Shown here: piece by piece, positions 1 to 64,000 of the stretch
How the letters are laid out: each line of letters begins with the position of its first letter
Position numbering within the stretch: position 1 is the first letter of the stretch
Origin: Nitrospirales bacterium
GTDB lineage: Bacteria; Nitrospirota; Nitrospiria; Nitrospirales; UBA8639
Length of the DNA stretch: 64,000 bases
Direction of reading: 5' to 3'
Assembly: GCA_021603905.1 (NCBI GenBank)
Contig: BQIU01000006.1
Span: 1 to 64,000 of the forward strand
Notes under the pieces: generated by a model
What the model was told of the DNA's origin: nothing
The model's input: only the letters and a program-made list of their open reading frames with translations
Database searches by the model: none
Program-made: the position numbers and the translations under genes

Positions 1-1
1 A

Positions 2-307
2 CGCATCCCCGTAAAGTTCTTTGTACAGGCGGGGGGAGTCATGTGTCTCATGTGTGGCGAGAGATCGTCGGATCGTGGCCTCCCCATTTCTCCTGGCAGC
101 TTAGCCTTCATTCAGCAAGCCAGGAGACTGCCATTTGCGAAGGTGACGCGTCTTCGAGCCAGCGGACAAATCCGGCAGGAAATCGAACAAGTCATTGAAA
201 CATATGTAGAGGTTGTGATCGGAATGTCGCTTCCATCGATGAACGTATCCGCTCAGAGTTCTTCGCGACTTAATCGATTCTCAAGATCCTCAAAGGAGTA
301 TATCTGA
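2..307 (+). CDS. recO: DNA repair protein RecO, C-terminal part (cut by window edge)
   Basis: The frame is open from base 2, so the 5' part lies outside the window. The visible tail has a CxxC pair (CLMC), then an ISPG(S)LAFIQQARRLP stretch and a conserved helix with RASGQIRQEIEQ and ETYVE. These match the C-terminal helical domain of RecO, the mediator that loads RecA onto SSB-coated single strands with RecR. Only one CxxC of the possible zinc knuckle is visible. Its TGA stop shares one base with the ATG of the next gene (TGATG), which suggests translational coupling. An internal ATG at 41 is not the true start, since homology continues upstream of it. Confidence 0.8.
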   Translation, partial: RIPVKFFVQAGGVMCLMCGERSSDRGLPISPGSLAFIQQARRLPFAKVTRLRASGQIRQEIEQVIETYVEVVIGMSLPSMNVSAQSSSRLNRFSRSSKEYI

Positions 308-663
308 TGACAAACAAGACACTCGAACCAAAGGATATGAATTGGCTGGAGAATGGCGTGCTGGGTATCGAGTGGAGTGATGGCCATCATGGGGTCTATC
401 CTGTCCGATACCTTCGTCAACACTGTCCTTGTGCGGCTTGCGTTGATGAATGGACCGGAGAATTACGACTTCAGCCAGACTCCGTCCCTTTGCTGATCAT
501 GGTTCAAGATATTGAAGCCGTCGGGCGTTATGCGCTTCGCTTTAAATGGAGTGACGGCCATGATACGGGGATCTATTCCTACGCTGCTTTACGACGTTTG
601 TGCCAATGTGATATCTGTCAACCCGAGAAACCCCAAAAGCCTCGAGGGAAAGTCCTTCTCTAA
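307..663 (+). CDS. DUF971 domain protein (gamma-butyrobetaine hydroxylase N-terminal-like)
   Basis: This 118-residue protein is a single DUF971 domain, the small fold also found at the N-terminus of gamma-butyrobetaine/trimethyllysine hydroxylases. Visible hallmarks are the IEWSDGHHGVYPVRYLR stretch, a CPCAACVDEWTGE cluster, and a second SDGHDTGIYSY repeat followed by CQCDIC. The cysteines and histidines look like a metal site. Stand-alone DUF971 proteins are often encoded near Mrp/ApbC or other Fe-S genes in bacteria, but no biochemical role is firmly established. It overlaps recO by one base and probably shares its transcript. Confidence 0.85.
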   Translation: MTNKTLEPKDMNWLENGVLGIEWSDGHHGVYPVRYLRQHCPCAACVDEWTGELRLQPDSVPLLIMVQDIEAVGRYALRFKWSDGHDTGIYSYAALRRLCQCDICQPEKPQKPRGKVLL

Positions 664-733
664 ATTTTTACCAGTCAGAGAAGAGTCGAAACTCTCATAG
701 AATGATAGAGCTCGTCGGCGAAACGTGCGCGTG

Positions 734-1237
734 CTACTCAGTAAGAGACACGTTGCGGAAAGATGGGATTTTTTGAATCGCGGTGCGGGCTTCTGACACA
801 TAATAGGCATATTCTGGCTCTGGATATTCGTCAATGATGGATTGCATGAGGTCTTGTGCCAAAATGTAGCGACCGGTTTGCCAAGCAGCTTGTCCGGCCT
901 GCAAAGCACAGGATACAGCCATGGCTCTTGGGTCAACAGAAAGTCGAGAGCTCCGAGCTGAGGTCCAATTTTTCAGAAATTTTGGTAAAGGAATGGGTGA
1001 ATGATGAATGGTGATTGGCCCTGGTGCTTCTGATAATTGCGCGACATACTCCTGCATTTGTAAGGGGTTTTGGTCGATCACGCAATCGTTGTACAGAGTC
1101 CACAGGTCCATAAATTCTGAGTCCTGAAGGCTTAGCTCACTCTTTTCGGTAGGTTGAAGGCTTTGGCAACCCGAAAAGAATAGCAGGCAAATAAGGCTCA
1201 GGAGAGCATAGGTTTTAAAGTTTTTTAAGGTATCCAT
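734..1237 (-). CDS. Putative lipoprotein of unknown function
   Basis: A 167-residue protein with an N-terminal hydrophobic segment ending in a lipobox (FSGC, Cys near residue 24), so it is likely lipidated and anchored in the envelope. The mature part is mostly helical, including an AGQAAWQTGRYILAQDLMQSIIDEYPE stretch that resembles a single TPR-like helix pair. It does not match a family I can name. It is convergent with the DUF971 gene, and a 540-bp gene-free stretch lies upstream of it. Confidence 0.6.
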   Translation of the reverse strand: MDTLKNFKTYALLSLICLLFFSGCQSLQPTEKSELSLQDSEFMDLWTLYNDCVIDQNPLQMQEYVAQLSEAPGPITIHHSPIPLPKFLKNWTSARSSRLSVDPRAMAVSCALQAGQAAWQTGRYILAQDLMQSIIDEYPEPEYAYYVSEARTAIQKIPSFRNVSLTE

Positions 1238-1285
1238 ATCGATTATCTTGCTACCCGATCATTGACGTTTATGTAATTCACACAG

Positions 1286-1313
1286 ATTAGTATTACTACA
1301 TAGCAATACTAAT
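1286..1313. repeat. 9-bp perfect inverted repeat
   Basis: ATTAGTATT at 1286-1294 is exactly complementary to AATACTAAT at 1305-1313, with a 10-base spacer. It lies 49-76 bases upstream of the lipoprotein start (1237, minus strand), a position that suits an operator or a 5' UTR hairpin. There is no T-run, so it is not a typical terminator. Confidence 0.5.
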
Positions 1314-1557
1314 GCTCACAATTTACTTAAATGTAACATACTGAAAAACATAATAAAATAGGCTAATAATCGGTGGAAGTCCTGCCGAAGTGTTGCTTAA
1401 ATACAACGCATGTGTGTGATTTGCTCACTGGTTTTTGAGTTTTTCCAATGATTTAAACTGAAATTCCTTTAAATTTGTCATAATGATTTCCTTCTGAGTA
1501 CCAAATTCATAGATCAGTACCTAAAATCTCATTCTTAGCATTGGACAAGGCGTATAT

Positions 1558-1578
1558 TAACAATCTCTCAGATTGTTA
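1558..1578. repeat. 8-bp perfect inverted repeat with short loop
   Basis: TAACAATC (1558-1565) pairs with GATTGTTA (1571-1578) across a 5-base loop. It lies about 200 bases past the stop of the DEAD-domain gene on the minus strand. It could be a weak transcript end or part of the folded segment that follows at 1580-1610. Confidence 0.4.
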
Positions 1579-1777
1579 GAACCGCGACGGACTGCGTCGA
1601 CATGCCGGTTTTGAGGAACACTCAACCCTATGAAAGTTAGGAGGCTGAGCGCATATCCTCGCGCTGGCTGTGTAAAATAACGTCTGTAATATCCAGCTCA
1701 AACAATCAATGAGTTGTCGGCTGTACGTTCAAGCGGACATTGCCGGCACTTGAATTCATATTGACGAATGAATTGGC

Positions 1778-2833
1778 TTATCGACGATTTCGATGACCGA
1801 CCGTTTCCTCTTCATACTGCTTTGAAAGGCGTTTGGTCTCTGGATGAAGGGTGTAGCCCCGTCCTTTGACAATATCGCGGGTACGAAAGAACGGGCTTAA
1901 CATCCCGCTTGGATGTAGATAGCCTGCCCGAAGAGGGACTGACCGGTTTTGATGATGAATGAGATGGCACGGCACAGGCCGAATACTTGTTAGCCATGCT
2001 GCCAGATCTTGAGGGTTGCCAATTGATGCAGACAATAAAAGGAGCCGGGCTTGGGTCGGACAAAAAATGATCGTTTCCTCCCAAACCACTCCACGTTCCG
2101 GGTCGGCCAGGTATTGTGATTCATCCAAGATCACCAGGCCAAGGGTGTTGAGTCGAAGATCGATTTCTCCACTCGCGGCATCATAGAGCAAATTCCGCAA
2201 AATTTCCGTGGTCATAATCAAGAGCGGAGCCTGCGCATTGTCTCGTCGATCCCCTGTAAGAATCCCGACTTTCTCGGGACCAAAGAGTTGAGAGAATTCC
2301 ATATATTTTGTATTTGACAGTGCTTTAAGTGGTGAGGTGTAAATCACCGTACGTTCCTGTTTAAAGGCATATTTTGTCGCTTCGATTGCGACGAAGGTCT
2401 TGCCACTTCCAGTGGGCACACTCACAATCACATCAGTCGTGGCCAGTTGTGTCACGGCCTCTTCTTGCCACGGATCAGGATGGAACTCCTTTGCTGGAGG
2501 AGGCACGCCAAGTCCCTCAAGTAAATGAGAGACAGTGACAGGTGGAGGCAAGGAGGAGGCTGTGGGTTTCGTTTTCGATTTTTGAGGGAACGGTTTCTTT
2601 TTCGCAGAGACACGAGAAGGTGCAGGCCCTGGTGCACGGACAGATCTTTGGGTTTGATACTGTAAGACATCAGTTTCTAAGGCCTCACGCGATTCCGAAG
2701 GAAGGGAGAGAAACACGTCAATTAACCGATGTTTCCCAAGACGAAAATGACGATGAACTCGTCCCTGAGCAAGCTTGTGAAGATGTCGAAGTGGAAGTGA
2801 TTCAAGAAGACCGATGAGTTCGTCATTCGTCAT
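1778..2833 (-). CDS. Ski2-like helicase, N-terminal (DEAD/RecA1) half as a separate protein
   Basis: This 351-residue protein holds only the first RecA-like domain of a Ski2/Mtr4-type superfamily 2 helicase. Residues 1-115 are a charged, proline-rich leader. The Q-type WQEEAV stretch is near 122, Walker A (PTGSGKT) at 140-146, motif Ia (TSPLKALSN) near 167, motif II as DESQ at 237-240 and motif III (SAS) at 268-270. It ends soon after the PLRAGYLHPSG linker, before helicase motif IV. Motifs IV-VI are in the gene just upstream on the same strand (2846-4705), with only 12 bases between. The two products therefore probably assemble into one helicase, though the domain order on the transcript is reversed. 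Confidence 0.85.
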   Translation of the reverse strand: MTNDELIGLLESLPLRHLHKLAQGRVHRHFRLGKHRLIDVFLSLPSESREALETDVLQYQTQRSVRAPGPAPSRVSAKKKPFPQKSKTKPTASSLPPPVTVSHLLEGLGVPPPAKEFHPDPWQEEAVTQLATTDVIVSVPTGSGKTFVAIEATKYAFKQERTVIYTSPLKALSNTKYMEFSQLFGPEKVGILTGDRRDNAQAPLLIMTTEILRNLLYDAASGEIDLRLNTLGLVILDESQYLADPERGVVWEETIIFCPTQARLLLLSASIGNPQDLAAWLTSIRPVPCHLIHHQNRSVPLRAGYLHPSGMLSPFFRTRDIVKGRGYTLHPETKRLSKQYEEETVGHRNRR

Positions 2834-2845
2834 GGATAGAGCCTC

Positions 2846-4705
2846 TTACGGAAGTTCTTCAAGAACTTCCCGTCTCATCGTGGTGATGGCTGAGCTGGCG
2901 GTCTCGGCTAGACTAGGATGGGAAGCTTTGAGTGTTTGCAATTGAGAGAGAAATTCGATCGTTCTGGCAAAGAGTCGATAGACATCACCTTCAGCCATGG
3001 CCGTCAGGCGAACCAGTGATGCCCATTTCAGATTTGGATCACGAACCCACTCATCAGTTAATGCGGCCACATCTGTCCGGAGAAGCGGAGGTTCTTCATA
3101 TGACGCCAGAGAACTTGCGACAGCGCGAACGTGGTGCAGCATGGTGCTGAGGCCTGAACTCATTCGAAGAAATGTTCCCGGCCGATCATCATCATGAGCA
3201 ATACTCGCCATCATAGCTGCCAAAAGCGCAGGCTCAATGGCCGCAAATGCTTCCATTCGAATCAGTTCCGTGATGAGAAGGGAATGATCGATGCGAATCA
3301 GCCGAGCCCATTCTCCTTCTGAGGTCAATTCAGACGTCGCGGTCAAATAGCCAAAATGATGTAACACATCGCTCTTTTCCTGAAATCGGTGCCACAATCC
3401 TGTCCGCAGAGCTTGAATGGTCTTTGTGAGCCCTTTTTCTTTTTGGCGAAGTCGTGATGCCGTCGCATGATCTTTTCGGCATGCCGCATGCGACGAACAA
3501 CTCGGGCACGAGAATTCATCCGTGAGGACCGCAAGTATTTGCTGATCTTCTTCCTGTTCTTTTTCGACAAGAACGGGTAACACCGGGAGTCCAACGGGTA
3601 GGGCATTCAGTTCCTGAGCGAGACGAGAGAGCGTATTGGCCTGACACCAGGGAAAAACTCTAAGAGGTTTGAATTCGAGCACATGGTCATACAGCTGATT
3701 CACCATCACCAATGGGCATTCTGTGATTGTGCCCTTCGCGCGCAAGATCGACAACATCGGATGTCGTTGCCCGCGACTTCGATATTGACGAAGAATCACG
3801 GCAAACCCTTTTGAGACTTGAATCACTCGGCCCGGAGTAAGGAACGGCAATTGCGCGGCAGTAGCGGGTGAGTCTTGATGCGTGACTGGACGGCGTTGGG
3901 CTTTCCTTCGTTTGGCTTGGTCAAACACCTGCCATTGCGTGATCCAATCAGTACAGACTCGCGGACCGTAGGGCTGCATATTTTCATGGATGGTATCAAG
4001 ATGGTTTTGATGAACTTCCGCTCTTCGGTTTAATTGGAATTGGGCAAAGCTTTTGGCCAAAATTCCTTCGATATGATCAAGAGGGTGAGCTTTTAATAAA
4101 TTGAGCACCATGGGATATGAAATGACAAATTGACTTTCTATCGGCTCGGGATAACCTATCAGGCCTTTTCCTAAGACCTGAAGGTCAATATAGGGAGACG
4201 GGGTAATGACGACGAACCCAATCAAGTCTTTTCCTCTACGTCCACCACGCCCCGCCAGTTGTTGAATCTCTCCGATGGTCAGATCAGAAAAGTCCCTAGC
4301 CTTTCGAACGCTTGATTGGGTAATCACAACAGTCCGTGCTGGGAAGTCGACACCCGCCGCTAAGGTCGTGGTCGCAAAGACGGCATCTAAATACCCTTTT
4401 CGCATCAATTCTTCAATGGCGATTTTCCACGAAGGAAGATGCCCCGCGTGGTGTGCCGCAACGCCGCAGCGGGCGACAGTCGGCATGAGTGGATGTCCGG
4501 TGATACTTGGGTACTCGACGGCGAGTTGCTCTAAAAATGTGGCAATCTTCTGGGTTCGCTGGGGAGGAAGGTGTGTCGTACTTCGTTCGAATGCGGTAAT
4601 CGCATCGTCACAAGCTCGACGAGAGGTTAAAAAGACTATCGCAGGAGTCAGCTGTTTTCTGCGAAGAACGTCTACTAAATCAACTGGGTGAATAGCTGGT
4701 GGCAT
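2846..4705 (-). CDS. Ski2-like helicase, C-terminal (RecA2 plus DSHCT-like) half as a separate protein
   Basis: A 619-residue protein that starts right at the second RecA domain of a Ski2-like RNA helicase. Motif IV-like FLTSRRACD is at residues 25-33, motif V (TTTLAAGVDFP) at about 112-122 and motif VI (QQLAGRGGRRG) at 148-158. The rest includes a cysteine cluster (CPSCSSHAAC) and a helical end with LTSEGEWARL resembling the DSHCT region of cyanobacterial and chloroplast ISE2-type helicases. There is no Walker A or DExH box, so it cannot hydrolyse ATP alone. It is transcribed before the ATPase-half gene (2833-1778) with 12 bases between them. Ski2-like helicases remodel RNA; the cellular role here is unknown. 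Confidence 0.85.
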   Translation of the reverse strand: MPPAIHPVDLVDVLRRKQLTPAIVFLTSRRACDDAITAFERSTTHLPPQRTQKIATFLEQLAVEYPSITGHPLMPTVARCGVAAHHAGHLPSWKIAIEELMRKGYLDAVFATTTLAAGVDFPARTVVITQSSVRKARDFSDLTIGEIQQLAGRGGRRGKDLIGFVVITPSPYIDLQVLGKGLIGYPEPIESQFVISYPMVLNLLKAHPLDHIEGILAKSFAQFQLNRRAEVHQNHLDTIHENMQPYGPRVCTDWITQWQVFDQAKRRKAQRRPVTHQDSPATAAQLPFLTPGRVIQVSKGFAVILRQYRSRGQRHPMLSILRAKGTITECPLVMVNQLYDHVLEFKPLRVFPWCQANTLSRLAQELNALPVGLPVLPVLVEKEQEEDQQILAVLTDEFSCPSCSSHAACRKDHATASRLRQKEKGLTKTIQALRTGLWHRFQEKSDVLHHFGYLTATSELTSEGEWARLIRIDHSLLITELIRMEAFAAIEPALLAAMMASIAHDDDRPGTFLRMSSGLSTMLHHVRAVASSLASYEEPPLLRTDVAALTDEWVRDPNLKWASLVRLTAMAEGDVYRLFARTIEFLSQLQTLKASHPSLAETASSAITTMRREVLEELP

Positions 4706-4753
4706 GTACGACGGTTAATTGTAGCAAGATTTCATCAGAAGATAAAACTGACC

Positions 4754-4927
4754 ATGTTCAATAACATGTTTGATGAGCTCACTTCCATTGGGAATTTAAA
4801 TGGAGGTGTTTGGAACAGATTTAAGAACTACAACCAAATGACAACAGATGCCGAGACTTGCAAGGAATGTGTCTTTAAGACCGACCAGGAGGTGACCGAT
4901 AAACTTATTAAGAGGAAATCATGGTAG
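4754..4927 (+). CDS. Possible small 57-residue protein upstream of the STAS gene
   Basis: An ATG at 4754 opens a frame for 57 residues with one CxxC (CKEC). It ends in a TAG that overlaps the STAS gene start by seven bases, an arrangement typical of coupled genes. There is no good ribosome site and no family match, and it could equally be a chance frame in the STAS 5' leader. Confidence 0.25.
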   Translation: MFNNMFDELTSIGNLNGGVWNRFKNYNQMTTDAETCKECVFKTDQEVTDKLIKRKSW

Positions 4928-5256
4928 ATGTTATAGTTCGAGGAGTGAAAGGCGCGACGGTTGTAGACCTCCATGGTCGTCTAGATATCAATGCGCGGTG
5001 GCATTTTAAAGCCATTATGAACCAGTGTTGTTTGAATGAGTCAGAACATTTAATTATCAATCTTGCCGGGTTGACCTTTATTGATAGTGCAGGTCTGGGG
5101 TTTCTTGTCTCGGCATATATGCAATTTACTGGATTAAAACGACGAATGACCTGGATTCAACCAAGAGGCTTGGTGGCGACGTTTCTTGATGAATTGAAAC
5201 TTCGAGAGCTTGTGCCCATTTTTGAGTCCGAAAAAGAAGCCATGTCCGAGCTATAG
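4921..5256 (+). CDS. STAS-domain protein (anti-sigma factor antagonist type)
   Basis: At 111 residues this is a single STAS domain of the SpoIIAA/RsbV kind. The conserved IDSAGLG motif places the phosphorylatable serine at residue 56. Such proteins bind anti-sigma-factor kinases, and phosphorylation of the serine releases the partner. No cognate kinase or sigma factor is nearby, so the pathway is unknown. The ATG at 4921 is preceded by AGAGGAAA at good spacing, which supports this start. The gene stands alone, diverging from the helicase pair and convergent with the CLC gene. Confidence 0.85.
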   Translation: MVDVIVRGVKGATVVDLHGRLDINARWHFKAIMNQCCLNESEHLIINLAGLTFIDSAGLGFLVSAYMQFTGLKRRMTWIQPRGLVATFLDELKLRELVPIFESEKEAMSEL

Positions 5257-5396
5257 CCTATCGTTCTTCGCCTCATCAGGCTTAGAGCATTTCTTCTCCT
5301 TAACCGCGCTTTTGTCAGGTCTCATTCAATCGTCACTCATATCTCATTACATCATTTAAGCTCATAGGTGTTTTCGTTCCGGAATTTTGAGAAAGT

Positions 5397-6761
5397 CTAT
5401 GGCTTCGGCTTTGATCGTTTGGTCATAATAATCAGGCGATTTTTGATTTTTTCTCGTACGATTTTAACTCGAACCTCCCACGCATCAACAAAAAATTGTG
5501 TTTCACTCACTTCCTGATTCAAGTCCGCGTGTATACCTGGCGCTTTGTGGAGCTGAAGCAGTTGAGTCGGAATGGCACTTCGATGTCCCGAAATCAAAAA
5601 ACTGATCGCACAGCACACCATTGCGCATGCCCCAATTTGTACACCAAATACTTCAAGAGACAAGAGAACCGCGGTGATTGGCGTGTTGACAGCCCCGGCT
5701 AAGAGTCCGGCAATTCCTAATGCGGCGAACACTCCCGAGTCGAGAGCGAACAGATTCCCGAATACTGAACCGGCAGTCGCGCCCACAAAACAAATGGGCA
5801 AAATCACACCTCCGCTTCCGCCAAAGTTCAATGTCATACTGGTCAGAATTATTTTGAGCATAAACACGTACCAGAGGACTGATTGACCTGCAACCGCCTC
5901 TTGAATGACACGGTCTCCAAGCCCCAAGGCACTCAGAGAGGAGAGTGACGCGATTCCGAGAATGGCCAATCCACCAAGGAAGGCCAAAAGTGGGGGAGGA
6001 AAATGAGAGAGGAAGGCAATTCGTTTTCCCAAATTTATCCCCTCAATCAGGACAAGGGCACATAGACCAAAACAGACACCGGCAAGAATCGACCAGAGGA
6101 GGAGCGGGGAGGAAAACAGGACAGAAACCTCGACTGAAGATGTCCAAAAAGAAATACCGAAAAACAGCGTCACTTGATGTCCGACAACAGCCGCAATAAC
6201 TGACGGGAGCAGAACCTGATAGGCCAGAGCCCCGACGAAAAGTGCTTCAACTCCGAAAAACGCTCCGGCAATGGGTGTTCCGAGCACTGAGGCAAATCCT
6301 GCACTAATACCGCAAATGACCAGTGTCTTTCGGTCATCATCAGAAAAGCGAAAGATCTCAGCAGCCCATGACGCTACGGCACCGCCAATTTGTGCGCACG
6401 GACCAACATTGCCGGCAGAACCTCCCGTTCCAATTGTCAGTAGCGTCGCAATCAGTTTGGCTGGAATCACTTGCGCCTTGATGCGTCCCGATCGAAGGTG
6501 GACGGCTTGAATCACCCGCTCGACGCCTTGCCCACCCGCTTCAGGCGCTAATGAACTCGTAATCCACGCGGAGACGCTTAACCCAATAGGCAGGAGGAAC
6601 AGACTATACGGAATCCGAGTCGTCTCCGCGATCATCATCTGCAGGGCTTTTAAAAAAAAGGTGGTTGATAAGCCCACCAAGAGTCCCACTCCGGTCGCCA
6701 GAACCAACCATTTGGCTACATTGATCAATAATATGAATTCTTCGGTAACACGCTTATTCAT
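5397..6761 (-). CDS. CLC-family chloride channel/transporter with altered selectivity and gating motifs
   Basis: A 454-residue membrane protein with the CLC fold: about ten hydrophobic segments, the EAGGQGV stretch near residue 75 in place of GSGIP, GGSAGNVGP at 113-121 in place of GGSxGREGP, and GGSGGVILP in the second half. CLC proteins move chloride or other anions as channels or proton-coupled exchangers. The external gating glutamate of exchangers sits in GREGP; here the residue is valine 119 (codon at 6405-6407). This predicts loss of proton coupling or unusual gating. There are no C-terminal CBS domains; the end is a short basic tail. It is transcribed divergently from the MFS gene. 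Confidence 0.85.
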   Translation of the reverse strand: MNKRVTEEFILLINVAKWLVLATGVGLLVGLSTTFFLKALQMMIAETTRIPYSLFLLPIGLSVSAWITSSLAPEAGGQGVERVIQAVHLRSGRIKAQVIPAKLIATLLTIGTGGSAGNVGPCAQIGGAVASWAAEIFRFSDDDRKTLVICGISAGFASVLGTPIAGAFFGVEALFVGALAYQVLLPSVIAAVVGHQVTLFFGISFWTSSVEVSVLFSSPLLLWSILAGVCFGLCALVLIEGINLGKRIAFLSHFPPPLLAFLGGLAILGIASLSSLSALGLGDRVIQEAVAGQSVLWYVFMLKIILTSMTLNFGGSGGVILPICFVGATAGSVFGNLFALDSGVFAALGIAGLLAGAVNTPITAVLLSLEVFGVQIGACAMVCCAISFLISGHRSAIPTQLLQLHKAPGIHADLNQEVSETQFFVDAWEVRVKIVREKIKNRLIIMTKRSKPKP

Positions 6762-7153
6762 ATGAGTGGGACACGGCTGACGGGCAATTGTCGAAGATCA
6801 TGTCACGATCACAAAAGAGTTCATGGAGGTCGAACGGCTTACTACTTTTTAATAATTGAACTGAGTTTTTTACATGTGTCAATAACCAATATTGTAAATC
6901 TGATTGATCAAGTATGTTGGCAGATAACCAACATAGGAGGCGTATTGGACCGACTCGTTCATTGAAAGTCAATAAACTTCAAGAATGGACTGGAATCGTT
7001 AGAAAGATAGTTCCCGGAAATTAACGATACGTTTACCCTGAACGCTTAAGAAATTCATTGATTGACAGCATGAAATTTTGAATGATAGTTTGAGTCCAAT
7101 CATCGTTCATTTATCACCCGTTTTATTCCACTCACATCGCATAGGCGCATAGA
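6762..7153. other. Divergent promoter region between CLC and MFS genes
   Basis: This 392-bp AT-rich stretch between two divergent genes has no credible coding frame. A candidate promoter for the MFS gene is listed separately; nothing clear is seen for the CLC gene. Confidence 0.5.
7062..7089 (+). promoter_or_regulatory. Candidate sigma-70 promoter for the MFS gene
   Basis: A perfect -35 box TTGACA (7062-7067) is followed after 16 bases by GATAGT (7084-7089, four of six matches to TATAAT). It lies about 65 bases before the MFS start codon. This rests on consensus matching only. Confidence 0.4.
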
Positions 7154-8341
7154 ATGAGTCCTCCACGGACATTTGCCCTTCTCTGTTCAGTCGCCTTCTT
7201 GGCGTTTGTCAGCTACGACTTGGTGCGCAGACCGGCTCTTGCCCTCTTTGCCGGATCGTTAGGAGCGACACCGATTACCGTTGGCATTCTCGTTGCGCTC
7301 TCGACACTCACTGGGGTCTTGTTGAAACTTCCGGTCGGCGTCATGTCCGATCTCCTCGATCGAAGAAAGTTTATGATCAGCGGTCTGCTGGCTTTTGCAC
7401 TTCCGCCATTTCTCTATCCCTTGATTTCTGATTTGACCATTGTGGGCATGCTTCGTCTTGCTCATGGGCTGGCGACAGCTCTGTATACCCCACTGGCGTT
7501 AGCGATGGTTGCACAGATGTACGCAGAGCGACGAGGAGAAGCTATGGGTTGGTACACCGCAGCTGCTCAAGGTGGAGGGTTGCTTGGACCGATGCTTGGA
7601 GGTGTGCTCGTCTATGCGGTGGGCTTTACTTCAACGTTTGTGACTGCAGGCATTTTTGGTGTACTGAGTCTGTTATTATTTTTGTGCATGCCCCAATCTG
7701 CACATCCGACATTAAAAACTCAACGTACAAACCGAAAACTTTTCTTAGAGGTGCGACAGGGCATTCAAGATATTCTGAAACATAGAGGTATTCTCACCAC
7801 TAGTCTCACTGAAGCCTCAAAAATGATGGCGAATGGAACGCTCATGGCCTTTCTTCCTCTCTATGGTCTTTCGATTGGGCTCAATGCCGCTGAGGTTGGC
7901 GTCTTATTTGGTATTCAAGCATTCACATCGTTGTTAGCCAAACCACTTATGGGCAAAGTCTCGGATCGTCTCGGACGGCAACCACTTATCATTGTTGGAT
8001 TATGTCTCTGTGGCGGCATGCTTATCCTTATTCCGCAGATACAGATGATGCTTATGTTGCTCATTGTTTCCGCATTCTTTGGACTTGGCGAGGCGGTGAT
8101 CACATCTTCTTCGACAGCCTTGATTGCGGATCTCTCTCACCATTCCTCTCTCGGAGCAGGAATGGGTATGCGAGGAACAATTATGGACATTGGCCATGCA
8201 AGTGGGCCTGTGATCGCTGGCATTCTTATTGGCAGCATCGGTTATAGTGGGGGGTTTACCGTGATAGGTATTTTCCAGTTTATTACCGCGGTGGTATTCG
8301 GTATGATCATGATAGGGAACCGGAGAGGAGCCATGATATAG
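7154..8341 (+). CDS. MFS transporter
   Basis: A 395-residue protein with about 12 hydrophobic segments in two halves. The MFS loop 2-3 signature is visible as GVMSDLLDRRKF near residue 62 and again, in the second half, as GKVSDRLGRQP. The major facilitator superfamily exports or imports small molecules using ion gradients. The overall look (short loops, LLGPMLGG in the fifth segment) fits a drug or metabolite efflux subgroup, but the substrate cannot be told from sequence. The ATG has no strong ribosome site. A small membrane protein gene and riboflavin synthase follow on the same strand. Confidence 0.85.
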   Translation: MSPPRTFALLCSVAFLAFVSYDLVRRPALALFAGSLGATPITVGILVALSTLTGVLLKLPVGVMSDLLDRRKFMISGLLAFALPPFLYPLISDLTIVGMLRLAHGLATALYTPLALAMVAQMYAERRGEAMGWYTAAAQGGGLLGPMLGGVLVYAVGFTSTFVTAGIFGVLSLLLFLCMPQSAHPTLKTQRTNRKLFLEVRQGIQDILKHRGILTTSLTEASKMMANGTLMAFLPLYGLSIGLNAAEVGVLFGIQAFTSLLAKPLMGKVSDRLGRQPLIIVGLCLCGGMLILIPQIQMMLMLLIVSAFFGLGEAVITSSSTALIADLSHHSSLGAGMGMRGTIMDIGHASGPVIAGILIGSIGYSGGFTVIGIFQFITAVVFGMIMIGNRRGAMI

Positions 8342-8380
8342 TATCAGCCTACCCCCTAAAATGCTGAAAGGATGGAGTCG

Positions 8381-8506
8381 ATGAGAGAAGGGATGGGCAC
8401 GGGAGATATTATCGTTGGCGTCATTGCCGCTCTTGGCGTTGTGGTGATGATTGTAGTGTTTTTCGTGGTGGTAAAAACCGTATTTTTAAAGAAAGATAAA
8501 GAGTAG
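8381..8506 (+). CDS. Small 41-residue single-pass membrane protein
   Basis: The ATG at 8381 is preceded by AAGGATGGAG, a good ribosome site, and encodes a 41-residue peptide. A short polar start is followed by a continuous hydrophobic helix rich in Val, Ile and Ala, then a lysine-rich tail (KKDKE). By the positive-inside rule the tail should face the cytoplasm. An in-frame ATG at 8372 would add three residues but lies against the ribosome site. It sits between the MFS gene and ribE, 51 bases before ribE. It resembles small helper proteins of transporters in size only; function is unknown. Confidence 0.55.
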   Translation: MREGMGTGDIIVGVIAALGVVVMIVVFFVVVKTVFLKKDKE

Positions 8507-8557
8507 CGTGAAGATGTCTTCAAACGGACAGATGCTCAACATTCTGACGAGGATTTA

Positions 8558-9214
8558 ATGTTTAGTGGTATAGTCGAAGAAATGGGCGCGGTCAAGTCTG
8601 TGCAAAAAGGACTGCATGGGACTCGGCTGTCGATACTGGCAGCAACGATTCTTGAAGACATCCATATAGGAGAAAGCGTGAGTATTTCCGGTGCCTGTCT
8701 GACGGTGACGGATTTTGGAGCACAAGATTTTGCGGTGGATGTCTCTCCTGAAACACTGAACATCACAACACTTGGTACCACCAGTGTTGGCACTCCAGTG
8801 AATCTTGAGCGTGCGATGAAACTGAATGAACGTATTGGTGGTCATCTCGTCACCGGTCATGTCGATGGGGTTGGGACAATTCGACGGAGGGAACAAGACG
8901 GGAATGCAATTCAATTGACGATTGAGGTCCCAGATTCAATTGCACGGTACTGTGTCAAAAAAGGATCAATAACTGTAGAAGGGATCAGTCTCACCATTAA
9001 TGACGTCTCAGATAATTCCTTTGCCGTTACGATTATTCCACATACCGCTAAAGTTACGACGATGGGCTTAAAGCAAATTGGTGATTCAGTCAATCTTGAA
9101 ACAGATTTAATTGGAAAGTATGTCGAACGCCTGCTTCAATCAAGCGGAAAAACTTCCGTTCAATCCACTCCGGTCATCAATCGCGATTATCTACAAAAGC
9201 GCGGTCTCATCTAG
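8558..9214 (+). CDS. ribE: Riboflavin synthase, alpha subunit
   Basis: This 218-residue protein has the two lumazine-binding repeats of riboflavin synthase. The first starts with MFSGIVEEMG and includes SVSISGACLTVTD; the second includes GGHLVTGHVDGVG and SITVEGISLTINDV. The enzyme dismutates two molecules of 6,7-dimethyl-8-ribityllumazine to riboflavin and the pyrimidinedione precursor, as the last step of vitamin B2 synthesis in the cytosol. Length is normal for the family. Other rib genes are not in the window, and no FMN riboswitch is seen in the short upstream spacer. Confidence 0.95.
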   Translation: MFSGIVEEMGAVKSVQKGLHGTRLSILAATILEDIHIGESVSISGACLTVTDFGAQDFAVDVSPETLNITTLGTTSVGTPVNLERAMKLNERIGGHLVTGHVDGVGTIRRREQDGNAIQLTIEVPDSIARYCVKKGSITVEGISLTINDVSDNSFAVTIIPHTAKVTTMGLKQIGDSVNLETDLIGKYVERLLQSSGKTSVQSTPVINRDYLQKRGLI

Positions 9215-9230
9215 GTCACATCTGATTATC

Positions 9231-9386
9231 ATGTTTCGTGATCGTCCATTACTTCGACTGTTTCTGTTTATCACGACGTTTATTGTTATCGTTCCGATTG
9301 TGTTGTGGGGAGTCGTTCAATGTTATGAAGTGATCTGTTCTTCGTGCGAATGCTGTGAAGGATTGCCAAGGCCACAGCGACAGTGA
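9231..9386 (+). CDS. Small cysteine-rich membrane protein, 51 residues
   Basis: It starts 16 bases after ribE. A basic N-terminus (FRDRPLLR) leads into one hydrophobic helix of about 20 residues. A short tail follows with five cysteines close together (CYEVICSSCECC), a likely metal-binding or redox cluster. The frame continues open upstream inside ribE, but ATG 9231 is the sensible start. I do not recognise a family. The tight spacing suggests cotranscription with ribE; the helix and cysteine pattern argue against a chance frame. Confidence 0.5.
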   Translation: MFRDRPLLRLFLFITTFIVIVPIVLWGVVQCYEVICSSCECCEGLPRPQRQ

Positions 9387-9410
9387 TCTTGGCCATGAAG
9401 TGGATGCCGG

Positions 9411-10055
9411 TTACAGTGACTTTTGCAATTTTCGAGCTTGATAGCGCCAACTTGTTTCACAGGCCCGATAATATTCGGTCGCTTGTTGATAGCGAAGCTT
9501 TTCCTGCTCAGTCAATTTTGCCGGTTCGATGACCTCAACAAGTTTCTTATATCGTTGAAAATATTGATGACAGCTTCGATAATCTTTTTTATGAAACGCA
9601 ATATAGCCCATATACACCAGGGCATTGTAGTCGTTCGGCTTCACGGTTAAGACGTTGGTGTACGCGAACTCTGCCTCGCCCAATTGCCCAAGTCCCATAT
9701 GAACTGTACCGAGCCAACTTTCAACTTGATAGTTGTTCGGGGTTAATTCTCGAGATCGTTCTAAGTGTGTTAAGCTTTCCTGTCGATTTCCAACATGATA
9801 ATTCGCTTCGCCAAGCATGAGATGGACATGCGCATCGTCTGGTTGTAACGTTGCTGCTAAATTAAGTTTCTCAATCGCTTGCAAAAATTTTTTCTCTAGT
9901 CCCAACAATCTTCCCTCTGTTTTGAGCTGTTGAAATGTTGATTCGTTCGAGACTCCATGAACGGTCTCTCCAATTGAGACGTCAGGTGCGTTCGTACATG
10001 ACAGAAGCATTGTGGCCATGCCAAAAATGCAAGAGATTTTTGCAATATGGAACAT
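9411..10055 (-). CDS. TPR-repeat lipoprotein
   Basis: A 214-residue protein with a lipoprotein signal (lipobox LLSC, Cys near residue 20) followed by at least three tetratricopeptide repeats. Examples are LEKKFLQAIEKLNLAATLQPDD, VGNRQESLTHLERSRELTPNN and LGQLGEAEFAYTNVLTVKPND. TPR lipoproteins usually act as scaffolds at the inner face of the outer membrane, for example in secretion or envelope assembly. The spacing of the repeats resembles PilF/PilW-type pilotins, but no pilus genes are nearby, so I give no specific function. Confidence 0.8.
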   Translation of the reverse strand: MFHIAKISCIFGMATMLLSCTNAPDVSIGETVHGVSNESTFQQLKTEGRLLGLEKKFLQAIEKLNLAATLQPDDAHVHLMLGEANYHVGNRQESLTHLERSRELTPNNYQVESWLGTVHMGLGQLGEAEFAYTNVLTVKPNDYNALVYMGYIAFHKKDYRSCHQYFQRYKKLVEVIEPAKLTEQEKLRYQQATEYYRACETSWRYQARKLQKSL

Positions 10056-10706
10056 GTGTGGCTCTTTTCAATTGAGATGATAAGTTGACCGCCAACAAAG
10101 TCGTTGGCGAAATGGACTGTGCCAGGAACTCAATCGGCAGATGTCGTTAAGGCAAGAATAATGTGATAGCTCTAGGCAGGGCTATACCCCATTTGGGTAG
10201 GTGCGGTGAGAGTTTACAGAAACTGACAAGACGTCATAGGAAAGAAACTGAAGGGCATGACAAAAGTCAATTAAACTATATAAAATTGTGTCCGTCAGGA
10301 AGGAAAACTGTGGAGCTCGTCCAATGCAGAAGGATAGGGGGGAGAGTGGTTTCTGAATTTCCCATACATGCTTCGATAGGCAAACGTGTTCCGGGTTACT
10401 AGCTGTTACAGCCCATACGTGTTGTGTGTAGGCCTAACGTTCATAGAATTACTTAGATCCAAAATCCTGTGAATCTCCACGATCTGTTTTTCTTGAGTCG
10501 TCGAGTAGAGATTTCTTCAGTCGCAAAAGATTAACATCCATGAGTCGGATCACCGAATCACGCACACAGGCAGTTGTCTACCAGGCCTTTGATAAGTCCT
10601 TCAAATGCCTGAGACAAACGATCGGATACAATTATTGTGCAAGTCTCTTTTATTCTTACGAACAATCTTGTTGCAGTGAGAAGACAAAAAGACTTTTCGC
10701 CATAGC
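10056..10706. other. Gene-free 651-bp spacer
   Basis: No frame here looks like a real protein; the longest (10163-10402, plus strand) has low-complexity basic composition and no ribosome site. The segment lies downstream of the large sensor kinase and upstream of the TPR lipoprotein, both minus strand, so it must carry the transcript end of the kai operon and the TPR promoter. I could not point to either with confidence. Confidence 0.4.
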
Positions 10707-13700
10707 TTAGGCGTTTGGACGACTCTGAAAAGCGCTACGGATTGCTTCAGACAATTCATTCGCAACGCTTCCTTTGCTGATATATTTCATAGCCCCGGCA
10801 TCATACAGGGAGGCTTCAAGTTGGGAATCCTCGTGGACTGACAGACCGATAACCGACACCGTGGGATAGTTATGCGTAATAATCTTGGAAGCTTCAATGC
10901 CATTCATAATTGGCATGTTGATATCCATAATCACGATGTCTGGACATTCGACTTCTTTGACAAATTGAATGGCTTCTTTGCCATTTGTGGCTTCACCCAC
11001 CACATGGAAATCTTTATGATTTTCCAGTAGAGTGCGAACACCTTGGCGTACGAGTGCGTGATCATCCACAAGAAGAATTCGAATGGTTTGAGAATTTGGT
11101 CGTTGTTGCGTATTTCGCAGTACGTGATCTGATGGAGCTGAGGAATGGCTGGTGTAAGCATCGTCAGTATATATCCAATCAGTTGGAACCATGACCTGAG
11201 CTCGTGTTCCTTGGCCTGGGGCAGATTCTATTTCTAAACGACCATCGATGGCTTCCAACCGTTCTCGAATACTAAATAAACCATATTTGCCGGTGTGAGT
11301 GTGTTTCGTCTCCTGCGCTGAAGGATGAAATCCGACGCCTCTGTCTAGGACCATGACTTGGATGTATTCTTTCCTATCTCCTTGGATAGAAACAATCGCA
11401 TCGGGGACGCCCGCATGTTTTACAATATTAAAGAGGAGCTCGCGCACGGATTGATACACCAGTACGGCTTTATCTTCAGGAAGCTGAATCGTGTAATCGT
11501 TGTCCAGCACCTGAACGTGAAGGCCATGGCGGACCATTTGTTCTCCAAGCCATCGCAGGGCTGCCACTAATCCGAATTCGTAAAGAATCGTTGGACTGAG
11601 CTCGGCTATTAAGGTTCGAGTGTAGGTGAGGGATTCAGCGAGAATATCATCTATATCTTTCAGGCCAGATAAGGATGTACTACGCTGCATCTCCTGATTC
11701 ACCTGAGAAACTTTCATGCGGCAGACCACAAGCAGTTGTGCTAAGTAGTCATGAAGTTCTGTGGCAAGCCGTCTTCGCTCTCGTTGTTCTGTCAACGCTA
11801 GCTCAGTGGCCATGGTGCGCAAATGTGTTTGGTAATTGCTTAAGGCAAGGGTACGGTCTGCGACACGCTGTTCCAAGGTTTCATTCAGTTCCTTTAGTTC
11901 CCGCTCGGCTTGTTTCCTATTCGTAATGTCGGTAGCCACACCACAAAGGGCATACGGTTTACCATTTGAATCAAACAAGGGGAATTTGATGGAGATATAC
12001 GTATGTATGGCCCCACTGTGCATGACTGATTCTTCAAATTCCATCGGTATGAGGGTGTCGAGGACCTTCTGGTCGTTTTCGCGCAAAGTCTTTGCGATCG
12101 AGTTGGGAAATAACTCATAATCGGTTCGACCGATAATCTGTTCGGGAGGTAAGCGAAAGATCATTTCAAGTTGTTTATTGAGGAGACGGTAGTGTCCGCT
12201 CAAATCCTTCAGAAATACAATTGCCGGTGAGTGGTCTAAAATGGCTTGAAGTCGGTGTTCACTTTCTCGCAGGGCCTGTTCAACATGATGTTGCTCTGAG
12301 ATATCTCGCTCAATGGCAGAACTACCGATGAGTTGATTCATTGCATCATGAATCGGTGAAATCGTTAATGAAACATGTACGTGTGTTCCATCCCGCTTTT
12401 TCCGTTCCGTTTTCCATGAAGTGACGGCTTCTCCATTCCGAAGCTTTTCAAAAATGCGGGGGAGTTCATGTTCGTATCCACTCGGAAGAAGACGAGAATA
12501 GTGTTCGCCTAGTATCTCATCTGAGGAATAGCCATATAATTTTTCCGCTCCCTTGTTCCAACTGGTGATCGTGCCATCTAAGGTGGCGCCAATAATGGCA
12601 TCTTGTGACGATTGAACAAGAAATGCAAGTTGAGCCAACTGTGCTTCAGTCCGTTTCCGTTCCTCAAGTTCGTTTTGCGCTGATTGATACAAATTGGCAT
12701 TATCAATGGCGATGGCGGCTTGAGCGGCAATCCCTTTAATAATGTCTTCATCCTGTACGGTAAACATGGCGGTTTGAGAATGTCCGAAGAATAAACCACC
12801 TAAAACCATTCCATTTCGTGATATGACGGGGACGCCGAGATAGCTGCGAACCGGGAGATGGCCTTGGGGCATGCCGTAGTGCGGAGCCATTTTTCCATAT
12901 CGTTGATCTTGAGTGACGTCGTCCAAACGAATGATGCGCTCTCCGCGAAAGGTTGGTCCAAACAATTCTGTATTTCTTGGCATCGGAAAATTTTGAAATG
13001 CTTCACGAGGAACACCGGAAATAGAAAAGAGATCATAAGATTCTCCCTTCTCATTGATTTGAGTGTAAAAGAATGCACCAAACTCAGCTCCGATAAGCTC
13101 TGTGCACGCATCCGTTACGGCTTGAATTAACCGTTGTAGATCAAGTTCAGCCACCAGAGAACTGCCTATCCGATTTACGGCTTCAAGGGTATGAGTCTGC
13201 TGCAGAAGTCGGACCTGAGATTGCTTTCTCTCGATAGCAATGGCGATGGATTTCGATGTCAGTGAGAGTAATTGACGTTCGCTATTGGTGGGGAGGCGTG
13301 GTGAACTATAATAGAGTGCAAACGTACCAAGCACGTGGCTTCGATGACTGAGTATGGGAGTCGACCAGCAGGCTCGCAAGCCATGTGAAAGAGCGAGATC
13401 CTTATACTCCCGCCAGTTTGAATCGTCTGCAATACTTTCTGTATACACTGTGTCGCCACGATAAGCTGCCACTCCGCACGATCCGGCTGCGGGTCCAATC
13501 GCCAATCCATCTGTCGCTTGACGATATTCTGGAGGCAATGACGGTCCAGCCCCGTAACGAAGATGACGACCATCCTGATCAAGAAGAAGAATTGAAGCGA
13601 GAAGTGATTTTTCCGCTTGCTTTTCGAGCAGTAAACACAACTGATTCAACATCTCGGTAAGTGGCATCTCTTTAACCACTAGTTCCAACAAGTGATTATG

Positions 13701-14636
13701 ATAAAGGGCGAGGTTTTCAGTCTGTTTTTGTTGGGTGAGATCAACCAGGGTAATGACGCAACCAATGATGTGTCCGGTATCATCACGTAAAGACCGACCG
13801 CTCATGAGAAGGTCAAATGTTTTGTCATCTTCTAGTTCGAGTCGAACGTCAATGCCTTGAACAGATGTGCCGACAAGAAGTTGGTCTATGAGACTGCTCG
13901 CTTGAGTTAAATTATGTTTCTCTGATTTTTTGTCGTCTGTCCCATTTGAAAATTTCAAAGGAAACATATGATCAAACGGCTGGAACAAATAATATTTTGA
14001 ACAAAGACGATTGGAGGCAGTACTGGCTCGAATAATTCTTCCCGTATGGTCACATACGATAATCGCTTCTCCAGTCTGCTCGAGAATCGATCGTGAGAGT
14101 TTTTCTTCCGTCAAAATTCGCTCATGCTGTTTTCGTTCTGTCAAATCGGTCAGAATGGTGCAAAAAACCCTGGAGTCGGAAAGTTGAATAGATGTGATGC
14201 TTATATACACGGGAAGCGTGCCATGCTCTCGCACCTGTAACGTGAGCTCGTTTGTTTGAGAATGAGACTGAGATAGGGGGAGTTGTTCGAGAAAAGAAGA
14301 TTGGTCTTTTTCCAGAAGGCAATCCTGAAACGGCAATCCCAGAAGACTGTCACTGGATTGAGCGACCATTTGCGCAAAGGTCGTATTGCAATGAAGAATG
14401 ATTCCGTCAATATCCATGACCACGGCACCCTGTGCCATATCATCGACGATTCGACGATAAAGGTGATCGGCCGTTGTGAGTGTATAGACTTGTTCTCCAC
14501 CATCCTTTTCAACAACTAACGCATCCACTGCACCTGTCCGAATCGCCTCTAGCGTGTCCTCCGCTTCTTGAAGTCTTTGGCGAAGTCTGTCTTCTTCAAT
14601 GGATTGAGGAGAACGCTTATCGGATTTATGTTTCAT
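10707..14636 (-). CDS. Large multi-PAS/GAF sensor histidine kinase with C-terminal receiver domain
   Basis: The 1309 residues order as: coiled-coil start, PAS (about 55-170), PAS (180-300), GAF (315-475), GAF (490-655), PAS (665-790), PAS (790-910), coiled coil, HisKA_3 dimerisation/phosphoacceptor domain (His in TELHDYLAQLL), HATPase, then a NarL-type receiver (ILLVDDHALVRQG, Asp in IVIMDINMP, Lys in YISKG). There are no membrane spans, so it is cytosolic. HisKA_3 plus NarL-type receiver points to the NarX/NarL class, but the receiver has no helix-turn-helix, so output must pass to a partner. It is the last gene of an operon with kaiC and two kaiB genes, 34 bases after the second kaiB. It is therefore a candidate clock input or output kinase, in place of SasA/CikA. 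Confidence 0.9.
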   Translation of the reverse strand: MKHKSDKRSPQSIEEDRLRQRLQEAEDTLEAIRTGAVDALVVEKDGGEQVYTLTTADHLYRRIVDDMAQGAVVMDIDGIILHCNTTFAQMVAQSSDSLLGLPFQDCLLEKDQSSFLEQLPLSQSHSQTNELTLQVREHGTLPVYISITSIQLSDSRVFCTILTDLTERKQHERILTEEKLSRSILEQTGEAIIVCDHTGRIIRASTASNRLCSKYYLFQPFDHMFPLKFSNGTDDKKSEKHNLTQASSLIDQLLVGTSVQGIDVRLELEDDKTFDLLMSGRSLRDDTGHIIGCVITLVDLTQQKQTENLALYHNHLLELVVKEMPLTEMLNQLCLLLEKQAEKSLLASILLLDQDGRHLRYGAGPSLPPEYRQATDGLAIGPAAGSCGVAAYRGDTVYTESIADDSNWREYKDLALSHGLRACWSTPILSHRSHVLGTFALYYSSPRLPTNSERQLLSLTSKSIAIAIERKQSQVRLLQQTHTLEAVNRIGSSLVAELDLQRLIQAVTDACTELIGAEFGAFFYTQINEKGESYDLFSISGVPREAFQNFPMPRNTELFGPTFRGERIIRLDDVTQDQRYGKMAPHYGMPQGHLPVRSYLGVPVISRNGMVLGGLFFGHSQTAMFTVQDEDIIKGIAAQAAIAIDNANLYQSAQNELEERKRTEAQLAQLAFLVQSSQDAIIGATLDGTITSWNKGAEKLYGYSSDEILGEHYSRLLPSGYEHELPRIFEKLRNGEAVTSWKTERKKRDGTHVHVSLTISPIHDAMNQLIGSSAIERDISEQHHVEQALRESEHRLQAILDHSPAIVFLKDLSGHYRLLNKQLEMIFRLPPEQIIGRTDYELFPNSIAKTLRENDQKVLDTLIPMEFEESVMHSGAIHTYISIKFPLFDSNGKPYALCGVATDITNRKQAERELKELNETLEQRVADRTLALSNYQTHLRTMATELALTEQRERRRLATELHDYLAQLLVVCRMKVSQVNQEMQRSTSLSGLKDIDDILAESLTYTRTLIAELSPTILYEFGLVAALRWLGEQMVRHGLHVQVLDNDYTIQLPEDKAVLVYQSVRELLFNIVKHAGVPDAIVSIQGDRKEYIQVMVLDRGVGFHPSAQETKHTHTGKYGLFSIRERLEAIDGRLEIESAPGQGTRAQVMVPTDWIYTDDAYTSHSSAPSDHVLRNTQQRPNSQTIRILLVDDHALVRQGVRTLLENHKDFHVVGEATNGKEAIQFVKEVECPDIVIMDINMPIMNGIEASKIITHNYPTVSVIGLSVHEDSQLEASLYDAGAMKYISKGSVANELSEAIRSAFQSRPNA

Positions 14637-14670
14637 CGCACGACGAATTCAAGCAATTGTAGTGAGATCC

Positions 14671-15015
14671 TCAGTTGAGAGAATTTTCTGTTTCTAATGG
14701 CAATCCTAACGTACGAAGCACTCGGTGACTGTCGGACAGATCTCCAATAACTCGAGTCTGAGGACCAGGACGTTCCTTGACAAGTGTTGGTGCAGCAAGA
14801 ATGTGCTGTGCTCGTGCTAACGACGGTTGATGATATAAATCGATTATTTTAAGATCGCAGTTTTGAGGAAGGTACTTGTCGCAGATGGCGTGAATGTTTG
14901 CGATCGCACGAATGGAGCAATGTGTTGCGCCAGTGACGTACAGTCGGAGAAGGTACGGCAATGGTGTGGACCTACGAGATGACTGTTTCGAATATTTTGA
15001 GGGAATTTTGTTCAT
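14671..15015 (-). CDS. kaiB: KaiB-like protein (second copy)
   Basis: At 114 residues, it carries the KaiB thioredoxin-like fold after a basic leader of about 20 residues. Visible marks are YLLRLYVTGAT, the SIRAIANIHAICDKYLP helix, LKIIDLYHQPSLA, the cis-proline strand ILAAPTLVKERPGP, and RVIGDLSD. KaiB binds the CI ring of KaiC and switches fold in cyanobacteria. The copy differs clearly from the neighbouring kaiB in the leader and C-terminal end, so the pair is an old duplication rather than a recent one. It lies 15 bases after the first kaiB and 34 bases before the kinase. Confidence 0.9.
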   Translation of the reverse strand: MNKIPSKYSKQSSRRSTPLPYLLRLYVTGATHCSIRAIANIHAICDKYLPQNCDLKIIDLYHQPSLARAQHILAAPTLVKERPGPQTRVIGDLSDSHRVLRTLGLPLETENSLN

Positions 15016-15030
15016 AAGAATACAATCTTA

Positions 15031-15372
15031 CTATATTATCGTCGGGGCTTGCGAACGAAGTTGTAGTCCGATCAGCACCCGTTCCGTATTCGATAAATCA
15101 CCAATGATTCTACGTAAGGGAAGAGGCAATTTTCTGACAAGAGTCGGGATGGCGACGACTTGATCTTCGCGAGCCAATTCCGGCTTCTGTAATAGATCAA
15201 TGACTTCGATGGTATATTTTCCCTCCAAATGTTCTTGACAGATTTTTCGTAAATTGGAAATGGCCACAAGCGATTTTGGCGTTTGTCCTGCGACATATAA
15301 ACGCAGTTGGTAGAGATGGAATTTCTCCCCAATTTTTTTCCGTGTATGTGTTTGTTTGAGCTTTCTTCTCAT
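15031..15372 (-). CDS. kaiB: KaiB-like protein (first copy)
   Basis: A 113-residue KaiB with a lysine-rich start, then [55 protein letters not shown] and RVLIGLQL. It keeps the fold-switching layout of the family: an N-terminal thioredoxin half and a DLxxxPxLA turn before the switching half. It lies 101 bases after kaiC on the same strand and 15 bases before the second kaiB. With no kaiA seen, this resembles KaiBC systems of non-cyanobacteria, where timing or stress roles rather than a true circadian oscillator have been proposed. Confidence 0.92.
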
Positions 15373-15473
15373 TTCGAAGGTCTCAGAGATCTTTTTGATG
15401 GATCATCCGAGTATGTGGCAATTCCGAGCGATGGTTGTCGAGAATGCATCATGTTTTCACGATCTTGAAGGAT

Positions 15474-17126
15474 CTATTCCGTTTGAACTTGCCTCGCTTG
15501 GATCTGACGTCGAAGAATAGCTTCTTCTTCTTCAAATTTTATCCGTAAGCTCGCCATTTGATGTTCGAAACCCTGACGTTTCTGGTTAAGCAGTCTGTCG
15601 AAATATTGGAGCTCTTCTTCTCGCTTTTGGGCTTCTGCCTGTTCGTGAGCTTCTTGCGTCAGCCTTGCTGTCCCGGTCAGCACCCCGTAAGGGCCCAGGT
15701 AAGCTTCTTTGAGCTGGATACCGTGAGGACTGAAGATAAATTCACGCAGTTGGTTGGAATGAGCGCTTCCTCGTGACTTCAGAATGAACAAGTTTCGATT
15801 TCGTTCTCCATTTGACTCGAGATTCGCCAGCGAGATCCAGGTATCGGCTAATGAGGAGATTCCTAAATTTGTCCGCTCATTCTCCTCTTCTACATGACTT
15901 AAATAGGTAAAGATGACCGTAATTTGTTGACTTTTGAGAAGATTCAGCATACGTAGCATGAGGGATTTCACCTCTTGCTGTGATCCAATCGAAATAAAAT
16001 CATTGATGGGATCCATGACAACCAGCTGTGGTTTAAGCGAAAGAATGCTCTGGTACATATTCATGAGATGCTTCTCCAGCCCAACGAGAGAAGGGCGTGA
16101 GGCTTGGAAACGCAGGAGATCTTTTTTGATCCATTTCTTTAAATCAAGGCCGATGGATCGCATGTTACGAATGAGTTGATGTTCTGATTCTTCAAATTGC
16201 AAATAGAGACTTTGCTCACCTCGTTGACATGACGCGTGAACAAAATGTGAAGCCAGACTAGTCTTTCCAGTGCCGGCTGTTCCAGAAATTAAAATCGTAC
16301 TCCCCCGATAGATTCCACCATCGAGAAACATCGTATCGAGAGACGGAACGCCAGTAGAGATCGTTTCATTGGATGCTTCATGATTCAATTTCAACGATGT
16401 CTCAGGAAAAACACATAGTCCATCCTTTTCAATAAGGAAGGGATATTCATTATTTCCGTGCGTGGTACCGCGATATTTCACGATTCGTAGACGGCGGGTG
16501 GACGTCTGTTCACGTATTCGATGATCGAGAAGAATTACACAATCCGAGACATATTCCTCTAACCCTTGTCGCGTCAATGATTTTTCACCTCGCTCGCCTG
16601 TCACGATCGAGGTCACGTGCTTTGTCTTGAGCCACTGAAAGAGTCGTCGTAACTCAGAGCGTAGAATAGCCTCATTGGAAAGTCCTCCAAAGAGTGCTTC
16701 GATGGTATCCAGGGCGACCCGCTTCGCTCCAATTGAATCGATTGAGTGTCCCAAACGCACAAACAACCCCTCGAGATCGTATTCGCCTGTCTCTTCGAAT
16801 TCGGTGGCTTCAATAGGGATATAATCAATGATGAGCTTTTTCCTACGCACAAGATCATTTAGGTCATAGCCTAGTGAACGGACGTTTTGGGTAAGTTCTT
16901 CAGCAGACTCCTCGAACGCTAAAAATACTCCAGATTCTTTAAATTTCATCACCCCATGGATCAAGAACTCCATCGCCAGTAAGGTCTTTCCGCATCCGGG
17001 AGTTCCGCATACTAGGGTTGTCCGACCATTGGGAAACCCTCCATTGGTAATTTCGTCTAGCCCTTGAATGCCTGTGGGGGCTTTTACCAATGTGCGCAAT
17101 GGGTGTTTCAAACTTTTTGTTTTCAT
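15474..17126 (-). CDS. kaiC: KaiC-like circadian clock ATPase
   Basis: With the ATG at 17126 the product is 550 residues, a double RecA-like KaiC. The CI domain has Walker A GTPGCGKT at 41-48 and catalytic EE at 72-73. The CII domain has GTAGTGKT at 282-289 and EE at 312-313. Aligning the CII phosphosite segment by eye, the cyanobacterial T426/S431/T432 trio appears as T419, S424 and S425, so autophosphorylation is plausible. The last 50 residues form a charged coiled coil. The frame is open up to an ATG at 17270, which would add 48 residues unlike KaiC; I prefer 17126 because homology begins there. It heads the kaiC-kaiB-kaiB-kinase operon. Confidence 0.92.
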   Translation of the reverse strand: MKTKSLKHPLRTLVKAPTGIQGLDEITNGGFPNGRTTLVCGTPGCGKTLLAMEFLIHGVMKFKESGVFLAFEESAEELTQNVRSLGYDLNDLVRRKKLIIDYIPIEATEFEETGEYDLEGLFVRLGHSIDSIGAKRVALDTIEALFGGLSNEAILRSELRRLFQWLKTKHVTSIVTGERGEKSLTRQGLEEYVSDCVILLDHRIREQTSTRRLRIVKYRGTTHGNNEYPFLIEKDGLCVFPETSLKLNHEASNETISTGVPSLDTMFLDGGIYRGSTILISGTAGTGKTSLASHFVHASCQRGEQSLYLQFEESEHQLIRNMRSIGLDLKKWIKKDLLRFQASRPSLVGLEKHLMNMYQSILSLKPQLVVMDPINDFISIGSQQEVKSLMLRMLNLLKSQQITVIFTYLSHVEEENERTNLGISSLADTWISLANLESNGERNRNLFILKSRGSAHSNQLREFIFSPHGIQLKEAYLGPYGVLTGTARLTQEAHEQAEAQKREEELQYFDRLLNQKRQGFEHQMASLRIKFEEEEAILRRQIQARQVQTE

Positions 17127-17270
17127 GTGTTGGTTCCGATAATCACTGTCAAGATGAACATAAATCCGGCATGAAAAGACGTCCTTGGCAATCTCTGAAG
17201 TACAGACGTTCTGATTGAATTTCTTCTCACATAACAATGATGGCGTTAGCGTTCCGAAAGAGCCTCGCAT

Positions 17271-17526
17271 GATAAAGCAATTCTCTTATATCTGTAAATG
17301 TTCTAGCAGAACGACAGATGTTGATGGCTTTTCCATGGTTCGAGAATACGGGGTGATTTTATCCTTGGACAAAACCCTGTTCTGTCGTTAATCTAATCCT
17401 GTGCGTGGAGATATGAAGTTATTTGCGTTGAAAGTTATTTCTCGCCATGCAATCAATGTATAGGCATGCTTATTGAACGTAATTCAATGGACGACGAACT
17501 CTTACTTATAAATATTGAGGATTTGA
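17271..17526. promoter_or_regulatory. Divergent intergenic region between kaiC and ppnN
   Basis: This AT-rich 256-bp spacer must carry promoters for both the kai operon (minus) and ppnN (plus). If kaiC starts at 17126, the kaiC leader adds about 145 bases more. No clear operator palindrome was found by eye. Confidence 0.45.
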
Positions 17527-18924
17527 ATGAAACAAACCGCTCTACAACCAAGATCTTCAGGACACGGTCTGTGTGCCAGTATTACGCCAGATACCTCGAT
17601 GCACATGCTTTCCCACTCCGAAGTGGAGAAATTGTGTGATACCAGCCAAGGCGGACTCCATGAACTGTTCAGAAACAGTGCGTTAGCGGTATTGACGTGT
17701 GGGAATGAAACGGATGACACCAAAGCATTTTTCTCACGCTATCAAGACTTCGACATTCGCGTAGAGCAACGGGATCGCGGAGTCAAGCTTGAACTCAGGC
17801 ACGCACCTGCCAGTGCCTTTGTCGATGGGGAAATCATTCAAGGGATTAAAGAACATTTATTTTCGGTGTTGCGAGACATCATTTATGTCCACAACGAACT
17901 TCGAGAAAATAACAAGTTTGATTTATTAACATCCCCCGGGATCACGAACGCGATTTTTCATATTTTACGAAATGCAGAAATCATTCATTCTGTTCTGGAT
18001 CCCCATTTGGTCGTTTGCTGGGGAGGACATTCGATTCAGGATGTTGAGTATCAATACACGAAAGAAGTTGGACATGAGCTAGGGTTACGGGCGATGGACA
18101 TTTGTACGGGCTGTGGACCTGGAGCCATGAAAGGACCCATGAAAGGGGCAGCTATTGCTCACGCCAAACAACGCATTAAAAACGGGCGGTATTTAGGATT
18201 GACGGAGCCAGGTATTATTGCTGCCGAAGCCCCAAACCCTATTGTGAATGAACTGGTCATCCTTCCGGACATTGAAAAACGTCTTGAAGCATTTGTTCGA
18301 CTCGGACATGGATTTATAATATTTCCTGGTGGGGTGGGGACATTTGAGGAGATTCTATACCTCCTCGGGGTGCTGTTCCATCCAGACAATGCCGAAATCC
18401 CCTTTCCGCTAATTCTGACTGGACCGAAAAGTAGTGAAGAATACTTCCATACTATTGATGCGTTTCTCAAAAACACCTTGGGGCCTCAAGCCGCACAACG
18501 ATATCAAATTGTCATTGATAATCCTCGACAGAGCGTATACGAAATAAAGGAAGGAATACAGCGCGTCCGGGAGTTTCGTCGACAAACTCGAGATGCGTTT
18601 TACTTTAACTGGCATCTATCTATCGATCATGAATTCCAAAAACCATTTACGCCCACTCACGAGTCGATGGCACAATTAGATCTCTCTAGCGATCAACCAA
18701 CACATATGTTAGCCGCAAACTTGCGTCGGGCGTTCTCTGGCATTGTCGCCGGAAATGTAAAGTCGCAAGCTTTAATTGCGATTGAACAACAGGGACCGTT
18801 TATCATTCACGGTGATTCCGCGATCATGAAATTGATGGATAACCTCTTGGAATCCTTCATCAAACAACATCGTATGAAAATTGATCAACAACATTATACG
18901 CCGTGCTATCGAATCACCTCATAG
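17527..18924 (+). CDS. ppnN: Pyrimidine/purine nucleotide 5'-monophosphate nucleosidase (PpnN/YgdH type)
   Basis: At 465 residues this matches the length of E. coli PpnN (about 454), with the LOG/lysine-decarboxylase-like nucleotide-binding core in the centre. Key motifs are VVCWGGHSI, CTGCGPGAMKGPMKGA, and the PGGVGTFEE signature that binds phosphate and ribose. The flanking N-terminal and C-terminal regions match the regulatory domains of PpnN rather than short LOG proteins. PpnN splits nucleoside monophosphates into base and ribose 5-phosphate, and in E. coli it is activated by (p)ppGpp. GAGG six bases before the ATG supports the start. It is divergent from kaiC. Confidence 0.88.
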   Translation: MKQTALQPRSSGHGLCASITPDTSMHMLSHSEVEKLCDTSQGGLHELFRNSALAVLTCGNETDDTKAFFSRYQDFDIRVEQRDRGVKLELRHAPASAFVDGEIIQGIKEHLFSVLRDIIYVHNELRENNKFDLLTSPGITNAIFHILRNAEIIHSVLDPHLVVCWGGHSIQDVEYQYTKEVGHELGLRAMDICTGCGPGAMKGPMKGAAIAHAKQRIKNGRYLGLTEPGIIAAEAPNPIVNELVILPDIEKRLEAFVRLGHGFIIFPGGVGTFEEILYLLGVLFHPDNAEIPFPLILTGPKSSEEYFHTIDAFLKNTLGPQAAQRYQIVIDNPRQSVYEIKEGIQRVREFRRQTRDAFYFNWHLSIDHEFQKPFTPTHESMAQLDLSSDQPTHMLAANLRRAFSGIVAGNVKSQALIAIEQQGPFIIHGDSAIMKLMDNLLESFIKQHRMKIDQQHYTPCYRITS

Positions 18925-19194
18925 CAGTCACTCCTGACTTGAGCTGCTCATGATCAGAACGACGGGACTGTCGTCTGAGTCACGATGTCTTCAGCTTGCT
19001 TTCTGTCCAAAGCCACGGTCGAGATGTTCACGCCATCTCTTCGAGGTTCAAATACATACAGGATTGGCTGTTGCGAGGGGGAAATATACGAGATGGTGAT
19101 CTCTATCAAGCACAAACAAGAATAGCGCATGAAACGTTGATCATGCGAGGTGCTCCTGAAGTCATCATCTACGAGCTCAGGATTCAGTGTCGTC

Positions 19195-20166
19195 CTACAC
19201 AGCAGAAATTGGCACTCCCATCAGCTCAACATCATTCTGAGCGGGAACGGATTCCGGCAACCCCTGTGGTTCGACCACTTGCGGTATTCCGTCCCAGGAG
19301 AATGGGATACGTTGTTTTTCTGTACCATCATTCCAGCGATACACTAGATCATCGGTTTCTAAATCATATTCAGGAGTGTCCAGGTGTTCCCACTTCTCCA
19401 CAAAATGTTGATAGAAAATGGTATAGAGCCCGTGTTCTTTAGGATTATATTGAAAGGCGTACATCGGCATGCATTGAATGTCGAGATTCGTGTGATAGTG
19501 CTGGAGCCAAATATTATCTCCTAGAATGGCTAATTTCACATTCGGATCATACGAGTAGAACTTCACACGTACATTTTTTTGAGTTGCTCGAAGCAGTTTC
19601 AGGAAATCGATGCTGGCTTTGGTCTGGGCCATCAAACTCTCCAGTGTAATCTCAGGATGTAAGATCGATTTAGCCCGTGCCCGTGCATTCTTACTGCATG
19701 GATTGAGGAGAAGAATTTTGGCTTCAAAACAATGCTTGAGAACTGGATGTAAGTCTCCTTCAGGATCGACAAAGGTATTCCCCGTTGAGCCAATGATCAT
19801 CACATGGTGCGGAAACCCATGATCCTTGATGAGAGAAGTAATACGCTCTGGAGAGACACGTCTTCCGCCAGGAAACACATGAACCAACCCTGCACCACGA
19901 GCCGATTTGGCTAATTGAGAGTCTCGAAGGTTTTGTCCCAAGAAATTCAAAACAATGATCAGCGTGATGGCTACCGCAATTTCGACTGAAACAAGATAAA
20001 TTTTTTCGCTCTCGATCACGTCCCAATACATCAAAAACCCTTGAGCCACATAGGGTAATAACATGGCAATGGTTGCACTCACACTCACCAGGCCAATGTG
20101 ATACCACACATGGCCGGCGTCATTTAGTCGACCTCGGAATTCAACAAACCATCGAGCATTCGTCAC
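19195..20166 (-). CDS. Two-TM membrane protein with soluble C-terminal domain, unknown function
   Basis: This 323-residue protein has two hydrophobic segments (about residues 22-50 and 58-78), then a soluble domain of about 240 residues. The soluble part has alternating strands and helices with HHVMIIGSTGNTFVDP, EAKILLLNPCS, VRVKFYSYDPNVKLAILGDNIWLQHYHTN and a late YTIFYQHFVEKWE. The layout recalls phospholipase-D-like folds lacking the HKD catalytic pair, as seen in some effector-type membrane proteins, but this is weak. I cannot name the family. It is convergent with ppnN. The plus-strand frame 18996-19442 overlapping its end looks like a shadow. Confidence 0.7.
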   Translation of the reverse strand: MTNARWFVEFRGRLNDAGHVWYHIGLVSVSATIAMLLPYVAQGFLMYWDVIESEKIYLVSVEIAVAITLIIVLNFLGQNLRDSQLAKSARGAGLVHVFPGGRRVSPERITSLIKDHGFPHHVMIIGSTGNTFVDPEGDLHPVLKHCFEAKILLLNPCSKNARARAKSILHPEITLESLMAQTKASIDFLKLLRATQKNVRVKFYSYDPNVKLAILGDNIWLQHYHTNLDIQCMPMYAFQYNPKEHGLYTIFYQHFVEKWEHLDTPEYDLETDDLVYRWNDGTEKQRIPFSWDGIPQVVEPQGLPESVPAQNDVELMGVPISAV

Positions 20167-20582
20167 ACACGGACTCCTTTAGTGAAAATCACTGTTACAC
20201 GAGAGCCACCCAACTGCAGAAAGTCAGTGGCGGATCGCAGATGATGTTAGTGGGTAAACCGAAAATTAACGAAGGGGTCCCAGCCTTCGGCGTCGTGCCT
20301 AGATCCGTCCACAACGGCCATCTTTGATAACGCACCCTGCCTTAGCTCTATCGGCAGATTCCTTAAAAACCTTTAGGGTCTTCTCGAAAGAAAAATAACT
20401 CGTGGCAAAACGGCAACTCCAGTAATGCCTCGATCGAACAACGGCTGCTCGCGTTTCTTGAGACACCTGGCGGTGTTGACGTAGATTGTATTCTGTTGGA
20501 TTGGTGATGGGGAGAAAAGGGGTGTGTCATGCAGACGATTATTCTGAGAAGACGTTAGAGATGAAGAAATTAGGATTTGACT
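20167..20582. other. Gene-free 416-bp spacer
   Basis: No credible coding frame or RNA is seen between the membrane protein start and the end of the broken response regulator, both minus strand. It should contain the membrane-protein promoter. Nothing further could be supported. Confidence 0.4.
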
Positions 20583-21083
20583 TTATGATGGAATAAAATG
20601 ATGAACCATTGTTATGCAACTGGCTGTCATAGCACGATTCAAGCTTTCTTTTCTACGTCTCAATTGATAGACAACTTCAGCGCAGGACTTTTCAATTGTC
20701 TTGGGGGATAACGGTTTTATGAGAAATCCTTGTGCCCCTTCGTCGAGAAGCTGACGAAGCATTTTGATGTCAGACTCACCTGCCATAACTCATACTGGCT
20801 TGTCATAACCTGCCCAATGTTTTTCATCGAGCATAGTTCGCCCGTCCATCATAGGGGTATGCATATCTAATAGAATGCTATCTACAGCTTGAGTCCCGAT
20901 CATATCAAGACCGTCTTGTCCATTTTCTGCTATCCATACTTGATAGCCCCATGTCCTAAATGCTCGCTGAAGCATCGTGGCCACCCCACGGTTATGTTCA
21001 ACCAATAACACAAGAGGGTGGGGGGCCTTGACCGGCGAATGATCCTGAGAGTCTATGAGGAATGTTTCATTTGGTGAGTTCAT
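20583..21083 (-). pseudogene. Response regulator receiver protein interrupted by an in-frame TGA
   Basis: One continuous frame of about 166 codons encodes a receiver domain but is broken at codon 98 by TGA (bases 20790-20792). Before the stop are LVLLVEHNR (with EH in place of the usual acidic pair), the phosphoacceptor Asp 73 in ILLDMHTP, and an end at DKPV. After it the frame resumes with VMAGESD and reaches the conserved Lys in FLIKPLSP. The stop sits inside beta-strand 4, where a PV-I-VM type sequence is normal, so a single base change probably killed the gene. An ATG at 20786 could restart translation and give a split receiver, but this would not restore a fold easily. No partner kinase is adjacent. 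Confidence 0.8.
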
Positions 21084-21561
21084 AACATCCTAAATCCTGC
21101 TTGAAGATGGGAAATGTTATTTAGAGACTTCATCTTGACTCTTGTCTTTAACAATCCTTTTATAAGCATGATGCATGCCTAATTGAGATTGATCGTACTA
21201 GTTATGACTACCTTATTGATTCAAACAAAAATGTCATGAATCGTCGGTCAAATCGTCTTCATTCAACCTGTAGGTATGGCATGAAGATTCGTATGGTCTT
21301 CCCTACGTTATGGACGCTCGAAATTGACCGTTGATCGGAACATCGATAAAGAAAGTTTTTCCTTTTTATACGATGAGTTACGATGCATTGAGCATTGGTA
21401 TCCACATGCGGAAAATCACCTTGGCCCATCTTTTGCGTTAATAAACATTACGGCTAATGTCGCGTAACAATTTCTCACCCAAATCAGGCCATATTGAGCA
21501 GTCTGTTAAAAGTGAAAAATATCAGATACTTATGTATAAACCTACAAAAAGGAGAAGTGTG
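21084..21561. other. Gene-free 478-bp divergent spacer
   Basis: AT-rich spacer between the broken regulator (minus) and the DUF4168 gene (plus). The DUF4168 frame is open back to 21457, but the stretch before 21562 lacks a signal peptide and a ribosome site, so I treat it as untranslated leader. No RNA gene is recognised. Confidence 0.4.
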
Positions 21562-21954
21562 ATGAAGATGAATCGGATGATACAGAGATGCAAATCATTA
21601 AGAGGATTTTTGCTCATCGGTAGCGTACTGATTTTCTCACCAGTCGGCGTCGTCAATGCACAACCTGTTGAGTCTCAAGCCCCGTCAGGACAAATTGCTG
21701 GAGAAAAGCTTGAACCGTTTGCCGGCGCCTACAAACAGGTTTCAGAAATTAACAATACGTATAAACAGCGAATTGTAGAGGCAGGTGATCCAGCAAAAAC
21801 TGAAGCACTTCAAGAAGAAGCCAACCAGAAGATGAATCAAGCGGTTAAAGATCACGGCCTGACCATTGAAGGTTATAATGAAATCTTTAAGGCTATCCTC
21901 AATGATGAAGCACTTAAGGAAGAGTTTATGACCGTCCTGAATAAAACGCAGTAA
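21562..21954 (+). CDS. Exported DUF4168-family protein
   Basis: From the ATG at 21562 (GGAG seven bases upstream) the product is 130 residues. It has a basic start, a hydrophobic core and a likely signal-peptidase site at VNAQP. The mature part matches the DUF4168 pattern: an FAGAYKQVSEINNTYKQ helix, EALQEEANQKMNQAVKDHGLTIEGYNEIFKAI, then a short acidic helix. These proteins are small, helical and exported to the periplasm, with no known reaction. The same frame is open 35 codons further upstream, but the start chosen gives a proper signal peptide. It is convergent with trmL. Confidence 0.78.
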   Translation: MKMNRMIQRCKSLRGFLLIGSVLIFSPVGVVNAQPVESQAPSGQIAGEKLEPFAGAYKQVSEINNTYKQRIVEAGDPAKTEALQEEANQKMNQAVKDHGLTIEGYNEIFKAILNDEALKEEFMTVLNKTQ

Positions 21955-22022
21955 CAGGAGTAAGTGTTGAAGTATTTCCTGCACCCTGTTTTGAAAACAA
22001 TGAGAAACTCATTTACCGTAAA

Positions 22023-22079
22023 CTCGAGTCTTAGGCGACCGCAGAAGTGGCCTTTCAATTTAAGGGCCTAAGGCTCGAG
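22023..22079. terminator. 14-bp inverted repeat between convergent genes, possible bidirectional terminator
   Basis: CTCGAGTCTTAGGC (22023-22036) pairs with GCCTAAGGCTCGAG (22066-22079) over 14 positions, with a single G-T wobble and a 29-base loop. An alternative shorter hairpin, GGCC with GGCC around TTTCAATTTAAG, lies inside the loop. It sits about 70 bases past the DUF4168 stop and 150 bases before the end of trmL on the opposite strand. That suits a transcript end for both, although the flanking T-run is poor. Confidence 0.5.
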
Positions 22080-22229
22080 CTTATTGTTCAGGCACCGTGC
22101 CTGCCAACTCTCTGCCTTGAATGCCCCAAAAGTTTCATTGGCCTCTGACTCAACGGCCTATCGTAACAATTCCTGCCATGAACCGAATAAAAAGAGTCTG
22201 ACTTTATTAAAATTTATCTTATCGAGTAT

Positions 22230-22694
22230 CTATCGCGATTCAGGAAACTGATGTTGTCGCCAGGCTTCGTACACGACGACTGCGACGGCATTGCTTAAAT
22301 TTAAACTGCGGGAGTCCGGCTTCATGGGTATTCGCAAGAGATGACTGGCAGGAAGGGCATTTAAGATTTCTTGAGGAAGTCCTCTGGTTTCCGGACCAAA
22401 GAGGAGTGCATCGCCAGATTGAAAGTCCATGCTGTGATAACTCGATTGGCCTTTTGTGGTAATGCCGAACATGCGTGATGGATTTCGAGCGTGGACGTAG
22501 GCTTCAAAATCGTCATGAAGTTCGACGTTGGCAAGTTCATGATAATCAAGTCCTGCTCGTTTGGCTCCTTTGTCGCCCCAGCGAAATCCCAAGGGTCGAA
22601 TGAGATGAAGGGGAAAACCTGTGTTTGCGCAGAGACGAATGATATTACCGGTGTTTGGTGGAATTTCTGGTTGGTAGAGGACTATGTCCAGCAT
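22230..22694 (-). CDS. trmL: tRNA (cytidine(34)-2'-O)-methyltransferase, TrmL family
   Basis: A 154-residue SPOUT methyltransferase made of the trefoil-knot domain alone. Motifs are [20 protein letters not shown] at the start (motif 1), [11 protein letters not shown] (motif 2) and [22 protein letters not shown] (motif 3, the S-adenosylmethionine-binding knot). TrmL methylates the ribose of the wobble base in tRNA-Leu isoacceptors in the cytosol. Length equals the E. coli enzyme. AAGGAA lies upstream of the ATG. The gene stands alone between DUF4168 and acs. Confidence 0.93.
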
Positions 22695-22897
22695 GGTCGA
22701 AGCGTTTCCTTAACATTCGAACTCAACCGAAGATCATGGTGTGGGTCGTCGTGTGAAGTGGGATGGAGATAAAGGACTTAACGTAACCCGAAGGTTGCTT
22801 GACCTGACCTCCCATCTCCATCAACGGTCAAGCTGGAAATGAGAGCATGAACAGCAGTCGAGTTTGCGGCTTGTCGAGATCTATTGGAATAGCATGG

Positions 22898-24784
22898 CTA
22901 TTCCTCAAGTGTGGAAATATCACCGGGATCTTGGCCCAGTTCTTTGGCCTTCAGTACCCGACGCATGATTTTCCCTGAACGAGTTTTGGGCAGCGATGTG
23001 ACGATTTCCACTTCTTTGGGAACGGCGATTTTCCCAAGTTCATGTAATACATGATCTTGCAGGTTTTGAATCAAGTCCGGAGTTTCGGCATGTCCTTCCT
23101 TGAGAATGACAAAGGCTTTGATCATTTCACCGGCCGTTTTATGTGGTTTTCCAATGACGGCAGCTTCCACGACCGCTTCATGACTCACTAATGCGCTTTC
23201 GACTTCAGCCGTACCGATTCGGTTGCCTGCGACTTTCACCACATCATCAGCGCGTCCCATAAACCAGAGATAGCCGTCCTTGTCCTTATGACAGACGTCA
23301 CCTGCGGTATAGTAGCCTTTGATGGTATTCCAATACAGCAGGTAGCGATCGGGATCGTTATAGATGGTGCGCATCATCGAAGGCCATGGTTTTTTGATGA
23401 CGGCAAAGCCTCCGCCATGTTCGATGCTGTTCCCGTCCCGGTCCACGACATCGGCTTCAATCCCTAAAAATGGACGAGTAGCAGAACCTGGTTTCAAGGG
23501 AACGCAGGGGAGGGGAGTGACCAGAATACTACCCGTTTCTGTTTGCCACCAGGTATCCATGATGGGTTTGTTACTACCCGTGACGCGATAAAACCATTCC
23601 CAGGCTTCGGGATTAATTGGTTCGCCCACAGAGCCCAGCACTCGTAACGATGAGAGGTCATACTTTGCTGGCCATTCTTCGCCAAACTTCATCAATAATC
23701 GGACAGCCGTTGGCGTCGTATAAAAAATGGAGACACCATAGCGCTCGATTAAATCCCACCAACGACCAGGATTCGGGTAGTCAGGCTTGCCTTCTGCTGT
23801 GAGAATCGTACCTCCATTGAGCAACGGGCCATAGACAATATAGCTATGTCCGGTCACCCATCCTGGATCAGCGACACAAAAGTATACGTCCTCATCCTTG
23901 AGATCAAAAACATACTTAGTGGTGATGTAGGTTCCGACCATGTACCCGCCATGAACGTGAACCACACCTTTAGGCTTACCCGTTGTGCCAGAGGTATACA
24001 GAATATAAAGAGGCGTTTCTGAGTCTAGTTGCAGAGCCTCGCAATGCGTGGATTGATTTTTCAGCCAGTCTTCCCAATCGATTTCTTTTTCTGGGTCAAG
24101 AACAGATCCATCTTTCTCGCGTTGTACGACTACAACCTTTTCGACCGTTGGACAGTGTTTGACGGCCTCATCCACCACAGGCTTAAGCGGAATGGTTTTT
24201 GATCGATCATAGCCGACATCAGCCGTGATGACCAGTCTGGATTCTGCATCTTGAATCCGTGCTTGGAGAGCTTTGGCGCTGAATCCTGAATACACTACGG
24301 AATGGATGAGCCCCAGCCGCGCGCAGGCCAACATCGCGACGATTTGTTCCGGAATTTTTGGGAGATAAATGGTGACCCTGTCTCCTTTGGATAGTCCCAA
24401 GGCTTTCAGAGCGTTCGCACATTTATTGACCCGTCGATAGAGTTCAGCATAGGTGAAAATCCGTTCTTCGCCTTCCTCGCTCACCCAGATCACCGCAACT
24501 TTGTTTTTTCGCCATGTCTGTACATGCCGATCAAGGCAGTTGTAGGAAATATTACATGTCCCGTCGACAAACCATTTTGCCCAGGGATAGTTCCATTCTA
24601 AGACCTTATTCCATGGGGAAAACCAGTGCAGTTCTTTCGCGACGTCTTCCCAAAACTTCTCAGGGTCTTCGATGGATTGTTTATAAGCTTTTTCATAATC
24701 CCGAATATAGGCTTGGGCTTTGAGTTCCGCCGGTGGATGAATCACGCGACCGGATTTTTGGAGAGTTTCTATGTTCTGTTCCAT
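22898..24784 (-). CDS. acs: Acetyl-CoA synthetase (AMP-forming)
   Basis: This 628-residue ANL-family enzyme has an Acs N-terminus (FWEDVAKELHWF), the phosphate loop LYTSGTTGKPKG, the WWQTETG motif of the acyl-adenylate site, YTAGDVCHKDKDGYLWFMGRADDVVKVAGNRIG at the hinge, and a C-terminal PKTRSGKIMRR. The lysine in that last motif is catalytic and is the usual acetylation switch. It makes acetyl-CoA from acetate, ATP and CoA in the cytosol. AAGGAG stands eight bases before the ATG. It lies 114 bases downstream of the DUF4301 gene on the same strand and may share its transcript. No acetyltransferase or deacetylase gene is nearby. Confidence 0.96.
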   Translation of the reverse strand: MEQNIETLQKSGRVIHPPAELKAQAYIRDYEKAYKQSIEDPEKFWEDVAKELHWFSPWNKVLEWNYPWAKWFVDGTCNISYNCLDRHVQTWRKNKVAVIWVSEEGEERIFTYAELYRRVNKCANALKALGLSKGDRVTIYLPKIPEQIVAMLACARLGLIHSVVYSGFSAKALQARIQDAESRLVITADVGYDRSKTIPLKPVVDEAVKHCPTVEKVVVVQREKDGSVLDPEKEIDWEDWLKNQSTHCEALQLDSETPLYILYTSGTTGKPKGVVHVHGGYMVGTYITTKYVFDLKDEDVYFCVADPGWVTGHSYIVYGPLLNGGTILTAEGKPDYPNPGRWWDLIERYGVSIFYTTPTAVRLLMKFGEEWPAKYDLSSLRVLGSVGEPINPEAWEWFYRVTGSNKPIMDTWWQTETGSILVTPLPCVPLKPGSATRPFLGIEADVVDRDGNSIEHGGGFAVIKKPWPSMMRTIYNDPDRYLLYWNTIKGYYTAGDVCHKDKDGYLWFMGRADDVVKVAGNRIGTAEVESALVSHEAVVEAAVIGKPHKTAGEMIKAFVILKEGHAETPDLIQNLQDHVLHELGKIAVPKEVEIVTSLPKTRSGKIMRRVLKAKELGQDPGDISTLEE

Positions 24785-24898
24785 CAGATCACTCCTTCGT
24801 TAGTCTCAGCTGATCAAAAAAGTTGGCTTGATAATGGTCTGTGACGTTTTTGGTTATCGCCATGCATTATGCTGAGATTGGCAGCACCTTCGCAAGGC

Positions 24899-26452
24899 TT
24901 AGGCGGACTGATGCTCCGGTCGAAGGAGATCAAAAACGGTTTTCACTGGATTAAAGGTGCTTGCAGGTACTTCCACAAATAGTGTGTTCCACAATGCCAT
25001 CGCGCCATTCCAAAGTCCCGGCAACTCAAGGGCCTTTAAGTCTCGTCCTTGATAGGATTTCATCGAAATAAATCCAGTCTCCGGATTTGTAAAGCGTGGC
25101 AAGTCGAATGGTTGGCCTTGAAAGTTTCTCACTCCACAGACCAAATCTACAGGATTAAAGTGCGTCGAAGATTTCAAAATGGCTTGTTGATCTTCTGAGT
25201 GTGGATCGACTTGTGATGACTCCACAATCTGTAACGAGTGTGAGCCATTATGATGTGTCACCCAGAACGGACCGCCACCTGGTTCACCGGTATTTGCTAC
25301 CATTCCACACACTCGTATCGGTCGATTGAGTTGTTCGAACAGCAACTGCTGTAGTATTTTCACAGATTGCGGATTTTTCTTATCTGCTATCGAAATGCCG
25401 AATGTGTGTTCCGCGAAAATTGCTATGTCCTGTAGCTGTTTTTCATTGATGACTTCTTGAGAGAGCGTGTTCAGATGTTGAAACAGTTGATGTTGAATTG
25501 ACACGAGATACCCTCCCAAGGCCATCTTGTACCGATTCGATTGATCCACGAGCCGTTGAGGAACGACATTGTCAATATTTTTGATGAAGACGATATCTCC
25601 TTGGAGATTGTGAAGATTATGAAGGAGTGCTCCATGTCCCCCAGGTCGAAAGACGAGTGTCCCTGTTGAGTCTCGAAATAGACGGTTTTCAGGGTCAACG
25701 GCAATCGTGTCTGTCGATGACGACTGATGTGAAAACGTCACGTCGAGTTGGATGTTTTGACTTTCAACTCGATGACGTATCTGTCCCAAGTGTTCATGAA
25801 TGAGCTTCTCATGATCTGGTGAAACGGTAAAATGAATCCGTACGGTTCTAGAAGCATCTTGAGCATAGACACATCCTTCAGCAATGTGCTCTTCGATGGG
25901 CGTACGGGAATGATCGGAATAGTGATGAAATTTCAATAGACCTTTTGGAAGGTTTGAGTAGTTTAACCCTGGAGAGTGCAGAAGTGTTTGTAATACAGCT
26001 TTCCAATGTTGACCATTCGCCTCGATTCCTTGATCGGCTAATTGAACTTGTAGGTCTTCATAAAATGGAAAGGCTTCTAATTGTTGGAAGAAATGGTCAA
26101 TAGCATTTGAATCCTTACTATGTGCAAGAAGATCTTCCAGCACTGCTTGTGTATGCTCATCTTGGTGTTCTTCAAGTGCTGTGAGTAAAGTTTTGAACAT
26201 TCGGCTGGCAGCTCCTGAAGCCGGAACAAATTTCGTCGCGCGTCCAGACGAGAGCACGTCTTGGAAAATGTTCGCGTAAGAATCAAGAGTGTCGGAGCTG
26301 AATCGTGTGATACCGTCGTTAATCGTACAGGGTCGATCAAGCGTGATATACGGAATGCCCTCACGGAAGGTTTCGAGCTGTTGCTGAATCTGTTGAACCG
26401 TGATCCCTCTGTCGTTGAGAACTTGCTGATCGGCTTTCGTGATTGTGAACAT
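24899..26452 (-). CDS. DUF4301 family protein
   Basis: At 517 residues it fits the DUF4301 family along its length. It opens with QVLNDRGITVQQIQQQLETFREGIPYI, then has TKFVPASGAASRMFK near residue 75, FRPGGHGALLHNL and IVFIKNIDNVVP in the middle, and VCGMVANTGEPGGGPFW further on. The glycine-rich and GAASRMFK segments suggest a nucleotide-sugar or phosphate-binding pocket similar to nucleotidyltransferase folds, but no activity is established to my knowledge. There is no signal peptide, so it is cytosolic. It precedes acs on the same strand; whether they act together is unknown. Confidence 0.85.
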   Translation of the reverse strand: MFTITKADQQVLNDRGITVQQIQQQLETFREGIPYITLDRPCTINDGITRFSSDTLDSYANIFQDVLSSGRATKFVPASGAASRMFKTLLTALEEHQDEHTQAVLEDLLAHSKDSNAIDHFFQQLEAFPFYEDLQVQLADQGIEANGQHWKAVLQTLLHSPGLNYSNLPKGLLKFHHYSDHSRTPIEEHIAEGCVYAQDASRTVRIHFTVSPDHEKLIHEHLGQIRHRVESQNIQLDVTFSHQSSSTDTIAVDPENRLFRDSTGTLVFRPGGHGALLHNLHNLQGDIVFIKNIDNVVPQRLVDQSNRYKMALGGYLVSIQHQLFQHLNTLSQEVINEKQLQDIAIFAEHTFGISIADKKNPQSVKILQQLLFEQLNRPIRVCGMVANTGEPGGGPFWVTHHNGSHSLQIVESSQVDPHSEDQQAILKSSTHFNPVDLVCGVRNFQGQPFDLPRFTNPETGFISMKSYQGRDLKALELPGLWNGAMALWNTLFVEVPASTFNPVKTVFDLLRPEHQSA

Positions 26453-26635
26453 GTGAAGAATCAGAAATTGTACAGAAGTCCTCAGAAACTTATGATACGA
26501 AAGAGGGTGGTCGTATTCTTGAATTGCTCAACAGCTGCTAATCTCTATAATTTTAGGGAAAGGGGTAAGAGTTGTCGAGGTCAATCAACAAAAAGTTAAA
26601 ACAATTAAGAAGGAAAAATTTTTTGCTCAACGGTA

Positions 26636-26806
26636 TTACTCGTCAGCGCCCCCTTTCATGTACCCCAATCCAATTTTCAGGGCTCGACGAGTGACTTCTG
26701 TCCATCGATTTTCTGGGTATTCGGCCAAGACTTTCGCCGAGTTTGGATCTTGAATTGTCAGATCGGTGATTTTGATCATGCCATCTTCTATTTTGACATC
26801 GGCCAC
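26636..26806 (-). CDS. Small 56-residue protein with GTG start
   Basis: A GTG at 26806 has AGGAG seven bases upstream and opens a frame of 56 residues ending in TAA at 26636. The translation (start ADVKIEDGMIKITDLTIQD, later VLAEYPENRW and ALKIGLGYMKGGADE) is acidic with even amino-acid use and amphipathic order, as in real small proteins. An in-frame-shifted ATG at 26813 gives a poor sequence, so GTG is favoured. It reads as a soluble cytosolic peptide with one strand pair and one helix. The family is not recognised. It lies 183 bases before the DUF4301 start on the same strand. Confidence 0.65.
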   Translation of the reverse strand: MADVKIEDGMIKITDLTIQDPNSAKVLAEYPENRWTEVTRRALKIGLGYMKGGADE

Positions 26807-26893
26807 AGGTCATCTCCTTTATTTATTCGCAACATCAAACATGCGTACTACGAATCTCGAATCTTCACACATACGCCAGATTTAATGGTTTTC

Positions 26894-26922
26894 TTGACAG
26901 GTTTCGAGGCGGATGATAGCAT
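26894..26922 (+). promoter_or_regulatory. Candidate sigma-70 promoter for the lipoprotein cluster
   Basis: A perfect TTGACA (26894-26899) is followed after 17 bases by TAGCAT (26917-26922, four of six to consensus). It lies about 90 bases before the first lipoprotein ATG at 27012. This is a match to consensus only. Confidence 0.35.
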
Positions 26923-27011
26923 TTTTCTTAAGTGAGACGCGAATTTACATCACATTCTCATTTTTTCAATCAGCCACTCACTCCTATTCGCACACCAACA
27001 CAAAGATCACG

Positions 27012-27572
27012 ATGAAACTGTCCAATCAACAAACACGATCACCTTGGCTATTACTCAGCTACAGTCTTCTTTTGATTGTCAGCGTAACGGCGTGCGGAGG
27101 GCCTCCTAATTGGGTCAAAGAAGGATCAGGCGCCTTTAATAACGAAGCCTCCAAGTCCATTTACGGTGTGGGTTCTATCGTGGGAGTCAACAACGAGCCT
27201 CTGGCTTGGGAGGCTGCTGAGAATCGATCGCGCGCGGAGCTTGCCAAAACGTTTGAAACTTATACCGGCTATTTGATGGAGGATTATGCGGCCTCGACGA
27301 CTGCCGGTGATTTCACGAAAGCGACAGAAGAACAAAATATCGAACGTGCGATCAAAACTGTGACCACGGTGACGTTGAATGGCGTGCGTCCAATTGACCG
27401 TTATAAAGATGAGGAATCCAAAAGCTATCACGTCTTGACCAAACTCTCATTTAAAGATATGCAAGAGGCCTTGCAAGAAGCGAGAGAGTTAAGCCGTGAA
27501 GTGAAAGAGTATGTCAAAGAAAATGCCGAACGACTTTTTCAGAAATTGGAAAAAGAAGAAGCCAAACGTTAG
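27012..27572 (+). CDS. LPP20-family lipoprotein
   Basis: From ATG 27012 the product is 186 residues. It has a lipobox (VTAC) near residue 24, then PPNWVKEGSGAF, IYGVGSIVGVNNEPLAWEAAENRSRAELAKTFE, and a C-terminal charged helix. The WV...YGVG...A...R....L pattern is that of the LPP20 domain of outer-membrane lipoproteins. The open frame runs upstream to 26913, but only the ATG at 27012 puts a signal peptide at the N-terminus. It opens a plus-strand group of four lipoprotein genes, 37 bases before lpoB. LPP20 proteins are structural or accessory; no enzyme activity is known. Confidence 0.82.
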   Translation: MKLSNQQTRSPWLLLSYSLLLIVSVTACGGPPNWVKEGSGAFNNEASKSIYGVGSIVGVNNEPLAWEAAENRSRAELAKTFETYTGYLMEDYAASTTAGDFTKATEEQNIERAIKTVTTVTLNGVRPIDRYKDEESKSYHVLTKLSFKDMQEALQEARELSREVKEYVKENAERLFQKLEKEEAKR

Positions 27573-27609
27573 CCTTCAGGGTCTCAGTAAGAATTATTGA
27601 GCAAATCAT

Positions 27610-28251
27610 ATGATGATTTCTGTGACACCACCAGTTAAGACATTTCTCGTCAGAAGTGGAAGCTTTATGTTCATTTTGCTTCTACTTTTTTCGATTTCTG
27701 CTTGTGGGTCTGAAAAAAAAGTCACACGAGTTGATACAGGGCTGGTTACAGACTTTAGCGGACGTTGGAATGATACAGACTCAAGAATGGTTGCCGAGAC
27801 CATGATCAAAGAAATGATTTCTCGTCCATGGCTCGAGAACTTCAGCCGTGCCAAAGGACGACAGCCCGTGGTCATTGTTGGCTCAGTTTTGAACAAAAGT
27901 AACGACCATATCAATGTTCAAACGTTTATCACCGACCTTGAACGAGAGATGACCAATTCACAACGAGTCACGTTTGTGGCCGCGAAGAGCGAACGGGACG
28001 AAATCCGTGAAGAACGACGAGATCAAGCGGTGCATTCTCGAGAAGATACCCAGAAAGGGCCAGGCCAGGAAATTGGAGCCGACTTTATGATGAAGGGATA
28101 TATATCCAACATTCTGGACGAGGCGGATGGGACTAAGGCCGTGTATTATCAAGTTGACCTTGACTTGATTGATTTGAAAAACAATGTCAAGTCTTGGTAT
28201 GGGCAGAAAAAAATCAAAAAAATTATTGAGAAGAAACGATTCCTTTTTTAG
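27610..28251 (+). CDS. lpoB: Penicillin-binding protein activator LpoB-like lipoprotein
   Basis: A 213-residue lipoprotein (lipobox ISAC, near residue 31) with the LpoB-type alpha/beta domain. Marks are DFSGRWNDTDSRMVAETMIKEMISRPWLENF, RQPVVIVGSVLNKSNDHINVQTFITDLEREM, RDEIREERRDQ and EIGADFMMKGYISNI. In enterobacteria LpoB stands in the outer membrane and stimulates PBP1b; homologues outside that group occur in clusters with LPP20 and COG3014 proteins, as here, and their target is unknown. The end is unusually rich in lysine and phenylalanine (KKIKKIIEKKRFLF). Confidence 0.87.
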   Translation: MMISVTPPVKTFLVRSGSFMFILLLLFSISACGSEKKVTRVDTGLVTDFSGRWNDTDSRMVAETMIKEMISRPWLENFSRAKGRQPVVIVGSVLNKSNDHINVQTFITDLEREMTNSQRVTFVAAKSERDEIREERRDQAVHSREDTQKGPGQEIGADFMMKGYISNILDEADGTKAVYYQVDLDLIDLKNNVKSWYGQKKIKKIIEKKRFLF

Positions 28252-28271
28252 TCCGTTCTGTATGTGTACCT

Positions 28272-29807
28272 GTGGGTCTTTACCAGCATGATGCCTGTTC
28301 GAAACAATCCAATCTGTCTGTCCCTGCCGATTTCCTCATTTCACTAAGCTTACATCCCCTCATTCCCTCCCAGCATCTGCGAAGGCGACTTGTTCTTGCA
28401 CTGTTGTGCCTGACGTTTCTTTTATCGGGATGCAGCTCTTTTGGCAGTCACTATCAGAATGTCGAAAGCAGTCTACTCGCCGGCAATCCTCAACGGGCCG
28501 ATCAGATTATTCTTGAGACTCAAAAAGAGTATGGCCAACGGAGCCATCTCTTGTACCTCATGGATCGAGGGATGACATTGCATCTTGCAGGGCGATATCA
28601 AGAAAGTAATACCTTTCTTGAAGAGGCTGACATGCTCATTGAGGATTTTTATACAACACGCATTCGAGATGAAACGGCCGCGATTCTCCTCAATGAAACT
28701 CAACTTCCTTATCAAGGCGACCCCTATGAACAGGTGATGGTCAATGTCATCAAAGCCTTGAACTATGCACGTCTCCACGATGTACCGGCTGCGTTAGTGG
28801 AAGCCAGACGTATTGATCATCGACTCAATGTCATTACTGATACCGTTGATGGCGACAAATATCGCGAAGATCCGTTTGCCCGCTATTTGACGGGTATGCT
28901 GTATGAAGCGTCAGGCGATCCGAACAATGCCTTCATCGCCTATCGAAAAGCCGAAGAAGGGTATCGGTTGGCTGAACCATGGTCTCGAGTCTCGATGCCG
29001 TTGATATTGAAAGAAGATTTATTACGAATAACCAAAACTCTTCATTTGACCGAAGAATTTCAGGACTACCGGCTAGCCTTCCCGAATGCATCGGAGCCGT
29101 TGAACCACGAACAAGATATGGCTCAAATTGTGGTCATAAGTCTGAATGGTCGCGGACCGACAAAGACCGATTTGCTACTCGATTTCCCCATCAGTCTGGA
29201 CGCATTGACCTTGATTGCTTTGACCAAGCAAGGGTTCGAACGAAACTCCAAGCAAATGCGTGGACCGGATGCATTGCTGTATGGGCTTCAAGGCGATATC
29301 GTTCGTGTGGCATTGCCTCGTGTTCTCCAACAATCCTCCCCAGTGGCGTACAGTACTATTCGAGCAGACAATGGTGTGCAGTCTTATCAGAGAGATACAC
29401 AACGGATGTATGATCTGGATGCCGTGGCCACCAAGAATTTAGATGATAAATATACCTCGCTGGTTGTCCGTGCTGTAGCACGAGCAGCCATGAAAATGGC
29501 GGCAGCGGTCGGGATTGGCTACGGGACACAGGCGGCGGTCAATAACCAATCTCATGCCTGGGTGGCACTCGTGGCCGTCAGTGTGGCAAAAATATTGGCC
29601 ATTTTGACAGAAGAGGCGGACATCCGAACTTGGAGAACGCTACCAGGAGAAATTCAGGTATCACGACTATGGGTCCCGCCAGGCACGTATGATATTGTGG
29701 TGGACTCCTACGATACGCTTGGCAAAATGCTCCCGGGTCACATGACGCAAAAGGTGACTTTGAAAAGTGGAGATACTCACTTCTTAACTCAACGAATTCT
29801 TAAATAA
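28272..29807 (+). CDS. COG3014-type lipoprotein with TPR-like repeats
   Basis: About 511 residues from a GTG at 28272; the true start is uncertain because no ATG with a ribosome site precedes the signal peptide. The hydrophobic core LALLCLTFLLSGC gives a lipobox near residue 54, which is late and suggests a shorter N-terminus in life. The mature part has helical repeats (LLAGNPQRADQIILETQKEYG, LHLAGRYQESNTFLEEAD, YARLHDVPAALVEARRID), a central beta-rich domain, and a glycine/alanine-rich helix (AAMKMAAAVGIGYGTQAA). This matches the uncharacterised COG3014 proteins found next to LpoB and LPP20 genes. It starts 20 bases after lpoB, and its TAA abuts the next ATG. Confidence 0.78.
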   Translation: MGLYQHDACSKQSNLSVPADFLISLSLHPLIPSQHLRRRLVLALLCLTFLLSGCSSFGSHYQNVESSLLAGNPQRADQIILETQKEYGQRSHLLYLMDRGMTLHLAGRYQESNTFLEEADMLIEDFYTTRIRDETAAILLNETQLPYQGDPYEQVMVNVIKALNYARLHDVPAALVEARRIDHRLNVITDTVDGDKYREDPFARYLTGMLYEASGDPNNAFIAYRKAEEGYRLAEPWSRVSMPLILKEDLLRITKTLHLTEEFQDYRLAFPNASEPLNHEQDMAQIVVISLNGRGPTKTDLLLDFPISLDALTLIALTKQGFERNSKQMRGPDALLYGLQGDIVRVALPRVLQQSSPVAYSTIRADNGVQSYQRDTQRMYDLDAVATKNLDDKYTSLVVRAVARAAMKMAAAVGIGYGTQAAVNNQSHAWVALVAVSVAKILAILTEEADIRTWRTLPGEIQVSRLWVPPGTYDIVVDSYDTLGKMLPGHMTQKVTLKSGDTHFLTQRILK

Positions 29808-30959
29808 ATGTTTGCGTCCATGACTATTCGAAAGACATTCTTCCTATGTATTTTTCTGCCCTTATTGGGTGTAGGCTTTGGATGCACATTTCTTGGAGAG
29901 CGCCCGATTCCTGATTGGGTTGAAGGACAGAGTCAAGAATTTTCACCTGAGAAATATTTACTCGGGAGAGGTGAAGCTGGCACACGTGACGTTGCGGAGC
30001 AACGCGCCTATGCGGCCGTCGCTCGAATTTTTCACGCACAGGTGAATGCTCAGCTCCAAGACAATGAGAGGTATTCACAGGTAGACCAAGACGATCAGAC
30101 AAAGACGAGCCGACGGATACAGCTTGATCATCTCACCCAGGTCTCGACAGAAAAGGTGCTAGCGGATGTCAAAATTCTCGAGGCCTGGCGTCGTTCAGAT
30201 GATAAGCAATACTTTGTCTTAGCAGGGTTGGATCGCAAGAAAACTGAACATTTGCTACGAACTCGAATTACCAAATATGATAAGGCGATTGAACGCCATG
30301 TAGAAAATGGACGTACAGGGACAAATGTTGTCACAAAACTTCGCGGATTCAAGCGCGCCATACGAGATATGAAACTTCGGCAAGCGGTCAATGCAGATTT
30401 GCAGATTATCAGCCATACCGGAGAGGGGATTCCCACTTCATATTCCCCCGCACGTATCCAACAAGAACTCGATGCTTACGTGTTACACAAAGTGCACATT
30501 GCTGTACAGGTAACGGGAGATCAACAAGAACAAATTTACCAAGCTATTTGGGACGGATTAAATCAAGAGGGGTTTGTCACTCGGAATGAATCGCAACCGG
30601 TTTCCAGCCAAGACTATGCCGAACAACTCCAAGATCATTCGCATCAGAAGAGCCCTGACTTTGTCATTACTGGTACCTCCCGCTTAGAGGACCTGACGCT
30701 GTTCGATCCATTATTCAAATATGTCCGTTGGTGTAGCGATCTCCGAGTGATAGAATCAGGTGGTCAACGGGTCATTGGTGCAGTGTCCCGCTCAGGACGT
30801 GAAGGGCATATCACGCAACATGAAGCCCGTGTGCGGGCAACGCAGGCCATGCAGAGAGCCGTTTCAACAGACATGGCTCAATTGCTGGCTCAGTTTATTT
30901 ATGATGATCAACAAATGGCTCTGACTTTGTCATCTTCTTCGTGCCTTCCCCTCAAATAG
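29808..30959 (+). CDS. LPP20-like lipoprotein with extended C-terminal domain
   Basis: 383 residues: a signal peptide with lipobox GFGC near residue 26, then an LPP20-type domain (PDWVEGQSQEFSPEKYLLGRGEAGTRDVAEQRAYAAVARIF) and a second half with a separate alpha/beta domain (VHIAVQVTGDQQEQIYQAIWDGLNQEGF and DFVITGTSRLEDLTLF). The second half recalls the periplasmic domains that bind or align outer-membrane partners, but I cannot name it. The ATG follows the previous stop with no gap, so translation is coupled. A second ATG at 29820 is possible. The four lipoproteins presumably form one envelope complex, which is an inference from the cluster. Confidence 0.78.
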   Translation: MFASMTIRKTFFLCIFLPLLGVGFGCTFLGERPIPDWVEGQSQEFSPEKYLLGRGEAGTRDVAEQRAYAAVARIFHAQVNAQLQDNERYSQVDQDDQTKTSRRIQLDHLTQVSTEKVLADVKILEAWRRSDDKQYFVLAGLDRKKTEHLLRTRITKYDKAIERHVENGRTGTNVVTKLRGFKRAIRDMKLRQAVNADLQIISHTGEGIPTSYSPARIQQELDAYVLHKVHIAVQVTGDQQEQIYQAIWDGLNQEGFVTRNESQPVSSQDYAEQLQDHSHQKSPDFVITGTSRLEDLTLFDPLFKYVRWCSDLRVIESGGQRVIGAVSRSGREGHITQHEARVRATQAMQRAVSTDMAQLLAQFIYDDQQMALTLSSSSCLPLK

Positions 30960-31008
30960 CACTCATGAGTTCCCTATTCCGTTCAGAGGGACGGCAAAGG
31001 AAAGGTCT

Positions 31009-32868
31009 GTGGAACGCACCATGATCTTCATCGGTAGTCTTGTGGGCCTTCTTCTTCTCGTGATCGTGACCATGCCCTATTGGCTAGACCTCAACCGGTA
31101 TCGCGATCAGTACATTCCGATGATTGAGCAAGCATTGAATCGAAAGGTTGAAATTTCGCACATCCGTGCTATGTGGTTCCCACATCTCGGTTTTCGAATC
31201 GAAGATGCAAAGATCTTTGATGATCCCAGTATGGCACAAGCCTCCTTTGTCGAAGTCTCATCAATCGAGGTAGCCATTAAATGGAAACCTCTGTTTGATC
31301 GTCGAGTCGAGATTCAAAGCTTGGCTCTCCATAGACCATTGATGACGTTACTCCGAACAAAAGATAACACCTTCAATGCCGATACACTGGGAAGGGAACA
31401 ACAGAAGACATCTGATGCCTCGACACCGGATGAGACAAGTGATTCAATCTTTGCGATGTTCGGAGTGGAGCAGCTCACGATAACAAACGGGACGTTACGG
31501 TATGAAGATCGTTCTCATGGTCAGACGCAATTCTATCTGCTTGAAAATGTTGACATGAAAACAGAATCCGTTCGAATGGGGGATATCGCCAAACTCACTG
31601 CCCATGGAACGCTTACCCCTTCACAACGTCCTGTGTCGTTGGAAGGTACCGTTGGTCCACTTCAAAGAAATATGAATATTCCACAGATTGATGCGCATGT
31701 CTCCCTTGGTCAATCACGTTTGATCGTGAAAGGACAGGCAATTGACGGAATCCTTGATCTTGACCTGACATCATCAAGGATCTCTTTAGAAGATCTTCCT
31801 CTCAGTGTGTTAGAGCATAAACCCGTTCTCCTGACCAAGCTCTTCACGCATGTTCAGATACCATTAACAGAAACAGACCCATTAAATTCGACTCCACAAG
31901 AAATTCGTCTTCATCCTCTTGAGTTTGAGCTAGAGATGGGTGAGTCGATACTTCGTGTATCTGGAGAATCGGTAGGGACGAAGCTTACGCTCCATGGCAC
32001 GGCACCAGTTATTCACAGTCAAAATATCCCAGTTTCTCTTCCCTTCCATCGACCAGTGTCGGTACGTATGCTCAATTTTCAGGCAAAAATTAATGGACCA
32101 TTGATACATGTGGAACAATTGGCAGGACAAATTTTTGATGGTCAGCTGCAAGCTGCTGGCCATTGGGATATGCGATCTGAAGTTCCCGCCTTTCATTCAA
32201 CGGGAACGATTCACAATGTAAACATAAAAAAGATTCAGAAAATCCTTCAGCCTTCCGCGTTCGCATTGCATGGTACGGGAGCGATGAACTGGGAAGTCAA
32301 GGGCACGGTTCCCAATAACCACATTCCGTTTCTATTCGGTCACGCGCAATTCCTGGTCGAGAATGGTCAATTCCAGGGATTTGATTTACTGCAACAGATT
32401 GAGCAAGCACTCAAATTGAAAGGTCTCTTGAGTAAAGAACAAGGCGTGACACGTTTTTCAATATTGAAAGCAGACGTTGAGTTTCAACAAGAACAGTTCC
32501 CCATCACATCTGTCTTATTGCAGGGGGTTGAAGAAAACTTTCTGATGCAGGGCAGCGGCTTGGTCATGCGAGATCAATCTCTCAACGTCAATGGCGATTT
32601 GCAATTAGGGAATGTGATATCTGAGAAAATTATTCAACAGATGCCGATTGCCAAGATGGCCGCACAGCAAGGCAAGCTTGTTGTGCCATTTACAGTGAAG
32701 GGTCATCTCTCTAAACCAACTGTGGGGTTAGATTTTAGATCAATCCAACGGCGTCTCCAGAAACAAGTCGGCTCAACAGTGAAAAAAATTCTTGAAGGAG
32801 ATCCAAAAGACGTCGAAGAACTCTTAAAAAAAGGGAAAGGAATTTTAAAACAGCTATTCGGAAAATAG
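31009..32868 (+). CDS. AsmA-family inner-membrane-anchored periplasmic protein
   Basis: 619 residues with one N-terminal membrane helix (IGSLVGLLLLVIVTMPYWL), then a long beta-rich periplasmic part. The AsmA start pattern is clear: YWLDLNRYRDQYIPMIEQALNRKVEISHIR, with LGFRIEDAKIFDDP after it; the end has the conserved AsmA C-terminal repeat (GNVISEKIIQQMPIAKMAAQQGKLVVPFTVKGHLSKPTVGLD). AsmA-like proteins belong to the group of bridge-like lipid-transfer proteins that move phospholipids between membranes. The GTG at 31009 is taken because AAAGG lies just upstream; an ATG at 31021 is an alternative. It follows the lipoprotein cluster with a 49-base gap. Confidence 0.88.
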   Translation: MERTMIFIGSLVGLLLLVIVTMPYWLDLNRYRDQYIPMIEQALNRKVEISHIRAMWFPHLGFRIEDAKIFDDPSMAQASFVEVSSIEVAIKWKPLFDRRVEIQSLALHRPLMTLLRTKDNTFNADTLGREQQKTSDASTPDETSDSIFAMFGVEQLTITNGTLRYEDRSHGQTQFYLLENVDMKTESVRMGDIAKLTAHGTLTPSQRPVSLEGTVGPLQRNMNIPQIDAHVSLGQSRLIVKGQAIDGILDLDLTSSRISLEDLPLSVLEHKPVLLTKLFTHVQIPLTETDPLNSTPQEIRLHPLEFELEMGESILRVSGESVGTKLTLHGTAPVIHSQNIPVSLPFHRPVSVRMLNFQAKINGPLIHVEQLAGQIFDGQLQAAGHWDMRSEVPAFHSTGTIHNVNIKKIQKILQPSAFALHGTGAMNWEVKGTVPNNHIPFLFGHAQFLVENGQFQGFDLLQQIEQALKLKGLLSKEQGVTRFSILKADVEFQQEQFPITSVLLQGVEENFLMQGSGLVMRDQSLNVNGDLQLGNVISEKIIQQMPIAKMAAQQGKLVVPFTVKGHLSKPTVGLDFRSIQRRLQKQVGSTVKKILEGDPKDVEELLKKGKGILKQLFGK

Positions 32869-33084
32869 TCTATAGCCGATTCAATTAACTTCCAATGTTT
32901 GACATGGGCCATTTCGCTGGGTTACTTGGATACCTGAAATGCTGGCATTAAAAGGATTAGGAAGTCGCCATTTTCGATTGTCCATCAGTAACGCTTGGTC
33001 TTGGGAATGATCGCATCCAAGGACTGGCTCGACTCGAACTTATTTGGATTCGCTATAGATCTACTGCTTCTCCTGACGAATCAG

Positions 33085-35637
33085 CTACTTCTTTTTCTCA
33101 GGAATTGTTTTGAGGTCGCGTGGAGATGCTGGAGCGATAGTCCTCACTGACGGTTTTTCATTGCGGCCAGGACTTCCCATTGGAATAAGAGACCATTTCG
33201 GGCTGATGGTCTCAAGACGTTCTTGGAACGGCGTATCGGCTTTATTGGATTTCCAACTATCTTGCCCATTCAGACCGTCCACCGTATAGGGGGTGAGAAA
33301 ACTATCTGCCGATAAGGCAATAAACGCATAACTGTGGTCGGGAGCAAGATTATCTCGCCTTTGAGTGAACGGTTTGGTGGATGTTTGATAGTGGTTGGCA
33401 AATGCTGTGAAATTTGGCACCCACTGTCCAGTTGATGTTTCGATAGTGGGATCGCGATAGGCTTCAATCAAGTTTTGGAGATTTGCGGGAACACCGTCAA
33501 GATTTATGTGGAATCGTTTTTTTGCCATAAATTGTAAAAGTTTTGTCGTATCAGCTACTTCCATTTGTTTCGCCATTCCGAAAACCATAAGCATAAAATT
33601 TTCTTCCCATGGAGATGTGGCATGCGTTAACGATCCGTCGTTGCGTAGTGGGTTTTGTATAAAATCTCTGGTCCCGGTACTCCATTGACCAATTGGAGAC
33701 GGTTGTTTCTTAGGAAATAACCAATACGGATTCATCGTCCGAATATGTCTTCCCCAGCTCCAGATCTCATCTCTCTCCGGATAGGTTGGAGGAAGATTCT
33801 GCACGCCTTCCCATGCGGTAATGTTATTGTGGAGTTTATCGAGGAAATATGCTTGCTCGGGTTTTCCATCCGGCGAAATAAAGGCCGCATACACAAGGAC
33901 TTTTAACCCCCACGCCTCCGCCCGTATATTTTGATTATTTAACAGTCCTTCATTCCCCGGCCTGGCAAAATGACTATTCCAACCGGATAGCTGCCAACCA
34001 ATGCGAAAGTTTGCATCCATTTGCAAACATTCGAGATAGAAATACTTCCCACTAAATAAGTAGGCGGTGTAGCATGCGTCCGAATGGTGACTGGATTCCG
34101 TTTCGGACCAGCCACCACTCGAAACCGGTCCTCGTTGAATCCGGTCGATACTGGTTCCGGAATCTAAAATTCCAGAAAATTGGCTTGTCGGCCGAGCATT
34201 AATCGAGACAATTCTTCCGAATGTATCGACAGTGCCTGTTCCGAGATTCACACCCTGCCGCCAAAGATTAGCGTGCCGGCTCCACGTTTGATCAAAGTAG
34301 TCACCACTTCCTGCCTTGGAATCAGCTTCTCTGAGATGAATAGGGAAACGTCCCGCCAGGTCAGCATTTCCCAACAGCATTTCATATCCTCGTTCACTCA
34401 TAGAGTAGAGCCAAAGCACTTCCCATGTGGCTTGTAATCCAATCCAATCGTTTTTTCCTGGTGCATTCAGAGGCTTGACATAATTGCCAAGATGTTTGGG
34501 CTTCGCTCCGTGGTTCCCATCTAACGTGGCGCTGTGCTGTTGATAGGTTTGATATCTTTCACGTTCAAGGGCAGGGAATACCTTTAAGGACGTGTCGTAA
34601 TGGGGAATCGCTCCCGTCGTGACCAGATACGCCAAATTATGATCGATTCTTATTGATTCAGGTTCATCTCCAACCCAAAAGATCTTATGCCATCGAGATT
34701 GACCAATGTGACTAAAGGAAGGATGAGTCCATTTTGTCTCGGGCTGTATGAGTCCAGCAGTCAGTGTGAAGCGATAGGACAGATCTCGCATACTTTTAGC
34801 AGCATCAGTACTTGCCCAAATATTTTCGACAGTGTATCCAATTTGAACATGCTTTCCTTGAGGATAAAACCATGTTTCAAAGATGGGATGAAGAGCTTGA
34901 CTGCCGTCACCAAAATCTTGATCCTCGCTTCGAGCAGGTGTACGGTCTTCGATAATGACCGCTGTCACAATAGGGCCCTGTAACCAATAACGAAATTTCC
35001 CACTCTTCAACATATTCCTTGCTCGCACTGTTCGATTGCGTACGCCTTTCATCTGAATGGATGCGTCAAAGTTGTAGGCGGCATGCAACATCTGCGATTG
35101 CGTGAGGTAGTGCGTATTGTTCCCTGAACGTTGGTTCACGAACGCAACTTCAACTGATCCCTGAACGGAAAGTGTAGGAACCACAAAACTGATAATGGCA
35201 AATTTTACTGATCCATCATCCCATCTGTTTTTCACATCACATTGAGTCAAAACCTTTACTCCACTGACTTTCGCTTGAACAAAGTTTTGAATCTTGCCTT
35301 TAGGGAACGGACGAGCGATTGACACGGCACGATTCGTTTGTGATGAGTCGGATGTGTTGAATAGGCGAATGGTATTACTCGAGGATGATGAATTGGCCAG
35401 AGTGGAATGAGGCCCTGTGGTGACTTGATCGTTGGAATCGGCTACCTGTCGTGCTTCAGTGAGGGCATCCAGGCTTGCTGGCATAGCATGAACACGATGC
35501 TTGTCTGTATCGATCCACATTTGACCAGATCCAACGAAGAGAAAAACCGTGAGTATGATTAGCAACTTTTTGTTCTCGACAAGGGCGGCAGGAAACTTCT
35601 TATAATAATTCTGCCAATGTGTAATAAGGTCACTCAT
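33085..35637 (-). CDS. Large membrane-anchored exported protein, possible polysaccharide-acting enzyme
   Basis: 850 residues with a membrane helix at about 24-42, then a serine-rich linker. A beta-sandwich-like part starts with RLFNTSDSSQTNRAVSIARPFPKG and includes NRWDDGSVKFAIISFVVP, a pattern that recalls the N-terminal module of exo-rhamnogalacturonan lyase-type (PcRGLX/YetA-like, PL26) proteins. The later part is rich in Trp, Tyr and His (NDWIGLQATWEVLWLYSMSE, SGGWSETESSHHSDACY), as in helical-barrel glycoside-active enzymes. This assignment is tentative and no catalytic residue can be fixed. It is the last gene of a minus-strand group of three exported proteins. Expected location is the periplasm, anchored in the inner membrane. 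Confidence 0.55.
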   Translation of the reverse strand: MSDLITHWQNYYKKFPAALVENKKLLIILTVFLFVGSGQMWIDTDKHRVHAMPASLDALTEARQVADSNDQVTTGPHSTLANSSSSSNTIRLFNTSDSSQTNRAVSIARPFPKGKIQNFVQAKVSGVKVLTQCDVKNRWDDGSVKFAIISFVVPTLSVQGSVEVAFVNQRSGNNTHYLTQSQMLHAAYNFDASIQMKGVRNRTVRARNMLKSGKFRYWLQGPIVTAVIIEDRTPARSEDQDFGDGSQALHPIFETWFYPQGKHVQIGYTVENIWASTDAAKSMRDLSYRFTLTAGLIQPETKWTHPSFSHIGQSRWHKIFWVGDEPESIRIDHNLAYLVTTGAIPHYDTSLKVFPALERERYQTYQQHSATLDGNHGAKPKHLGNYVKPLNAPGKNDWIGLQATWEVLWLYSMSERGYEMLLGNADLAGRFPIHLREADSKAGSGDYFDQTWSRHANLWRQGVNLGTGTVDTFGRIVSINARPTSQFSGILDSGTSIDRIQRGPVSSGGWSETESSHHSDACYTAYLFSGKYFYLECLQMDANFRIGWQLSGWNSHFARPGNEGLLNNQNIRAEAWGLKVLVYAAFISPDGKPEQAYFLDKLHNNITAWEGVQNLPPTYPERDEIWSWGRHIRTMNPYWLFPKKQPSPIGQWSTGTRDFIQNPLRNDGSLTHATSPWEENFMLMVFGMAKQMEVADTTKLLQFMAKKRFHINLDGVPANLQNLIEAYRDPTIETSTGQWVPNFTAFANHYQTSTKPFTQRRDNLAPDHSYAFIALSADSFLTPYTVDGLNGQDSWKSNKADTPFQERLETISPKWSLIPMGSPGRNEKPSVRTIAPASPRDLKTIPEKKK

Positions 35638-35757
35638 ATTTTTTTGACAAACTCATGAGAAGCGATTGGTTTTTAATAAACAAGTGTCAGAGGCGTAGAG
35701 TCAAAAAGAACGCAAAAAGAGTGCTTCTGAGGGATTTGAATGAAGTATCGATAGGAA

Positions 35758-36300
35758 TTAGAAACAGGCAAAATCAGCCTGTAATTCTTGAACAATTCCC
35801 AGCCATTCTTGAGCTTGGGGCATGTACTGTTGAACAATCGATATAGCCTTTGACGGTTCGGTACTATCAATGTTCGAGAAAATTTTCTTCGCTGTAACAC
35901 TGTGGTGTTTCGCCAAGGTTAGCAATTGGCATGCACCAGTTGGTGCAGGTGCTTGGCCTCCGGCTTGCTCGAAAAGAGCAATAGCTCGATACGCGTTTTC
36001 CTGAGTGCGGAATAAAGCTTCTGTCCCTGAGTAGACCGATTTGAGTGTCCGATCAAAATCTTTTTTCGCCAAAATGGCTGACATCATGGCGGCTTTACCA
36101 ATTGAAAGCGCTGCGCCATGTGGATCACCTATGGCCATGGCATTGGTTGCCTGTGTTTCTAATCGCTCTAATTCTGCCTGCTCACCAACAAGTTGTGCGT
36201 GAAGTTTCGTGTTGAAAAGCGACAAAAGATGTAAAAGAAGAAAAAGAGACGTTATCCATACGAAACGTCTATTAATCCGATGAATCGTTCTCGTCTTCAC
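35758..36300 (-). CDS. Exported helical protein of unknown function
   Basis: 180 residues; a basic N-terminus and a leucine-rich hydrophobic stretch end in KLHAQL, a likely signal peptidase I site. The mature protein is mainly helical and rich in Ala, Gln and Glu (QAELERLETQATNAMAIGDPHGAALSIGKAAMMSAI), with three cysteines, two near the ends. I recognise no family. It lies between the HEAT-repeat gene (51 bases upstream on the strand) and the 850-residue gene (120 bases downstream). Confidence 0.65.
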   Translation of the reverse strand: MKTRTIHRINRRFVWITSLFLLLHLLSLFNTKLHAQLVGEQAELERLETQATNAMAIGDPHGAALSIGKAAMMSAILAKKDFDRTLKSVYSGTEALFRTQENAYRAIALFEQAGGQAPAPTGACQLLTLAKHHSVTAKKIFSNIDSTEPSKAISIVQQYMPQAQEWLGIVQELQADFACF

Positions 36301-36351
36301 GGTTACATTTGTCAGTGGCTCCCTAACATCATACCATTTGAGCCTTTCGTA

Positions 36352-37455
36352 TTAATTCGCTTGTTCATCCATATCGACTTGTTTAATGGTCCAATCCACA
36401 GCCTTCCGAAGTTCATTCATCGGTTTTGAGGTGTCGTAAATCAACCAAACTCTTTCTTCTAATTTTCGAAGTGGGTCGATCGATCTTCCAGTCCGTAATT
36501 TTCCGAGACTCCAAACCACTTCGGTCATTACAGGAAAATCAATATCCTCCGATGACTCGAGCTTATCCACATGATCGACTAGGTAATTTAAGACTGGAGG
36601 TGTTATGTCATGATCTCCAGTTATCGCTCCAATCGACCCCAAGCCTTTGGCTGCGGCAGCCCGAATTAAAGAATCATTCTTCGTATTTGTGAATATTTGC
36701 GTGAGAATAGGTATCCCATCGCTTCCCGTTGCTGCCAGTGCCGCAATGCTCTCCACGGAGTGATTTTCCTCTTGGTGAAATTGCTTCAAATAAGGTTGAG
36801 CCTCTTGTGACTTGAGATTAGGCATTACCGAGAGCACTGACAATTTTCGTTCTTCAGGTGTCTTTGAATCTTCCAGCAAGGTTAAAAGCCGTTTCTCGTG
36901 ACCCCATTCTGCGGCGAGCTTAACCGGAAAGTCGTATTCTTCAAGTTTAAGTTTTAATTGCTCTAACGCATAGTCTCCCGTCTTTTTTACATTCGCTGCC
37001 TTCGCTGCAGCCCGCACATCATCAAAATCTGTCCGAACTTCTTTTTGCCAGCCCGAGTCACGACCCTCCAGATAATAGGTCAAGAGACAAGCCGGCCCTT
37101 TCCAAAGACGCGCAGGGTTGTCAACTAGATCGGCATCACCGCCGGCTCTTGTCGTTCCCGTTCCTGCTTTACGTTCTTCGCATTTGACACGAAACTCAAC
37201 GTCATGCGGCTGCTTACGATCAGTGGTGACTGTGTAGTCAAGTTCTTGTAGGCGACGAGTGATCACCTCAACTAGGGGAGTCGCATCACCACGACCTCGT
37301 TCAGTCAGCGCCAAGACATTCACAAATATGGTATTCACCTTGGCCAGTTTGTCTTTTTGTTCAGAAGAAAAGTTGTCCCGACTTGCCGCGGAAACATCAG
37401 TGATCATCGCAAAACATATCAAAAGACAGCTTATTGCGGATATTTCACGCCTCAT
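36352..37455 (-). CDS. Exported HEAT-repeat protein
   Basis: The ATG at 37455 has GGAGGAG at ideal spacing and directly precedes a signal peptide (hydrophobic core, then DVSAASRDN), so I use it rather than the far upstream ATG at 37542; the product is 367 residues. The first half has an alpha/beta domain with VNTIFVNVLALTERG and EVITRRLQELDYTVTTD. The second half shows HEAT-like helical repeats (ESIAALAATGSDGIPILTQIF, LIRAAAAKGLGSIGAITG, VMTEVVWSLGKLRTGRSIDPLRKL). Such repeats bind protein partners. It likely acts in the periplasm. It is the first of three exported-protein genes on the minus strand. Confidence 0.75.
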   Translation of the reverse strand: MRREISAISCLLICFAMITDVSAASRDNFSSEQKDKLAKVNTIFVNVLALTERGRGDATPLVEVITRRLQELDYTVTTDRKQPHDVEFRVKCEERKAGTGTTRAGGDADLVDNPARLWKGPACLLTYYLEGRDSGWQKEVRTDFDDVRAAAKAANVKKTGDYALEQLKLKLEEYDFPVKLAAEWGHEKRLLTLLEDSKTPEERKLSVLSVMPNLKSQEAQPYLKQFHQEENHSVESIAALAATGSDGIPILTQIFTNTKNDSLIRAAAAKGLGSIGAITGDHDITPPVLNYLVDHVDKLESSEDIDFPVMTEVVWSLGKLRTGRSIDPLRKLEERVWLIYDTSKPMNELRKAVDWTIKQVDMDEQAN

Positions 37456-37876
37456 CACATTCTCCTCCCAGATCAGTGAGTAACGAAGATTTTTGTCCAA
37501 CTCCAGTGTTCTGCGGAATGTGTTCCCTCCTCGCCATCTCATGCACGGTTGTCAATCCTTTCCTCATAGGATGATGATGTACTGAATAATTGATTGATCA
37601 TAATGACGGATGCAAGAGTAAAACACTTGCGCCCCCTCTTTACTAAAACTATACCTTTCCAGAGCTAGGGCCAGCAACTCAGGCCAGCTCAGGAACATGT
37701 TAGGGTTTAAAAATCATGAGTCTAATATACCCTGATTCTCGTCAGGCGTCAGATGTGAGGTGAAACGTGTCGTGAGAGAATCATGCAAAGAGAGTCAATT
37801 TTCGTCGTTCATTGGTTCGCATCTTTGCGGTTCGAGTGAGTTGAACCCATGATGATGGCAGGGTATACTCGCCTCA
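37456..37876. other. Divergent 421-bp spacer before proC
   Basis: It lies between the HEAT-repeat gene (minus) and proC (plus) and must carry promoters for both. No coding frame is convincing; no clear operator or RNA element was found. Confidence 0.4.
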
Positions 37877-38689
37877 ATGTTGAAGAATCAGAAAATTGCC
37901 TTTATCGGAGCTGGCAATATGGCGGAGGCCTTGTTGGCTGGACTTCTTCAATCTGGCGCAGTGAAGTCTTCCAATATCTGGGCCACCGATGTGTCTCAAG
38001 ATCGCCTTAATTTCTTAAAGAAAAAATATCAGGTTTATATTGGGACTGATAATACGGAAGCCGTAAAATGGGCAACTGTTATTATTTTGGCCGTCAAACC
38101 TCAAGTGCTTCCTCACGTTCTCAGCCAAGTCAAGAAAGGGCTCAAAAGGACACAACTGGTCATTTCCATTGCAGCCGGCGTCCCTCTATCGAAAATTATT
38201 GGGGGTCTTTCTTCTTCTGCCTCTGTTATCCGTGCTATGCCGAATACGCCATGTCTGGTCCAACAGGGTGCCACAGCCCTGACCACAGGGAAGACCGTCA
38301 CCCAAGATCAGTTACAGATGGCTGAAGCCATTTTTGAGGCATCAGGCAAAGTTGTCGTGGTTGAAGAAACATTAATGGATGCGGTGACCGGATTAAGTGG
38401 TAGTGGCCCCGCGTATGTCTATGTGATGATTGAGGCGTTGGCTGATGGCGGGGTGCGGATGGGACTGCCTCGACACATTGCACAAACACTCGCGACCCAG
38501 ACCGTATTAGGAACAGCGAATCTCGTGTCGGTAAGCGGGGAGCATCCTGGCCTCTTGAAAGATCGCGTCACCTCTCCTGGAGGGACGACGATCGCTGGAC
38601 TTCATGAGCTGGAGAAAGGCGGGGTTCGAGCAATCTTTATGACTGCAGTAGAAGCGGCCACAAAGCGATCGCAAGAACTCGGATCGTAA
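37877..38689 (+). CDS. proC: Pyrroline-5-carboxylate reductase
   Basis: 270 residues, the family's normal length. The N-terminal NADPH-binding Rossmann fold shows IAFIGAGNMAEALLAGLL, followed by ILAVKPQVLPHVL and VIRAMPNTPCLV. The C-terminal dimer domain has VTGLSGSGPAYVYVMIEALADGGVRMGLPRHIAQTLA and LKDRVTSPGGTTIAGLHELEKGG, the proline-binding region. It reduces 1-pyrroline-5-carboxylate to proline as the last step of proline synthesis. The gene is convergent with the coaE-trxB-thiI group. Confidence 0.96.
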   Translation: MLKNQKIAFIGAGNMAEALLAGLLQSGAVKSSNIWATDVSQDRLNFLKKKYQVYIGTDNTEAVKWATVIILAVKPQVLPHVLSQVKKGLKRTQLVISIAAGVPLSKIIGGLSSSASVIRAMPNTPCLVQQGATALTTGKTVTQDQLQMAEAIFEASGKVVVVEETLMDAVTGLSGSGPAYVYVMIEALADGGVRMGLPRHIAQTLATQTVLGTANLVSVSGEHPGLLKDRVTSPGGTTIAGLHELEKGGVRAIFMTAVEAATKRSQELGS

Positions 38690-38706
38690 GAAAGAACAGT
38701 CCAAAA

Positions 38707-39951
38707 TCAGGACACATTTTTCGTGTGGCAACACCATGTTTTCCAACCGACACGTAAGTCTATAGGCTCCTCAATACGATCATTACTATCATCTCTCGCC
38801 ATTTCTCTTTCTACGGTTGAAAAAAGTAGGTGGATACAGATCAAACATTGCACTCCAAACGGAAGATACCCTGCGTAGCCGAGCACTGGCATTTCAAACA
38901 CTTGAAACGCGTGGAGGTAGGGTATCGTATATTCCCAATGTGCCAGGCTTTGTGAATTCCACAACTCCCAAAAACCCCCACAGATCAGTCCGCTCAGTGC
39001 AGGGATAATCACAGGTCGCCAGTCACCATGACGAAGTCGACTCAGAATAGAGTCGTGTCCCTGAAAAATTTGAACCGCAAGCAGCATGAGCAATGGTGAA
39101 AGCCATAATAAAGGGTATAAAGTTTTGGGCCAGTTCCCTATACCCACTAATCCCAGTCCTGCAGCACAAAGAAATACCCATCCCACGGTTCGTTCATTCT
39201 GGATACGGATTTTCCACCAATTTTTGAATGGACGGGTGATCCGGTGACATGACATGAGGAATTCATAGGTCCCGTAGATAGCTGGAAGCACTATTGAAAA
39301 TGACAAGCTTCCCCAAAAGGCGTAAGTGAAGGCATCGACATCTAGGGTTGGCAGGTAATACCAATTCTCGACAAACCGGTTCAGGTATTCAAATATCCAC
39401 CAAAATACTGCACTTATAGGAAATAAGCTAAAAAAGATTTTGGGCTGATTCACCATGAGACAACGCTTTGTTCGGCCCATGGTCAACGCATTGGCTACTA
39501 CGATATAGCTAAGCCAAAGAGGGGTAAAGGTATGGAGTTGGATTGCAGCGAGTTCAGGCAACCGAGTCCAGGCAGCAGTCCAAGCAACGGATAGTGAGGC
39601 TAGGCCATACCATCCCCAAATGGGAAATGATGAAGCCTGAACGTTTGTCGCTTCTGGGAATGGAAATGTCAGGAATCTCCAAAGAAATGGCGTCATCACA
39701 AGAGCGAGACTCAACGCCATGGTCGTAAATAATATCCAGGAAACTTGCCCTGAATGGGTTTGACTGGGTCTTGGAGGAAATGAAAGGAATGGCCAGATAG
39801 ACAAACCAGATAGCCAAGTTCCTAACAATGGAAGTCCGAAAACAAATAGCAGCAGAAGTAACAAGTGGAACGACCGAATGCGCGAGTTTCCTGTAGACAG
39901 GGAAACGACAGATGGAATGGGTTCAGGTCTATGAGTCCATCTTTGTAGCAT
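38707..39951 (-). CDS. Polytopic membrane protein of unknown function
   Basis: From the ATG at 39951 the product is about 414 residues with ten or so hydrophobic segments. Conserved-looking parts are TRLPELAAIQLHTFTPLWLSYI, the aromatic-rich WWIFEYLNRFVENWYYLP, and near the end GGFWELWNSQSLAHWEYTIPYLHAFQVFEMPVLGYAGYLPFGVQC. The last block looks like a membrane active-site or binding signature, rich in Trp, Tyr and Glu. I cannot name the family. The frame is open to 40020, overlapping thiI by 28 bases, but the segment before 39951 is unlike a start. It is the last gene of the coaE-trxB-thiI group. Confidence 0.7.
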   Translation of the reverse strand: MLQRWTHRPEPIPSVVSLSTGNSRIRSFHLLLLLLFVFGLPLLGTWLSGLSIWPFLSFPPRPSQTHSGQVSWILFTTMALSLALVMTPFLWRFLTFPFPEATNVQASSFPIWGWYGLASLSVAWTAAWTRLPELAAIQLHTFTPLWLSYIVVANALTMGRTKRCLMVNQPKIFFSLFPISAVFWWIFEYLNRFVENWYYLPTLDVDAFTYAFWGSLSFSIVLPAIYGTYEFLMSCHRITRPFKNWWKIRIQNERTVGWVFLCAAGLGLVGIGNWPKTLYPLLWLSPLLMLLAVQIFQGHDSILSRLRHGDWRPVIIPALSGLICGGFWELWNSQSLAHWEYTIPYLHAFQVFEMPVLGYAGYLPFGVQCLICIHLLFSTVEREMARDDSNDRIEEPIDLRVGWKTWCCHTKNVS

Positions 39952-39992
39952 AAGAAAGTACGAAATTGACTCTCGGAGACATTTAATAATGA

Positions 39993-41171
39993 TCAGTAGG
40001 GGAAGGCATAATTCACACAATCCACCTGTTCGATGCCTTGCTTCAACATTCCGACAATATCGAGACCCTCTTCAACTTTTAGTATGTCAGATAGTCGTGC
40101 GCGAGTATTCGGATGCGGGGGAACAAAGAGAGTACAACAGTCTTGATCGGGTTCAATCGACGTTTCAAATGATTGAATTGCTTGCGCTTGCGCAGTAATT
40201 TCGATTTTGTCCATTCCAATGAGTGGACGAAGAATTGGCAAAGCGGTCACTTCACTCACAACTTGAATGTTGCCTGGAGTTTGCGAAGCCACTTGCCCGA
40301 GACTGTCACCCGTGACAAGAGCCCATGCCTCTTCTTGTCGAGCCAGTTCTTCGGCGATCCTCATCATCATACGTCGATAGAGGACCACGCGGATTGGCGC
40401 AGGTGCGCCAAGGACGATCTGTTGTTGAATTTCACCAAATGGCACAAGGTATAAGGTTGAGGAAAGTTGATACGACGTGAGTAACGTCACTAAATCACGA
40501 ACTTTTTCTTCAGACGCGCGGGAGAGATACGGACGCCCGTGAAAGTGAACAAAGACCACCCGGCACCCACGTTTGATCATTCGATAAGCTGCAACCGGTG
40601 AATCAATTCCGCCAGACATGAGGCACAATACCTTTCCTCCAGTTCCAACCGGGAGTCCACCTGGGCCAGATTCTTTGTTAAAGGCATAATAGGCTTCATT
40701 TTTTAACACTTCAATATAGACTGTTACGTCGGGCTGTGTGAGATCGACGCGTTTGCCTGTCTGCTCACAAAGATGTGCGCCAATTTCACGGTCAATATCC
40801 ATGGAAGTCATTGGAAAACGTTTTTCAGCTCGTTTGGTCACGACGCGAAATGTCTTGAATGGATGGGATGGAATGTCTCTCTGAATGGCATCCTTTAAGG
40901 TCGTCAAATCTGAAGAGGTAAGTGAGATGGGTGCTGAACGAGCAAATGAAAAATTTGTGACACCAAACGTTCGAGTCAAGGTTTCTTGAATTCGTTGCCA
41001 AAGATGTTCCTCTGGGAAGCTAATTCGAATTCGCCCGGGTAAAGCCTCAACTTGAATAGCCTTGAGATTTTTCAGTGCGGATCGCAGATGGTGGACCATC
41101 CGTTGCTCAAAGAACTTTCGGTTTCTTCCTTTGAGTGCCACCTCATGATAATGGACGAGTGCGTGAAACAT
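39993..41171 (-). CDS. thiI: tRNA 4-thiouridine synthetase ThiI (short form)
   Basis: 392 residues. The N-terminal ferredoxin-like and THUMP domains bind tRNA (YHEVALKGRNRKFFEQRM, and DVTVYIEVLKNEAYYAF). The PP-loop ATP-binding motif SGGIDS is at 186-191, and DQDCCTLFVPPHPNTRA keeps the catalytic-region cysteines. ThiI adenylates U8 of tRNA and inserts sulfur from a carrier. The C-terminal rhodanese domain of the E. coli protein (482 residues) is absent, as in many bacteria; sulfur transfer then relies on the desulfurase directly. It lies downstream of trxB on the same strand. Confidence 0.94.
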   Translation of the reverse strand: MFHALVHYHEVALKGRNRKFFEQRMVHHLRSALKNLKAIQVEALPGRIRISFPEEHLWQRIQETLTRTFGVTNFSFARSAPISLTSSDLTTLKDAIQRDIPSHPFKTFRVVTKRAEKRFPMTSMDIDREIGAHLCEQTGKRVDLTQPDVTVYIEVLKNEAYYAFNKESGPGGLPVGTGGKVLCLMSGGIDSPVAAYRMIKRGCRVVFVHFHGRPYLSRASEEKVRDLVTLLTSYQLSSTLYLVPFGEIQQQIVLGAPAPIRVVLYRRMMMRIAEELARQEEAWALVTGDSLGQVASQTPGNIQVVSEVTALPILRPLIGMDKIEITAQAQAIQSFETSIEPDQDCCTLFVPPHPNTRARLSDILKVEEGLDIVGMLKQGIEQVDCVNYAFPY

Positions 41172-41294
41172 TCAAGAAGTCATCATTTGTGAAATGCGAT
41201 GCGAGTGAGATTATTGTGGCAATCCTCTGTTTTTTTTAAGCCAATAGCCCCTCAATCATGGTACGAGGCGATCACGAAGCTTGGGTCTGCAGTA

Positions 41295-42215
41295 TTATTC
41301 GTGACTTTCAAGAAATCGTTCAGCATCGATGGCGGCCATGCACCCGGACCCTGCCGCCGTAATCGCTTGTCGATACTGAGAATCTTGCACGTCACCGGCA
41401 GCATAGACACCAGGAATATTTGTTGCGGAGCTGTGTGCTTGCGTCACAAGATAGCCTGCCTCATCCATATCGAGGGAACCTCGAAACAGACTAGTATTGG
41501 GAGTATGACCAATTGCGACAAAGATTCCAGCACATGAGAGGTCTTCTGATTGCTTGGTCTTCACATCTCGAACGCGAATGCCGGTCACCACATCGTTGCC
41601 TAACATTTCGTCGATTGTGGAGTTCCAGCGAAAGGCAATCTTTTCATTTTTTTCGGCACGGTCCTGCATAATTTTTGAGGCACGTAATGAATCACGGCGA
41701 TGGATAATCGTGACCTTAGTCGCAAATTTCGTGAGAAACGTCGCTTCTTCCATGGCACTATCTCCTCCGCCAATGACCACAATCTCTTTTCCTCGAAAGA
41801 AGAATCCGTCACACGTGGCGCAGGTTGAGACTCCATGGCCCATTAAGCGGCTTTCTGATGGGAGTCCCAAAAGATTGGCTGAAGCTCCTGTAGAAATAAT
41901 CAGGGTCTTTGCTTGAATCGTTTCCTCGTCATCAATCGTGATAGAAAACGGACGTGTATTGAGATCGACTTTCGTCACATGACCCTGACGAAACGCCGTA
42001 CCGAATCGTTCAGCTTGAGCTCGCATGTCCATAATCAACTGAGGGCCCATAATTCCCTTAGGAAACCCAGGAAAGTTTTCGACATCGGTGGTAATCGTTA
42101 ACTGTCCACCTGGCTGCGAGCCATCAATGAGTAGTGGAGAGAGATTGGCGCGGGCTGTGTAGAGTGCCGCAGTGAGGCCCGCTGGGCCTGATCCAAGAAT
42201 GACGACATTATGCAT
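41295..42215 (-). CDS. trxB: Thioredoxin reductase
   Basis: 306 residues, normal length. The FAD-binding motif GSGPAGLTAA is at 8-17, the redox-active CATC at 132-135, the NADPH-binding GGGDSAMEEA after it, and the C-terminal FAD motif as GVYAAGDVQDSQYRQ. The enzyme passes electrons from NADPH to thioredoxin in the cytosol. AAGGAG stands close before the ATG. It sits between coaE (101 bases upstream on the strand) and thiI (123 bases downstream). Confidence 0.95.
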   Translation of the reverse strand: MHNVVILGSGPAGLTAALYTARANLSPLLIDGSQPGGQLTITTDVENFPGFPKGIMGPQLIMDMRAQAERFGTAFRQGHVTKVDLNTRPFSITIDDEETIQAKTLIISTGASANLLGLPSESRLMGHGVSTCATCDGFFFRGKEIVVIGGGDSAMEEATFLTKFATKVTIIHRRDSLRASKIMQDRAEKNEKIAFRWNSTIDEMLGNDVVTGIRVRDVKTKQSEDLSCAGIFVAIGHTPNTSLFRGSLDMDEAGYLVTQAHSSATNIPGVYAAGDVQDSQYRQAITAAGSGCMAAIDAERFLESHE

Positions 42216-42316
42216 GAAACAACTCCTTGTCTTTGGAACATTCTCCCGCCCTTAGTTATGAGGCGAGCTGAAAATAAGGGAATGGCATCCCTCGATTCTA
42301 ACTCATAACACAATGG

Positions 42317-42931
42317 TTACGTGTCCTGCCGTGCCTTTGCCTGAAAGTGACGATACAGGCTTCGAACGATCGGACGTATCTGACGTAGGGGTAATGCCCC
42401 ATTGAGCACATGATCGGCATATTGAATTTTTTTGCGAAGCGGCATCTGATGTTGAATTCGACGTGTTGCCTCAACCCTGGACATCCCGGTGCGCTGGCAT
42501 GCGCGCTGAATTTGCATGTATGGAGGGGTCTTCACGACGATCACTCGATCCATACGCCTGTACGCGTCTGATTCAATGAGCATGGCAGCATCATAGATAA
42601 TGACGGCATCCGGATTTTCCCGACCAATCCGACGAACCTCTCGAGCCTGTTCACGCGCCACTCGAGGATACAAAATATTTGTCAACTGTTTGAGTTTACG
42701 AGGATGACCAAAGACCCTGTGGGCCAGGGCCGCTCGATTCACCGTGTTCTGTTCGGTCAATATAGCTCGACCAAACATTCGAATAATATCTTTCCAGGCT
42801 ACTCTGCGGGGTTTGACGATTTCTCGTGTGAGACTGTCGGCATCAATAATCTCTGCGCCACATTGCTGAAATATCTGAGCAATGGTTGTTTTTCCTGATG
42901 CTAAACCGCCCGTCAGGCCCACGATGAGCAT
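42317..42931 (-). CDS. coaE: Dephospho-CoA kinase
   Basis: Using the ATG at 42931, the product is 204 residues and starts MLIVGLTGGLASGKTT, the normal CoaE opening with its P-loop. Other marks are IIDADSLTREIV and VIIYDAAMLIESDAY, matching the substrate and lid regions (family DADxxxR and PLLxE). It phosphorylates dephospho-CoA to CoA, the last step of coenzyme A synthesis. The frame is open 13 codons further upstream, with ATGs at 42946 and 42970, but the P-loop position favours 42931. The C-terminal LRQIRPIVRSLYRHFQ tail is typical. Confidence 0.93.
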   Translation of the reverse strand: MLIVGLTGGLASGKTTIAQIFQQCGAEIIDADSLTREIVKPRRVAWKDIIRMFGRAILTEQNTVNRAALAHRVFGHPRKLKQLTNILYPRVAREQAREVRRIGRENPDAVIIYDAAMLIESDAYRRMDRVIVVKTPPYMQIQRACQRTGMSRVEATRRIQHQMPLRKKIQYADHVLNGALPLRQIRPIVRSLYRHFQAKARQDT

Positions 42932-43100
42932 ATCGCACCATAGCATAGGATTTTTCTCTGTCACAATCATAACTTAGAAGCAGGAGTCCACATTCGCTTG
43001 ACCCACAGGGACCATTTCGGTTATTGCCTAAGAAGACAGGCAAAGAATTTACTCATTTTGAACACGGTATTTTGCCTGTTTTCGTTTTTCCAGACTATAC

Positions 43101-44168
43101 ATGATTACTCCGTTGCATCACGTGCAGCACTTCCATCGCATGACTCTGATGATTGTGATGCTTTGTCTTGCTGTCGAATTTCCTGGAAGTTCATCAAGTT
43201 TGGCCGCGTCTCCTTCGACCGTCCCCCCCCCGGATCAAGCTAATTGGACTGTGGCCTTGGATGGCACCGGCACATATATTTCCATTCAAGAAGCTATCGA
43301 TGCGTCAAAGTCTGGCGATACGATTTGGATCAAAGCCGGGACGTATGCCGAAGATGTGACCGTTCACAGCAAAGAGGGACTCAAGATTATCGGTGAGCGG
43401 ATGGACCTGGTCGTGCTTTCCGGCCTGAAACGTGTTGGCACTCTTCACATTGGGAAATGGCCCTACGGTGCACGGAATGTTGAAATTCATAACCTTACCG
43501 TCAATCAACATGGCGGTTTAGGATTAGGAATTTTTAATGGTGGTGGGATTCTCTTAAAAAAGATTCATATCAAAGGCATGGTGTTTGGCCAGGAAGTTGA
43601 AGACGTGACAATTGAAGACTGCGTCATTGGCGGAAGTGAGACGACTGGGATCGCATTTGCCAACTCCAAAGCCACTCTTATAGGAAATTTTATCCATGAC
43701 AATGATCATGGCGTCTCAATCGGAGGAACCTCTCAAGTATTGTTAACGCACAATGTCATTACTCGGAGCTTGTTCGAAGGCATTATGGTCCATGATACGT
43801 CTACGGCCAAAATCATTCAGAACACCATCGTCCATAACGGAGGAGGGATTGCCTTTCATGATACGAGTCAGGGGGAAGCACATGGGAATATCCTGACGGA
43901 CAGTCAAGTTGGCTTTCTTTTCTCTCCGCAAAGCCAAACAACCTTCTCCTTCAATGTTATGTTTGCTAATGATGCGAACTATCTCCTCAAAGAACAGTCC
44001 AACGTTCCTGCACCACCCGATCGGCAAAGTCAGACAGATTTGAATGTCGCCCCGACCTTTGTCCAGCCGGAGAAGGATGACTATCGGCTTGTTTCCAATA
44101 CCAAATTGCGAAATATCGGGACGTTCCAATTCTTAGGAGCGTTGCCGCCGGTTGATTCCGGCAGCTAA
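43101..44168 (+). CDS. Exported right-handed beta-helix protein
   Basis: 355 residues with a signal peptide (hydrophobic core, SSLAASP), then YISIQEAIDASKSGDTIWIKAGTYAEDVTVH, the opening typical of pectin lyase-like beta-helix folds. PbH1-type repeats follow: ATLIGNFIHDNDHGVSIGG, VLLTHNVITRSLFEGIMVHD, AKIIQNTIVHNGGGIAFHD and EAHGNILTDSQVGFLFS. This resembles NosD/carbohydrate-binding repeat proteins. No catalytic triad can be assigned, so it may bind rather than cut polysaccharide. It stands alone, divergent from coaE. Confidence 0.82.
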   Translation: MITPLHHVQHFHRMTLMIVMLCLAVEFPGSSSSLAASPSTVPPPDQANWTVALDGTGTYISIQEAIDASKSGDTIWIKAGTYAEDVTVHSKEGLKIIGERMDLVVLSGLKRVGTLHIGKWPYGARNVEIHNLTVNQHGGLGLGIFNGGGILLKKIHIKGMVFGQEVEDVTIEDCVIGGSETTGIAFANSKATLIGNFIHDNDHGVSIGGTSQVLLTHNVITRSLFEGIMVHDTSTAKIIQNTIVHNGGGIAFHDTSQGEAHGNILTDSQVGFLFSPQSQTTFSFNVMFANDANYLLKEQSNVPAPPDRQSQTDLNVAPTFVQPEKDDYRLVSNTKLRNIGTFQFLGALPPVDSGS

Positions 44169-44210
44169 AATTTCTTGACCTATCCACAACAGCACAACAG
44201 CAACAGTACG

Positions 44211-44396
44211 ATGTCCAATAACGCTAAGGCTCAAGTGCTGATTCGCTTCACCTTACGGACGAAGAAGATTTCTCGCACTATAGCCGTTCCAATGAGTTTC
44301 CGTACGTATGAAGCAATGTTTCGCGCTGAATTGGTGTATTTGAATCGGCTGGACTTGGACACCTGTCATATAGAGAGCAATTGGGTTATTGAATGA
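44211..44396 (+). CDS. Small 61-residue protein, unknown
   Basis: An ATG at 44211, 42 bases after the beta-helix gene, gives 61 residues (SNNAKAQVLIRFTLRTKKISRTIAVPMSFRTYEA..., ending IESNWVIE). The order of strand-like and helix-like segments is plausible for a small folded protein. The ribosome site is weak and no family is recognised. A longer frame from 44175 is open but is unlike protein at its start. Confidence 0.45.
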   Translation: MSNNAKAQVLIRFTLRTKKISRTIAVPMSFRTYEAMFRAELVYLNRLDLDTCHIESNWVIE

Positions 44397-44585
44397 CGAT
44401 GTCGAAGGTATGTGGGAAACGCGAGGTCTTGCATGTATCGTGTCCTAACATACCTACCTTCAACCTTTCGGTTAAGCTATAGTATTGATCAGCAAAAGTT
44501 CTAATTGGCTCTCATCTATTAAACAAGTCTCGGAACCAACGTCTGATGACATAGAAGCAATCACAGGCTGGGAGCATTGAAGAAT

Positions 44586-45233
44586 ATGGATATCAATGAA
44601 AAAATTGTCAGGGCGAAGCAAAAGCTGATGCAACGTGGTCGGGGAGACTCTGCCCGAGAAGTTGATGAAGATTATGGTGACCCGCGTGTTCCGCCCGGGC
44701 AACATTTAGTCAATAATTGGCCAGTACTGGATCTTGGCTTCAAACCGGAGATTACGCTGGAAGACTGGAAGTTGGAGATTGATGGCCAAGTCGAAAATCC
44801 AGTGGTCTGGAACTGGGAGAATTTTCAGGCACAGCCTTCAGTCACCCTCACGACGGATTTTCACTGTGTGACGAGCTGGAGCCGTTTAGATAATGAATGG
44901 GTAGGGGTCAGCTTCAACCATCTGCTGAATATAGTTGGTCCACTTCCGTCAGCAAAATTTGTCTTTTTTGAAGCGTATGATGAATATACGACGAATCTTC
45001 CACTGTCCGTCTGTCGGGATGATGACGTCTTTCTGGCTTATCAGTGGAACCATCTGCCGCTTTCAAGAGAGCACGGAGGCCCGGCCCGCATGATTATCCC
45101 AAAACTCTATGCCTGGAAAGGGGCGAAGTGGGTTAAAAAAATCACCTTTACAGAGCAAGACCAAAAAGGATTTTGGGAAGTTCGTGGATATTCGAATACG
45201 GCACTGCCCTGGAATAATGATCGATATGGCTAA
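44586..45233 (+). CDS. Sulfite-oxidase-like molybdopterin oxidoreductase (cytosolic)
   Basis: 215 residues from the ATG at 44586 (GGGAG about 11 bases before). It is a single sulfite-oxidase-type molybdopterin domain: VDEDYGDPRVPPGQHLVNNWPVLDLG, then DWKLEIDGQVENP, and TTDFHCVTSWSR, in which Cys 94 should ligate molybdenum. Later KLYAWKGAKWVKKI and EVRGYSNTALPWNNDRYG are typical. There is no Tat or Sec signal and no dimerisation domain, unlike periplasmic MsrP/YedY. It therefore probably works in the cytosol. The substrate is unknown, and no heme partner is adjacent. Confidence 0.88.
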   Translation: MDINEKIVRAKQKLMQRGRGDSAREVDEDYGDPRVPPGQHLVNNWPVLDLGFKPEITLEDWKLEIDGQVENPVVWNWENFQAQPSVTLTTDFHCVTSWSRLDNEWVGVSFNHLLNIVGPLPSAKFVFFEAYDEYTTNLPLSVCRDDDVFLAYQWNHLPLSREHGGPARMIIPKLYAWKGAKWVKKITFTEQDQKGFWEVRGYSNTALPWNNDRYG

Positions 45234-45430
45234 GCATTTGTGAGATGACCTCATGGGAGATAATTTAACAGGCAACGTTGAGTTCTACATAGATCATGTG
45301 GTGTGACAGAACCATTGTCATCTTCTATGATGCCTACATGAATGACATTCTTCATTCACCTTGCAAGCTTTCTTGTTGACTGGGTACGATATAGTTAATG
45401 GACCACTATCTTGAATGAGGTAATGACAGG

Positions 45431-46999
45431 ATGATATCTCTCAAATATGTGTTGAGGAACCCGTTTCGCGTAACTGTGCTCCTATTTGTTTTTTCCTTCC
45501 CTCTGCTTCTCTCCCAAGTTTTCGCACAAGATCTCGCATCATTCTCAAAGCAGGTCACGCCCCACACCTTAAAAAATGGGTGGACGTTCATTATTGTTGA
45601 ACGTCCGACGGCACCCGTCTTTGCGTTTATGACACGAGTGAATGTGGGCTCTGCTCAAGAACCGAATGGCATGACCGGTCTCGCCCATATGTTTGAACAT
45701 ATGGCGTTCAAAGGGACTCCACGACTGGGAACATCGAATTACGCGGAAGAAAAAGTTGCGCTCAAGAATCTTGAAGACGCCTATCTATCCTATCAACAGA
45801 CCAAATTTTCATCGAATGCCGATCCTGAGATTGTCAGAGAACGCTATGATCACTTTAAACAAATGCAAGAGGCGGCCGGTCAGTATGTCGTAAAAAATGA
45901 ATTCGGTGACATTATTGAACGTGAAGGCGGCGTGTCATTAAATGCATTTACCGGTGCCGATGTGACGGGGTACTTTTATGCGTTACCATCGAATAAAGTT
46001 GAATTGTTTGCCTATCTCGAATCAGAGCGATTTCTGCATCCGGTCTTTCGTGAATTTTATAAGGAACGAGATGTGGTGATGGAAGAACGACGTCTTCGGA
46101 CAGAAAGCCGCGCAATTGGTCGCTTACTTGAGCAATTCATTTCGACCGCCTTTATTGCTCATCCCTACCATCATCCCGTGATTGGGTTTGCGAGCGATAT
46201 TCAGTCGTATACGATGACAGATGCCGAAGCATTTTATCGTCAACACTATGTTCCTTCGAATATGGTGACGGCCATTGTCGGCGATGTACAAGCAGAGAAA
46301 ATTATTCCACTACTGGAAACGTACTTTGGAAGAATACCCGAAGGGCCAAAACCAGAGCCGCTCAGAAGCATTGAACCGCCTGCCATTGCGGAAAAAACCG
46401 TGGTGCTCAGAGACCCTTCTCAACCATTTTATCTCGAGGGCTACCACAAACCAGCGGTCACCCATCAGGATCAGCCCGTTTTTGATGCCATTGATGACAT
46501 TTTAACCAATGGCCGAACTTCTCGCTTCTATCGATCACTGGTCCGTGATAAGAAAATTGCCGTATCAGCCGGTTCCTATAGTGGCTATCCTGGAGAAAAG
46601 TATCCTCATCTTTGGATCGCGTATGGTGTGCCAACCAGAGGGGTGAGCAATACAACCATACAAGATGCCCTGCGTGACGAGTTACAACGTTTGACGACAG
46701 AAGATGTGACAGATGAAGAATTGCAAAAGTTTCGCACTCGAGCGAAAGCCGGTCTTGTTCGGGCATTGGGAAGTAATTTGGGTCTAGCGATGTATTTAAC
46801 GGATTATCAAATGCTATTTGGCGATTGGCGTGAATTGTTTAAATATATTGAACGATTAGACTCCGTCACCAAAGCTGATATCCGTCGTGTCGCCAGCCAG
46901 ACGTTTCGGGAAAGCAATCGTGTCGTTGGCATGATTGAAACTGAAGCTTCAGAACCACCAGTCAGGACCAACATGAATGCTTCAGGAGGGCTAGAATAA
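45431..46999 (+). CDS. M16-family zinc peptidase, catalytic member
   Basis: 522 residues with a signal peptide (hydrophobic core, QVFAQDL). The zinc motif HxxEH (HMFEH) is at 86-90 and the downstream glutamate region is at ERDVVMEERRLRTESR. M16 proteases (pitrilysin/processing-peptidase type) form clam-shell halves that cut short unfolded peptides. An unusual long segment (KNLEDAYLSYQQTKFSSNADPEIV) lies between the zinc motif and the substrate-binding EREGGVSLNAFTGADVTGYF. It is paired by a one-base overlap (TAATG) with an inactive M16 partner, so a heterodimer in the periplasm is likely. Confidence 0.92.
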   Translation: MISLKYVLRNPFRVTVLLFVFSFPLLLSQVFAQDLASFSKQVTPHTLKNGWTFIIVERPTAPVFAFMTRVNVGSAQEPNGMTGLAHMFEHMAFKGTPRLGTSNYAEEKVALKNLEDAYLSYQQTKFSSNADPEIVRERYDHFKQMQEAAGQYVVKNEFGDIIEREGGVSLNAFTGADVTGYFYALPSNKVELFAYLESERFLHPVFREFYKERDVVMEERRLRTESRAIGRLLEQFISTAFIAHPYHHPVIGFASDIQSYTMTDAEAFYRQHYVPSNMVTAIVGDVQAEKIIPLLETYFGRIPEGPKPEPLRSIEPPAIAEKTVVLRDPSQPFYLEGYHKPAVTHQDQPVFDAIDDILTNGRTSRFYRSLVRDKKIAVSAGSYSGYPGEKYPHLWIAYGVPTRGVSNTTIQDALRDELQRLTTEDVTDEELQKFRTRAKAGLVRALGSNLGLAMYLTDYQMLFGDWRELFKYIERLDSVTKADIRRVASQTFRESNRVVGMIETEASEPPVRTNMNASGGLE

Positions 47000-48453
47000 T
47001 GCGCATGCAATCAAATCTTGTCAAAGGCGGCGGGTTCTTGATTCTCATGCTCCTTCTGAGCCAATGGCTGGAACCGCCTGTTCAGGCTCAAGTAGACCAT
47101 GTTAAAGATTTGAAATTTCCACCTCTCGCAGAACTGAATATTCCAGAGCCAACGCGCGTGGTATTGGATAATGGGATGGTTGTCGTCATGATGGAAGATC
47201 ATGAGCTTCCACTCGTCAGTGTTTCGGCAAAGATTCGGACGGGTTCTCGTCTTGAACCCAACTCGAAGATTGGGTTGGCTCAACTGATGGGAATTGTCAT
47301 GCGTAGTGGAGGAAGTACCTCCCTAGCGGGCGATGCCTTGGATGATTATCTCGAAGGCAAGGCTGCAACAATTGAGACATCCATTGGAGAGACCGCTGGT
47401 ACAGCAGCCATGAGTTGCCTGAAAGACGATTTCTCTGATGTCCTACACGTGTTTGCTGATCTGCTTCGAAACCCTTCGTTTGATCCTGAAAAGCTTGCCA
47501 TTGCGAAAAACCAGATTATGGCCAGAATTTCACGTCAAAATGATAATCCAGATGCTATCCTCAGTCGTGAATTTAAGAAACTTGTCTATGGGCAAGACTC
47601 ATCATATGCCCGTACGCCTTCCTATGCGACCGTGAGTGCGATTACTCGAAAAGATCTGATTGCCTGGCATGAATCATATTTCCATCCAAATCGAATTATT
47701 TTGGGTATCACTGGAGACTTTCAGTCAGACTCAACACTACAGATGGTGAAAGAAGTGTTTGGAGATTGGCCGATAGGTCCCGCAGTCAAAGATATTAATG
47801 TTCCCTACCAAGAGTCGAATCCTGCAAAAGTCTTTTACGTCGAAAAAAATGATATGACTCAAGCTAAAATTATGATGGGACATTTGGGGGTGATGCGACG
47901 AAACCCGGACTATTACCCATTGGTGATTGTTAACCAAATATTGTCCGGATCTTTTGGGGCCCGGCTTTTTTCAAATGTTCGATCCAAACAGGGATTGGCG
48001 TATGATGTGCACGGAGGAGTGGGATTCCAATGGGACTACCCTGGGTTGGCCAGTTTAATGATGTCAACGAAAACTGAAACGACCGGGGCAGGTATCGATG
48101 CCCTCATTGCTGAATCTGAAAAAATGGTGACGGAGCCGCCAACGGATCAAGAGGTGACTAAGGCGAAAGCTGCCATTTTAAATTCTTATATCTTTTCCGT
48201 GGACTCTCCAGCCAAAATTCTTGGCAAGTACGTCACTCATGAATATTATGGATATCCTGCCGATTGGTTTGTCCAGTTTCGAAAGGGCATCGAACAAGTA
48301 ACGACTGAGCAAGTCCGTGAAGCTGTTCGCCGGCATTTGCGGCCCCAAGGTTTCTCCATCTTAGTCGTCGGCCCACGAAAGGGCACGGCATCAGCGTTAG
48401 CACGATACAAAAGCATTCAGGAGGTGGACATCACCATTCCGGAACCAAGTTAA
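46999..48453 (+). CDS. M16-family peptidase-like subunit, zinc motif lost
   Basis: 484 residues with a signal peptide (ending near VQAQVD) and the M16 fold. Where the active partner has HxxEH, this one reads GLAQLMGIVMRSGG, so it cannot bind zinc. It keeps the R/Y pocket region in its second half: LSGSFGARLFSNVRSKQGLAYDV, the typical (R/Y) motif of the substrate-closing half. The pair therefore mirrors the alpha/beta split of mitochondrial processing peptidase. It starts on the last base of the previous stop. Confidence 0.92.
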   Translation: MRMQSNLVKGGGFLILMLLLSQWLEPPVQAQVDHVKDLKFPPLAELNIPEPTRVVLDNGMVVVMMEDHELPLVSVSAKIRTGSRLEPNSKIGLAQLMGIVMRSGGSTSLAGDALDDYLEGKAATIETSIGETAGTAAMSCLKDDFSDVLHVFADLLRNPSFDPEKLAIAKNQIMARISRQNDNPDAILSREFKKLVYGQDSSYARTPSYATVSAITRKDLIAWHESYFHPNRIILGITGDFQSDSTLQMVKEVFGDWPIGPAVKDINVPYQESNPAKVFYVEKNDMTQAKIMMGHLGVMRRNPDYYPLVIVNQILSGSFGARLFSNVRSKQGLAYDVHGGVGFQWDYPGLASLMMSTKTETTGAGIDALIAESEKMVTEPPTDQEVTKAKAAILNSYIFSVDSPAKILGKYVTHEYYGYPADWFVQFRKGIEQVTTEQVREAVRRHLRPQGFSILVVGPRKGTASALARYKSIQEVDITIPEPS

Positions 48454-48534
48454 AGGATTGGCATTCCTGGTCTGAACTGATGAGAGTTTTAAATCTTCTA
48501 GAACACGCCTTCGTATGATGAATTGGATGTCTCT

Positions 48535-49431
48535 ATGAACAGAACGATAGCTTGGAAACAAAGAGGACAGTTCGGTCTGTGTGCGCTTGTGTTGAGTCTG
48601 GGGTTGACTGGTTGTCAAACCAATCCGTACACCGAGCGCTCTCAACTTCTTTTGCTCCCGGACTCGTATATGACACAAATGGCTGCGACACAATATAACC
48701 AGGTGCTTCAAGACCCTGAAGTGCAACTCTCGAAAGACCCTAAAGAAATTGAGCCTGTTCAGCGGGTAGCCGCCCGCATTATTGAAGCGGCGAAACGATC
48801 AAAGTATGCCGAGGCGGCAAAGCAATTTAAGTGGGAAGTCTCTGTCATTAAGGACGACAACACCAAAAATGCTTGGGCAATGCCTGGTGGAAAAATCGCG
48901 GTCTACACCGGAATCTTTCCGATGGCCAAAACCGAGGCTGGACTCGCTGCCATTATGGGACATGAAGTAATTCATGCCTTGGCACAACATGGTGGTGAAC
49001 GAATGAGTCAAGGTTTGGTCTCGCAGTTCGGTATGACCGCCGCAGCTGTGGCCCTTTCCACTCAAGGCTTCAGCCCGCAAATGAACCAACTGGCCATGCA
49101 AGCACTTGGGATGGGAACTCAAGTGGGGGTCATGCTGCCTTTTAGCCGAAGTCATGAATCCGAAGCTGATTATGTGGGCGTCTTATTGGCTGCTGATGCT
49201 GGCTATGATCCGCGGGAAGCAATCAACATTTGGCAACGGATGGCGCAAGCCTCGCAAGGTGCGAGCCCTGAATTTCTTTCAACGCATCCGGCTCATGGGA
49301 CACGAATTGAGGATTTAAAGAAATGGATGCCGGAAGCCCTGGCTCTGTATCAACCGGCACCTAAGGCTCCGGTGAAAAATTTACCTCCAGTCACGCCTGC
49401 TCCGCCGAAGGCCAAAGAAAAATCACCTTAG
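48535..49431 (+). CDS. M48-family metalloprotease lipoprotein
   Basis: 298 residues from ATG 48535. A lipobox (LTGC) is near residue 27 and the catalytic HEVIH at 143-147; the third zinc ligand lies in SHESEADYVG. This is the BepA/LoiP-like M48 group, which sits in the periplasm or on the outer membrane and helps quality control of outer-membrane proteins. A proline-rich tail ends the protein. It comes 81 bases after the M16 pair, so all three proteases may form one envelope-proteolysis unit, which is an inference. A TTG at 48523 would add four residues. Confidence 0.9.
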   Translation: MNRTIAWKQRGQFGLCALVLSLGLTGCQTNPYTERSQLLLLPDSYMTQMAATQYNQVLQDPEVQLSKDPKEIEPVQRVAARIIEAAKRSKYAEAAKQFKWEVSVIKDDNTKNAWAMPGGKIAVYTGIFPMAKTEAGLAAIMGHEVIHALAQHGGERMSQGLVSQFGMTAAAVALSTQGFSPQMNQLAMQALGMGTQVGVMLPFSRSHESEADYVGVLLAADAGYDPREAINIWQRMAQASQGASPEFLSTHPAHGTRIEDLKKWMPEALALYQPAPKAPVKNLPPVTPAPPKAKEKSP

Positions 49432-49520
49432 GACAAAGCACCATTACGTCGTTAGATCTAGTAAAATCTTACCTGGGCATCGAGGTCAAATTTTCACGAC
49501 TTCTCACATATCTTACAAAC

Positions 49521-50549
49521 ATGATGAATGGGAAATGGCTCTATCTGCCAACTGTACTGTTCTCCCTTGTGTTAGGAGCTTGCGGCAGCAGTGAACCCGT
49601 TGTGGAAATTGCGCTTCATCCAACAAAGCCCAATATCCTCTACATTGCGACCAACGCCTATCTTTATAAATCACGAGATGAAGGAGCCACATGGCAAAAT
49701 ATGTCACAAGGCATGACCCATTCTCGTGTGATTTCCTTAGCCATTGACCCTCTATTCCCAGCCAATGTGTATGCAGGAACCAAGGGTGATGCGGTATTTC
49801 GAAGTTACAACGGTGGCCAAAATTGGGAATCGAAACGAGCCGGGCTTGAAGATGTCACGATCTCTTCAGTGGTCCATCAACTCGTCTTTGTCCCTGGATC
49901 AAGTCAACGCTTTTTTGCGGCCACATCCATGGGCGTGTTTGAATCTGAAACGGCAGGGGAGACATGGATCAAGCGAATGGATGGAATGAAAGAAGTCCTT
50001 ATGGTCATCTCTCTTGCCATTGATTCACAGCAACCTCAAACTCTCTATGCCGGAACAAGTGGTGGCGTGTATAAGTCTTTGGATGGTGGTCGGTGGTGGG
50101 TAAAAGTTAATAATGGTCTTGTGGACCCAGAGGTTTTGAAATCATCACGGGCATTGGGAGTCACAAAAATACAAATTGATCCGCACCATTCTGAGTCGGT
50201 CTTTGCGGCAACACTCACCGGTCTGTATAAAACGACGAACGGTGGAGAGGCATGGGAGAAAATTGGAGAAGATCTTCCTGATCACATGCTCAGTGACTTA
50301 ATTATTGATCCATCCATTCCTGGTACCATTTACGTGGGAAGCCGAAAAGGTGTGCACCTGTCAACAAATGGTGGATTAACATGGCGAGCCATGAACGAAG
50401 GATTGGAAAACCTAAATATCCGTGCACTCGCCATCAGTCCACTTGATTCTACATTACTCTATGTTGGAACGAATGGGAGTGGATTATATCGCAGTCGGCA
50501 TGGTGGAGGCTCGTGGGAACCAGTTCCATTAATTGTTCAGGAAGGTTAA
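49521..50549 (+). CDS. BNR/Ycf48-like beta-propeller lipoprotein
   Basis: 342 residues with a lipobox (LGAC) near residue 21. The mature part has seven repeats with the Asp-box-like pattern S.DGG.TW: KSRDEGATW, RSYNGGQNW, ESETAGETW, KSLDGGRWW, KTTNGGEAW, LSTNGGLTW and RSRHGGGSW. Seven copies fit a seven-bladed propeller as in Ycf48 or sortilin-like proteins. No sialidase catalytic residues are evident, so it is more likely a binding or assembly factor on the envelope. It stands between the M48 gene and clpX. Confidence 0.85.
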   Translation: MMNGKWLYLPTVLFSLVLGACGSSEPVVEIALHPTKPNILYIATNAYLYKSRDEGATWQNMSQGMTHSRVISLAIDPLFPANVYAGTKGDAVFRSYNGGQNWESKRAGLEDVTISSVVHQLVFVPGSSQRFFAATSMGVFESETAGETWIKRMDGMKEVLMVISLAIDSQQPQTLYAGTSGGVYKSLDGGRWWVKVNNGLVDPEVLKSSRALGVTKIQIDPHHSESVFAATLTGLYKTTNGGEAWEKIGEDLPDHMLSDLIIDPSIPGTIYVGSRKGVHLSTNGGLTWRAMNEGLENLNIRALAISPLDSTLLYVGTNGSGLYRSRHGGGSWEPVPLIVQEG

Positions 50550-50664
50550 AGCAAAACATCCAGACAGTGAGCGTGTTTGATAATTGCTAGCCGTGCTATT
50601 ATGATGCGATGTTTTCAAAGATGACCTGCATGGACGTTCTGACATTTTTATTGATAAGGAAACG

Positions 50665-51954
50665 ATGACAGTGAGCGATTCTACTCAAGGCCAGAATTTG
50701 AAAGACATCACGTGCGCATTTTGTGGCAAACCGCAAAGTTCAGGTAAAACGCTCATCCAATCGCCAACAGACAACACCTGTACGCAGTGTCAAGCGCAAG
50801 GACACGTGTTCATCTGTCAAGATTGCGTCCAGCATTGTTCGAAATTTCTTGCTGGACAACCGCATCTGCATGAGCCCGTTGCAGTTCCTGAAGGTCCACT
50901 CCCGACTCCTCCAGAAATCAAAGCCGTGCTTGATCAATATGTGATTGGACAAGAACGCGCAAAAAAAGTTCTGTCGGTCGCCGTCCATAACCACTACAAA
51001 CGTGTTTTCAGCGGTCAAAAACTGAAAGATGTGGAATTAGAAAAAGGCAATGTGATGTTAATCGGTGCAACAGGAACCGGAAAAACACTGTTGGCACGGA
51101 GCCTTGCCAAAATTCTTCAAGTCCCTTTTGCCATTGCCGACGCGACAACTGTGACAGAAGCTGGTTATGTCGGGGAAGATGTTGAGAATGTTGTCTTAAA
51201 ATTGTTGCAAGCGAGTGACTTTAATCTTTCACGAGCCCAAGTTGGCATTATCTATATTGACGAAATCGATAAAATTAGCCGGAAGTCAGAGAGTGCATCG
51301 ATTACACGAGATGTCTCGGGAGAAGGGGTCCAGCAAGCGCTGCTCAAGCTTGTAGAGGGTACCGTTTGTAATATTCCTCCAAAAGGTGGACGCAAACATC
51401 CTGAGCAAGAATTCTTGCGGGTCGATACAGCCAACGTCTTATTTATCTGCGGTGGAGCATTTGTTGGATTGGATGAATTTATCGCTCAACGCACCAATCA
51501 AAAACGGTTAGGATTTGGGACCGAGAACGCACCGATTGAATCGAACCATCGTGACAATTTGATCGATCGAGTTCGTCCTGAAGATCTACTTAAATATGGA
51601 CTCATTCCGGAGTTCGTCGGTCGTTTTCCCATTCTGTCGACCTTACGGGACTTAAGTGTTGAGGACATGGTTCGAGTGATGACGGAACCCAAAAATGCCT
51701 TAATCAAACAGTATCAGGCCTTGTTTGAATTAGAACAGATTCATCTCACGTTTACGCCGGAAGCTATACGGCTTATTGCGGAAAAAGCCGTGTCCATGAA
51801 GACCGGAGCCCGCGCACTGCGAAGCATTTTAGAGGATTTGATGTTGGACTTGATGTATGACGTCCCAGCACTCAAAGAAGTCACAGAGGTGGTGATCAAT
51901 CACGAGGTGGTAGAAGGAAAAACTTCACCCCAATTATTGAAAAAATCAGCCTAA
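50665..51954 (+). CDS. clpX: ATP-dependent unfoldase ClpX-like, with modified zinc-binding domain
   Basis: 429 residues with the full ClpX AAA+ core: Walker A GATGTGKT at 134-141, Walker [11 protein letters not shown], pore loop GYVG, a ClpP-docking loop reading RLGFG in place of IGF, and a sensor 2 GARALR. The N-terminal zinc finger keeps C17/C20 and C51/C54, but the loop between them is longer and holds another CxxC (C39/C42), with C58 following. ClpX recognises and unfolds tagged proteins for ClpP. No clpP or tig is next to it, unlike the usual tig-clpP-clpX order, so it may be a second copy with its own adaptors. Confidence 0.9.
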
Positions 51955-52698
51955 CGTCACTTGTTGCTTCCTCATGGAGATTTCTTCTATCAACTCTGTG
52001 ATGCAGATCTCAAGCTAGCACTTCATCTACCTTCTGGAAATTTGTTTACAATACAAGGTTAATTCAATCAAATAGCAAGCCGCATTTTGATTATCGATGA
52101 TGAAAATTTGAACTTTCCATTGTTTCCCCCTTGTGTTAGCCAAAATATGTTGTATTTTTATAGTATGCCTAAAAGAACTCTGAAGGTCTTTGCCTATTCG
52201 GTTTCTGTCTAATGTGATCGTGAGTTAATTGGCAGAAGTGAATGGGTTTTTTCAATTGAGGCTATTTAAAACATTACACATCCGATTCCATACCTTCCAA
52301 TTGGACTGCGAGATACTCGAGAAAGTACTTCGGATTATTGGAGAATCTCTGGACTGCAACCAGACCAACACAATCTGTGCAATTCGAAGAATCAAAGTAA
52401 AGTAGAAATACTGTAGCATTTCCCCTTCACTCATGTATTAAGTGAAACACTACATTTCATCTATGTTGTTGAATGTAAAGATGAAATAAAACTTTTCAAT
52501 TCACAGAAAATAAGGCTCGTAATTTGCAAGAACATTTAATGCTGTACAAGAGCCGAATAAGTCCCAAATCACCTAGTTTACATCCAAGATTACATGCCCG
52601 CTTCAACTAATGCCGTAGCCGATTTAATCGCCATACGCAATTGACTTTATTCATGCCAACGCGTGAGTTGAGTTGCTTAAGAAAGATGAATGTAACAG
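51955..52698. other. Gene-free 744-bp AT-rich spacer at start of the polysaccharide locus
   Basis: No frame is convincing; the 52252-52434 minus-strand frame lacks a ribosome site and any recognisable pattern. The stretch is clearly AT-rich, as in promoters of surface-polysaccharide operons. It separates clpX from the EPS/O-antigen genes and is a likely left boundary of that locus. No JUMPstart/ops motif was found. Confidence 0.4.
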
Positions 52699-54135
52699 AT
52701 GCAAATCCGACGAAAAATATTAATTGACAGCCTTAAGGGTATTGACCTTATCCTCTTAGGCCTCGCTTTCTCTCTTTCAGTGGCCATTGCTTATACCCCG
52801 TCAGGAAATATTTCTTTTAGCGATTTTTTTGCCATTCGAGTCAAAGTTGAAAACATTATCTTCGTCAGTGCCATGGTTATTCTCTGGCACAGTATTTTTT
52901 CGTTTTTTCAAATCTATGAATCTCGACGACTTTCTACCCTGAAGGATGAATGCCTTGACCTGCTCAAGGCCATGTCACTCGCCACCTTCGTCTTGGTGAC
53001 AGCATCTGTAATTTTTAACGTTGAGATCATTACGCAAGGATTTGTTCTAGCATTTTGGAGTAGTGGATTGATCCTCATCGTTGGCAGTCGGCTCGTCCTC
53101 AGATTTGCCTTAAAACAAGCGAGGCTGAATGGACGAAACATTCGGAACATTTTGATCGCCGGAACAAACCCCCGGGCAATACAATTTGCACGGGATATTC
53201 AAGCGAAACCTGAATTGGGGTATAATCTTGTTGGATTTTTAGATGAACCCTGGGCTGGAACGGATCATTTCAAGCAAACGGGTAACGCCATTGTCTCAGA
53301 TTTCAAGAATTTTCAAAGTTTTCTGAGGTGTTTTATCATTGATGAAGTGATGATCGCGCTCCCAGTGAAATCGTACTATGCACAGGCCGCGCAGATCGTC
53401 GAGCAATGTGAAGAGCAGGGCGTACTCATTCGGGTCTTGGGAAATATGTTTTCGCCAAAGTTTGCACACGAACGAGTCGAACATTTTGGTACGCATTCAC
53501 TGTTGACACTCCAACCCGGAGCGCTTGGAGATCAAGCTTTTTTCTTTAAGCGAATTATCGACATTCTCGTATCATTGCCTATTCTGTTGATGTTGCTTCC
53601 ATTTTTTGTCCTCATCGCTATTGCGATTAAGATATCGGGAAAAGGTCCAATCTTTTTTGCTCAAAACCGAATAGGTCGGAATAAACGCCAATTCCGTCTA
53701 TTTAAATTTCGAACCATGGTCCCTGGTGCAGAAAAGATGCTCAAGGATATTGAGCATCTGAATGAAGTCGAAGGGGCAGCCTTCAAAATTGAAGATGATC
53801 CTCGACTCACTTCGATAGGACGATTGTTGCGAAAAACTAGCATCGATGAGCTTCCGCAATTATGGAACGTGTTAAAAGGCGATATGAGCTTAGTGGGTCC
53901 TCGTCCATTACCTATTCGTGACTTTGAAGAGTTCACCGAAGATTGGCACCGTCGTCGCTTTAGTGTTCCCCCTGGGATCACATGTTTGTGGCAGGTGAAT
54001 GGCCGAAGTCGGCTCTCTTTTGAAAAATGGATGGAGCTTGACATGCAATATATTGATCAATGGACGCTGTGGCTTGATCTCAAAATCCTGCTAAAAACTA
54101 TTCCCGTTGTGCTCAGAGGAACAGGGGCCGCATAA
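52699..54135 (+). CDS. Undecaprenyl-phosphate sugar phosphotransferase (WbaP/EPS type)
   Basis: 478 residues. The N-terminus has four to five membrane helices, the middle a CoA-binding-like Rossmann segment (NILIAGTNPRAIQFARDIQ), and the end a catalytic bacterial sugar transferase domain after the fifth helix. The latter shows GPIFFAQNRIGRNKRQFRLFKFRTM, the RKTSIDELPQLWNVLKGDMSLVGPRP core and LWQVNGRS. These enzymes start repeat-unit synthesis by placing a hexose-1-phosphate (or similar) on undecaprenyl phosphate at the inner membrane. It is the first gene of the locus; gmd follows 27 bases later. Confidence 0.92.
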   Translation: MQIRRKILIDSLKGIDLILLGLAFSLSVAIAYTPSGNISFSDFFAIRVKVENIIFVSAMVILWHSIFSFFQIYESRRLSTLKDECLDLLKAMSLATFVLVTASVIFNVEIITQGFVLAFWSSGLILIVGSRLVLRFALKQARLNGRNIRNILIAGTNPRAIQFARDIQAKPELGYNLVGFLDEPWAGTDHFKQTGNAIVSDFKNFQSFLRCFIIDEVMIALPVKSYYAQAAQIVEQCEEQGVLIRVLGNMFSPKFAHERVEHFGTHSLLTLQPGALGDQAFFFKRIIDILVSLPILLMLLPFFVLIAIAIKISGKGPIFFAQNRIGRNKRQFRLFKFRTMVPGAEKMLKDIEHLNEVEGAAFKIEDDPRLTSIGRLLRKTSIDELPQLWNVLKGDMSLVGPRPLPIRDFEEFTEDWHRRRFSVPPGITCLWQVNGRSRLSFEKWMELDMQYIDQWTLWLDLKILLKTIPVVLRGTGAA

Positions 54136-54162
54136 TTAACCAAAGAGAAACCTTACAATACT

Positions 54163-55209
54163 ATGGCAAACGTTGCATTAATTACCGGAATCACGGGACA
54201 AGACGGATCATATCTTTGTGAGCTTCTGCTTTCAAAAGGGTATGAAGTACATGGATTGATTCGACGAGCCAGCACCTTTAACACCAATCGAATTGACCAT
54301 GTGTACTTAGATCCGCACCACCCTCAGGCTCGGCTCTTTCTCCATTATGGCGATCTTGTGGATTCGAGTCAGCTCACACATCTGATCTATAATCTGCAGC
54401 CAACCGAGGTCTACCATCTTGGAGCTCAAAGTCATGTCAGAGTGAGTTTTGATATCCCAGAGAACACAGGCGACATTACTGGATTAGGGACGACAAGATT
54501 ACTTGAAGCCATCAAACGAAGCGGGGTGAAATGTAAGTTTTATCAAGCTTCATCGAGTGAGATGTTTGGAAATTCTGCTCCTCCGCAAAGTGAGACCACG
54601 GCCTTTTACCCTCGAAGTCCCTACGGTGCGGCTAAAGTCTATGCATATTGGATGACAGTAAACTATCGAGAGGCTAGCCAGCTATTTGCCTGCAATGGAA
54701 TTTTATTTAATCATGAATCCCCAAGGCGCGGTGAAACCTTTGTGACACGCAAAATTACTAGAGCCGTGGCGAATATCGTGGCAGGAAATCAGAAGGATTT
54801 GTACTTAGGAAATCTTGATGCACAACGGGACTGGGGATTCGCACCAGAATATGTTGAAGGCATGTATCGCATGTTGCAAGTTGATGATGCCCAAGACTTT
54901 GTCCTCGGAACAGGAGAGGCTCATACCGTTCGTGAGCTTGTTGAAGAATCGTTCGGATATGTCGGACTCGACTGGCACGATTTTGTCAAGGAAGACCCAA
55001 AGTACCTCAGACCCACCGAAGTTGATGTGCTCATTGCACAACCGGAAAAATCCAAAAAGGAATTAAACTGGGAAGCACGAATTGGATTCCCCGAACTTGT
55101 CAGAATTATGGTTGATGCTGATATGAGAATAGCTGGCATTACCGCCAAAGGTGAAGGTGATACTATTATCCAGAAGAAGTTTCTTGAAAAATGGTGGCAG
55201 GGTGATTAA
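54163..55209 (+). CDS. gmd: GDP-mannose 4,6-dehydratase
   Basis: 348 residues with an extended short-chain-dehydrogenase fold. NADP is bound by [11 protein letters not shown] near the start; the catalytic region has SSSEMFGN and [10 protein letters not shown] (YxxxK), and [19 protein letters not shown] is a Gmd signature. It converts GDP-D-mannose to GDP-4-keto-6-deoxy-D-mannose, the precursor of GDP-L-fucose and GDP-rhamnose. With fcl downstream, the product is most likely GDP-L-fucose. Transcribed with the initiating transferase. Confidence 0.95.
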
Positions 55210-55655
55210 TGTAAATGAGTAAGGAGTCGCTTGAGGAGTCTAGATATTATTCTATCGCCACAAGTGATGAATCACGAGAACGTTGAAATACCTGAGTTGG
55301 CCACCAAAATCCTCAATAAGCCAATTCAACCATTCGTTTCCCTAGAATCTTGCGACGGTAAAATATATGATTGTTCGCACGGACGACAACTCATTGATTG
55401 TTTGGTCTGGATAATACCTACATTATTTCGCACAGCCTAGGGCGAGCATATACGCTCAGCCTACTTATTTTTTAACATTGATACGTCGAGTTTTCCGTAA
55501 AGTCAGTGTTAATTCTGTGTCTGTAATGCCTCCAAAGCATTAAGGTATTTTGGTATAGGCCTTGCTCAATTAAATGATGGAGAGAATTTGATTCTGACTA
55601 TTCACATGATTAATCAAGGAAAATTAAGCCTCGGCACGTCAAGGAAAATCAACTT
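55210..55655. other. 446-bp spacer between gmd and fcl
   Basis: Partner genes gmd and fcl are usually adjacent, so this gap is odd. A short open frame (55231-55440) has no family look or good start and may be chance or the remnant of a lost gene. A hairpin with T-run at 55441-55473 is listed separately, and TAATGC/GCATTA forms another small stem near 55530. Confidence 0.4.
55441..55473 (+). terminator. Possible rho-independent terminator
   Basis: GGC-GAGC (55441-55447) pairs with GCTC-a-GCC (55454-55461, one bulged base) around a six-base loop ATATAC. A six-T run follows at 55468-55473. It would end transcription about 230 bases after gmd, which would place fcl under its own promoter. Confidence 0.4.
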
Positions 55656-56669
55656 ATGCCATCGAAAGTGTTCATGAACCCTGATAGTAAAATATATGTG
55701 GCAGGTCATAATGGAATGGCTGGGTCTGCTATTGTCCGTAATCTGCACACCAAAAAATATACAAACCTCATTCTTAAAAACCGTCAAGAATTAGACTTGA
55801 CTCGTCAAGCTGACGTTGAACAGTTTTTCTCGGTTGAAAAACCTGAATATGTGTTTCTTGCCGCCGCGAAAGTTGGCGGAATTTTGGCCAATCATACGTA
55901 TCCAGCAGACTTTATTTTCCAGAATCTCACGATCCAAACACATATCCTCAATTCGGCCTATCGTCATGGCGTAAAACGGTTACTTTTCTTGGGAAGTTCA
56001 TGTATCTACCCGAAAGAATGCCCACAGCCCATGAAAGAACAGCATTTACTGAGCGGATATCTTGAGCCGACAAATGAACCCTATGCAATTGCAAAAATTG
56101 CTGGTGTTAAAATGTGTGAGGCCTATAACAGACAATATGGTACGCAATTCCTCAGCGTGATGCCGACGAATCTGTATGGAGAAGGTGACAATTTTGATCT
56201 ACAGACAAGTCATGTTTTACCCGCGCTCGTGCGGAAGTTTCACGAAGGTCGTGAACAGAACACACCAGTCACTATTTGGGGAACTGGGCGTCCTCAACGT
56301 GAATTACTTTACATTGATGATTGCGCAGAAGCCTGTGTCTTTTTAATGAATCTGCCTGCTGGGCTCTACTCTCAACTCCTTATTCATGAAGCTGGTCCCG
56401 TCATTAATGTTGGCACTGGCGAGGGACTAACAATTGGTGAGTTGGTTGAAAAGATTATGCAGATCGTAGGCTTTGAGGGGCAAGTTAAATGGGACACGAC
56501 CAAACCCGATGGGACGATGAAGAAAGTCCTTGATGTTTCGAGACTCAAAGAATTAGGTTGGCGACCTAATGTTTCTCTAAAGGACGGTATTCAAAAAACC
56601 TACAACTGGTACCAGCAACATCACAATGGAATGCAAGCGATAGAGGCAAGAACAGCCTCGATTTGCTAG
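55656..56669 (+). CDS. fcl: GDP-L-fucose synthase
   Basis: 337 residues. NADP motif [11 protein letters not shown] comes near residue 18, then [39 protein letters not shown], and the catalytic YAIAKIAG (YxxxK). This epimerase-reductase makes GDP-L-fucose from the Gmd product. AAGGA lies about ten bases before the ATG. With gmd it supplies L-fucose to the polysaccharide. The start at 55656 adds about ten residues before the usual family start. Confidence 0.95.
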
Positions 56670-57040
56670 AAGCAGGCCTTACTACTCATTATTCTCGTTC
56701 GGTGACTAGGGTACAAACAAGACTTTCTGACAAGTGTATACCTTTCTAGTACACGGTTGTCGGTGGGTATGGGCTAATAAAACTTATTCGGGTTGCTGAA
56801 GTGAATTAAATTTGCATGAACACAGTTCACAGCAATACATCAGGACTGTTTTGTTCTATGTTATCTCAGAGTTTAAAAATCTGAATGGCGATGGCAATAA
56901 TCCAGGACAATATCTCAATAGTCTGTTGAACAAGATGATCATCTAACAGCCCTATATCTGGTCATAATTTATAATTATTTTTGATAAGTACTTAGGGAGT
57001 TATCAATTCGTTTCAAATGAAACATGAGGTGTACTAAAGC
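56670..57040. other. Gene-free 371-bp AT-rich spacer
   Basis: Between fcl and the UbiA-type gene I see no coding frame, RNA gene or clear repeat. It may hold a promoter for the downstream genes. Confidence 0.35.
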
Positions 57041-58042
57041 ATGTCGAAGTCAAGACGAGTTTCAGATACATTAGATTTTTGGGATTTCCCTGCTAGCTGG
57101 CGTAGCTATGTTGCGATCATGCGGGTGGACCATTGGTTTAAAAATGTGTTTATGCTTGTTGGGGTATTCTTGGCGGTCTTTCATAATCCACACGTCTTGA
57201 GGTTGGATAATTTCCCTGTATTGATTCTTGGCATCATGGCTACCTGCATACTTGCTTCCAGTAATTATGTTCTCAATGAAATTCAAGATGCTGAGTATGA
57301 TCGTTTTCATCCAAAGAAGAAATTCCGTCCTATCCCATCTGGTTCTGTTCAAATTCATATTGCATATGCTGAATGGGTTATTCTAGCCATTCTCGGTCTA
57401 GTTCTCGCAGCCTTTGTTAATCGCTGGTTTTTGTATACTGGCGCCGCCTTATTTTTTATGGGGCTTGTCTACAATGTGAGACCTTTTCGACTCAAAGATT
57501 TGCCTTATCTCGATGTATTATCTGAATCTGTCAACAATCCTATCCGCCTTTTGTTAGGGTGGTTCATAATGATTCCCGATCAACTGCCTTCTCTCTCACT
57601 ATTACTTGCTTTTTGGTTCTTAGGTGCATTTTTTATGGCCACAAAACGATTTGCAGAATACCGCACAATTAATGACCCTAAACTTGCGGAACATTATCGA
57701 AAATCATTTGGCTATTACTCAGAGCCACGATTACTTTCAAGTATGGTATTTTATCTCTCACTCTTTGCATTGTGCTTTGGCGTCTTTGTTATGAAGTATC
57801 ATTTTGAATTGATACTGTCCGCTCCATTCATATTAGGTTTTACGTCATATTATTTTCATATCGGTTTCAAGGAAGATAGTACAGTTCAAGCGCCAGAACA
57901 TCTCTATAAGGAAAAATGGCTTGTTTTTGGTGGGATGGTATGTGTCGTGACTGTATTTTTCCTCCTATTTACTGACATTCCTCAATTGTATGAGTGGTTT
58001 AATGTTTTATCAAACCAAGTCAGCCCATTATGGAAATTTTAA
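57041..58042 (+). CDS. UbiA-family prenyltransferase, possible polyprenyl-phosphate phosphoribosyltransferase
   Basis: 333 residues with eight or nine membrane helices. The first aspartate-rich motif appears as NEIQDAEYDRFHPKKKFRPIPSG, with N and DxxxD for magnesium-pyrophosphate binding; a second region reads YLDVLSESVNNPIR. The pattern, with RVDHWFKNVFMLVGVFLA at the start, is that of the subgroup containing decaprenyl-phosphate phosphoribosyltransferase (Rv3806c type), which uses PRPP rather than quinone precursors. It would then make polyprenyl-phosphate ribose-5-phosphate, a precursor of arabinose donors. Many relatives are fused to an N-terminal HAD domain; here that domain is a separate gene at 58523. 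Confidence 0.8.
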   Translation: MSKSRRVSDTLDFWDFPASWRSYVAIMRVDHWFKNVFMLVGVFLAVFHNPHVLRLDNFPVLILGIMATCILASSNYVLNEIQDAEYDRFHPKKKFRPIPSGSVQIHIAYAEWVILAILGLVLAAFVNRWFLYTGAALFFMGLVYNVRPFRLKDLPYLDVLSESVNNPIRLLLGWFIMIPDQLPSLSLLLAFWFLGAFFMATKRFAEYRTINDPKLAEHYRKSFGYYSEPRLLSSMVFYLSLFALCFGVFVMKYHFELILSAPFILGFTSYYFHIGFKEDSTVQAPEHLYKEKWLVFGGMVCVVTVFFLLFTDIPQLYEWFNVLSNQVSPLWKF

Positions 58043-58522
58043 AGGTCTTGATGATGTACGAAATACTGTTTAAGCTGTGATTATTAGCAAAATTTTGATG
58101 CCGAAACACTATATCTATTGCCACATATCTGACAAATTAGACAGGTTTCGAGAGATGAATGAGGAACAAGTAGGGGGAGAACCTGATAGATTGAAGTCCA
58201 TACCTGTATCTTGCATAGAGAATTACTTGATTTACACGTAGGATAGCGACAAGGATTTTTAGACACCTATCCGTCAATGGGCTTACACGAGAGACTCGTT
58301 TTCCCTAGAACCGCTATTCATTCTAGTCACTCCCATTAAAAAACTGACCAAATTTTACTCCCAAGTCTACTGGAAATCTCAAGCTGGAAGTGGGAGAGGA
58401 ATGGCAGTCCGGGACAAAGCGGATAGCCAATGGTGTCTTCCGGAAAGAAGCCACTCCTGGGAAGGTGGGATCTACAGTAAAGACAAGGTAATTGTTATAG
58501 CTGATAATTCGGTGAGGAAGAG
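58043..58522. other. 480-bp spacer between UbiA-type and HAD genes
   Basis: A minus-strand frame of 60 codons (58084-58266) has two cysteine pairs, but no start site or family pattern supports it. The rest has no recognisable coding content. It may be a scar of a lost gene. Confidence 0.35.
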
Positions 58523-59095
58523 ATGTGTCTGGAGCCTAACCAAGAGGAAGTAGTAATAAAGGAGCGTATTCCTTTGTGTATCGACTTAGATGGAACACTT
58601 ATAAAAAACGATATATTTTGGGAATCTTTGCGTGCATTGTTGAAAAAGAATGTGTTCTATCTATTGGTTTTGCCAATTTGGTTATTGAAAGGTAAGGCTT
58701 TCGTAAAAGGGCAGGTTTCTCAAAGGGTCTCCTTAAATATTGTTGCACTTCCCTATCATGATCTTTTGCTCAATTACATTTTGAGTGAGCGGAAAACTGG
58801 AAGAAACGTCGTACTTGCCACCGGAACTCATTATCGGATTGCTACAAAGATTGCAAAGCATTTAAATTGTTTTGACCAAGTTTTGGCCAGTAGTGACTTT
58901 GATAACCTTACTGGCAAGAGAAAGTCACGTGTCTTAGTGAAACGATATGGAAAAAGAGGTTTTGATTATGCCGGAAACAGCAGAGTAGATTTACCCATTT
59001 GGGAAAATGCTAACAGTGCCATTATTGTGAGCGGTTCTCGAAATTTAATTGAGGCAGTTAAAAAGGTTTCGAGAGTAGAAACCATATTTTCTTAA
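58523..59095 (+). CDS. HAD-family phosphatase, stand-alone form of a domain usually fused to UbiA
   Basis: 190 residues with the HAD nucleophile motif CIDLDGTLI near residue 19, motif II as VVLATGTHYRIA, and later SSDFDNLTGKRKSRVL and DYAGNSRVDLPIW, which holds the motif IV acidic residue. This is the N-terminal HAD domain found in front of UbiA-type prenyltransferases in many bacteria. Its likely job is to dephosphorylate the polyprenyl-phosphoribose 5-phosphate made by the UbiA partner, in parallel with Rv3807c of mycobacteria. It is encoded 480 bases after the UbiA gene, in the reverse of the fused order. Confidence 0.8.
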   Translation: MCLEPNQEEVVIKERIPLCIDLDGTLIKNDIFWESLRALLKKNVFYLLVLPIWLLKGKAFVKGQVSQRVSLNIVALPYHDLLLNYILSERKTGRNVVLATGTHYRIATKIAKHLNCFDQVLASSDFDNLTGKRKSRVLVKRYGKRGFDYAGNSRVDLPIWENANSAIIVSGSRNLIEAVKKVSRVETIFS

Positions 59096-59218
59096 ATCTA
59101 TCAGATGTAATTCACCGAACATTACAGCGTATTGATAATGCGAGTTAGTGAAGCATATTCGTCAGGCGAATCCCTTCTCACCGAACATACACTACATTAG
59201 TCAGAACCGGAAAATAAT

Positions 59219-60757
59219 GTGCTGAAAAAAGATGATATCGAAAAGGGAAAAGATATCTATGCTTTTCCCGTGAGTAGCGTCTTACTCATCTCCGTTACCG
59301 TTATTGCTGCAGCGTTACGAATTTACAGATTGGGCTATCAAAGTTTGTGGATGGATGAGGTACTGACGTATTTAAGCTCTAATGGTACACTCGCCCACGT
59401 CCTTTTTCAGACAGAGGTACATACCAGCATCCTCCCGTTATACTATCTTTTCGTACATGCATTTTTATACTTGGGTGAAGAAGATATAATCTTAAGAGTC
59501 CCATCTTTGATATTCGGGACACTGTCAATTCCACTTTTTTTCATGGTGGTTCGAGACATGCTAGGCTCATTGACAGGTACTATAGCTTCATTTCTGCTGG
59601 CCATCTCACCTTTTCATATTTTTTATAGTCAAGAAGCGAGACCTTATGCGTTGTATTTATTTCTGTGTCTATTGGCGCTTTACTTGCTTCAGCAATGTTT
59701 AAATCGAGAAAACAATCATTGGTTGAAATTGGGATTCATTGTTGCGGCTGCCTCTACGTTCTATTGCCATACAACGGCAGTCCCTTTTTTAGTATTTTTA
59801 GGGCTTTATATCATGATCACGCTCCCTAAGCAGAAATGGCGTGAATGGATTCCGACATTTCTTGGATTGGGTATCCTACTTCTTCCGGCCTTGTATCGCA
59901 TTTACACAATTCAAGTAGGCTGGGAGAGTGCTAGATCTTTTGAGGCTCCGTATCTTCTTTATATACTTTGGGCCTTTTCAACTGGCTTTTCTCTAGGACC
60001 AAACCTCATTGAATTGCATCAGCCAGATAAAATGAAATATATCGTCCAATATTTACCTATTATTGTTCCAATCTTTATGTACGTCGTGACTATATTCGCT
60101 TTTGGTGTGTGGAAATTGTTTCGGAAAGACAAAGCCATTCTTCTCATCCTTGCCTTATTGTTTCTCTTACCAGTAATTTTTGTAGGTCTAGCAGCCATAC
60201 TCAATGTTGGGCCTTTTAACACTCGGTACATCATTCCTTCTTTGCTTCCATTCTTAGTATTTGTCGCATTGGGAGTTCAGAATTTTCAAAAAAGATCATT
60301 CCAGATTGTAAGCGTATGTATATTCACAATCATCAGTATCGTTTCTTTAAATAATTATTACTTCGAAGACCATTATCATCGCGAAGATAGTCGAGGAGCC
60401 AGCCAATTTTTGGCGGAACATGCGATACAAGGAGACTTGATCATCTGCATGGCTCCCTATACAAAAACAACTCTTCTCCATTATCTGTCATCTGCCAATA
60501 ATTTCAGTGTTGTCGGGTATCCAAAGGATAACGCTTTTGTAGATCCGGTACAAATTCCTGAGGATCTTCAGAAAATCATAGCCGGACGAAATCGATTTTG
60601 GGTATTCTTTAGTCGAATTTTCCATGCTGACCCAACCGGACATTTGAAGTCACATTTGGAAAGTTTTTTTTCCCCTACGAGCAAATTTAATTCAACCGGA
60701 GTTGAATTAATACTTTATGAGATTCCCAAAATGGTTTATCTTTCTGAACGACAATAA
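59219..60757 (+). CDS. GT-C (family 39-like) membrane glycosyltransferase
   Basis: 512 residues with about ten to twelve membrane helices. The first periplasmic loop has LGYQSLWMDEVLTY, the acidic motif of GT-C enzymes, and SPFHIFYSQEARPYALYLF follows, typical of ArnT/PMT-like bacterial members. Such enzymes take sugar from a polyprenyl-phosphate donor and add it on the periplasmic side. This would suit a polyprenyl-phosphate pentose made by the preceding UbiA/HAD pair, which is an inference. The start is a GTG at 59219. Confidence 0.82.
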   Translation: MLKKDDIEKGKDIYAFPVSSVLLISVTVIAAALRIYRLGYQSLWMDEVLTYLSSNGTLAHVLFQTEVHTSILPLYYLFVHAFLYLGEEDIILRVPSLIFGTLSIPLFFMVVRDMLGSLTGTIASFLLAISPFHIFYSQEARPYALYLFLCLLALYLLQQCLNRENNHWLKLGFIVAAASTFYCHTTAVPFLVFLGLYIMITLPKQKWREWIPTFLGLGILLLPALYRIYTIQVGWESARSFEAPYLLYILWAFSTGFSLGPNLIELHQPDKMKYIVQYLPIIVPIFMYVVTIFAFGVWKLFRKDKAILLILALLFLLPVIFVGLAAILNVGPFNTRYIIPSLLPFLVFVALGVQNFQKRSFQIVSVCIFTIISIVSLNNYYFEDHYHREDSRGASQFLAEHAIQGDLIICMAPYTKTTLLHYLSSANNFSVVGYPKDNAFVDPVQIPEDLQKIIAGRNRFWVFFSRIFHADPTGHLKSHLESFFSPTSKFNSTGVELILYEIPKMVYLSERQ

Positions 60758-61171
60758 TATAGTATGTTCACAACTTTTGAAATTATTTGATTGAAAATTA
60801 ATAAAACAATAAAAACCAAAATCTCGTCCTTAGAACGTTTTTCTCATGAAATTCCGTGAATGACATGCTGTTTCAAAGAACCAACATGGTAAGAAACATA
60901 GTTCTTGTCTAACCACCTCTTCCCTAAATTCTAAATACGCAATCTCTTTAACGTTTTTTACGAGTAGAGACTGTCACCAGAAACTAGGAATGGCCAAGCA
61001 GAATTTAATGCAAGTTAACCGATGAAATATGGAATTATTGGAAGTAATAACTCAAGAGAACACTTATTCAATCTGATGTTATGTGAGCCAGGACTAGTCT
61101 CTCAGTGGACTCTAGTATCTTTCAATTTACTGGTGATGAATCCTAAATAAAGAAAAGAGGTTTTTCAAAAT
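60758..61171. other. 414-bp AT-rich spacer with one tiny open frame
   Basis: Very AT-rich. An ATG at 61022 opens 42 codons to 61150 (start MKYGIIGSNNSREHLF), which may be a remnant or a small peptide; support is too weak to call a gene. AAAAGAGG near 61153 is the ribosome site of the next gene. Confidence 0.35.
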
Positions 61172-61978
61172 TTGTTGTTCTTAAATCAAACATTAGACTC
61201 AAATACACCGACATCCTGGCCACAGAAGTTTGATATTTTTGGGGTCAATGTCACGGCCACCAATTATGAAAAGGCAGTTGAACTTATCACGCAAGCTGCG
61301 CTCAATAGGGAGGCAGCGATCATTGATCCGATGCCAGTCCATGGTTTGATAGAGGCCTGTCGTGATCCAGAGCTTAAGGAGAAATTTAACAACTTTCAAA
61401 TGGTCGTTCCCGATGGTCAACCGATCCGATGGGCGTTGAATCATTTCCACGCCACTGGATTAAAAGATCGTGTGTATGGACCAGAACTGACTTTGAGAGT
61501 CTGTGAACGTGCAGCTAAAAAAGGTATAGGACTTTATCTTTTAGGAAGCACTGAGTATGTTCTTCAGCAATTTCGTTCTAAGCTTCTTCAGCTTTTCCCA
61601 AAATTGCAGATAGAAGGATACGAATCTCCTCCTTTTCGTCCGTTAACCATTCAAGAAGATCAGGAATTGGTGAGTCGTATAAATCACAGTGGCGCAGGAT
61701 TAATCTTTGTGGGTTTAGGATGTCCAAAGCAAGAAATTTTTGCACATAACCATCGCGATCGTATTCATGGAGTACAGTTGTGTGTTGGAGCGGCCTTTGA
61801 CTTCATCGCCGGTAACAAGAAAATGGCTCCCAAATGGATGCAACGACATGGGATAGAATGGCTATTTAGGTTATATTGTGAACCTAAGAGGTTGTGGCGT
61901 CGGTATTTAGTCACGAATACGATTTTTATTCGAAAAGTTTTGCACGCATTACTTTTCAGAGGAAAACCTACTTCGTAA
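61172..61978 (+). CDS. WecG/TagA/CpsF-family glycosyltransferase
   Basis: 268 residues, a typical length. It shows FDIFGVNVTATNYEKAVELI, the MVVPDGQPIRWALN block (Asp-containing acceptor site), GIGLYLLGST, LIFVGLGCPKQEIFAHNHR and CVGAAFDFIAGNKKMAPKWMQRHGIEWLFRLYCEPKRLWRRY. The last two are signatures of the GT26 family, which adds ManNAcA, ManNAc or glucose to lipid-linked sugar at the inner membrane. The TTG start at 61172 has GAGG about 11 bases upstream. Confidence 0.92.
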   Translation: MLFLNQTLDSNTPTSWPQKFDIFGVNVTATNYEKAVELITQAALNREAAIIDPMPVHGLIEACRDPELKEKFNNFQMVVPDGQPIRWALNHFHATGLKDRVYGPELTLRVCERAAKKGIGLYLLGSTEYVLQQFRSKLLQLFPKLQIEGYESPPFRPLTIQEDQELVSRINHSGAGLIFVGLGCPKQEIFAHNHRDRIHGVQLCVGAAFDFIAGNKKMAPKWMQRHGIEWLFRLYCEPKRLWRRYLVTNTIFIRKVLHALLFRGKPTS

Positions 61979-62012
61979 GAGGAATGCTGCACTGTTTACA
62001 GTAGAGTAAACA

Positions 62013-62189
62013 AATGGTGAGTCCCCAAAACGGTTAAGCTTGGGCAAGCAAGGATTCACCGGGGCACTTCTCACGAACCATTTGCTACAGGTAGACCATA
62101 TTATCGTGGTCGTCGATTATGATGATCATATCGTTGAATCTAATTGTAAGTTATCGATGACTCGATTCCTGCAACCAACGATACTCTGA
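62013..62189 (+). pseudogene. Remnant of an NAD-dependent epimerase/dehydratase start
   Basis: Reading the frame through 62040 gives KRLSLGKQGFTGALLTN followed by HLLQVDHIIVVVDYDDH before a TGA at 62187-62189. This looks like the opening of a sugar epimerase (xxVTGGxGFIGxxLxxxLL, then a strand ending in VVD), with the glycine motif partly decayed (GKQGFTG). It lacks an ATG, a ribosome site and the rest of the enzyme. It appears to be a scar left by gene loss just before the flippase gene. Confidence 0.55.
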
Positions 62190-62293
62190 ACGTTTCTTTC
62201 CATCCACGTTGTATTCTCGAAGAGCTATCCAGTTTCGTCGCCTGTTGCTGAGCACGTAAGCATTTAATTGCCATTTTTTCTTTTGAAAACTAT

Positions 62294-63592
62294 ATGAAAC
62301 ATCTACAAAGTTTAATACCCAAGTTGTCGCTGAGTGTGGTGGATCAAGTACTTAATTCAGGGGGCAGTTTTTTCATTCAAGTTCTATTGGCCAGATGGCT
62401 CTCGGCAACCGAATTTGGAACCTTTGTCGTAATGTTTTCACTGTTTTTACTTGTGTCATGTTTTTCGAATGGATTAATTCTTGAGCCAATGAGCGTGGTC
62501 GGTGCATCTAAATATTCTCATTCTCTTCGATCCTATCTTTCAGTTGTGGTCAGGATTCACTTTGTTCTTCATGGTGCTCTATCGTCTTTGTTTTTGAGTA
62601 TCTTATTCATTCTATACTTCTGTGGACTTGAGGCTGCAAGTGACTATATTGTGGTAGCCATGGTTAGTCCGTTTATCTTGTTTTTTTGGCTAGCACGACG
62701 AGCGTGTTATTTACACGGAAGTCCTTCCCTGGCAGTCGTTGGCAGTCTTGTCTATACCATCCTCGTTTTTTTAATATTGCTAGTCGCCAATGTTCGAGAT
62801 TGGCTTTCCCCATTCATGGCATTTCTAGCAATGGGAATAAGTGGAGCCATTGCTGGATTATATCTGTTGTATCTTAATCACAGTAAGATCCATGAAAGCT
62901 CTGACTTAGCTTTAGATTTATCAAGCCACGCATCACAGTGGCGAATCTGGATCGAGCATTACGTCTTTGGTAAGTGGATTTTGATGGGGGCTATACCTAA
63001 CTGGATCAATAAAGTGTCCTATATTCCTTTAATTGGAATGCTTCTTGGACTACCTCAAGCGGGTGCTTTCCGTGCGTTACAAAATCTTATCCTTCCCGTC
63101 CAACAAACCTTAGTCGCACTAGGCGTTTTTTTTCTTCCCTGGTATTCCAAGAACAAACAAACAAAATCTCAAAATTTCATCAAGAACAATGGAAAATTTT
63201 TAGTCTTGATAAATGCCGTGTTTTCGATTGCCTACTTGCTACCCCTATATTACTGGGGAGAAGACATTCTTCAATGGTTATATCAACGAGACTATTATAG
63301 TTCGTTTGCACATATCATTCCGATATTTGTGGTTGTCGCTTTGATCGGAGGATTGAATCAGGCATGGAGTACTCTCCTAAAAGCTGTAGAATGGTCCTAT
63401 GGAGTTTTTCAGGCAAGATGTTTTGGTGCAATTATGAGTGTGTTTGGAGGTTGGACGTTAATCACCTATTGGGGTGTTGGTGGCGCAGCGTTAGGATTGC
63501 TTGTAAGCTCAGTTGTGGAAGTGTTGGTTCTATATTTTGTAAAGAATAAAAAACTTGAAAATGCGCAACAAGAGAGCTATGCCAAAGTGTGA
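62294..63592 (+). CDS. Wzx-type polysaccharide flippase
   Basis: 432 residues with about twelve membrane helices spread along the whole length, as in the MATE/MOP polysaccharide transporters. SVVDQVLNSGGSFFIQVLLARWLSATEFGTF at the start is a typical O-antigen or EPS flippase opening; IPNWINKVSYIPLIGMLLGLPQAGAFRALQNLI is the second-half counterpart. It should move lipid-linked repeat units across the inner membrane. A polymerase (Wzy) was not found in the window and may lie beyond the right edge. Confidence 0.88.
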   Translation: MKHLQSLIPKLSLSVVDQVLNSGGSFFIQVLLARWLSATEFGTFVVMFSLFLLVSCFSNGLILEPMSVVGASKYSHSLRSYLSVVVRIHFVLHGALSSLFLSILFILYFCGLEAASDYIVVAMVSPFILFFWLARRACYLHGSPSLAVVGSLVYTILVFLILLVANVRDWLSPFMAFLAMGISGAIAGLYLLYLNHSKIHESSDLALDLSSHASQWRIWIEHYVFGKWILMGAIPNWINKVSYIPLIGMLLGLPQAGAFRALQNLILPVQQTLVALGVFFLPWYSKNKQTKSQNFIKNNGKFLVLINAVFSIAYLLPLYYWGEDILQWLYQRDYYSSFAHIIPIFVVVALIGGLNQAWSTLLKAVEWSYGVFQARCFGAIMSVFGGWTLITYWGVGGAALGLLVSSVVEVLVLYFVKNKKLENAQQESYAKV

Positions 63593-63713
63593 ACTCCTCT
63601 CGAAACAAGTATATGATGGGGTTATTCAACTCAGGACAAAGATCAGAGCGGACCAAAGTAAATAAGCCTCCACGCGAGAAGATTAGGGTTCAAGAAGTAT
63701 ATGCACTTGTCGT

Positions 63714-63995
63714 TCAATTTCTTCGAGAAGGCGAAGTATCAAGAAACTCCCAATACAGTTGTTCAGCTTTTGTCAGCCAACGGCCAACAACTTCATTGTT
63801 TAGTTGCTCAACAATTTCTTTTTTCTTATTCTCTCGCTCCTCAGATGGACGTGCAACATGGGTTTCAGTAACGTGTTTTTTCCCTGTATCACGTTGATCG
63901 CGAGAGTCGAGATCATCAAAAACTTTTCTCACATTTTCATCCCGATGATCGAATGGAATAAACAACGTATCAAACTTCTCGTTTAACCGACTCAC
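63714..63995 (-). CDS. Charged protein at right edge, probably incomplete
   Basis: The frame is open to the window edge. From a GTG at 63995 it gives 93 residues: an N-terminus with EKFDTLFIPFDHRDENVRKVFDDLDSRD, a highly charged middle, and a helical end with KEIVEQLNNEVVGRWLTKAEQLYWEF. The composition is protein-like and differs from its plus-strand shadows. It lies on the strand opposite to the polysaccharide genes and may mark the end of that locus. No family recognised. Confidence 0.4.
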   Translation of the reverse strand: MSRLNEKFDTLFIPFDHRDENVRKVFDDLDSRDQRDTGKKHVTETHVARPSEERENKKKEIVEQLNNEVVGRWLTKAEQLYWEFLDTSPSRRN

Positions 63996-64000
63996 AACTT

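Follow-up and report, generated by a model that had tools for sequence, protein, structure and literature searches.

The products of two neighbouring genes in the window, by which we mean the whole 64,000-nt stretch of DNA analysed here, are very probably partner subunits that together make up a single SF2 helicase of the Ski2/HelY type and share its ATPase site. The accepted picture of SF2 helicases is that two RecA domains of one chain open and close around ATP. Here the RecA domains lie on separate proteins, which we call the C-half (RecA2 and the DSHCT part) and the N-half (RecA1), and the gene for the C-half is transcribed first. Each half is complete on its own side of the linker, both match the same canonical homologues, and the two are mostly kept together across the order to which the window belongs, which includes the nitrite-oxidising Nitrospira.

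A complete gene pair in reversed order

Both genes are complete open reading frames on the minus strand (Table 1). The TAA stop of the 619-aa C-half is followed, after 12 nt, by the ATG of the 351-aa N-half; the gap preserves the reading frame, and a Shine-Dalgarno-like GAGG stands immediately 3' of the stop, inside the spacer. The assembly that holds the window consists of 203 contigs (90.8% complete, contamination 7.54%) and contains a second copy of the helicase pair. On the opposite strand, the gene beyond the C-half looks STAS-like when its sequence is read by eye, and gives no functional hint.

Pfam assigns the 351-aa protein to the DEAD family (2e-21) and finds in the 619-aa protein both DSHCT (1.9e-23) and Helicase_C (6.9e-5), the latter at 23.5 bits, exactly its cut-off. 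The conserved motifs are distributed over both proteins: PTGSGKT, YTSPLKALSN, MTTEILRN, DESQ and SASIGNP are each found in 119 of 119 usable N-halves and RxVPL in 118, while TSRRxCD, HHAGHLPxWK, ATTTLAAGVDFPAR and GRxGRRG are each present in 108 of 108 usable C-halves. Counted across the pair, motifs I, Ia, III, V and VI are all present and conserved. The motif names are those in general use for such helicases, and the motif VI region would have an arginine-finger role.

Table 1 Features of the helicase gene pair, in coordinates of the window
Feature	Position	Strand	Residues	Basis or conservation
C-half gene, transcribed first: Ski2-like RecA2 and DSHCT regions	2846..4705	-	619 aa	ORF, Pfam, HelY alignment
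N-half gene: small N-terminal domain and RecA1 (ATP-binding half), transcribed second	1778..2833	-	351 aa	ORF, Pfam, HelY alignment
Spacer, 12 nt, stop to start	2834..2845	-		reads TAA-GAGGCTCTATCC-ATG
Motif I (Walker A), PTGSGKT	2396..2416	-	N-half 140-146	119/119 N-halves
Motif II, DESQ, not DExH	2114..2125	-	N-half 237-240	119/119 N-halves
Motif III, SASIGNP	2012..2032	-	N-half 268-274	119/119 N-halves
Motif V region, ATTTLAAGVDFPAR	4334..4375	-	C-half 111-124	108/108 C-halves
Motif VI region, QQLAGRGGRRGKD	4226..4264	-	C-half 148-160	GRxGRRG in 108/108 C-halves
DSHCT domain	2861..3331	-	C-half 459-615	Pfam 1.9e-23
N-terminal domain of the N-half	2669..2833	-	N-half 1-55	conserved in the order; without convincing family match
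CPxC...C cysteine cluster of the C-half	3479..3508	-		108/108 C-halves

The two proteins together correspond to a canonical helicase. In pairwise alignments with a 907-aa HelY from an actinobacterium, the N-half covers residues 30-248 (E-value 8e-46) and the C-half residues 268-901 (4e-45). The halves thus tile HelY, and the break, at residues 249-267, falls in the linker that joins the RecA domains and leaves both of them whole. At the break, the C-half has about 7 residues before its RecA2 match, and the N-half has about 50 after RecA1.

Against solved structures, Mtr4 is the best match of each half: for the N-half at 6.2e-40 over chain residues 84-271, and for the C-half at 1.2e-33, its best stretch starting from chain residue 322. 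We also tested a kinship with Hel308/Brr2-type helicases by scores and trees, and both halves were nearer to Mtr4/Ski2/HelY. The N-half scored 140 bits with Mtr4 as opposed to 61 with the Hel308-type structure 2va8 and 56 with Slh1; for the C-half the values were 120 with Mtr4, 76 with ASCC3, 74 with Slh1 and 54 with 2va8.

In two respects the pair departs from Ski2-like/HelY helicases: motif II reads DESQ in every one of the N-halves where those proteins have DExH, and two genes with the RecA2 part first stand in place of one chain that begins with RecA1. We describe it as a split, permuted relative of these helicases rather than as a standard member.

An earlier note, made from the letters alone, had placed motifs IV-VI with a DSHCT-like end in the upstream gene and Walker A, DESQ and motif III in the downstream one, 12 bases away; the open reading frames, Pfam matches and motif positions bear this out. 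Its location of the break in the linker between the RecA domains agrees with the tiling of HelY, and the frames that it gave as intact over 351 and 619 residues are indeed complete.

The N-terminal domain of the N-half (about 55 residues) yielded nothing convincing when a 25-row profile was compared with solved structures: the best match (1.5e-5), to the entry "Monoextended DARPin", spans 20 residues, and none of its stretches passes by itself. Against Pfam there was likewise nothing convincing, the best value being 0.0081 for a phage CIII family. As a speculation, this domain may aid docking or RNA binding.

Distribution across the order

We surveyed 295 genomes of the phylum, 98 of which, including the window's own, make up the order; this count rests on listings in which genomes without a match come at the end, ranked by kinship, and are cut off only past those of the order. 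In this sample full-length matches to either half are confined to the order, the best matches outside it being partial ones to the canonical helicase of genome G225 (2.3e-30 and 6.8e-23). The halves are adjacent on one strand, C-half first, in 90 of the 98 genomes, and in all 14 of those that consist of a single contig. Conservation of the arrangement across an order means that it is not due to chance. Both halves occur on one contig in 92 of the 98, a few of them partial (in G315, for example, the N-half spans residues 1-233).

The remaining genomes fall into several groups. In G293 the matches are partial and lie on separate contigs, G251 has an N-half alone that starts at a contig edge, and G150 has neither half. 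A C-half alone was found in three genomes: in G268 it is a fragment at a contig edge, in G083 only 160 nt of contig follow it, and in G193, which is 99% complete, it is intact within a 320-kb contig and has the same surroundings as the C-half of G231. No N-half was recovered from G193 even when every candidate was scored, and this genome is a real exception to strict pairing.

In three genomes the halves are intact and apart: by 7.2 kb in G010; by 25 kb in G231 (whose contig is also that of locus L112), where the N-half lies past the C-half and a sugar-epimerase-like gene comes next after the latter; and in G325, outside the 98, where a 619-aa C-half and a 351-aa N-half lie on different contigs, with no C-half in the 6 kb upstream of the N-half. 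Separated yet both kept, these halves behave as two working genes.

A scan of species genomes kept 80 of 124 relatives, one of them (L105) in Nitrospira moscoviensis, whose genome is complete. All are labelled Nitrospira, Nitrospirae or Nitrospirota except for bins named Nitrospinota (L068), Gammaproteobacteria (L087) and Nitrosospira (L090), which we take as misbinned. Viral contigs scanned with HelY and with the C-half as queries gave no relative. In N. moscoviensis the start of the C-half overlaps the end of a gene that resembles glucose-1-phosphate adenylyltransferase when read by eye, which carries no functional hint.

That the halves can be unlinked, that G193 apparently keeps the C-half alone, and that each half has its own start (and the N-half its own N-terminal domain) would fit two independent proteins, an ATP-binding RecA-like protein with some other partner and an RNA-binding one, forming no joint helicase. 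We regard this as distinctly improbable. Motifs V and VI act at the interface between RecA1 and RecA2, and they are present in every usable C-half just as motifs I-III are in every usable N-half; with both sets invariant, residues that make sense at that interface have been kept in both proteins. The presence of both halves on one contig throughout most of the order also argues against independence. Two subunits of one helicase remain our preferred reading.

Gene spacing and expression

At 118 distinct adjacent loci the gap between the halves ranges from -4 to 195 nt (median 84). Stop and start overlap at 6 of these loci, the halves are in frame at 21, and a Shine-Dalgarno-like stretch precedes the N-half at 61, which indicates that tight translational coupling is not universal. 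Consensus scans of the region for promoter-like and terminator-like sites showed no excess over shuffled sequences. Adjacent genes are likely co-transcribed, and where they are translationally coupled this would balance the two subunits.

The in-frame gap of the window might suggest that the halves are joined after transcription, either by read-through into a C-half-N-half chain or by protein trans-splicing, so that the enzyme is a single chain. This is very improbable, given how few loci are in frame; programmed read-through was rejected on that count, and a fused product is not conserved across loci. The residues available at the break would leave little room for split-intein halves. The sole apparent natural fusion, a 979-aa single open reading frame at L142, has a run of N between the halves and proved spurious.

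Purifying selection on both halves

Loci L001-L198 were filtered for the presence of both halves, a C-half reaching residue 600 and an N-half of at least 200 bits. Fifteen failed: loci at contig edges or partial (among them L017, L024, L025, L098, L116 and L192), the canonical loci of G225 (L167 and L197), loci with halves unlinked or unpaired (L059, L112, L134, L155, L186 and L193), and L107, whose C-half is broken by a run of N. Removal of sequence duplicates left 120 distinct loci; without L142, the usable sequences numbered 119 for the N-half and 108 for the C-half. In G019 a TAA was flagged inside the N-half match, yet the reading frame is open over 356 aa.

For pairs more than 80% identical with dS between 0.05 and 1.5, the median dN/dS was 0.071 for the N-half (594 pairs; 5-95% range 0.047-0.129; maximum 0.264) and 0.055 for the C-half (708 pairs; 0.033-0.103; maximum 0.133). 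Both halves are under purifying selection. The fragmentation and contamination of the window's assembly and its second copy of the pair could be held to indicate an assembly artefact or a decaying helicase gene, a reading whose probability is negligible in view of these dN/dS values and of the identical arrangement in all 14 single-contig genomes and in the complete N. moscoviensis genome.

The claim of the earlier note that this is a permuted split pair and not a frameshift is therefore upheld by the reversed order, the break in the linker, the intact frames, purifying selection and the adjacent pairs of 90 genomes. It had named observations that would speak against it: a fused helicase elsewhere, of which none was found in the window's assembly (90.8% complete); relaxed selection, which is absent from both halves; and an assembly error, which the recurrence of the arrangement across the order and in single-contig genomes excludes. 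The comparison with related genomes that it proposed returned the C-half-first pair, the L142 fusion being spurious.

Origin of the split

Outside the order, all 14 of the Ski2-like helicases fetched from the phylum are single open reading frames in the normal order. One of them belongs to G225, and no other genome from outside the order gave a DSHCT match in the 295-genome sample. Quick trees were built with 35 rows each. The 26 N-halves sampled come together in a single group (support 99), as do the 26 sampled C-halves (support 95). Each set groups with two DSHCT-bearing canonical proteins as against seven others (supports 100 and 99), in trees where long branches meet, as a program warning stated, and where these two are the only DSHCT-bearing canonical proteins, so that the sister is not fixed. 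An alignment with distant helicases (A4) omitted L214, L219 and L224, whose cut point lay within RecA2, and L221, whose open reading frame is short.

The simplest history is a single split with reversal of order in the ancestor of the order, an ancestral single gene having presumably been divided in the flexible RecA1-RecA2 linker, with its pieces now in reverse order. A reversed order cannot be produced by a single nonsense or frameshift mutation. The simplest route would have been a tandem gene duplication, followed by loss of the front of the first copy and the back of the second; such reciprocal loss would give exactly the observed order, and the spacer would be the old intergenic region.

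Predicted structure and mechanism

Our AlphaFold models represent the window pair as a single-chain read-through surrogate and are not two-chain predictions. Built as such a surrogate, model 1 (66 rows, all within the order) reached a pLDDT of 74.9 and a pTM of 0.40, and model 2 (96 rows, including 20 distant pieces) a pLDDT of 84.8 and a pTM of 0.72, the latter value arising only after the distant pieces were added. Rough expectations that assume rigid bodies are a pTM of 0.56-0.63 for the C-half alone and of 0.71-0.81 for the C-half and RecA1 as one body; the value of model 2 is nearer to the docked estimate, which favours docking of RecA1 in the predicted structure. Foldseek placed Mtr4, FRH and Ski2 on top for both models (first-match TM 0.28 and 0.40). 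The Mtr4 match superposes poorly overall (first match TM 0.40, rmsd 24.8 Å), as is expected for a permuted chain and is no proof of docking. An aligner that follows chain order is unable to test a permuted arrangement.

Assembly of the active site from two proteins is the natural reading, and one of the two surrogate models moderately supports it. In this assembly ATP would be held by the Walker A and DESQ motifs of the N-half, which would face motifs V and VI of the C-half, and the latter would complete a single ATPase site at the subunit interface. As with Mtr4/Ski2, the path of the RNA would run across the DSHCT region, here that of the C-half. The pair would most likely be an obligate two-subunit helicase. 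A reversible motor seems to us rather unlikely; in it RecA1 and RecA2 would come together to turn the ATPase on and part to turn it off, perhaps under the control of the N-terminal domain found in the N-half, so that assembly of the active site itself would control a Ski2-type helicase.

Significance and relation to known helicases

Should the two-subunit reading hold, an enzyme with its RecA domains conserved for long on separate proteins would show the linker to be dispensable, and clean mix-and-match tests of the communication between RecA1 and RecA2 would become possible. A gene fission with reversed order has been fixed in a whole bacterial order, and annotation based on domains would yield two partial "helicases", which could hide one split enzyme. 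We found no report of such a split, order-reversed helicase pair in the open-licence literature.

The closest single-chain comparison is the HelY-type helicase of Nonomuraea gerenzanensis (L199:2200-4923, 907 aa), unannotated in its record and presumably a HelY, which is homologous to both halves (39% identity over 230 alignment columns for the N-half, 28% over 648 for the C-half). It differs in being one chain of RecA1-RecA2-DSHCT with DEVH as motif II, and in the alignment it has no counterpart of the N-terminal domain of the N-half. The exosome cofactors Mtr4/DOB1 and Ski2, the top sequence and fold matches of the pair, are single chains with a DExH box. Mtr4 also differs in its arch domain; in the pair the Pfam MTR4 beta-barrel and stalk families reach no better than 0.036 and 0.18. 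The DSHCT-bearing, Ski2-like helicase of G225 (L197:2939-5095, 718 aa), from another family of the same class as the window, is one gene in normal order; it is shorter and lacks the greater part of what separates RecA2 from DSHCT.

The nearest precedent that we found for a split enzyme of this kind is reverse gyrase, divided at another place (PMC8185306). In Nanoarchaeum equitans and in Methanopyrus kandleri reverse gyrase, an enzyme with an SF2 helicase part, is naturally split into two polypeptides; the M. kandleri pieces do not follow the two domains, and neither enzyme is described there as a RecA1/RecA2 split or as having reversed gene order (PMC8185306). A C-half followed by an N-half is also the order that would be met where one helicase cassette gives way to the next in a tandem protein such as Brr2, which is described as one chain with two whole cassettes (PMC8220420). 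For Ski2-like proteins the literature gives an ATPase activity that depends on RNA, and unwinding with 3'-5' polarity (PMC5818665); by analogy the same activities would be the expectation for the split pair.

Copies and neighbours of the pair

The whole pair is present again in the same assembly as the window, at the start of another contig (G000:C4:11-2935), where the N-half and the C-half are 93% and 96% identical to those of the window (351 and 619 residues). Because contamination of this assembly amounts to 7.54%, the second copy probably derives from another strain within the bin, although it may be a true duplicate.

An intact C-half is found in G193, another genome of the order (G193:C5:86263-88119). 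This genome is nearly complete, yet no N-half was found in it; the N-half may have been lost to a gap in the assembly, or else this C-half lives alone.

In Nitrospira moscoviensis, the start of the C-half overlaps the end of the upstream ORF by 26 nt (L105:4059-4084). By its sequence this ORF looks like a glucose-1-phosphate adenylyltransferase, hinting that the C-half is coupled with a glycogen gene.

Conserved elements of the two halves

Elements of the two halves in the window
Element	Position	Strand
Motif II of N-half, DESQ	2114-2125	-
Orphan N-terminal domain of N-half	2669-2833	-
CPxC...C cluster of C-half	3479-3508	-

The cysteine cluster, a possible metal-binding site, is kept in 108/108 C-halves and aligns with a CHGC stretch of HelY, a one-chain actinobacterial Ski2-like helicase.

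Family and structure searches with the N-terminal domain of the N-half returned no convincing match. L10, L18, H19, R25, R31, G33, K34, R36 and L42 are invariant across 25 aligned rows, and the linker that follows (residues 56-95) is highly variable, with a mean identity to the window of 0.13.

Motif II reads DESQ in all 119 N-halves. The N-half also matches the Pfam DEXQ-box domain of Suv3 (3.2e-8); despite this match, its best solved relative is Mtr4.
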